Shown in pieces: positions 1 to 24,299 of a stretch of DNA of 24,299 nt (position 1 is the first letter of the stretch; each line of letters begins with the position of its first letter). Under the pieces are notes generated by a model, which was not told the origin of the DNA, searched no databases, and worked only from the letters and a program-made list of their open reading frames with translations. This DNA is from a virus. Both the position numbers and the translations under genes were made by a program. The stretch lies in IMG/VR virus record IMGVR_UViG_3300042301_000006, positions 1 to 24,299 of that record, one strand, 5' to 3'.

Positions 1-741
1 ACCCAGATCAGCGACAAAGTTGTGTCGGTGTCGAACACCTCGGAAGCTGTTGACGCAGCCGCCGAGAACGTGCAGCGCCTTGCAGCTCAGATCACTCTGA
101 AGCTGAAAGAAATGAAGCGTGACATGGAATCCATGCTCCTTCAGAACGTCGCTGCTGCTGCTGGCTCGTCGGGTTCTGCCCGTGCGGCTGCTGGTCTGCC
201 TGCTTGGCTTCGCACCAACATCGTGCTGGGTTCGGGCGGCGCTGCTCCTACGCTGTCCGGCACGACTTCGGGCCATCCTGACGCTACCCTGACTCCGGGT
301 ACGGCTGTTGCGCTGACTGAAGCCAACCTGAACAACGTGATCGAAGACTGCTGGAACGAGGGCGCTACGCCGTCGATCATCATGGTCAACGCAAACAACA
401 AGCGCGTGATCTCGCAGTCCTTCACGGGCAACTCGACCCGCTACAAGGACGCTATCGACAAGCGCCTGACTGCGGCCATCGACGTTTATGACTCGGATTT
501 TGGCGAGCTGACTGTGGTCCCGAACCGCTTCCAGCAAACCACCGCGTCGAACAACTACTCGGTCTACGTTCTTGACCCGGAATACGCGGAGCTGTGCTTC
601 CTCGAAACCCCGCGTCAGACCGAACTGGCCCAGACTGGTCACGCAAAGCGTCGCATGGTCCACTGCGAATACACGCTGAAGGTCTCCAACGAAAAGGCCC
701 ACGGCGCAGTCCACGCCACCACTGGCGCGGCTCCCGCATAA
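1..741 (+). CDS. Major capsid protein, SU10/DUF5309 type (5' end cut by window edge)
   Basis: The reading frame is open from base 1 to the TAA at 739-741, so the N-terminus lies outside the window; the GTG at 22 is just an internal codon. The visible part resembles the C-terminal half of the SU10-type (DUF5309) major capsid family: a stretch around VIEDCWNEGATPSIIMVN, an Arg-rich turn (NSTRYKD), the segment FGELTVVPNRF, and a late motif in which a strand ending EYTLKVSNEKAHG leads to the C-terminus. It would form the capsid shell. Small head genes and the adaptor follow directly, the usual order for a head module. The tail after AHG is Ala/Thr-rich and short. Family assignment is by recognised pattern, not by search. 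Confidence 0.85.
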   Translation, partial: TQISDKVVSVSNTSEAVDAAAENVQRLAAQITLKLKEMKRDMESMLLQNVAAAAGSSGSARAAAGLPAWLRTNIVLGSGGAAPTLSGTTSGHPDATLTPGTAVALTEANLNNVIEDCWNEGATPSIIMVNANNKRVISQSFTGNSTRYKDAIDKRLTAAIDVYDSDFGELTVVPNRFQQTTASNNYSVYVLDPEYAELCFLETPRQTELAQTGHAKRRMVHCEYTLKVSNEKAHGAVHATTGAAPA

Positions 742-750
742 CCAACCAAC

Positions 751-776
751 TGAGGCGGCGGGCAACCGCCGCCTCA
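751..776 (+). terminator. GNRA-tetraloop hairpin behind capsid gene
   Basis: A perfect 11-bp stem (751-761 with 766-776) encloses the loop GCAA. It starts 9 bases after the capsid stop codon. No T-run follows, so it is not a classic intrinsic terminator. A GC stem capped by a GNRA loop after a highly expressed capsid gene could cause partial termination or protect the 3' end of the capsid message; this role is inferred. Confidence 0.6.
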
Positions 777-798
777 CCCCATTTCAACGAGGGACAAC

Positions 799-1044
799 AT
801 GACTGAAGAACCCATTGCCGAAGTTGCTATCGACGCTGCTGATGACTCGCTTCCGAAGCGCAAAGTCAAGAAGGCGGACGAGGCTCCGGCCCTCACGAAA
901 TACATGGTCATCAACGGCGCAATTTCCCCAAAGGGCGGTGGCCGCGACGCTCTGGTTTATCCCGGTTCCGTCGTTGAGCTGACTGCTGACCAAGCCAAGC
1001 ACTACAACCAGCTTGGCTACCTGAAGCCCTACATCGGGGACTAA
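799..1044 (+). CDS. Small head-module protein, unknown function
   Basis: This 81-residue protein starts at ATG 799, 8 bases after a GAGGG ribosome site. The first 30 residues are acidic then lysine-rich and look disordered. Residues 33-79 look like a small beta-rich domain (KYMVINGAISPKGG, then YPGSVVELT, then HYNQLGYLKPY). Small proteins of this kind often sit right behind SU10-type capsid genes, so a capsid-associated role is possible, but I do not recognise a named family. It follows the capsid hairpin and precedes the next gene by 3 bases, so it belongs to the same late transcript. Confidence 0.7.
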   Translation: MTEEPIAEVAIDAADDSLPKRKVKKADEAPALTKYMVINGAISPKGGGRDALVYPGSVVELTADQAKHYNQLGYLKPYIGD

Positions 1045-1047
1045 AAC

Positions 1048-1350
1048 ATGAGCCTGCCCGTTCAGCCCATTGTCGAGCGCCTGTATCTGGATTCAGACGG
1101 TAAGTCTTTTCATTTCGTCAAGACGCAGAACGTACAGGCTGTTCTCGACGCTGCCAAAGACGCAGCGGACACACTCAAGCCGAACACTGGCCCGGTCGGC
1201 GGCAAATACCTCGGCACTGTGCCTGTTCTGATCGCCCAGCAGTGGGCGAAAGAATGTGGCGCGTCTGTGGGGTCGCGCGAGTGGGCAAAGTATGCTAAAA
1301 CGAAGCTGAAAGACGGCACTTGGGCGCGTCTGAGGGTGCATCAGAAATGA
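1048..1350 (+). CDS. Small conserved head/neck-module protein, unknown function
   Basis: The product is 100 residues with no signal peptide or membrane segment. The N-terminal half reads as strand-helix (VERLYLDSDGKSFHFV, then an alanine-rich helix). The second half carries GKYLGTVPVLIAQQWAKE and SREWAKYAKTKLKDG, amphipathic helices rich in Lys and Trp. This C-terminal pattern looks conserved among phages with this head type, but no biochemical function is known to me. Its stop codon overlaps the ATG of the adaptor gene (ATGA at 1347-1350), so the two are probably translated together. Position between capsid and adaptor suggests head completion. Confidence 0.7.
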   Translation: MSLPVQPIVERLYLDSDGKSFHFVKTQNVQAVLDAAKDAADTLKPNTGPVGGKYLGTVPVLIAQQWAKECGASVGSREWAKYAKTKLKDGTWARLRVHQK

Positions 1351-1973
1351 ACTACGCAGCGTTCAAGGCTTATTTGGCTCGCTTCGTCTGGCGCAACGGC
1401 GACACAGTGTTCGAGGCTGACTTGGACAACATGATCGACATGGCCCACGCGCGCCTGAACCGCGATCTGCGGATTCAGCGCATGGTCGTGACTGCCGAGG
1501 CCCCGCTGACTGCTGACACGCTGGTCCTGCCTTCTGACTACAACGAAATGCGGACCATCACGTCGGACAGCCCGCCTGCCCCGATGCAGTACGTTAGCCC
1601 TTACGAGCGCGAGCGGATCAAGCTGGCAAACGCTTCGACGTTCCAGCCGATCTACACCATCGCAGGCAACGCTATCTTCTTCGTCGGACCAATGGCTTCG
1701 ACTGACAATCCTCCGCGCACTGTGACGATGACTTACTACGCCAAAGTCCCTGACTTTGCCGCGACCAACTCGTCATGGCTCGCAGACGAGTATCTCGACC
1801 TCTACACCTATGCTGTTCTGCGCCACACGCCTGCCTATTTGAAGGACGATGAGCGCGTGGTATTGTGGAAGAACGAATACGACGAGACGCTGGCGTCTGT
1901 CGTCAATGCTGAAGCTGGACGGCGATATGCGGGCAGCCCGCTCCGTCCCATGATGCCGGGAGTTGTCGCATGA
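1347..1973 (+). CDS. Head-tail adaptor protein, SU10-adaptor-like
   Basis: The 208-residue protein begins at ATG 1347, overlapping the previous stop; a longer reading from 1320 lacks its own ribosome site and would run into the upstream gene. It starts with an amphipathic helix (YAAFKAYLARFVWRNGD), then a helix MIDMAHARLNRDLRIQRM, then a beta-rich middle (LVLPSDYNEMRTI, PIYTIAGNAIFFVGP, TVTMTYYAKVPDF) and a C-terminal helix with LYTYAVLRHTPAYLKDDER. This helix, beta barrel, helix order is typical of phage adaptor proteins that bind below the portal and receive the tail. Position four genes into the head module agrees. Confidence 0.75.
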   Translation: MNYAAFKAYLARFVWRNGDTVFEADLDNMIDMAHARLNRDLRIQRMVVTAEAPLTADTLVLPSDYNEMRTITSDSPPAPMQYVSPYERERIKLANASTFQPIYTIAGNAIFFVGPMASTDNPPRTVTMTYYAKVPDFAATNSSWLADEYLDLYTYAVLRHTPAYLKDDERVVLWKNEYDETLASVVNAEAGRRYAGSPLRPMMPGVVA

Positions 1974-2350
1974 GCTTGTCCAATACCTTCGAGACTACGA
2001 CTCTACAGTGGTTGTTCACCACTACGTCTGTGACTCGCCCGACCGCGTGGTATCTGGCCCTCTACACTGTCGCTCCCAGCGACACTGGCGGCGGCACTGA
2101 GTGCAGCGGCACGTCCTACGCCCGCCAGTCGTTTACCATGACTGTCAGCGGCAATACGGCTACCAACGGTGCCAACATCGAATTTCCTGTCGCTGGTTCG
2201 TCTTGGGGTACGCTCGTCGCAGTCGGCGTCTTTGACGCCCTGACCAGTGGCAACCTGATTGCCTACGGCAACTTGACCACCTCCAAGACCATCGACACCG
2301 GAGACGTGTTCCGCATCCCTGCGGGCGATCTGGACATCACCCTCGACTGA
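1970..2350 (+). CDS. Small tail-fibre-type structural protein
   Basis: The product is 126 residues and overlaps the adaptor stop by ATGA. It resembles the short phage family often annotated as tail fibre protein: an N-terminal helix (LSNTFETTTLQWLF), then WYLALYTVAPSD, an acidic/Gly turn, SYARQSFT, a central beta region (ANIEFPVAGSSWGTLVAVGVFD) and a closing GDVFRIPAGDLDITLD. Members sit near neck genes in many tailed phages. A capsid- or neck-attached fibre or decoration role is likely; the exact virion location is not visible from sequence. Confidence 0.7.
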   Translation: MSLSNTFETTTLQWLFTTTSVTRPTAWYLALYTVAPSDTGGGTECSGTSYARQSFTMTVSGNTATNGANIEFPVAGSSWGTLVAVGVFDALTSGNLIAYGNLTTSKTIDTGDVFRIPAGDLDITLD

Positions 2351-2362
2351 TAGGACTGCCCC

Positions 2363-3079
2363 ATGACCGTATACCGCACAGGCTACGGCACTGGGGCTTA
2401 CAGCGCCTACGCTTATGGCTTAGACGGCAGCGTCGTTGATGCTGCCTCTGCCATTTCTGCAAGTGCAGCAGTCACTGCCGCAGCGCAGAAACTCGCTGAC
2501 GGCTCCAGCACGATCACCGCTACAACGACGACCACTGCATCTGCCCGCAGAGTGCGGCAGTCGGCTCCCCAGATCGCCATTACATCTGCGGTGACTGCGG
2601 CCTGCGTCGCCGTCAAAACTGGGGCTGCTGCCTTGTCTGCCAGCACGGCGCTAACTGCGGCTGGGCTACGGGTCATACAGTCTCCAGCCGCCATTTCTGC
2701 TGCGGCTGCCCTGACTGCCGACGCTACAGCAGTGCGCCAAAGCGGCAGCCTGATTGCCGTAGAAACCGCTGTCGCAGTCACAGCGACCGCTGTTTATCTG
2801 GACCGCGCGCAGATCACGATAACCAGCGCGTTGACTGCCGCAGGCAACCGCATTCATCTGACTAGTGCAACGATCCCCATTTCGTGTATAGTCAGCGCCA
2901 ACGGACGCTTGCTGTGGGAACCAGAAGACCCTGACGTTGAGACTTGGGAGCCAGAAAGCCCGGATACCGAGGCATGGATTCCAGTCAGCTCAACGTCAGA
3001 GTCATGGGGCGCGCAGTCTGCGCAAAGTTCGACATGGACACCAATTGCGCCTGATGTAGAATCGTGGGCGGCAGAGTAG
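2363..3079 (+). CDS. Periodic repeat protein with Trp decapeptide tail, probable structural
   Basis: This 238-residue protein is made almost wholly of two repeat types. After a Tyr/Gly-rich N-terminus (1-25), residues about 27-184 form eight units of exactly 20 residues: the hydrophobic residue opening each unit falls at 31, 51, 71, 91, 111, 131, 151 and 171. The loose consensus is Ile-Ser-Ala-Ser followed by Ala-Leu-Thr-Ala and a positively charged or polar turn. Residues 185-235 form a second array with Trp at 185, 195, 205, 215, 225 and 235, in an acidic Pro/Ser/Glu context. There is no signal peptide. It lies between fibre genes, so a fibre shaft or virion decoration role is inferred. I do not recognise a named family. 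Confidence 0.75.
   Translation: MTVYRTGYGTGAYSAYAYGLDGSVVDAASAISASAAVTAAAQKLADGSSTITATTTTTASARRVRQSAPQIAITSAVTAACVAVKTGAAALSASTALTAAGLRVIQSPAAISAAAALTADATAVRQSGSLIAVETAVAVTATAVYLDRAQITITSALTAAGNRIHLTSATIPISCIVSANGRLLWEPEDPDVETWEPESPDTEAWIPVSSTSESWGAQSAQSSTWTPIAPDVESWAAE
2441..2920 (+). repeat. Eight degenerate 60-bp (20-residue) coding repeats
   Basis: Eight in-frame units encode 20-residue repeats with strict spacing of the opening Ile/Leu codon (first at 2453, then every 60 bases). The DNA has diverged much more than the protein period, so the array is old and held by protein structure rather than recent duplication. Confidence 0.75.
2915..3067 (+). repeat. Six Trp codons at exact 30-bp spacing
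   Basis: TGG codons start at 2915, 2945, 2975, 3005, 3035 and 3065. The residues between them are acidic or polar with Pro at several shared positions (Trp-x-Pro-x-x-Pro-Asp-x-Glu-x in the clearest units). Confidence 0.8.
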
Positions 3080-3091
3080 GGAGCCTGACTG

Positions 3092-4099
3092 ATGGCAGAT
3101 ACGACGACAACGAACTTTGGTTTCGTCAAACCAGAAGTCGGGGCCAGCTCCGACACTTGGGGGACCAAGCTAAACACCGATCTCGACGCCGTTGACGCGC
3201 TCCTCGGCGGCACTGGCGCGCAAAAAGCCAAGCCGAATTTCGAAGGCGGGCTGTGGAAGATTGACGGGACGGCGGTAACGTCGTCTGCTGCTGAACTGAA
3301 CATCTTGGACGGCGTGACGGCATCGACCGCCGAACTGAACATCTTGGACGGCGTGACGGCATCGACCGCCGAACTGAACATCTTGGACGGCGTGACGGCA
3401 TCGACCGCCGAACTGAACATCTTGGACGGCGTGACGGCATCGACCGCTGAACTGAACTATCTCGACATAACGACCCTCGGCGTGGCTCAGGCATCGAAGG
3501 CGTTGACAGTTGCAGCCAACGGCACGGTCACATTCAGCGGCTCAACCGGGACTTCTGGTCAGGTTCTGACTTCTGGCGGCTCCAGTGCCACTCCGACTTG
3601 GGCAAACGCAATTCCAGCAGGTGCTGTCATGACATTTGCCATGAACACCGCCCCTACTGGTTGGCTCAAGGCTAACGGCGCTGCCGTTTCGCGGACAACC
3701 TATGCCGCCCTTTTCTCAGCAATTGGCACGACATTTGGTGTAGGTGATGGATCGACCACGTTCAATTTGCCAGATCTTCGTGGCCGCTTCACACGCAACT
3801 GGGCGGATGACGGTAGCATCGACAGTGGGCGGGCATTTGGTTCTACGCAGGACGATCAAATCCAGCAGCACCAACATGGCCTTGCCTTTAACGCAAACGT
3901 GACAAACGCTGCGGCAGGAACTACTGGGGCAACGGTTTCCTCTTGCGTTGCGCTTTCAACAAGAAGTTCTGCAAGCACTAACTCGCTTTCGCAAAGCTAC
4001 GTCCAAGATGCCCCCTACGTCAAAAACGCTACTGGAGCCAACATTGGCACTGAGACACGTCCGACCAACATCGCCCTTCTCGCCTGCATCAAGTTCTGA
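3092..4099 (+). CDS. Tail fibre with phage tail-collar domain
   Basis: The product is 335 residues. Residues 1-40 form an N-terminal attachment segment seen in many marine-type phage fibres ([17 protein letters not shown]). Residues 66-124 are a shaft made of 13-residue repeats around [13 protein letters not shown]. Residues about 174-233 match the phage tail-collar domain: [32 protein letters not shown] and [10 protein letters not shown]. An HQH pair follows at 260-262, like the metal-binding HxH motifs of fibre tips, and the C-terminus ends in a typical [15 protein letters not shown]. It should be a trimeric receptor-binding or side fibre. The next gene looks like its assembly partner. Confidence 0.88.
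3293..3448 (+). repeat. Four tandem 39-bp repeats in the fibre shaft
   Basis: Units begin at 3293, 3332, 3371 and 3410. The first three are identical and the fourth differs at its last base (C to T). A partial, diverged fifth copy starts at 3449. The near-perfect identity contrasts with the surrounding shaft and suggests recent copy-number change by slippage or unequal recombination, keeping the frame (13 codons). Confidence 0.9.
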
Positions 4100-4107
4100 G
4101 GTAAACC

Positions 4108-4482
4108 ATGAAAGTCTTTCAAACTGACCATAACGGCTTCCTCGTCGGCGAGACTGTCGCTGATCCTGATCCGATGGACGAAGGCAACTGGCTCATCCCC
4201 GGTGGCTGCGTAGAGCAAGAGCCGCCAGCTTTGTCTGACGGTCAACGCGCAAAGTTTGTTAGCGGCGCTTGGCTTGTCGTTGACCCAGAGCCTGTCGTTG
4301 GGCCTGAACCTGAGCCTGAAATTCCGCCGACCAAGGCAGACCAAGAGGAACTTCGCCGTTCTGCATACCAACAGGAAGCCGACCCCCTGTTCTTCATGAG
4401 CCAGCGTGGCGAGGCTACTGTCGAAGAATGGCAGGCCAAGGTCGCTGAGATCAAAGCCCGATATCCGTATCCTGCCGAATAA
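4108..4482 (+). CDS. Tail fibre assembly-like protein
   Basis: The 124-residue protein follows the collar fibre by 8 bases, with a GAGGT site overlapping the fibre stop. The N-terminal part is small and beta-like (FQTDHNGFLVGETVADPDP, GNWLIPGGC, SGAWLVVD), then an acidic Pro/Glu linker (residues about 55-75), then a C-terminal helix pair ending EEWQAKVAEIKARYPYP. The ADPLFF...QRGEAT...KARYPYP pattern is shared by many small proteins encoded directly behind phage tail fibres and annotated as fibre assembly or chaperone-like (XkdW-like). It is likely to aid folding or attachment of the fibre; whether it stays in the virion is unknown. Confidence 0.65.
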   Translation: MKVFQTDHNGFLVGETVADPDPMDEGNWLIPGGCVEQEPPALSDGQRAKFVSGAWLVVDPEPVVGPEPEPEIPPTKADQEELRRSAYQQEADPLFFMSQRGEATVEEWQAKVAEIKARYPYPAE

Positions 4483-4485
4483 CCC

Positions 4486-4728
4486 ATGACCACCGAAATG
4501 CTCTGGAGCCTCGGCCTTAGCGCAGCACTCGGCCTGATCGGCTGGGTGCTGAAAAACCATGTCGAGGAAGTGAAGCGGCTGCAAATCCTGCTCAACCGCA
4601 CACGCGAGGAAGTAGCCCGTGACTACGTTACGCGGGCCGACATGCACACCGACATGAACCGTGTCATCTCGCGGCTGGACAACCTCGACAAGAAGATCGA
4701 CGAACTGATGCGGAGCCTTACCAAATGA
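4486..4728 (+). CDS. Small TM plus coiled-coil protein, candidate inner-membrane spanin or holin-like
   Basis: The product is 80 residues: a single hydrophobic segment at about 6-22 (LWSLGLSAALGLIGWVL) followed by a charged helix to the end, with heptad-like hydrophobic spacing in ISRLDNLDKKIDELMRSL. This is the layout of an inner-membrane spanin (Rz-like) but also of many small phage membrane proteins of unknown role. Its stop overlaps the start of a lipoprotein gene (ATGA at 4725-4728). A membrane coiled-coil gene followed at once by an overlapping lipoprotein gene is the classic two-component spanin arrangement, which is why I propose it. The endolysin is 2.6 kb downstream. Confidence 0.6.
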   Translation: MTTEMLWSLGLSAALGLIGWVLKNHVEEVKRLQILLNRTREEVARDYVTRADMHTDMNRVISRLDNLDKKIDELMRSLTK

Positions 4729-4940
4729 GACTAGCACTCGTCCTCTTGGTCGCTGGCTGCGGCCCTGTTACTGTGTCCTCGGTGGCTTACACAACGGCCT
4801 GCCCCAAGGGAGACCGCCAGTGCGAGATCAGACAGAACGCGGAAACGCTCTACTACATGGCAATGCCAGATGCAGCAAACGAACTGCTATGCTCTGGCGA
4901 TACGCGGGACGTTATGGGTGCGCTCTGCTCTATCTACTGA
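4725..4940 (+). CDS. Small Cys-rich lipoprotein, candidate outer-membrane spanin
   Basis: The product is 71 residues. A very short signal sequence ends in the lipobox V-A-G-C, with the lipidated Cys at position 12. Four more Cys follow (26, 33, 56, 68), enough for disulfides in the periplasm. It overlaps the upstream membrane/coiled-coil gene by ATGA and has a CGGAG site inside it. Size and lipobox fit an outer-membrane spanin (Rz1-like), but it is not Pro-rich and has more Cys than usual for that group, so another periplasmic lipoprotein role remains open. Its 3' end overlaps the next gene by 52 bases in a different frame. Confidence 0.6.
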   Translation: MRLALVLLVAGCGPVTVSSVAYTTACPKGDRQCEIRQNAETLYYMAMPDAANELLCSGDTRDVMGALCSIY

Positions 4941-5602
4941 CGGCCACCGCCAGCGCCCAAGTCAGCGGTGATCTGAACACAAACAGCGGCAACACCAACT
5001 CCACCATCGACAGCGGGAACGTCTCCACCAGCGAGACGAAGAACTACAACGGCTCAGGCTCTGCGCCGTTCAGTACGCCCGTTCCGACCGCGGCTGCACC
5101 GACAGTCATGGGCGGCGGCGGCAATGATAGCTGTCTGATCCCGACGCAGAGCGCCTTTCAGATCAGCATACTCGGTCGCGCTAAGGGCAGCATGGAGCAA
5201 GACCCTGAGTGCAACCGCCGCAAGGACGCTAGGCTGCTCGGAACACCGCAGGAGCACGGCGGGCTGGGCCTGCAAGTCAGCGGCATTTCCGTCATGTGCG
5301 ATAACCCTGACATATTCAAAGCTATGGCTCTGGCATCGACGCCCTGTCCGATCTACAGCATTGAGTCAGGCAAGCTCTTGGTAGGTCGCGAGGGCTACAT
5401 GGCTATGCGTGACAATCCGCATATTTATGTGGTAGGGTACTCCCAAGACACGCCCTTTTGGGACACATTCCTTCGCATGGGAGAGGAGCTGCCTGATGTC
5501 CTGCCTCAAGAAAACAGTGGCCCTACTTTGTCTGAGCGTTTCCGCCGCTCACGCAGAGCCAACGATGAACAACCTTCAGGGGTCAGCCCAGACAATCCTT
5601 AA
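4889..5602 (+). CDS. Sec-exported four-Cys protein, unknown function
   Basis: The frame is open from further upstream, but ATG 4889 is preferred because it gives a clear signal peptide: a basic start (MLWRYAGRYG), a hydrophobic core (CALLYLLTAT) and the cleavage site ASA before Gln24. The mature part (about 214 residues) begins with an Asn/Ser/Thr/Gly-rich low-complexity stretch (25-60), then a compact domain with Cys at 82, 108, 137 and 153 and the segments GLQVSGISVMCDNPDIF and STPCPIYSI. The spacing LCxxPxxFxAM...TPCP is one I associate with an uncharacterised family in phages of aquatic bacteria. It probably acts in the periplasm. It overlaps the lipoprotein gene (52 bases) and the next exported-protein gene (107 bases). 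Confidence 0.65.
   Translation: MLWRYAGRYGCALLYLLTATASAQVSGDLNTNSGNTNSTIDSGNVSTSETKNYNGSGSAPFSTPVPTAAAPTVMGGGGNDSCLIPTQSAFQISILGRAKGSMEQDPECNRRKDARLLGTPQEHGGLGLQVSGISVMCDNPDIFKAMALASTPCPIYSIESGKLLVGREGYMAMRDNPHIYVVGYSQDTPFWDTFLRMGEELPDVLPQENSGPTLSERFRRSRRANDEQPSGVSPDNP
5479..5488 (+). promoter_or_regulatory. Strong ribosome site fixing an overlapping start
   Basis: The sequence GGGAGAGGAG lies 7 bases before ATG 5496. It supports initiation at 5496, inside the upstream gene, and therefore the 107-base gene overlap. Confidence 0.7.
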
Positions 5603-6245
5603 CCAACTGTCAGCGGCTCAGAGCCTGACTGCTGGTGCCACCTACAGCGCCAGCAACGGCGACATTCTTGCCCCCGGAGTCATGCAGGACGCGACGATCA
5701 CAGAAGCGATGCGACTTGACTACAACTCTGACATTCAGGGGGTGATCGACGCAACATACTACAACGCCGAGATGCTGTTTCAGGATAAACACGAAGCAGC
5801 AATGGCAAATCTCGATTCGGCTGTGGATAACCTCGTTGCCGCAACTGCGGTTTTGATGGAGGTACAGGCGGTAGCCAACATGGCTGCCAACGCTGAAACG
5901 GTGACTCAGCAACTTGCCGTGCAGGCGGTCCTGACCAACAACGACATGACCATCACGGCTGCGGATGTGAGCAACTACAACAACGCTCTCGGCGCTGTGC
6001 AGACCTACGCCCGCGACGCGGGTGCTTTCTTGGCTGCCTCGCGCAACGCTACCATGACCAGTTCGGTGGACAGCCTTGCAGCAACTACCAGCACCAGCCT
6101 GTACGGGGCTAATGTGGCCTACTCTGCCACGGCGGACATTATGAACATCAGCGCAGGCCAAGTCTTCGGCATCGGCCTGCAAGGGCTGCTTGGCAACAAC
6201 GTGGTTACGCTGTCCGAAGTTTACGCAGCAGGCTACGGTTCGTGA
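5496..6245 (+). CDS. Sec-exported Ala/Asn-rich helical protein, unknown function
   Basis: The product is 249 residues. It starts with a textbook signal peptide: MSCLKK, hydrophobic core TVALLCLSVSA and cleavage after AHA (residue 20). The mature protein has no Cys and is rich in Ala, Asn, Thr and Met, mostly helical by eye, with a Tyr/Asn-containing middle (YNAEMLFQDKHEAAMANLD). No catalytic motif or known domain was recognised. The start is supported by a strong ribosome site at 5479-5488. Being encoded next to another exported protein and between two membrane coiled-coil proteins, it may act on the host envelope during lysis, adsorption control or superinfection exclusion, but nothing in the sequence decides between these. 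Confidence 0.65.
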   Translation: MSCLKKTVALLCLSVSAAHAEPTMNNLQGSAQTILNQLSAAQSLTAGATYSASNGDILAPGVMQDATITEAMRLDYNSDIQGVIDATYYNAEMLFQDKHEAAMANLDSAVDNLVAATAVLMEVQAVANMAANAETVTQQLAVQAVLTNNDMTITAADVSNYNNALGAVQTYARDAGAFLAASRNATMTSSVDSLAATTSTSLYGANVAYSATADIMNISAGQVFGIGLQGLLGNNVVTLSEVYAAGYGS

Positions 6246-6673
6246 GCGAAGAAGCTGAAACCACTGGCCTGCGGATCGCGGGCTTTGACGTAAAGGGCTG
6301 GTGGTTCGCTGCCGCCGTCCCTGTTTTGTCTGGTTTGAGCGGCACGATCTACTACGGCTACGATGTGGTCAATCGGTTCTGGGGCGTAGAAGAAAGCGTC
6401 GCAGAAGTTATTGACGTAGTCAGCAGAGTCCAGACTCTTGAGCAGGCCATACAGGACAACGACGTGCGCGGCCTCGCTCCCAAACTGTCGGCGATCAGCA
6501 CCCAAATGGTGACGATCCTCGAACAGCAGAAAGAGCTGATGGACTTGCGGTCGATGGTCGAAAAGTCAGACAGCGTGACCAGCGGCATCGACGCCAAGCT
6601 GCAAAAATACGACGCCGAGATCGAAGACCTGTGGAAAGCGATGGACGATCTTATAAGGAACCCGATGCAATGA
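6242..6673 (+). CDS. TM plus coiled-coil protein, unknown (lysis cassette)
   Basis: The product is 143 residues and starts with GTG at 6242, overlapping the previous stop (GTGA). One membrane segment is visible at about 20-39 (WWFAAAVPVLSGLSGTIYYG); a short polar N-terminus precedes it. Residues 48-140 form a long charged helix with regular hydrophobic spacing (VQTLEQAIQD, MVTILEQQKELMDLRSMVEK, LQKYDAEIEDLWKAMDDL), likely a coiled coil. It has the general shape of an inner-membrane spanin and is an alternative candidate to the 80-residue protein upstream. Its ATGA overlap with the next small Cys-rich gene means the two are probably made together. Confidence 0.6.
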   Translation: MSEEAETTGLRIAGFDVKGWWFAAAVPVLSGLSGTIYYGYDVVNRFWGVEESVAEVIDVVSRVQTLEQAIQDNDVRGLAPKLSAISTQMVTILEQQKELMDLRSMVEKSDSVTSGIDAKLQKYDAEIEDLWKAMDDLIRNPMQ

Positions 6674-6861
6674 AGACGGAATACCTGATCTGGTTCGGCT
6701 TTGCTGCGGCTGTTGCCACGACTTTCTATCTGTCCGGCGACGGATTTTACCGCTATCCATGCCAAGACCCCGTAAACTGGGCTGCCTTGGAATGTACGCC
6801 GCCCATTTGCCTGCGCACTGGCATGTGCGCCACTGACTTGACTGGAGGAGCGACACAATGA
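6670..6861 (+). CDS. 63-aa membrane-anchored Cys-rich peptide
   Basis: ATG 6670 overlaps the previous stop (ATGA); an earlier ATG at 6631 lies deep in the upstream gene and is less likely. The protein has a hydrophobic N-terminus (residues 5-21, YLIWFGFAAAVATTFYL) and a compact C-terminal part with Cys at 31, 42, 47 and 53 and the pattern YPCQDPxxWxxxECxxPxC. I recall similar Cys patterns in small uncharacterised proteins of phages of marine bacteria. Export of the Cys-rich half to the periplasm with two disulfides is the simplest reading. Its function is unknown; it lies directly before the holin-like gene and overlaps it by ATGA. Confidence 0.65.
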   Translation: MKTEYLIWFGFAAAVATTFYLSGDGFYRYPCQDPVNWAALECTPPICLRTGMCATDLTGGATQ

Positions 6862-7142
6862 AAAGCCACGACCCGGACGTGATGGAAGCCAAGCTGCGCT
6901 ACTTTATTGGCGTCGCCCTGACTGTAATCCTTGGCGGTACCATCTTCGTAATTCTCTACAGCTTGGTCTTCGTGACTCAGCCCCTCGGTGAGTCCAGCGA
7001 GAACGACCGCAAGTTCTTCGAGCTGCTGACTCCCATCGCCAGCTTTATCGTCGGCGCTCTTGGCGGCGTGATGGCAGCGGGCAACGGCAAACAAAAGGGC
7101 GGCAATAACGACGCGCCGCCGACACAGGAGTACACCGAATGA
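6858..7142 (+). CDS. Holin-like protein with two membrane segments
   Basis: The product is 94 residues. A charged N-terminus (KSHDPDVMEAKLRY) is followed by a first membrane segment at about 14-39 (FIGVALTVILGGTIFVILYSLVFV), a polar loop (ESSENDRKF), a second segment at about 55-75 (ELLTPIASFIVGALGGVMA) and a soluble polar tail. Two helices with a charged tail, length under 100 residues and position two genes before the endolysin fit a class II type holin that releases the endolysin. The family resembles holin-like proteins of phages of aquatic bacteria. A GGAGGAG ribosome site lies just before ATG 6858 (6844-6850). Confidence 0.7.
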   Translation: MKSHDPDVMEAKLRYFIGVALTVILGGTIFVILYSLVFVTQPLGESSENDRKFFELLTPIASFIVGALGGVMAAGNGKQKGGNNDAPPTQEYTE

Positions 7143-7345
7143 TCGGGATGAAAATCATTGGCGCTTTGATCGGACGCAAAGCCAAAGAAAAAGTGGTCGA
7201 TGCTGTGCTGGACAAGGTAAACCTGCCTGATCCAGTCGAGAACGCGATTAAGATTGCCGCCACTGGAAACGTAGGCGACCTGATTGGCGGCGACGCCAAA
7301 GAGGAATTTGTGAAAGCCGCAGTCAAGAAGGTGAGAAAGAAATGA
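7139..7345 (+). CDS. Small basic protein between holin and endolysin, unknown
   Basis: The product is 68 residues. ATG 7139 is chosen over ATG 7148 because AGGAG sits 8 bases before it. The protein is lysine-rich and amphipathic (GRKAKEKVVDAVLDKV; KEEFVKAAVKKVRKK), with a Gly/Ile/Ala-rich N-terminus that could lie on a membrane. It overlaps the holin-like gene and the endolysin gene by 4 bases each. Location between them suggests a role in lysis timing, but I recognise no family. Confidence 0.55.
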   Translation: MIGMKIIGALIGRKAKEKVVDAVLDKVNLPDPVENAIKIAATGNVGDLIGGDAKEEFVKAAVKKVRKK

Positions 7346-8190
7346 GCTTGCTGACTGAGGCCCAACTGGCCGCGATGATCCCGACCAACAAAGACATCAA
7401 GGCTTGGTGCGAGGAGCTGAACAAGGCTCTGCCTAAGTACGACATCACTACCGACCAGCGCATTGCCGGATTCATCAGCCAGTGCGCCCATGAGTCGATG
7501 GACTTCAACGCTCTGTCCGAAAACCTGAACTACCGCGAGGAGACGCTGAACAAGGTCTTCCCGCGCTACTTCGGCCCCGGCAAGCGCAACGCTGCCGAAT
7601 ACGCCAAGAACCCTGAGAAAATTGCCAACTACGTTTACATGGACGAGTTTCGTACCTCGAAGCTGGGCAACGTGCAGCCCGGTGACGGCTGGCGATTCCG
7701 TGGCCGTGGGCTGAAGCAACTGACTGGGCGGGACAACTACAGCCGCTTTGCCAAAGACTACAACATGACTGCGGAGCAGGCAGCAGAGTGGCTGGAAACC
7801 AAAGAGGGCGCGCTGGCGTCGGCTCTTTGGTTCTGGAACACCAACAAGCTGAACACCATTGCCGACACTGGCAACGTGGCCGCGCTGACCAAGAAGATCA
7901 ACGGCGGTGACATCGGCCTCGCAGATCGTCAGGCGCGCTATGCCAAGGCTATGGCTGCCTTGGGTGGCAAGATCGACGCTGCTGCGCCCGTGACTACGGC
8001 TGTTTCTGAAACGCTGCGCCGTGGCTCGAAGGGCGAAGCAGTCAAGAAAATGCAGGCAAAACTGGGCCTCTCTGCGGACGGCGACTTCGGCCCCGGTACA
8101 GAAGCGGCGCTGAAAAAGTGGCAGTCAGCAAATGGTCTGACTGCTGATGGTGTAGCTGGACCTAAGACGTTGGCTAAACTGCTCGCCTGA
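7342..8190 (+). CDS. Endolysin: GH19 chitinase-like lysozyme with C-terminal peptidoglycan-binding domain
   Basis: The product is 282 residues. Residues about 5-205 match the glycoside hydrolase 19 lysozyme fold: QCAHESMDF with the probable catalytic acid Glu51, SENLNYREETL with the second acid Glu60, and GWRFRGRGLKQLTGRDNY. After a short Ala/Val/Thr linker, residues 225-282 form a PGBD repeat (RRGSKGEAVKKMQAKLG, DGDFGPGTEAALKKWQ, DGVAGPKTLAKLL). The enzyme cuts the glycan strand of peptidoglycan at lysis. No signal peptide is present, so release depends on a holin; the holin-like gene lies two genes upstream. The start has an AAGGTGAG site and overlaps the previous stop. Confidence 0.93.
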   Translation: MSLLTEAQLAAMIPTNKDIKAWCEELNKALPKYDITTDQRIAGFISQCAHESMDFNALSENLNYREETLNKVFPRYFGPGKRNAAEYAKNPEKIANYVYMDEFRTSKLGNVQPGDGWRFRGRGLKQLTGRDNYSRFAKDYNMTAEQAAEWLETKEGALASALWFWNTNKLNTIADTGNVAALTKKINGGDIGLADRQARYAKAMAALGGKIDAAAPVTTAVSETLRRGSKGEAVKKMQAKLGLSADGDFGPGTEAALKKWQSANGLTADGVAGPKTLAKLLA

Positions 8191-8220
8191 TGTATTCTGC
8201 CCGCAACAGGGAGCCACACC

Positions 8221-9738
8221 ATGCCGCTTATTCCCATCGACCTGAAGCCCGGTGTCTACAAAAACGGAACAGCCTACAGCGGGAAACTGCGGTGGGCTGA
8301 CTCCAATTTGGTGCGCTGGAAAGACGGCGCTATCCGAGTCATCGGAGGCTGGGAGCAGCGGGAGACTTCCACTGGTGCGAACATCGCGGCGCTGTTTGCC
8401 GATGCCACGGCAGAAGCACCGCGCAACGTCATCACTTGGACGGACAATCTGGGCGTCAACCACATTGTCGTCGGTACTAACCTCAAACTGTACCACATCG
8501 ACAGCAGCGGCAGCGTGGACAACATTACCCCAGCCGGGTTTACTGGCGGGTCGAAAGACTCTGGTCTTGACGTAGGCTATGGCACTTACGCTTACGGCAG
8601 AGCAGCCTACGGCACTCCGCGCACTGCTGAAGGCGCGCTGCCTACGCCAGTACCGTCGTGGGACTTCGCGCTCTGGGGCGAGAACCTATTGGCTCAATTC
8701 AGGGGCGATGGCGATCTTTACGAGTGGGTTCCCGGCGATCCTGCTGCGGTGGCTATCGCTACGGCCCCAGAAGACATGCAGGACATGATTGTCACGGACG
8801 AGCGGATCGTGCTGGGCATCGGCGGTACGGGGACTCCGCGTATTGTCCAGTGGTCTGCATCTGAGGACAACACTGACTGGACGCCTGCGGCCACGAATCA
8901 GGCAGGCTCGCTGACTTTGGCTGGCGTCGGCCCGTTGCTCGCAGTCACGCAGATTATGAACGAAATTTTGGTGCTGGGGCAGAACGAAGTTTACGCAGGT
9001 CGGTATCTCGGCCCACCCTACGTTTACGGCTTCGACCGCGTTGGCGACAACAACGGTCTGCTTTCTGCAAACAGCCTGATTACGACCGCGCGCTTCGCTA
9101 TGTGGGCAGCAGAGCGGAACTTCTGGCTCTACGACGGCTCGCTGAAAAAGCTGGAGTCAGATGTCATCGACTTCTTCTACGACGACATCAGCGACACCGA
9201 ATACAGCAAGACCTACGGCTTCACAGTGCGCGATTTCAACGAAGTTTGGTGGCTCTACCAGTCCAAGAGCAGCACGACGACGGAGCCTGACTCCTACGTC
9301 TGCTATGACTACGCGCTCAATCACTGGACCAAAGGCAAGCTCGACCGTTCTGTCGGCGCAGACAAAGCGGCGACATCGACGCCGTTGATGGTTTCTCCGT
9401 CTGGCCTGATCTACAACCACGAACTTGAGCATGTCTCTATCGTAGACGGCACTGCGCCTTACTGCGAGACTGGCCCCATCGAACTCGGCCAAGGCGACCA
9501 GCAAGCCTACCTCGACTACCTTTACCCTGACGAAGCAGTGGCTGGGCAGGTCAATCTGACGATCAAGACCAAAGACATGCCGAACCTGACTGAGCTGACT
9601 TTTGGTCCGTACACCATCAGCAGCCCGACTCCAGTCAGGGCGCGCGGTCGCCAGTTCGCTTTGCGCTTTGAAGGCCGCGCCGCTGGCTGGAAGATCGGCC
9701 TAATGCGGGCGAATGTGAAAGCTGGGGGTCTTCGTTGA
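8221..9738 (+). CDS. Tail nozzle / packaged-DNA stabilisation protein (P22 gp10-like)
   Basis: The product is 505 residues. It opens with the pattern typical of podovirus stabilisation/nozzle proteins: LKPGVYKNGTAYSGKLRWAD, then NLVRWKDGAIRVIGGWEQR. Repeated beta-strand blocks follow, including LYEWVPGDPA, TPRIVQWSASEDNTDWTP, EILVLGQNEVYAGRY and WLYDGSLKKLESD, which read like the blades of a beta-propeller. In P22 the related protein closes the tail below the adaptor and stops DNA leaking out. It heads the second virion block, 30 bases after the endolysin. Its stop overlaps the TTG start of the next gene. Family placement is by pattern recognition. Confidence 0.75.
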   Translation: MPLIPIDLKPGVYKNGTAYSGKLRWADSNLVRWKDGAIRVIGGWEQRETSTGANIAALFADATAEAPRNVITWTDNLGVNHIVVGTNLKLYHIDSSGSVDNITPAGFTGGSKDSGLDVGYGTYAYGRAAYGTPRTAEGALPTPVPSWDFALWGENLLAQFRGDGDLYEWVPGDPAAVAIATAPEDMQDMIVTDERIVLGIGGTGTPRIVQWSASEDNTDWTPAATNQAGSLTLAGVGPLLAVTQIMNEILVLGQNEVYAGRYLGPPYVYGFDRVGDNNGLLSANSLITTARFAMWAAERNFWLYDGSLKKLESDVIDFFYDDISDTEYSKTYGFTVRDFNEVWWLYQSKSSTTTEPDSYVCYDYALNHWTKGKLDRSVGADKAATSTPLMVSPSGLIYNHELEHVSIVDGTAPYCETGPIELGQGDQQAYLDYLYPDEAVAGQVNLTIKTKDMPNLTELTFGPYTISSPTPVRARGRQFALRFEGRAAGWKIGLMRANVKAGGLR

Positions 9739-10424
9739 AACGCGGCTTTATCGTCCCTGTCCCTACAAGTCAGAACCTGACGCGCTGGGCGACCGACGTT
9801 CACAACTATCTGCGCTCGCTCGACAACAAAGTCGTCGAGCCGCAGACCATTTTGATGCAGCACCAGATCGGCGGCGAGAAGGCCACGGTGGACGGTTTGC
9901 TGATGTGGGATGCTGTCAACGGCTATCCTGTCGTGTCTGAGGGCGGGTCGTGGCACCAGCTCACTATGGGCAACGGCCACGCCGTGCTGACTCAGGACGC
10001 GGACATCACGGCTGCGGCGGCGAACACGGCTTACGCTATTCAGTTCGACACTCCGACCTTTGCCAACGACATCGCTCTCGACCCCGTCAACACCACTCGG
10101 ATCGTTTTTGGCGACGGCGGTCTGTACCGCGTGTCGTTCACTGCGCAGATCAGCTCGACTTCCGGCTCCACTGTAAACTTCAGATTTTGGCCGCGCGTCA
10201 ACGGCACCAATGTGGGGGGCAGCACTATGGTTGCGAGCCTACACAACAACGGCGCTACGATTGTCGTTTCAAGGGACTCAATCTTCCAGTTTGCGGCTGG
10301 GGATTACCTCGAAGCCATGTGGGCGACCGACAGCACCAACGGTTCTCTGCTCGCCCACTCCGCGACTGCCTACGCCCCTGCCTCGCCGTCAGTCACTATG
10401 TCAATCAGCCGAGTGCAGCAATGA
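9735..10424 (+). CDS. Fibre or decoration protein with C1q/TNF-like jelly-roll domain
   Basis: The product is 229 residues and appears to start with TTG at 9735, overlapping the upstream stop as TTGA; the next ATG (codon 42) would remove conserved-looking N-terminal sequence, so TTG is preferred. Residues 1-85 form an N-terminal virion-binding part (VPTSQNLTRWATDVHNYLRSLDN). Residues about 90-229 read as a C1q-like jelly roll: NTAYAIQFDTPTF, TRIVFGDGGLYRVSFTAQI, VNFRFWPRVNGTNVGGST and FAAGDYLEAMWATDS. Such trimeric domains form tips of phage fibres that bind host surface ligands or decorate the tail. Placement next to the nozzle gene suggests it is mounted on the short tail. Confidence 0.7.
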   Translation: MKRGFIVPVPTSQNLTRWATDVHNYLRSLDNKVVEPQTILMQHQIGGEKATVDGLLMWDAVNGYPVVSEGGSWHQLTMGNGHAVLTQDADITAAAANTAYAIQFDTPTFANDIALDPVNTTRIVFGDGGLYRVSFTAQISSTSGSTVNFRFWPRVNGTNVGGSTMVASLHNNGATIVVSRDSIFQFAAGDYLEAMWATDSTNGSLLAHSATAYAPASPSVTMSISRVQQ

Positions 10425-10813
10425 CGCTGACTGACTCCATCCGCGATATGCTCGACAAACTGGACCGTTTCCGGCCAGATTTGGAGGCTGCGATGGAGCA
10501 TAACGGCGGCACCCACACCTTCGACGATCTGACTGCGATGGTCCTACAAGGCCGTCTCAGACTGTGGTCAACAGAGAAAAGCATCGCCCTGACTGAAATC
10601 ATTGAGTATCCGCGCCAGAAGCACTATCATGTCTTTGCCGCAGGGGGCGATTTGGAAGACATCGTGGCTACGATACCACAAGTCGAACAAGCTGCCCGCG
10701 ACGCTGGTTGCTGCAAACTGACTCTTTCTGGCCGACGTGGCTGGGTCAGGGCTTTTGCAAAACACGGCTGGACTGAGCAGTTCACCACATGCGTCAGGAG
10801 TTTGGAACCATGA
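10421..10813 (+). CDS. GNAT-like small phage protein
   Basis: ATG 10421 overlaps the previous stop; the frame is open far upstream, but that part is a shadow of the jelly-roll gene. The 130-residue product has TEIIEYPRQKHYHVFAAGG, then a helix around DLEDIVATIPQVEQAARDAG, then CCKLTLSGRRGWVRAFAKHGW. This strand-helix-strand order with a GRxGWxRxFxxxGW motif resembles the small acetyltransferase-like (GNAT fold) proteins found in podovirus internal-virion modules, some related to T7 gp13. Enzyme activity is uncertain, since the acetyl-CoA loop is not clear. A role in virion assembly is inferred from location. Confidence 0.6.
   Translation: MTLTDSIRDMLDKLDRFRPDLEAAMEHNGGTHTFDDLTAMVLQGRLRLWSTEKSIALTEIIEYPRQKHYHVFAAGGDLEDIVATIPQVEQAARDAGCCKLTLSGRRGWVRAFAKHGWTEQFTTCVRSLEP
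10796..10800 (+). promoter_or_regulatory. Ribosome site deciding start at 10810
   Basis: AGGAG lies 9 bases before ATG 10810. This supports 10810 rather than the in-frame ATG at 10789, and gives the ATGA overlap seen at most other junctions. Confidence 0.65.
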
Positions 10814-11415
10814 GCCTCGGTGGCAAGACCAAAGAGACCCAGCAGATTGACCCGGCGCTGCGAGATGCGGCGCTTGCTCAACTGGACATGGCGCGGCGCG
10901 CCGGACAACTCGGCTTTGTGCCGTATAAAGGTGACACTGTCGCTGGCTTCCAGCCTGCGCAGATTGCTGCGATGCAGAACACCAACGCAGGGCTTGAAGC
11001 CTTCGGCCTTGGCACTTCGGCAGTTCCGACTGGCGGCAACCTTAGCCCTTACGGCATCTACCAAGAGCAGCTTGCTCAGATGGCTCCGGGGCAGCGCGCC
11101 TTCATTGAGTCCATGTTCATCAACCCCATGACTGGGGCGATGCCTGCTATGGGCGGCGGCGCAGCGGCACCAGCCACGCCAGCACAGGCAGCCGCAGCGG
11201 CAGCCATGCCGCGCGAGGGCCGGGACCGCGAAGGCATGGGTATGCCTGCTGGTGGCGGCGCACGTGGGACTACGTCAATGGCAACCCCGGCCAGCTACAT
11301 GCCGGGAGGCGTCAACACTCGCAACCCTGGCAGCCTCGCAAACCGCGTAGCAGCCGCCGCAAGCGCGCCACAACGAGCGCCAACAGCAAGCAGCCGTCCG
11401 GCTAGAAGGAAGTAA
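10810..11415 (+). CDS. Internal virion/structural protein with low-complexity tail
   Basis: The product is 201 residues. The N-terminal 60 residues are ordered-looking: GGKTKETQQIDPALRDAAL, then AGQLGFVPYKGDTVAGFQPAQ and MQNTN. This resembles short structural proteins found in podoviruses just before the larger internal proteins. The rest is Ala/Gly/Pro/Met-rich (AATPAQAAAAAAMPREGRD region) and ends in a basic Arg-rich tail (SSRPARRK), probably disordered and possibly DNA-contacting. The same IDPAL...GFVPY...FQP layout recurs in related phage modules. It is likely packaged in the capsid or neck and ejected or structural; a specific function is not known. Confidence 0.65.
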   Translation: MSLGGKTKETQQIDPALRDAALAQLDMARRAGQLGFVPYKGDTVAGFQPAQIAAMQNTNAGLEAFGLGTSAVPTGGNLSPYGIYQEQLAQMAPGQRAFIESMFINPMTGAMPAMGGGAAAPATPAQAAAAAAMPREGRDREGMGMPAGGGARGTTSMATPASYMPGGVNTRNPGSLANRVAAAASAPQRAPTASSRPARRK

Positions 11416-11418
11416 CCC

Positions 11419-12120
11419 ATGTCAGCAGGTGGACAGACTGGCGGCAACGCCTACTCGCAAGCAGCCAACGCCCTGACTGGAGCTGGCACAGCCGCTCAGG
11501 GGGCGATCAACACGTTTGGGAACGTCCCGACCGTGGCAGCAGGCATGGCGACGTATCAAAACCCCTTCACGCAGCAAGTCACAGACCGGGCTATCGCAGA
11601 TGTCGGTCGGACTACGGCAATGCAGCAAGAGGCCAACAAGGCAGCGGCTGCCCGCGCTGGCGCGTTTGGTGGCTCTCGGCAGGGTCTGGTCGAGGCAGAG
11701 ACCAACGCTGCGTCGCAGCGAGCTATCGGTGATCTGTCGGCCAACTTGGGTATGCAGGGCTTCAACACCGCAGCCCAGCTTGCGCAGGGCGACATCGCCA
11801 ACCGCTTCACGGGCGCAGGCGGGATGCTGTCTGGCGCAGGCACTTTGCAGAATCTGGGGACTGGCGGCTTCAATATGGCGAACACGCTGCAACAGCAGCA
11901 AGCGGCGCAGGGGCTTTTGCAGCAGCAGATGCAGCAGCAGCTTCTATCTGACGCGATGGGCCAGTTCTACGGCTTTGCTAACTCGCCGCTGAACTACGTC
12001 AACATGATGGGCCAGTCGTTGTCCGGCTCGCCGCTGGCGAACAACCAGTCGCGCACTTCGCAGTATCGTCCCGGCGTCCTTGACTTCCTGAGCCTCGGTA
12101 CTGGGCTGGCGGCACTCTAA
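11419..12120 (+). CDS. Internal virion protein, Gln/Ala/Gly-rich
   Basis: The product is 233 residues with a GAAGGAAG site just before the upstream stop. It contains YQNPFTQQVTDRAIADVGRT followed by ANKAAAARAGAFGGSRQGL, a pattern common to a family of podovirus virion proteins encoded before the large ejection proteins. The middle is helical with repeated Ala and Gln; a Gln tract lies near residues 156-176 (LQQQQAAQGLLQQQMQQQ). The C-terminus has YGFANSPLNYVNMMGQSLSG. It is probably part of the internal core or the DNA-ejection apparatus. No enzyme motif is seen. Confidence 0.68.
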   Translation: MSAGGQTGGNAYSQAANALTGAGTAAQGAINTFGNVPTVAAGMATYQNPFTQQVTDRAIADVGRTTAMQQEANKAAAARAGAFGGSRQGLVEAETNAASQRAIGDLSANLGMQGFNTAAQLAQGDIANRFTGAGGMLSGAGTLQNLGTGGFNMANTLQQQQAAQGLLQQQMQQQLLSDAMGQFYGFANSPLNYVNMMGQSLSGSPLANNQSRTSQYRPGVLDFLSLGTGLAAL

Positions 12121-12125
12121 AGGAG
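12119..12125 (+). promoter_or_regulatory. Strong ribosome site
   Basis: AAAGGAG partly overlaps the previous stop codon and lies 7 bases before ATG 12133, marking the start of the 735-residue virion protein. Confidence 0.65.
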
Positions 12126-12132
12126 ACTTTCT

Positions 12133-14340
12133 ATGGCTCTCATTCCCCGGCGCAATCCGCTGACTTCCTTGCTGAACTTTGCGGCTGACCGGGACCGGGA
12201 AGCCAACAGCATCGGCAGCGTCATTTCGCAAATCGCAGGCCCTGCCCTTGGGCAAATGGGCGTAAAGACTGAGGAGACTGCGCAGCCCGCAGTCATGCGC
12301 GGCCCTGTTCCGACAGCGCAGCCCCTCGGCGCGGTGACTGGCCCTGCGATGGCTCCGACGCCCGTCATGTCCGACGAAGAACTGAAAGCTAACGTCTTCC
12401 CCGGCGAGAGCGGCGGGGACTACAACGCCCTTTTCGGGTATGCCAACCGCCCCGGAAAACCGTTTGAGGGCGTCAAGCTGACTGACATGACCGTCAACGA
12501 AGTTCTCGACTTCACCAAACCCAGCGGGCCTTACGGCCAATGGGTCAAAAGTCAGATTGGCCGTGTCTCTACCCCCACAGGCGCGTTTCAGACTGTAGGA
12601 ACCACTCTTAAAGACGCCGTGCAGGGCTTGGGCCTGACTGGCGACGAGCCTTACAACGAGGCTACTCAGGACGCCGTTGGCCGCTGGATTTTCGAGAACC
12701 AAGGGCCTGAAGCGTGGGAGGCTTGGGGCAAGAGCGGCGGCACAGTTTCTGCTGGCGGAGGCGACGCCCGTTTGGGCGGCGGCATGGGTGCTGACACTCT
12801 GGCGACGCCTGAAAGTATTTTCGCTGGGCTTTACGACGCGGAGCAAGCCGCAGCAGACGAGAAGAAAGCCAAGCGTAAGGACTTTTTCGCCGCAGTTAGC
12901 CAAGGCTTGTCGGCTATATCGCAAGGTCGCCCGGTTGACTTCAGCAACATCGCCGCCAACGCCCAAGAGCGCCGCAAAGCGGCAGCCGCAGAGGCCAAGG
13001 ACGCTACGCTGCGCCGGATGGCTGGGACTTACATTCTCAACCGCTACAACGACCCTGAAGCTGCTAAACTCGTATTTAGTGGTGCAATGGGAGTTGGCGA
13101 CATTCTGAGCATCCGCGAGCAAGACCAACTGTACGCACAGCGCGCCGCGCAGATCGAAGCTACTGAGGCAGGGCAAAATGCTGTCCGCAAGCTGGTCCTA
13201 GATCGTGGCGGCTCGCAGGAAGAAGCCGATGCTGCTGCTGCGGCTCCTGACTTTTATCTTAACCTCTCTGACCGCCAAGATGCTGCTGACAAAGCTGAAG
13301 CAGAGCAGCTCCAGAAAACAGAAGAACTACAAGGTATGACTGTGACTGCGCAACGGTGGCTGGAGTCAGGAGACCCCGGCAAGATCGCTGCCGCAGAGGA
13401 GTATCTGGCCCTGCCTAATGACACGGCAAAGATGGGTTACGACCTGTTTGCGCGCGCCCAAGACTATTCCCCTGCTGGCGAGGCAGCGCCTCCGACAGCA
13501 ATTACTTTGTGGAACGACGCTCGCGCTCGTCTCGTTGACGGCGGAATCATGTCCGAAGGCGAGTTTGCGGCTAATTACGGCGCGACTCCTGCTGACTACG
13601 AGACTAGCAATGCTGCGCGCACAGGAACTGGGCTTGGTTTGTCTGAGCAAGGCCAGCTCGGCATTTCTGGGGAAGGTGCTGCTCCCCCGTTGCCAGAGCA
13701 GTCGCCAGCGACCTCTGTGTTCAGCGTCGCGCCGTCTACTACTGGCGCAGTCGCCTCGCTACAGAAACTCGGAGCTAATACGCTCGGTCAGTTCACGGAA
13801 CTCGCAGGTTTTGGTCCTATCGCGCAGGACGTTGTGTCTGCGCAACAGCGGTTTAATGCTTGGAGAATAAACGCGATTGGCGCGCTGAAAACCAACGCGC
13901 GAGTGCTGGCACAAGAACTGGCACAAATTACCGAGGAGTTGGCACCGAACAGCGAGGCGTTCCAGTCTCCGGCGACCTTGCAGACCAAGCTGACTGAAAT
14001 CGACAGCACTCTGCGTCGCCGCCTTGATAGCGAACTTGCTCGCGCCAACGACCCTAATATTCCAGTCGCGGACCGACAGGAAGCGCGCAAGATTGCCGAC
14101 GACATCAACTACGTTTTGCAGACGCTGCATGAGCCTTCGGTAGCGGCTCCGCAGGCTGCGCCTGTAGAAGAAGCGCCTGCCGAGACGGTCCCGGTCGGCG
14201 AAGTGGTAGAAACTGTGCTGCCAGCAGGCACGGTAGTCCTTGACGCAGACGGCAACGAGCGCCCACTTGCCGCAGGCGAGCAGCCGCAACCCGGCGATAC
14301 TGTCAGGTTGCCTGACGGCACCGTAGGCGTCATTGAGTAA
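12133..14340 (+). CDS. Internal virion protein with lysozyme-like domain
   Basis: The product is 735 residues. After a Pro/Thr-rich N-terminus, residues about 85-190 look like a lysozyme or lytic transglycosylase domain: ESGGDYNALFGYA with the probable catalytic Glu92, LTDMTVNEVLDF, TPTGAFQTVGTTL and QDAVGRWIF, the order seen in many virion-associated peptidoglycan hydrolases. From about 230 on, the protein is Ala/Glu/Gln-rich helix, probably coiled coil, with Pro/Ala linkers. The last 50 residues are acidic and beta-like (GTVVLDADGNERP, GDTVRLPDGTVGVIE). It probably travels with the DNA and opens the cell wall locally during ejection, as T7 gp16 does. The neighbouring 900-residue gene is its likely partner. 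Confidence 0.75.
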   Translation: MALIPRRNPLTSLLNFAADRDREANSIGSVISQIAGPALGQMGVKTEETAQPAVMRGPVPTAQPLGAVTGPAMAPTPVMSDEELKANVFPGESGGDYNALFGYANRPGKPFEGVKLTDMTVNEVLDFTKPSGPYGQWVKSQIGRVSTPTGAFQTVGTTLKDAVQGLGLTGDEPYNEATQDAVGRWIFENQGPEAWEAWGKSGGTVSAGGGDARLGGGMGADTLATPESIFAGLYDAEQAAADEKKAKRKDFFAAVSQGLSAISQGRPVDFSNIAANAQERRKAAAAEAKDATLRRMAGTYILNRYNDPEAAKLVFSGAMGVGDILSIREQDQLYAQRAAQIEATEAGQNAVRKLVLDRGGSQEEADAAAAAPDFYLNLSDRQDAADKAEAEQLQKTEELQGMTVTAQRWLESGDPGKIAAAEEYLALPNDTAKMGYDLFARAQDYSPAGEAAPPTAITLWNDARARLVDGGIMSEGEFAANYGATPADYETSNAARTGTGLGLSEQGQLGISGEGAAPPLPEQSPATSVFSVAPSTTGAVASLQKLGANTLGQFTELAGFGPIAQDVVSAQQRFNAWRINAIGALKTNARVLAQELAQITEELAPNSEAFQSPATLQTKLTEIDSTLRRRLDSELARANDPNIPVADRQEARKIADDINYVLQTLHEPSVAAPQAAPVEEAPAETVPVGEVVETVLPAGTVVLDADGNERPLAAGEQPQPGDTVRLPDGTVGVIE

Positions 14341-14351
14341 GGAGCAGCAGC

Positions 14352-17054
14352 ATGGCCGAGACAGAAAAGAAAACGGGACCAGTCAAGCTGCGGATTATCT
14401 CAGCTCCGGCTCCTAAAGCTCCGCCAGCGGAGCCTGAAAGCACTCCCGGCGCGTTTCTTGCGCGGTCTGCCGTCGATGCTTTGGTATCGCCGCTCGACTT
14501 GCTGACTTACCCAGTCAGAGGGCCTGCGCGGGCGCTCGGCTTTGAAATGTCGGCACCGTCCACTGCAATCAGCGATTTCATGCGCGGCCTCGGCCTTAAC
14601 GTCGCAGAAGAAGGCGAAGTCGCAGACACTCGCGCAGAGCAGATCGCCTCTGGCGTAGGATCGGCGGCAGGCTTCTTGGTTCCCGGTCTGGGCGCTGCCC
14701 GTGCGGCGCAAGCAGTCGGTGGCCCAATCGCGCGGTCAGTCGGCAACTTTATCTCTGCGCCGTTCACCGCTGCGCCTGTGCGCGCCACTGCCGCAGAACT
14801 CGCTGCTGGTGGGGCTGCTGGTCTGGGCGGCGCGCTGGCAAAAGAAAGCGCAGCCGAGGGTGGCTACAGCCCGTTTGTGCAAGGCATGGCGCAGACTGGT
14901 GGCGAACTCCTTGGCGGTCTGACTGGCGCAGGCATCGGCCCTGCCGTATCTGCCGCAGGTCGCGGTATTGAGCGCACTGCTGGTGCGGTAGCTGACTTGT
15001 TTCCGTTTGCTGGGCCTGCCTATCGCGGTGTTAAGGACATCTTCCAAGGTATTACTAGCCCGCAGGATATGGCGTTCCGGCAGGCATCCGAAGCAGTGCG
15101 CGGTGCCGTGGTCGATCCGACTGCTGCTGCGGCTGCCGTAGATGCCTCGTCGGTGACTGGGCTGCCGCCTATGCTCGCGCCGCGTGAGCCGAAACTGATG
15201 GAAATGGAGCAGTCGTTCCTGCGCGCCAACCCAGAGCTGCGCGCTCTGCGCGACAAACAGCGCGCTGAAGCGACGCAAGCTGCGGAAGCAGTGCTTACTG
15301 GCATGGCCCCCGGCGACGTGCGCGCAGCCAAAGACTTTTTCACTACCCAGATCGACACCAACCGACAACAACTCGACAGCCTGCTGGCACAAGCGCAGGC
15401 TGACGCAGAGGCGGCGCTGACTCGCGCTGGTCCGCGTACTGGCCGCAGCCCTGCTGAAAACTCCATCGCGTTCCGCGCCGAACTCGACAAGGCGTACAAG
15501 ACGGCGCAAGGAAAAGAGCGCGAGCTGTGGGGCGACGTGCCGATTACGCTGGTGACTGGGACAGAGCAGAGCCAAGCTGCGTACAAAGCCGCCAAAGACT
15601 TTCTAGGCAAGACTGGCGCTGACTTGATGCCAGCTAGAGCCAAAGAGTTTTTGTCCCCAAAAAGCGGACGCTTCCGTGGCGACAGAACCACCAGCGTCAA
15701 AGAGCTTCAGGGCTTGCGCTCGCTGCTTTTGGAAGAAGCGCGTAGCCTTCGAGCGTCTGGCAGCGACCGCGCGGCCTCGGCAGCCGAAACTGTGGCCGCA
15801 GGTATTCTTGCAGACATGGACGCGATTCCCGGCGTCAGCGGGCCGCTTGAAGTGGCTCGCCAGTTCAGCCGTGACATGGCAGTCAAGTTTGAGACTGGCA
15901 CCATCGGCAACGTGCTGCGGACTACAAGGGGCGGCGTCCCTGCCGTAGCCCCGGAAGATACGCTGCGTCGCCTGCTGGGGACGCGGGCAGAGCCTCTGGC
16001 AGTCAGGGCAGGCGAAATGGAAGCGGCCACTGGCGGCTCGCGTCCTGCTGCTGAAGCTGCGTCTGACTACCTGCGCAGTCAGTTCCTTGAGTCGGCTATT
16101 GATCCGGCTGGAAACATCCGTCTGCCCTCGGCCCAGCGTTACGTCGCTGGCCGCGAAGACATGCTGACGCGCTATCCGGCGCTCGGTAAACTGTTCGACG
16201 ACTCCATCGCGGCGGCGCGGACGGCGCAGGAGACGGGGACCACTGTAGAAGCGCAGCTCGCGGCACTGTCCAAGACGCCACAAGCCAAGTTTGCGACCTC
16301 TAAAGTCAACCGAGAATTTGATTCCGTTATCGGCAGCCAAAACCCAGCTTTCGAGGCATCTGAGCTTGCGGCTATCGCGCAGCAGGATCAGACTGGGCAG
16401 GCTATGGAAGGTTTGCGCCGCTCTGCCGTTGACTACCTCCTGCGCAAAACGATGGACCAGACCCCGACTGGCAAGTCAGCAGAAGGGACCAGATTGGCGA
16501 CCGTGCTGGACGAGCCCAACGCCGTGGCGGCGATGGAGCAGTTCTTTACGCCTGACGAGCTGCTTAACGTCCGCACTCTGGCAGACGAGCTGCGCGTCTG
16601 GCAGCAAAGTGCTGGCGCGAACACTGAAGCCCCAGTTCTCGGCGGTGTGTTCCAGAAGCTGCTGACCATTGGCGGCGGTGTAGCTGGTGCGCGGATCGGT
16701 CGAGGAATGGCTAAAGGGCAGGATATTCAGACGCCTGCCATTATCGCGGGTATCGGTCGCCGCCTGACTGACCGCCTGTCCACGGCAGGAGCGCAGAAAC
16801 TGCTCGTAGACGCCAGCCAAGATGCTGACTTGATGCGGGCGCTGTTGCTCGGCAACCGCGCTCCTGATGCGGAGATCAAGCGCGCAGATGCAGTTCTGTC
16901 TCTGTGGATGCAAAACAACATGGCGCAGCTTACCGACGACAACGAAGACCCAATCACCGCGTTCTCGCGGGCGCTGGGTCTGGTTGAGGAGAAGCCGAAA
17001 GTCAAATTCAGGCCGCTGGAGCTGACTATCGACAACCCAAGCGGCACTGACTAA
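14352..17054 (+). CDS. Giant internal virion (ejection) protein
   Basis: The product is 900 residues, the largest in the window. AAGGAG overlaps the previous stop and serves ATG 14352. Several Gly/Ala-rich hydrophobic segments stand out (around 97-120, 143-165, 185-205 and 675-690; for example GVGSAAGFLVPGLGAARAAQ and GGGVAGARIGRGMA), which could insert in membranes. Between them lie long charged helices with Ala, Glu, Gln and Arg. No catalytic motif was recognised. By size, composition and last position in the late operon it matches the large DNA-ejection proteins of podoviruses, which build a conduit across the envelope. The stop codon TAA at 17052-17054 overlaps the stop of the convergent gene. 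Confidence 0.7.
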   Translation: MAETEKKTGPVKLRIISAPAPKAPPAEPESTPGAFLARSAVDALVSPLDLLTYPVRGPARALGFEMSAPSTAISDFMRGLGLNVAEEGEVADTRAEQIASGVGSAAGFLVPGLGAARAAQAVGGPIARSVGNFISAPFTAAPVRATAAELAAGGAAGLGGALAKESAAEGGYSPFVQGMAQTGGELLGGLTGAGIGPAVSAAGRGIERTAGAVADLFPFAGPAYRGVKDIFQGITSPQDMAFRQASEAVRGAVVDPTAAAAAVDASSVTGLPPMLAPREPKLMEMEQSFLRANPELRALRDKQRAEATQAAEAVLTGMAPGDVRAAKDFFTTQIDTNRQQLDSLLAQAQADAEAALTRAGPRTGRSPAENSIAFRAELDKAYKTAQGKERELWGDVPITLVTGTEQSQAAYKAAKDFLGKTGADLMPARAKEFLSPKSGRFRGDRTTSVKELQGLRSLLLEEARSLRASGSDRAASAAETVAAGILADMDAIPGVSGPLEVARQFSRDMAVKFETGTIGNVLRTTRGGVPAVAPEDTLRRLLGTRAEPLAVRAGEMEAATGGSRPAAEAASDYLRSQFLESAIDPAGNIRLPSAQRYVAGREDMLTRYPALGKLFDDSIAAARTAQETGTTVEAQLAALSKTPQAKFATSKVNREFDSVIGSQNPAFEASELAAIAQQDQTGQAMEGLRRSAVDYLLRKTMDQTPTGKSAEGTRLATVLDEPNAVAAMEQFFTPDELLNVRTLADELRVWQQSAGANTEAPVLGGVFQKLLTIGGGVAGARIGRGMAKGQDIQTPAIIAGIGRRLTDRLSTAGAQKLLVDASQDADLMRALLLGNRAPDAEIKRADAVLSLWMQNNMAQLTDDNEDPITAFSRALGLVEEKPKVKFRPLELTIDNPSGTD

Positions 17055-19123
17055 GAGGCGAAGCGCCTGACATGGAAGAACCGCACAAGGGGAAGCCCGC
17101 TGCGGTTCGGCCCTGTCTCAATTGTGATATTGTAACCACCGTCTGTGTTCCGTCCATTCGGCGGGAAGATGTTGGCGTAGAAGGCGCTCAGATCGACAGC
17201 GTTTGAGCGCAGCGCCATCTGGCGGTCATAGAGGCCAGTGCCTGCCATCTTCTCTTTCAGGTGGTCGTGGACAGTGCGCACAGACCATGAGCCTGTGCCA
17301 AGGTCCGCAACGGCGTCAAAGAGCGGCTTGTAGGTCATTTCCGTGCGCAGGGCCACGACAGCCTCGTCTTCGCCCTCTGGGGCGATCCTGACGCCCGGTA
17401 GAAGCACTGGCGCTGTGATGGTGTAGCCTTGGTTGCTGATGCCCAGTGTCTCAGTCACGATGTCGAAGGTGAACACCTTGTCGTCGTCGATAGAGCGGGC
17501 CATGAGGATGCGCAGTTCGAGCTGGTCCGTCTCTTGGTTCCGCGTCAGCGTCAGCAGCGTGTCGGGTTCAGCCTGAATGTTGCTGGAGCCACGGGGCTGG
17601 TTCCCGTTTTTGGTGTTGTGGTGGATGATGACAATAGCCGCTTTGACACCAGAGTCTCTAATCTTGGCGATAATGTCGAACACTGCCGATGTGTCCTCGA
17701 CGCTGTTCTGGTCGCCACCCGGCATTGCCTTAGTCAGCGTGTCAATGACGATGACGCCCAGCGACTTCTCGCCCCGCTTCTGCCACCACACCTCTGTCGC
17801 TTTGATCTGCTCGACAAGATTGATCCTCGAAGTCTCGTCCAGCAGGTTCAGGCTCTCCTCGACTGTGAAGAACGGAAAGTTATTGTGGTCTGTGTAGAGG
17901 TCGCCCGCAGGGTCGTGATACTTCCGCCATGCGACCAAACGCTTTTTGATAGCCGTCTGGCTCTCAAGGGCGAAGTAGAGGACAGGGCGGCGCTCAGTGA
18001 CAGTCAGGTTGTCGTCGAAATTTAGCCCAGCCGCGATGTGCATAGCCAAAGTCTGACTGACCAACGTCTTCCCGGCTTTCGGATCGGCGGAAATCAGAGT
18101 GACTTCGCTGGCGTGGTAGATCGGGTGCATGATAAATTCCTCAGTCAGAACGTCCAGCTCCTCGAAGCCGAAGTAGCCGCGCTTGTTTGCGAATGGGAAG
18201 TCATCGCCGTAGGCGTCGGCGCGCACGATGGGAAGCTGCGCCATTTCGTTGCGCACAGCCGGGAACATAGACGCGGCCATTTGCTTGATGGTGTCTGTCG
18301 CTGCCTCGCGCAGGCCGTCTGTCTTGGCGGCGACGTTATACTTGGCGTGACCGCTAGAGACGATCCTAGTCAGCTCTCCGCTTTTGTCGGCCATGATGGG
18401 CTGCCAACGGTCGTGGCGTGGGTGCTGCGGATTGGCGGCGACCGATGCTTGCATCAGTTCCATAACGGCAGCTTGGACGCGAACCAGCGGCTCTCCCCCG
18501 GCAGACATCTTGGCCGCGATCTGGGTCAGGCTGTCGTGGAAGTCATCACCAGACAGGACGTTCTGGCGCAGCACGTCCAGCGTCGTCGCTGACTGCGCGG
18601 CTCTGGCGGCTTTCAGGCTCTCGACCAGCGCGGCAGGCGCAGCGGCCAGTCCCTCGCGCTCAATCGTATAGCCCGGTGACGGCGGCAGGACGATGTAGCC
18701 GCCCTCGCCTTTGACTTCGACGCCCTTCGACGGCTTGCAGTTGGGAAACTCCTTGGCGCGGAACAGGTAGTGCCGCCCGCCGTTTCGAGTGGCGTGGACG
18801 CGGGTTTGCGGCAAGAGGCCAGCCCGCTCCAGATCGGCCACATACGCCTTCGCAGCAGCGCCTGCGTCGCCTTCCTTGTAGGTGTCCGCGTCGATAGCGA
18901 ACAGCCCTGCTTCTGCGCCCATGCGGCCACCAATGCCGTGCAGGCGGTTGCCAGCAGCCTTGAACATGGCTGTAATGGCGTCGGGGTCAGTGCTGGCGTC
19001 ATAGAAGCCGTTTTCCGTCAACGGGCGCTTGTCTTCGCCTGTCGGGAACACCGGGACGCCAGCCTCGGCCCATTCAATTGCTGCCTCAATGAGATCAGCG
19101 ACAACAGACTTCTGCATGTTCAT
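17051..19123 (-). CDS. Primase-polymerase / RecA-like replicative helicase fusion
   Basis: The product is 690 residues. Residues about 10-165 match the archaeo-eukaryotic-type primase-polymerase N-domain: FPTGEDKRPL, the acidic pair in FAIDAD (Asp78, Asp80), RNGGRHYLF and GVEVKGEGGYIVLPP. Residues about 330-540 form a RecA-like ATPase of the AAA_25/RepA type: Walker A ISADPKAGKT (Lys352), FALES (Glu387), Walker B VIVIDT (Asp461) and VIIHHNTKNG with RGSSNI. A C-terminal domain follows. It should prime DNA synthesis and unwind the fork for the phage polymerase encoded upstream. Its start overlaps the RuvC-like stop (ATGA at 19123-19120). Some phages split these activities into two genes. Confidence 0.9.
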   Translation of the reverse strand: MNMQKSVVADLIEAAIEWAEAGVPVFPTGEDKRPLTENGFYDASTDPDAITAMFKAAGNRLHGIGGRMGAEAGLFAIDADTYKEGDAGAAAKAYVADLERAGLLPQTRVHATRNGGRHYLFRAKEFPNCKPSKGVEVKGEGGYIVLPPSPGYTIEREGLAAAPAALVESLKAARAAQSATTLDVLRQNVLSGDDFHDSLTQIAAKMSAGGEPLVRVQAAVMELMQASVAANPQHPRHDRWQPIMADKSGELTRIVSSGHAKYNVAAKTDGLREAATDTIKQMAASMFPAVRNEMAQLPIVRADAYGDDFPFANKRGYFGFEELDVLTEEFIMHPIYHASEVTLISADPKAGKTLVSQTLAMHIAAGLNFDDNLTVTERRPVLYFALESQTAIKKRLVAWRKYHDPAGDLYTDHNNFPFFTVEESLNLLDETSRINLVEQIKATEVWWQKRGEKSLGVIVIDTLTKAMPGGDQNSVEDTSAVFDIIAKIRDSGVKAAIVIIHHNTKNGNQPRGSSNIQAEPDTLLTLTRNQETDQLELRILMARSIDDDKVFTFDIVTETLGISNQGYTITAPVLLPGVRIAPEGEDEAVVALRTEMTYKPLFDAVADLGTGSWSVRTVHDHLKEKMAGTGLYDRQMALRSNAVDLSAFYANIFPPNGRNTDGGYNITIETGPNRSGLPLVRFFHVRRFAS
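17056..17068. terminator. Weak hairpin at the convergent operon junction
   Basis: A 5-bp stem (17056-17060 with 17064-17068) with loop AAG lies just past the plus-strand stop and inside the last codons of the minus-strand gene. It has no T-run and is short, so terminator function is doubtful. It is listed because no other stop signal is visible between the two operons. Confidence 0.2.
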
Positions 19124-19644
19124 GCCTTGGACCCAATTTCATCCCAGTAGCGGGCGATCAGCAGGGACTCTGCGCGATTGTGGTCCTTCTTGCGCGTAAA
19201 CATGTCAGCGCGATCCGGCCACAGCTCCAGCGCCCGCAGACGCGCAGGCTCCTTGGGGTTTTGCAGAGTGACTTGGATTTTCATAGCGGGCTTCCAGACG
19301 CTCGGCGGCACGATGCGGCACTGCATCCGAAGCCCGTGGCAGATGCCCTCAGTCAGAAACATCGACCCGACAAAAGGGATGCCTGCGCTCAGGCTTTCGT
19401 TAGGGCGGATGGTGACGCGCTCAATCACGACCATAGGCGTGTAGCCCAGCGCCGCCGCCTCGGCTTTCAGGCCGCGCATGATGTTCGTAATCAGCGCGGC
19501 TTGGTTCACCCAAGAGGCAGTCTTGCGGCCAGCCTTCACAAGCTGGACAGCGACTTCCTCGTCGCTGAAAGTATTGAGGGGTTCGCCCTCTACCAAGACG
19601 CCAATAGTCAGCGGCGATCCGGGGTCAATTCCGATGGTAAACAT
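19120..19644 (-). CDS. RuvC-like Holliday junction resolvase
   Basis: The product is 174 residues with an RNase H-type fold. The acidic residues expected for catalysis are visible: Asp7 in TIGIDPGS, Glu75 in VVIERV, and Asp154 with Glu159 in KKDHNRAESLLIARYW. The last motif is shared with many phage RuvC-like nucleases, where it closes the active site. It would cut branched DNA made during replication and recombination before packaging. AAGGAGA at 19654-19660 is a good ribosome site for ATG 19644. It is encoded between the polymerase and the primase-helicase, with the latter overlapping its stop. Length fits the family. Confidence 0.85.
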   Translation of the reverse strand: MFTIGIDPGSPLTIGVLVEGEPLNTFSDEEVAVQLVKAGRKTASWVNQAALITNIMRGLKAEAAALGYTPMVVIERVTIRPNESLSAGIPFVGSMFLTEGICHGLRMQCRIVPPSVWKPAMKIQVTLQNPKEPARLRALELWPDRADMFTRKKDHNRAESLLIARYWDEIGSKA

Positions 19645-19745
19645 GGTCAGGTTCTCCTTAGCAGACAGTCAGTTTGTCAGTTCTGTTCGCATCTGTGAAG
19701 CCACGGAATATGGTGGGGTCAGCACCTCGGCTACACAAGATGTAG
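19645..19745 (-). promoter_or_regulatory. 101-bp spacer with small hairpin behind polymerase gene
   Basis: This is one of the longer spacers of the minus-strand operon. A short hairpin (CTACA 19731-19735, loop CAAGA, TGTAG 19741-19745) starts directly after the polymerase stop. A ribosome site for the RuvC-like gene lies at the other end. No gene or clear promoter is visible. Confidence 0.35.
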
Positions 19746-21539
19746 TTATGGCTTCGCCGCCCACGACTGGCCGACTGCGCTTTCGCTCAAGTTGGCGGTT
19801 TCAGAGCCGGGGAAAATGTCCAGCCAAGCCTGCCTCATCTCCTCGACCATGATCTCCCGCAGTTCCTCGCCGCGCCCAGCCTCGGCCAGCATCAGCAGCT
19901 CGTCATGCACAGAGGCCAGCATCCGCGACGTGAAGGGCAGTTCCCAGACCTTCTGGCTCATGCGGGTCACGGCGCGATACATCACGTCAGCAGCCGCGCC
20001 TTGGATCGGGTAGTTGGACGCCACGGGCAGCGACCGCTCGTTTTTGTGGACGAAGACAGTGCGGCCAGACTTGATGGGCAGCAGCCCGGTAGCGTTCATC
20101 TGATCGAACATGCGGTAGCGCAGCGCGTAGGCTTGCGGATACCGCTCGGCCCACTTCTCCACAAACTCGCCTGCCTCGGCGTCAGAGCAGCGCAGAACCA
20201 CGGCCAGAGCAGCGTTGCCAGCGCCGTAGGTAAGCTGGAAGCTAAACGCCTTGGCCTTGGACCGCATCTCCTTGGCGCGTGGGTCTTTGGCCTTCAGCCG
20301 CGCCTTGAAGTCATCAGCAGGGACGCGGAACAGCGTGATGGCAGACTCGGCGTGAACGTCCCCGAAGATCACGTCCTGCTTGAGCTGCCAGTCATTGCTG
20401 ACTTCTGCCAAGACGCGCAGTTCGATACCGCTGTAATCGGCCAGCACCATGTCAGTTGCGGGCGGGGCGATGAAGGACCGCCGCACCATCGGGTTGCGCG
20501 GAATGTTCTGGAGGTTCGGGTTCGACGACGAATAGCGCCCAGTCACCGCCTGCGCGATGTTGAAGCGCCCGTAGACGCGCCCCGCCAGCTTCTGCTTGGT
20601 CAGCAGCGTCTCGCCGTAGGTGCCAAGATACTTCTCAGCGCGGTTGAACACCATCAGCGCCGCCAGCCACCGCGAGAACGGGTAGGGCGACCTGAAGGAC
20701 GCCTGCCGCAGTTGCTTGCGGTCGGTTTGCAGTTGCTCGGACTTGTCCGTCTTGGGCCACGCCCTCATGCTCGTTTCGTCCAGCACAGTCTTGATGAAGT
20801 CAGAAAGTTGCTTCTTCGACCGTAGGTTCGCAATAATCGTTTCTGGCGTGTATTTGCGCAGCGTCTTCTCAGCAGCGTCGCGGCGCAGGGACCACATGTG
20901 GATCAGGCGGCTATGGTGCCGCTCGTCGATCAGCATCCCCGTGTCTTCCATTTCCGCAGTGCCGCGCCAAGCGTCGTTGAGGACGCGGAAGCCGTCCCAC
21001 TGCGCCTTAGTCAGCGTCTCCTGCCACAGCTTGTAGAGCGCGTAGGTGTCGTCCGCATCCTCGAAGCCGTAGTCGTATTGTTCTTGGGACAGGTCGGCCT
21101 GCGACCAGTCAGAGGTTTGCAGGTGCTTGTTGTCGCGGGCCTTGCCCAGATCGCGCTTCACCATGTCGGCCAGCGACAGCGGACGACCGCCCAGCTTCGC
21201 CTTCGACATAACACCAACGTCGTAGAGGATCACATCCGGCCCATCAGTGCCGTAGTCGAACCAGCGCCCCTCGAAGCCTGCGTTGAACACCGCCCACGGG
21301 CAGGCGTCGGCCAGCAGCGCCGCGTAGTCGTCAAACGGCGCGCAGCGCAGATGATCGAAGACGTAGTTGCCAGCAGGCCCGCAGATGCAGGTTAGCCTCA
21401 CGTCAGCCTCACCGGGCCGCAGTCCAGTCGTCTCGAAATCGAGAGCGTGAACCTGCCCAGACTCAGCGATAGCGGCGATGATTTGGAGCGCCTCGGAATG
21501 TGTAGTAACAAGGCGGTATTGACGGGAAGTCCCAGTCAT
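19746..21539 (-). CDS. Family A DNA polymerase with 3'-5' exonuclease
   Basis: The product is 597 residues. The 3'-5' proofreading domain spans about 25-180: Exo I LDFETTGL (Asp34, Glu36), Exo II VFNAGFE (Asn86, Glu90 in the place of the usual Asp) and Exo III YGFEDADDTYALY (Tyr157, Asp161). The polymerase domain has motif A LADYSGIELR (Asp368), motif B running from Arg426 through Lys430 and Phe434 to Tyr438-Gly439, and motif C SVHDE (His545, Asp546, Glu547). No 5'-3' exonuclease domain is present. The residue matching E. coli Pol I position 762 is Phe434. It replicates phage DNA with the downstream primase-helicase. A GAAGGAAG site precedes ATG 21539. Confidence 0.94.
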   Translation of the reverse strand: MTGTSRQYRLVTTHSEALQIIAAIAESGQVHALDFETTGLRPGEADVRLTCICGPAGNYVFDHLRCAPFDDYAALLADACPWAVFNAGFEGRWFDYGTDGPDVILYDVGVMSKAKLGGRPLSLADMVKRDLGKARDNKHLQTSDWSQADLSQEQYDYGFEDADDTYALYKLWQETLTKAQWDGFRVLNDAWRGTAEMEDTGMLIDERHHSRLIHMWSLRRDAAEKTLRKYTPETIIANLRSKKQLSDFIKTVLDETSMRAWPKTDKSEQLQTDRKQLRQASFRSPYPFSRWLAALMVFNRAEKYLGTYGETLLTKQKLAGRVYGRFNIAQAVTGRYSSSNPNLQNIPRNPMVRRSFIAPPATDMVLADYSGIELRVLAEVSNDWQLKQDVIFGDVHAESAITLFRVPADDFKARLKAKDPRAKEMRSKAKAFSFQLTYGAGNAALAVVLRCSDAEAGEFVEKWAERYPQAYALRYRMFDQMNATGLLPIKSGRTVFVHKNERSLPVASNYPIQGAAADVMYRAVTRMSQKVWELPFTSRMLASVHDELLMLAEAGRGEELREIMVEEMRQAWLDIFPGSETANLSESAVGQSWAAKP

Positions 21540-21570
21540 TCTAATCTTCCTTCAGGTCTTAGCAGAGCCT

Positions 21571-21588
21571 TGCTTCTTTCGAGAAGCA
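21571..21588 (-). other. Second hairpin directly after the terminator-like stem
   Basis: A perfect 7-bp stem (21571-21577 with 21582-21588) has a 4-base loop, TTCG on the plus strand and CGAA on the minus strand. It abuts the larger stem at 21589-21620 with no spacer and lies 32 bases before the polymerase start. Confidence 0.5.
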
Positions 21589-21620
21589 CAAAGCCCCCGG
21601 TTTGGTCGCCGGGGGCTTTG
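21589..21620 (-). terminator. 12-bp GC-rich hairpin between replication-module gene and polymerase gene
   Basis: A perfect 12-bp stem (21589-21600 with 21609-21620) encloses an 8-base loop. It begins 5 bases after the stop codon of the upstream gene. On the minus strand the right arm ends in CTTTG and is followed by TGCTTCTC, a weak T-rich run. It could reduce readthrough into the polymerase gene, so polymerase is made at lower level than the upstream proteins. Confidence 0.65.
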
Positions 21621-21625
21621 CAGTT

Positions 21626-22339
21626 TCAGAGGACGCCGCGACGGCGACGGGCGGGAACAGGCGCAGCGCCACCTTCTGACTGGCGAACCAGCTCGTCGAT
21701 GTCGGCTTCAGGATCAGCAGCCAATTCGCTCACAGCTTCCTGCGAGAGCCAGCCGTAAACGTCCAGCTTGGGCTTGTAGTTTTTCTGCCCTTGGGCTTCA
21801 AACTTCTCCTTGCCCATGCGGACCAGCGGCCAGCAGGCACGGCCAGCGCGCAGACGCTCGGCCACTTGCGACTGCAAGTCAGCGAAGACGGCTACGCCTG
21901 ACTTCGAGTTGATCTTCCAGTAACCCTGACGGTCGTCTGCCTCAATCGACTTGATGACCATCGACTTCGCCGGGAACCAGCCTTCGCCCTGTGCGGAGTT
22001 GAACGGCCCCATTTCGTCATGGGCAGGGGCGGCAATGTGCTGACCACTGTAGATGTTCGCCATGCGGGTCGCAGCGGTCTTGCCGCCCTTCCAGCAGACG
22101 AAGCCTTCCTCGAAGGAAGCGATGTTGACCAGCCAGATTTCGGACGGGTCCAAGTCTTCCTTGTCCTTGCCAAATTCGTAGACGCCGCGCTTACCCGTGA
22201 AGTTAAGGTAAACCGAACCATCGGGGGCGCTGCCGATCTGGCCTTGGGCTGCGGAATTGGTCAGCGCGTCGGCCATAGCCTGAGCGTTGGCGAGAGCGAC
22301 GGGTTTGCCAAACGGCGAGTTGACGACTTCGTTAGACAT
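21626..22339 (-). CDS. Conserved replication-module protein, candidate ssDNA-binding protein
   Basis: The product is 237 residues. AGGAGAC lies before ATG 22339. Visible blocks are YLNFTGKRGVYEFGKD, WLVNIASFEEGFVCWKGGK, GPFNSAQGEGWFP, then GYWKINSKSGVAVFADL and YKPKLDVYGWLS, followed by an acidic stretch (ADPEADIDELV) and a basic end (ARRRRGVL). The aromatic, beta-rich pattern resembles a phage family often encoded beside Cas4/RecB-like exonucleases, for which an ssDNA-binding role has been suggested. The name is not certain. Position between the nuclease and the polymerase supports a role in replication or recombination. It is not a typical OB-fold SSB with a clear acidic C-terminal tip. Confidence 0.6.
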   Translation of the reverse strand: MSNEVVNSPFGKPVALANAQAMADALTNSAAQGQIGSAPDGSVYLNFTGKRGVYEFGKDKEDLDPSEIWLVNIASFEEGFVCWKGGKTAATRMANIYSGQHIAAPAHDEMGPFNSAQGEGWFPAKSMVIKSIEADDRQGYWKINSKSGVAVFADLQSQVAERLRAGRACWPLVRMGKEKFEAQGQKNYKPKLDVYGWLSQEAVSELAADPEADIDELVRQSEGGAAPVPARRRRGVL

Positions 22340-22363
22340 GAGAGTGTCTCCTGTGAGAGTGTT

Positions 22364-23404
22364 TCAGTTTTCAGTCTTCGCGGAGACTTCCAGCCGGATC
22401 GACGGCTTGCCGACCTTGTAGAAGTCATCCGATTTGACGCCCGTCGCTGCCTCGTAGGCTTTAACGTCCAGCGTCTTGCGCCCAGCCACTTCCGTGACTT
22501 TGACGCCATACGCGGCAGTCTCGAACTCCATGCGGTTCTCGGCCACAGCATATTCCTTGATGGTCGCGCTCAGAATGTCTGCCCGCGCCTCCAGTAGTTT
22601 GATCTGCTCCTTGATGGAGCCGTATTCCCTGACTGACTCAGTGATGCCGCGCGGAGCGAAGGCGGGCATCTCCGGCTTCAGCTCCTTGCGCTTCTCACCA
22701 GCCGCCACTTGGATCGCGCTGCACTCCTCCTTGAACTGGCAGTAGGTGCAGCCGTTGTTGGTCAGCCCCTCGGCTGGCAATTCAGCAGGATTGGCGGCGT
22801 CGAACAGCAGCCCAGCGCGGATTTCAGAGCGCCGCGCCATTGAGCCGCCGTCGTAGGCCACATCGAATTGCCGCATCCGCTGAAAGTCAGAGGCGTCAAC
22901 GTAGAGGACGACAGCTTGGCTAATGTCGAAGCCGTGCAGGTTCAGCAGCCACATATTTTGCTGCACTTGCGCCAAGTGCTGCGGCTTGGGTGCAGTCATG
23001 CCTTCGAGATTGGTGCGCGGATCGGCAGACTTAAACTCCAGCAGCGTCTGGACGCCGTCCTTGACGAACACGCCGTCTGGCGTCCCCGACAGCCCTGCCT
23101 CGTCGCAGAGGAAGGACCGCTGGTTCGCGCCTTCCAGCAGCACCTTCTCGCCCGCGCCCAGCGATGCCGTGATCTGCTCGACCACCCATGCCTCGACAGC
23201 GTGGCCGCGCTGCGCCATGCCCCACTTGTCGCCCTGCCGGGACTCGGACTTTGCAAACTTCAATTCGCGCAGGCAGCGCAGGTTCTCTGAAGCCGTCAGC
23301 ACGGCATTACGATCCAGACGACCTTCCTCGTCGTCGTAGAGCGGCCAGTCAGATTTTTGCGCAGCGACAGAGCCGCTGATCCGCTTGATTAGGTCTAGTG
23401 TCAT
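22364..23404 (-). CDS. Cas4/RecB-like PD-(D/E)XK exonuclease with Fe-S cluster cysteines
   Basis: The start is taken at ATG 23404 (MTLDLIKRIS), giving 346 residues; a longer reading upstream would overlap the next gene. The nuclease core is visible: GHAVEAWV (His68, Glu71), GLSGTPDGVF (Asp110), LLEFKSADP (Glu123, Lys125) and a Gln-rich helix (HLAQVQQNMWLL). Cys44 lies early, and a cluster NNGCTYCQFKEEC supplies Cys219, Cys222 and Cys228, the four-Cys arrangement that holds a 4Fe-4S cluster in Cas4/AddB proteins. The C-terminal third is helical and charged. It probably trims DNA ends for recombination or genome processing. No CRISPR locus is present, so it is not a CRISPR gene. Confidence 0.85.
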   Translation of the reverse strand: MTLDLIKRISGSVAAQKSDWPLYDDEEGRLDRNAVLTASENLRCLRELKFAKSESRQGDKWGMAQRGHAVEAWVVEQITASLGAGEKVLLEGANQRSFLCDEAGLSGTPDGVFVKDGVQTLLEFKSADPRTNLEGMTAPKPQHLAQVQQNMWLLNLHGFDISQAVVLYVDASDFQRMRQFDVAYDGGSMARRSEIRAGLLFDAANPAELPAEGLTNNGCTYCQFKEECSAIQVAAGEKRKELKPEMPAFAPRGITESVREYGSIKEQIKLLEARADILSATIKEYAVAENRMEFETAAYGVKVTEVAGRKTLDVKAYEAATGVKSDDFYKVGKPSIRLEVSAKTEN

Positions 23405-23405
23405 G

Positions 23406-23567
23406 TCAGAACTCCGGCTCGTTGTTTGCATCCAACACGGTTGTCTGGGATGACACTGGCAGCGCCCTTGTGATCTGCGCAGGCAAAGAAGAAGCGCGCC
23501 GAACACCGATGATGTTCAGATCGCGCTCAAGGCTGACAGGCAGAATGGCAAGATTGGTCAGGGTCAT
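23406..23567 (-). CDS. 53-aa protein upstream of the Cas4-like gene
   Basis: A complete frame runs from ATG (23567-23565) to TGA (23408-23406), 1 base before the ATG of the nuclease gene. The product begins MTLTNLAILPVSLERDLN and ends VLDANNEPEF, with a basic middle (GVRRASSLPAQITRA). No membrane segment or Cys is present. No strong ribosome site is visible before the ATG. The tight junction with the nuclease start and the absence of any other candidate in this 219-base gap make it likely to be real. It is too short for many gene-calling cut-offs. Function unknown. Confidence 0.5.
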   Translation of the reverse strand: MTLTNLAILPVSLERDLNIIGVRRASSLPAQITRALPVSSQTTVLDANNEPEF

Positions 23568-23623
23568 AGCAGTGTCGCGTGTGTCAGTGTTTTGTGTCTT
23601 GGTCAGAATGGAACGGAAACAGT

Positions 23624-23932
23624 CTAGCTGTCAAGGCTCCTATCCACCCCTTCGAGAATTTCTCTGCACTCGCCAGCGATGGCAGCGTAAGCCGCCGCGT
23701 CGATGTAGTTGTCGTCCTTGTAAGTGGCGACAGTGCGGGAGACTTTGGCAAAGACCATGATCCACGCCATGTCCTCGGCGTCCAAAGACAAAATGCAGCC
23801 GTGTTTTCCAGTCAGGTAAGCGCTCGCCATGTCAGCCATGTGAGTCAGGTTGTCGTGTGGGTGGCCGTAGGCAGCGTTGCGGTCGCCTGTGGTCAGCTTC
23901 GCCGCTTCTGCAAGAATGTCTGCTCGGTTCAT
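23624..23932 (-). CDS. DUF6378 family protein
   Basis: The start is taken at ATG 23932 (MNRADILAEAAKL), giving 102 residues; the frame extends to 24010, but the added part looks non-coding and the family begins here. The sequence has the family pattern: ILAEAAKLTTGDRNAAYGHPHDN, then DAEDMAWIMVFAKVSRT, then DDNYIDAAAYAAIAGE. The acidic helices and conserved Asp/Glu in the second half resemble the all-alpha NTP pyrophosphatase (MazG-like) layout, so nucleotide hydrolysis is possible but not established. Such genes are common in early regions of phages. It is preceded by a 137-base leader. Confidence 0.8.
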   Translation of the reverse strand: MNRADILAEAAKLTTGDRNAAYGHPHDNLTHMADMASAYLTGKHGCILSLDAEDMAWIMVFAKVSRTVATYKDDNYIDAAAYAAIAGECREILEGVDRSLDS

Positions 23933-24069
23933 AGGTTCGATCCTGTTGATGATTTGAGGGGCGCGATGGTGAGAATGAGCCGTAGCGCAGTCTGATTTTC
24001 GACCAAACACAAAGCCACCCGTGACGGTTTCTTAGCTGTGTTGCGCCCCTCTGGATTGACGTTAGTAGA
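23933..24069 (-). promoter_or_regulatory. 137-bp leader with nested inverted repeats, possible structured RNA
   Basis: Between the edge gene and the DUF6378 gene, a 9-bp inverted repeat (23956-23964 with 24043-24051) encloses two further inverted repeats: a 6-bp one (24006-24011 with 24037-24042) and a 4-bp one (23967-23970 with 24002-24005). The arms abut without spacers apart from 2 bases, giving a possible three-way junction in minus-strand RNA. It could be a 5' leader element, a processing site or a terminator of the edge gene. All by eye; no energy was calculated. Confidence 0.4.
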
Positions 24070-24299
24070 TCAGCTTTTCACCTGCAAGGCTTTTTGAGCT
24101 TCCAACTTAGCCAAAGCGCGGTTGATCGCGCCGGGTTTACAAGACCAGACGGCTGACTTGACTGGCGTAGGAGCAATGTCGATGTCCTTCCAGAAGCGGC
24201 TGCGCGTAGACGGCAAGTCAGGGCTAAACTTTGACTGCGACAGCTCAATTCCGAACCGCTCACAGGCAGCAGAAATCGACGTTCTGTGCATCCCATAGT
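24070..24299 (-). CDS. Partial gene at the right edge, possible HTH protein
   Basis: The frame is open from base 24299 to TGA at 24072-24070. An ATG at 24291 could be a start, but two codons upstream are also open to the edge, and no ribosome site can be seen, so the gene may begin outside the window. The visible segment YGMHRTSISAACERFGIEL reads like the end of a helix-turn-helix. The rest (RFWKDIDIAPTPVKSAVW, then INRALAKLEAQKALQ) is not recognised. A DNA-binding role is only a suggestion. An overlapping frame (24078-24296) was judged a shadow because its composition is Ser/Arg-rich and less protein-like. Confidence 0.45.
   Translation of the reverse strand, partial: YGMHRTSISAACERFGIELSQSKFSPDLPSTRSRFWKDIDIAPTPVKSAVWSCKPGAINRALAKLEAQKALQVKS

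Follow-up and report, generated by a model that had tools for sequence, protein, structure and literature searches.

A gene cassette exchanged as a block among water-borne phages joins lysis genes to exported proteins with a probable part in breaking the outer membrane

Introduction

How the very abundant phages that infect SAR11, roseobacters and freshwater bacteria get through the outer membrane is hardly known. Phages often have small membrane genes densely packed around their lysis genes. The locus described here raises the question of what such a dense run of genes, placed directly before an endolysin gene, contributes to the infection. It lies at 4486-7345 of the window, by which we mean the whole analysed stretch of 24,299 nucleotides (virus record IMGVR_UViG_3300042301_000006, positions 1 to 24,299). 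A preliminary description had suggested that four products left unexplained there (the two exported proteins, the Cys-rich peptide and the second coiled-coil protein) may form an envelope-directed system, serving lysis control, superinfection exclusion or receptor masking.

Results

Composition of the cassette

All eight open reading frames are present, with the following neighbours and features:

Tail-fibre-assembly-like protein, 4108-4482: between the fibre and the cassette
g80, 4486..4728, + strand: one TM segment and a coiled coil; phrog_462/phrog_7885 family; also in roseophage CRP-810
lp71, 4725..4940, + strand: small lipoprotein, predicted outer membrane, four Cys in the mature part; candidate o-spanin-like part
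exp1, 4889..5602, + strand: secreted; disordered Asn/Ser/Thr-rich stretch and a 4-Cys beta-hairpin/helix core; phrog_20531
exp2, 5496..6245, + strand: secreted, Ala-rich helical-bundle protein
TMcc, 6242..6673, + strand: N-in/C-out inner-membrane protein with a periplasmic coiled coil and no Cys; candidate i-spanin-like part
CQDP, 6670..6861, + strand: N-terminal TM anchor and 4-Cys periplasmic peptide, YRYPCQDP..C..PPIC...C
hol94, 6858..7142, + strand: two-TM holin-like protein, phrog_25359; overlaps CQDP by 4 nt
g68, 7139..7345, + strand: small cationic protein, no TM segment, no family
Endolysin, 7342..8190, + strand: GH19/chitinase-like domain and PG_binding_1; no signal peptide

A TM segment, lipobox or signal peptide had been claimed for seven of the eight genes, and this is what we find, g68 being the only one without. 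With signal peptides called by simple rules and not by SignalP, these seven compare with a single N-terminal hydrophobic segment among the 20 other window genes (Fisher p 5e-5); when TMcc is left out of the count (6/8), p is 5e-4. The cassette does run up to the endolysin as described, whereas on the fibre side one extra gene (4108-4482) intervenes. Its gene content also exceeds a holin and one spanin pair, as had been stated. A single system of eight genes is not supported: the CQDP-hol94 pair is distributed independently of lp71-exp1-exp2-TMcc. The cassette is made up of two modules, A (lp71, exp1, exp2, TMcc) and B (CQDP, hol94, then g68), together with the endolysin. Pfam, NCBIfam and PADLOC gave no notable match for any of the eight genes, and no module A or module B protein was placed in a family of known function. 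The anti-phage defence models of PADLOC matched TMcc alone, weakly (E 0.02), and recognised no system. No paper describing the module was found in a literature search.

Conservation and exchange between phages

About 80 contigs have the cassette with its genes in the same order, and the proteins are mostly 75-95% identical. When 703 pairs of loci were compared, the alignment in 605 of them covered less than 5% of the 4 kb lying downstream, yet 97% of the cassette, there at 79% identity. This difference indicates that the cassette is exchanged as a block and, as judged from these alignments, has moved almost whole among water-borne phages that are not otherwise related. Its carriers include podovirus-like and siphovirus-like phages, and it is common to phages with differing fibre regions. 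As the block moves between particle types, selection appears to tie it to the envelope of the host rather than to the phage particle. Every cassette gene with a computable value is under purifying selection (median dN/dS 0.055-0.21; CQDP was not computable), and lp71 is the most constrained protein (0.055). The constraint on lp71 and the sharing of the cassette by phages with different fibre regions make receptor masking less likely, and among the three roles first proposed we favour lysis control, or lysis execution.

The preliminary description had made its interpretation depend on the unexplained exported genes occurring together elsewhere, and they do so in many other phages. Module A recurs together in roseophages. 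Pelagiphages lack CQDP and hol94; in them a different exported protein, here called X, stands between exp1 and a TMcc-like protein, and the three stay together; lp71 was not found in the pelagiphage units. That exp1 and TMcc recur with an exported protein between them is read directly from the sequences of the phages concerned, and exp1 and TMcc-like genes are present in the cultured phages CRP-207, CRP-810, HTVC023P, HTVC115P, Mosig and Baldr. Among pelagiphage-type loci with both TMcc and an M15 endolysin (n=14), the M15 gene starts 3-14 nt after TMcc in 11, and in Mosig a GTA_holin_3TM gene lies directly upstream of exp1. A recognised lysis gene is nearby in only 24 of the 76 pelagiphage-type loci, some of which are short, and in roseophage CRP-207 module A sits beside terminase genes, away from recognised lysis genes.

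A Cys-hairpin domain common to lp71 and exp1

The lipobox of lp71 (LVAGC in the window) is kept in 22/22 representatives, its +2 residue is of the outer-membrane sorting type, never being Asp (n=210), and four Cys are found in 205 of 210 sequences. By these features lp71 is predicted to be, like an o-spanin, a lipoprotein sorted to the outer membrane, the sole one in the window cassette. Its orthologues in CRP-810 and CRP-207 are un-annotated there.

For exp1, the start is most likely ATG 4889 rather than that of the longer GTG 4820 ORF, and the rule-based signal peptide ends in the cleavage motif ATASA, followed by Q. An AF2 model gives a core at about residues 80-200, with pLDDT mostly 77-94. 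A fold search with it against the PDB returned no match at E below 0.1. The viral library returned nine matches at E below 1e-3, the named ones being uncharacterised proteins of uncultured phages, and also a weak match in phage phiAxp-2. The profile of phrog_20531, a PHROGs family without assigned function, is matched by the window exp1 (E 6e-7) and by exp1 of CRP-207, HTVC023P, Mosig and L327. This match and four conserved Cys place exp1 in the family, the Cys conservation being partly by construction, since some loci were fetched with Cys-containing patterns.

A helical-hairpin (Cys-hairpin) domain is common to lp71 and exp1 (hhalign E 1.6e-12, controls flat). This kinship, seen by profile alignment, is new here: lp71 is a lipid-anchored relative of the Cys core of phrog_20531, a link that the profile library does not draw. 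The same domain is found on Hyphomonadaceae chromosomes, in exported proteins where it is joined to long Asn-rich or G-x-N collagen-like stalks, which indicates that it can work outside lysis.

exp2, TMcc and candidate spanin partners

The exp2 product has a rule-based signal peptide with the cleavage motif SAAHA, followed by E; the part of the gene that encodes it overlaps exp1 by 107 nt, and the overlap is conserved. Its structure model (mean pLDDT 76) had no match in the PDB at E below 0.1. The N-termini of exp2 and X are signal-peptide-like in 269 of 274 loci, against 64 of 553 control ORFs. Homology between exp2 and the pelagiphage X was considered and found unsupported (hhalign probability 1.9%).

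TMcc has a weak TM segment (residues about 20-40), which falls under the strict KD19 cut-off of 1.3. Its N side is the more positive in 85 sequences and the less positive in one, with 72 ties, so that it is predicted N-in; Cys is absent from 156/158 sequences. A single N-terminal TM segment and a predicted periplasmic coiled coil give it the form of an i-spanin, its profile matches being of coiled-coil type only. The C-terminus is NP[LM]. Among loci with room for it, a TMcc with this ending lies after exp1 in 82/84 loci of the freshwater type, in 64/65 of the roseophage type and in 37/44 of the pelagiphage type. The match between window-type and pelagiphage-type TMcc is confined to the TM region (probability 86%).

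The arrangement of lp71 and TMcc, an outer-membrane lipoprotein and an N-in/C-out coiled-coil protein, resembles the two-component spanins lambda Rz/Rz1 and T4 PseT.3/PseT.2 (PMC6139136). With four and no Cys respectively, both fall within the published range (commonly none in the i-spanin, up to four in the o-spanin; PMC6139136), and in the window the pair is found beside a holin-like gene and an endolysin. It differs from these spanins in that exp1 and exp2 separate the two genes, and in that the lipoprotein shares its Cys hairpin with the secreted exp1. Neither protein matched a named spanin family in Pfam, PHROGs or NCBIfam. The sole spanin-profile match in the cassette belongs to g80 and is weak (phrog_739, E 0.12). 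The C side of g80 is positively charged in 63/64 orthologues, predicting N-out/C-in with a cytoplasmic coiled coil; this topology is wrong for an i-spanin, and g80 and lp71 were rejected as a spanin pair on that ground.

Module B

The start of CQDP was corrected from GTG 6631 to ATG 6670. Most of its relatives outside the window group are lipoproteins, no lipobox is present within that group, and for one relative the recorded host belongs to the Actinomycetia; CQDP is for the last two reasons unlikely to be an o-spanin. In the wider family the next gene has two TM segments in 55/59 loci, and the pair elsewhere adjoins a recognised endolysin in only 3/80. Small, with two TM segments and next to an endolysin lacking a signal peptide, hol94 is a candidate holin; it matched no holin family. 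The T4 RI antiholin is a small periplasmic Cys-bearing peptide with a weak N-terminal TM segment, which acts with holin T. CQDP-hol94 is alike in outline, as a Cys-bearing periplasmic peptide in tandem with a holin-like gene; it differs in that the wider CQDP family consists mostly of lipoproteins, with an Actinomycetia host recorded for one carrier.

Discussion

What we describe is an undescribed set of exported proteins joined to an ordinary lysis set, and the exported set probably helps to break the outer membrane. We tentatively propose that the region is a block-exchanged lysis super-cassette in which module A acts like an extended, multi-part spanin. In this mechanism hol94, CQDP and g68, with the soluble endolysin, would open the inner membrane and the wall, CQDP being a periplasmic partner or regulator of hol94. 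lp71 would be held in the outer membrane by its lipid. TMcc would be an inner-membrane protein whose coiled coil and NP[LM] tail reach into the periplasm, and the two secreted proteins, exp1 and exp2, would lie between it and lp71. Having the same Cys-hairpin as lp71, exp1 could pair with it, or else with a protein of the host that carries this domain. Once the wall is degraded, the module A complex would bridge and disrupt the outer membrane. Composition, order, conservation, block exchange and predicted topologies are read from the sequences; the late timing, complex formation and lysis role of module A are what we infer.

The proposal is supported by the fixed order, purifying selection and exchange across podovirus-like and siphovirus-like backbones, by the regular succession of exp1 and NP[LM]-ending TMcc, by the homology of lp71 and exp1, by the topology and Cys content of TMcc and lp71 with the sorting residue of the latter, and by the lysis genes (GH19, M15, GTA_holin_3TM) that adjoin module A units in several groups. 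Against it count the loci without a lysis neighbourhood (CRP-207 and many pelagiphage-type loci), the pelagiphage units in which no lp71 was found, the non-homologous middle genes exp2 and X, and the distance of two genes between lp71 and TMcc, unusual for spanins. The lack of a named spanin family, the likeness of window and pelagiphage TMcc in the TM region only, the exp1-like domains in Hyphomonadaceae chromosomes with no evident lysis role, and the rarity of endolysins beside the CQDP pair elsewhere also count against it.

It is possible, if doubtful, that module A is more generally a trans-envelope system of several parts, not described before, with which aquatic phages break or remodel the envelope. 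Its parts would be an outer-membrane lipoprotein and a secreted Cys-hairpin protein, an interchangeable second exported protein and an inner-membrane coiled-coil partner, spread over roseophages, podovirus and T4-like pelagiphages, and freshwater podo- and siphovirus-like phages.

Superinfection exclusion or progeny protection, in which module A would change the surface of the host or keep DNA from entering, separately from its lysis neighbours, appears unlikely. T5 Llp and phi80 Cor are superinfection-exclusion lipoproteins, and lp71 is alike in size class, lipid anchor and internal Cys, and has exported partners. The chromosomal stalked proteins, which place the domain outside lysis, and the setting in CRP-207 also fit this explanation. 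However, unlike those lipoproteins lp71 is tied to exp1, exp2 and TMcc, and its strong conservation across differing fibre regions ill suits a receptor-specific blocker; module A repeatedly adjoins an endolysin or holin, and PADLOC gave no notable match.

It is less probable still that exp1 and exp2/X form a coat or other extracellular structure on the infected cell, or modify one, and are anchored there by TMcc and lp71. The disordered Asn/Ser/Thr-rich stretches, the collagen-like chromosomal ones and the long acidic linkers of X proteins would suit such a role. Related marine T4-like myophages such as Melnitz and HTVC008M encode, without curli subunits, the curli pore genes csgG/csgF, proposed to act in lysis (PMC9004378); the products, like those of module A, are exported envelope proteins encoded by marine phages. 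Nevertheless, no pilin, curlin or usher family was found, nor a known fold for exp1 or exp2, and CsgG (PF03783) is absent from all 16 exp1-bearing records, which speaks against a curli relation.

That an ordinary lysis cassette has merely gathered accessory membrane genes of unrelated roles, leaving module A without joint function, seems improbable: such crowding is common near lysis genes and several genes here have no known role, but lp71-exp1-exp2-TMcc are kept together in roseophages and exp1-X-TMcc in pelagiphages that lack CQDP and hol94. A virion role, or ejection into the periplasm at entry, is very improbable, for although several phages have module A amid their structural and packaging genes, the signal-peptide-like N-termini of exp2/X and the lp71 lipobox point to export from the infected cell, and podovirus-like and siphovirus-like phages share the cassette.

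No module gene here carries a spanin name, and the lysis super-cassette that we propose offers four conserved candidates, some of them in cultured phages. Some module A genes in CRP-207 and CRP-810 carry doubtful names. Contig 3300042475_001650 was considered as a phage that carries the cassette twice, but its two ends match each other at 81-91% over 14 kb, and most likely a 37-kb genome has here been joined to that of a related strain.

A Dense Cassette of Constrained Envelope Genes

The 24.3-kb IMG/VR virus record (GC 59.6%) carries a collar-type tail fibre and, at its left end, a major-head-protein homologue; on its minus strand lie genes for DNA polymerase and primase/helicase. Its best annotated relative, MW202675, is a metagenome phage of 61 kb from Manatee Spring. 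The block in this phage is about 72% identical in nucleotide sequence and lies upstream of a gene named "phage stabilization protein". The tail fibre (3092-4099) has a short tandem repeat (13-protein-letter type, four times) ahead of its collar-type C-terminal part.

At 4486-7345 lie eight ORFs, neighbours overlapping by at least 4 nt each. Their preliminary description as a dense envelope cassette was borne out: a membrane or export feature is present in 7 of the 8 genes versus 1 of the 20 genes elsewhere in the window (Fisher p 5e-5). The TMcc segment is weak by hydropathy alone, yet conserved. The cassette ORFs are real, constrained genes.

Cassette genes and endolysin in the order found in related loci, with median dN/dS from wider alignments
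g80: 0.12
lp71, lipoprotein: 0.055
exp1, exported protein: 0.155
exp2, exported protein: 0.195
TMcc, transmembrane and coiled-coil protein: 0.08
CQDP, Cys-rich peptide: not computable
hol94, holin-like protein: 0.13
g68: 0.07
endolysin: 0.21

Two Modules, Transferred as One Block

The cassette genes, some of which had been suspected of forming one envelope-directed system, do co-occur in other phages, in the same order across the loci fetched with the window proteins exp1 and exp2 (tblastn). Among annotated phages searched by tblastn, Roseobacter phages CRP-810 and CRP-207 have exp1, exp2 and TMcc together, plus lp71, without CQDP or hol94, while Actinomycetia phage DSL-LC01 and MW202462 have CQDP and hol94 together without exp1. 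This separate distribution argues that the window cassette unites two distinct units, module A (lp71-exp1-exp2-TMcc) and module B (CQDP-hol94).

A wider scan retrieved more than 570 CQDP relatives. A lipobox is present in 62 of 64 distinct relatives examined, replaced by a TM anchor in the window group, and the following gene has two TMs, like hol94, in 55/59, with an overlap that is nearly always at least 4 nt. Such pairs (L346-L425) occur in many aquatic phages, including contigs of more than 100 kb, mostly with no recognised endolysin within 3 kb; in one locus (L347) a GH25 endolysin directly follows the pair.

Downstream flanks were compared for 38 distinct loci that extend 4 kb or more past the endolysin (taken from the best 80 per scan, so that counts lean to close relatives, and with two loci possible from one contig). 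These flanks form 12 clusters, and less than 5% of the flank could be aligned in 605 of 703 pairs. In these comparisons the alignment of the exp1-to-g68 cassette covers a median of 97% of it, at a median nucleotide identity of 79%, and identity reaches 94% in pairs without any alignable flank. Some carriers, L019, L070 and L130, encode a siphovirus tail protein of the J type; in L006, L107 and L020 there are instead podovirus-like internal or other virion proteins. Conserved cassettes beside differing flanks, in carriers of differing particle type, argue from alignment that the cassette is transferred between phages as a block. Contig 3300042475_001650 (L431-L433), with two apparent cassettes, was rejected as a two-cassette phage: its ends match each other at 81-91% across 14 kb, and it is therefore probably one 37-kb genome fused to a related strain.

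Module A in Other Phages

exp1 is a member of phrog_20531, a family whose matches also include proteins of roseophage CRP-207 and of the pelagiphages HTVC023P and Mosig. The gene after exp1 in pelagiphage-type loci encodes another exported protein, X, which is larger than and unrelated to exp2 (median 473 aa) and frequently has a long acidic linker; a TMcc-like protein comes next. Where a locus leaves 3.5 kb or more of room, exp1 is followed by a TMcc with a C-terminal NP[LM], a motif that played no part in locus retrieval, in 82/84 loci of freshwater type, 64/65 of roseophage type and 37/44 of pelagiphage type. By a crude rule, 269 of 274 loci encode an exp2 or X whose N-terminus resembles a signal peptide; among control ORFs the rule picks out 64 of 553. 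In HTVC027P (L430:3341-3874), a protein whose signal peptide is of exp1 type but whose mature domain differs lies shortly upstream of a near-identical M15 endolysin; the outer component of module A thus seems exchangeable. A Rhodobacteraceae-binned phage-like contig (L327:5839-9505) has exp1 and an X-like protein, three further small exported proteins (173, 128 and 145 aa), and then TMcc; a Pfam scan of this region found no families of note.

Deposited records leave lp71 un-annotated in CRP-810 and CRP-207, and name CRP-810 exp1 "OmpA family protein" and TMcc of both phages "lysozyme" (L002:8824-9579, L002:10210-10632, L143:3292-3873). These names look wrong; Pfam gave no OmpA- or lysozyme-type match in a scan confined to CRP-207 proteins.

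A Possible Role in Lysis

Lysis of Gram-negative hosts usually employs a holin, a soluble endolysin and a spanin. By topology and domain, hol94 and the endolysin would fill the first two roles. For the third, lp71, the sole predicted outer-membrane lipoprotein of the cassette, could provide the outer-membrane part, and TMcc, a coiled-coil protein that is N-in/C-out by charge (g80 is charge-reversed), the other; exp1 and exp2 would join them in the periplasm. Cys counts of lp71 and TMcc agree with published spanin statistics (PMC6139136), and in other groups too, though not all, the module A unit lies beside endolysin or holin genes. Topology, Cys counts and neighbours lead us to favour, tentatively, a spanin-like multi-part complex. 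Against it, two genes lie between lp71 and TMcc, lp71 was not found in pelagiphages, and the CRP-207 unit sits away from recognised lysis genes. Classification of lp71/TMcc as a two-component spanin was rejected because the genes are not adjacent and family matches are lacking; the unit might nevertheless work like one.

Superinfection exclusion by module A is an unlikely alternative to the spanin-like complex. Receptor masking is weakened by the strong constraint on lp71 and by the sharing of the cassette among phages with differing fibre regions. It is rather improbable that the exported proteins build a surface structure, and there is slightly less to be said for module A genes without joint function. 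A virion role for the exported proteins is very improbable, given their signal peptides and the different particle types that share the cassette.

We found no paper describing the module A unit in the library searched. What comes nearest in the literature is a hypothesis on curli pores in marine myophages (PMC9004378), from which our case differs in that CsgG was absent from the 16 records tested. It is possible that the unit represents an extended lysis cassette, perhaps a new trans-envelope system.

A Domain Common to lp71 and exp1

lp71 and exp1 have in common a pattern of the type D..C.R.....L....G...AA..L.C.D.....M. Profile comparison matched them with a probability of 97.7% (E 1.6e-12), while other cassette families and reversed profiles all scored below 1%. 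Of 210 lp71 loci, 205 encode a mature part with 4 Cys, and in none of the 210 is the +2 residue Asp. AlphaFold2 modelled exp1 (52 sequences, mean pLDDT 67 overall) with a disordered stretch at 22-64 and a more confident core at about 80-200, comprising a beta hairpin and helices, and exp2 as a mainly helical bundle (mean pLDDT 76); neither model matched a solved structure.

The exp1 core also occurs in Alphaproteobacteria, within exported proteins whose stalks are Asn-rich or built of G-x-N repeats. It was found in 15 of 60 genomes from the family of a complete Hyphomonadaceae genome and, among 289 genomes drawn from the class, in that genome alone. Some chromosomal copies neighbour genes that we take, from their translations, to be crotonyl-CoA-reductase-like and thiC-like, and these surroundings do not look like prophage. 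In L331-L336 and Hyphomonadaceae genomes the core follows Asn-rich or G-x-N collagen-like repeats, sometimes in two to three copies per genome.
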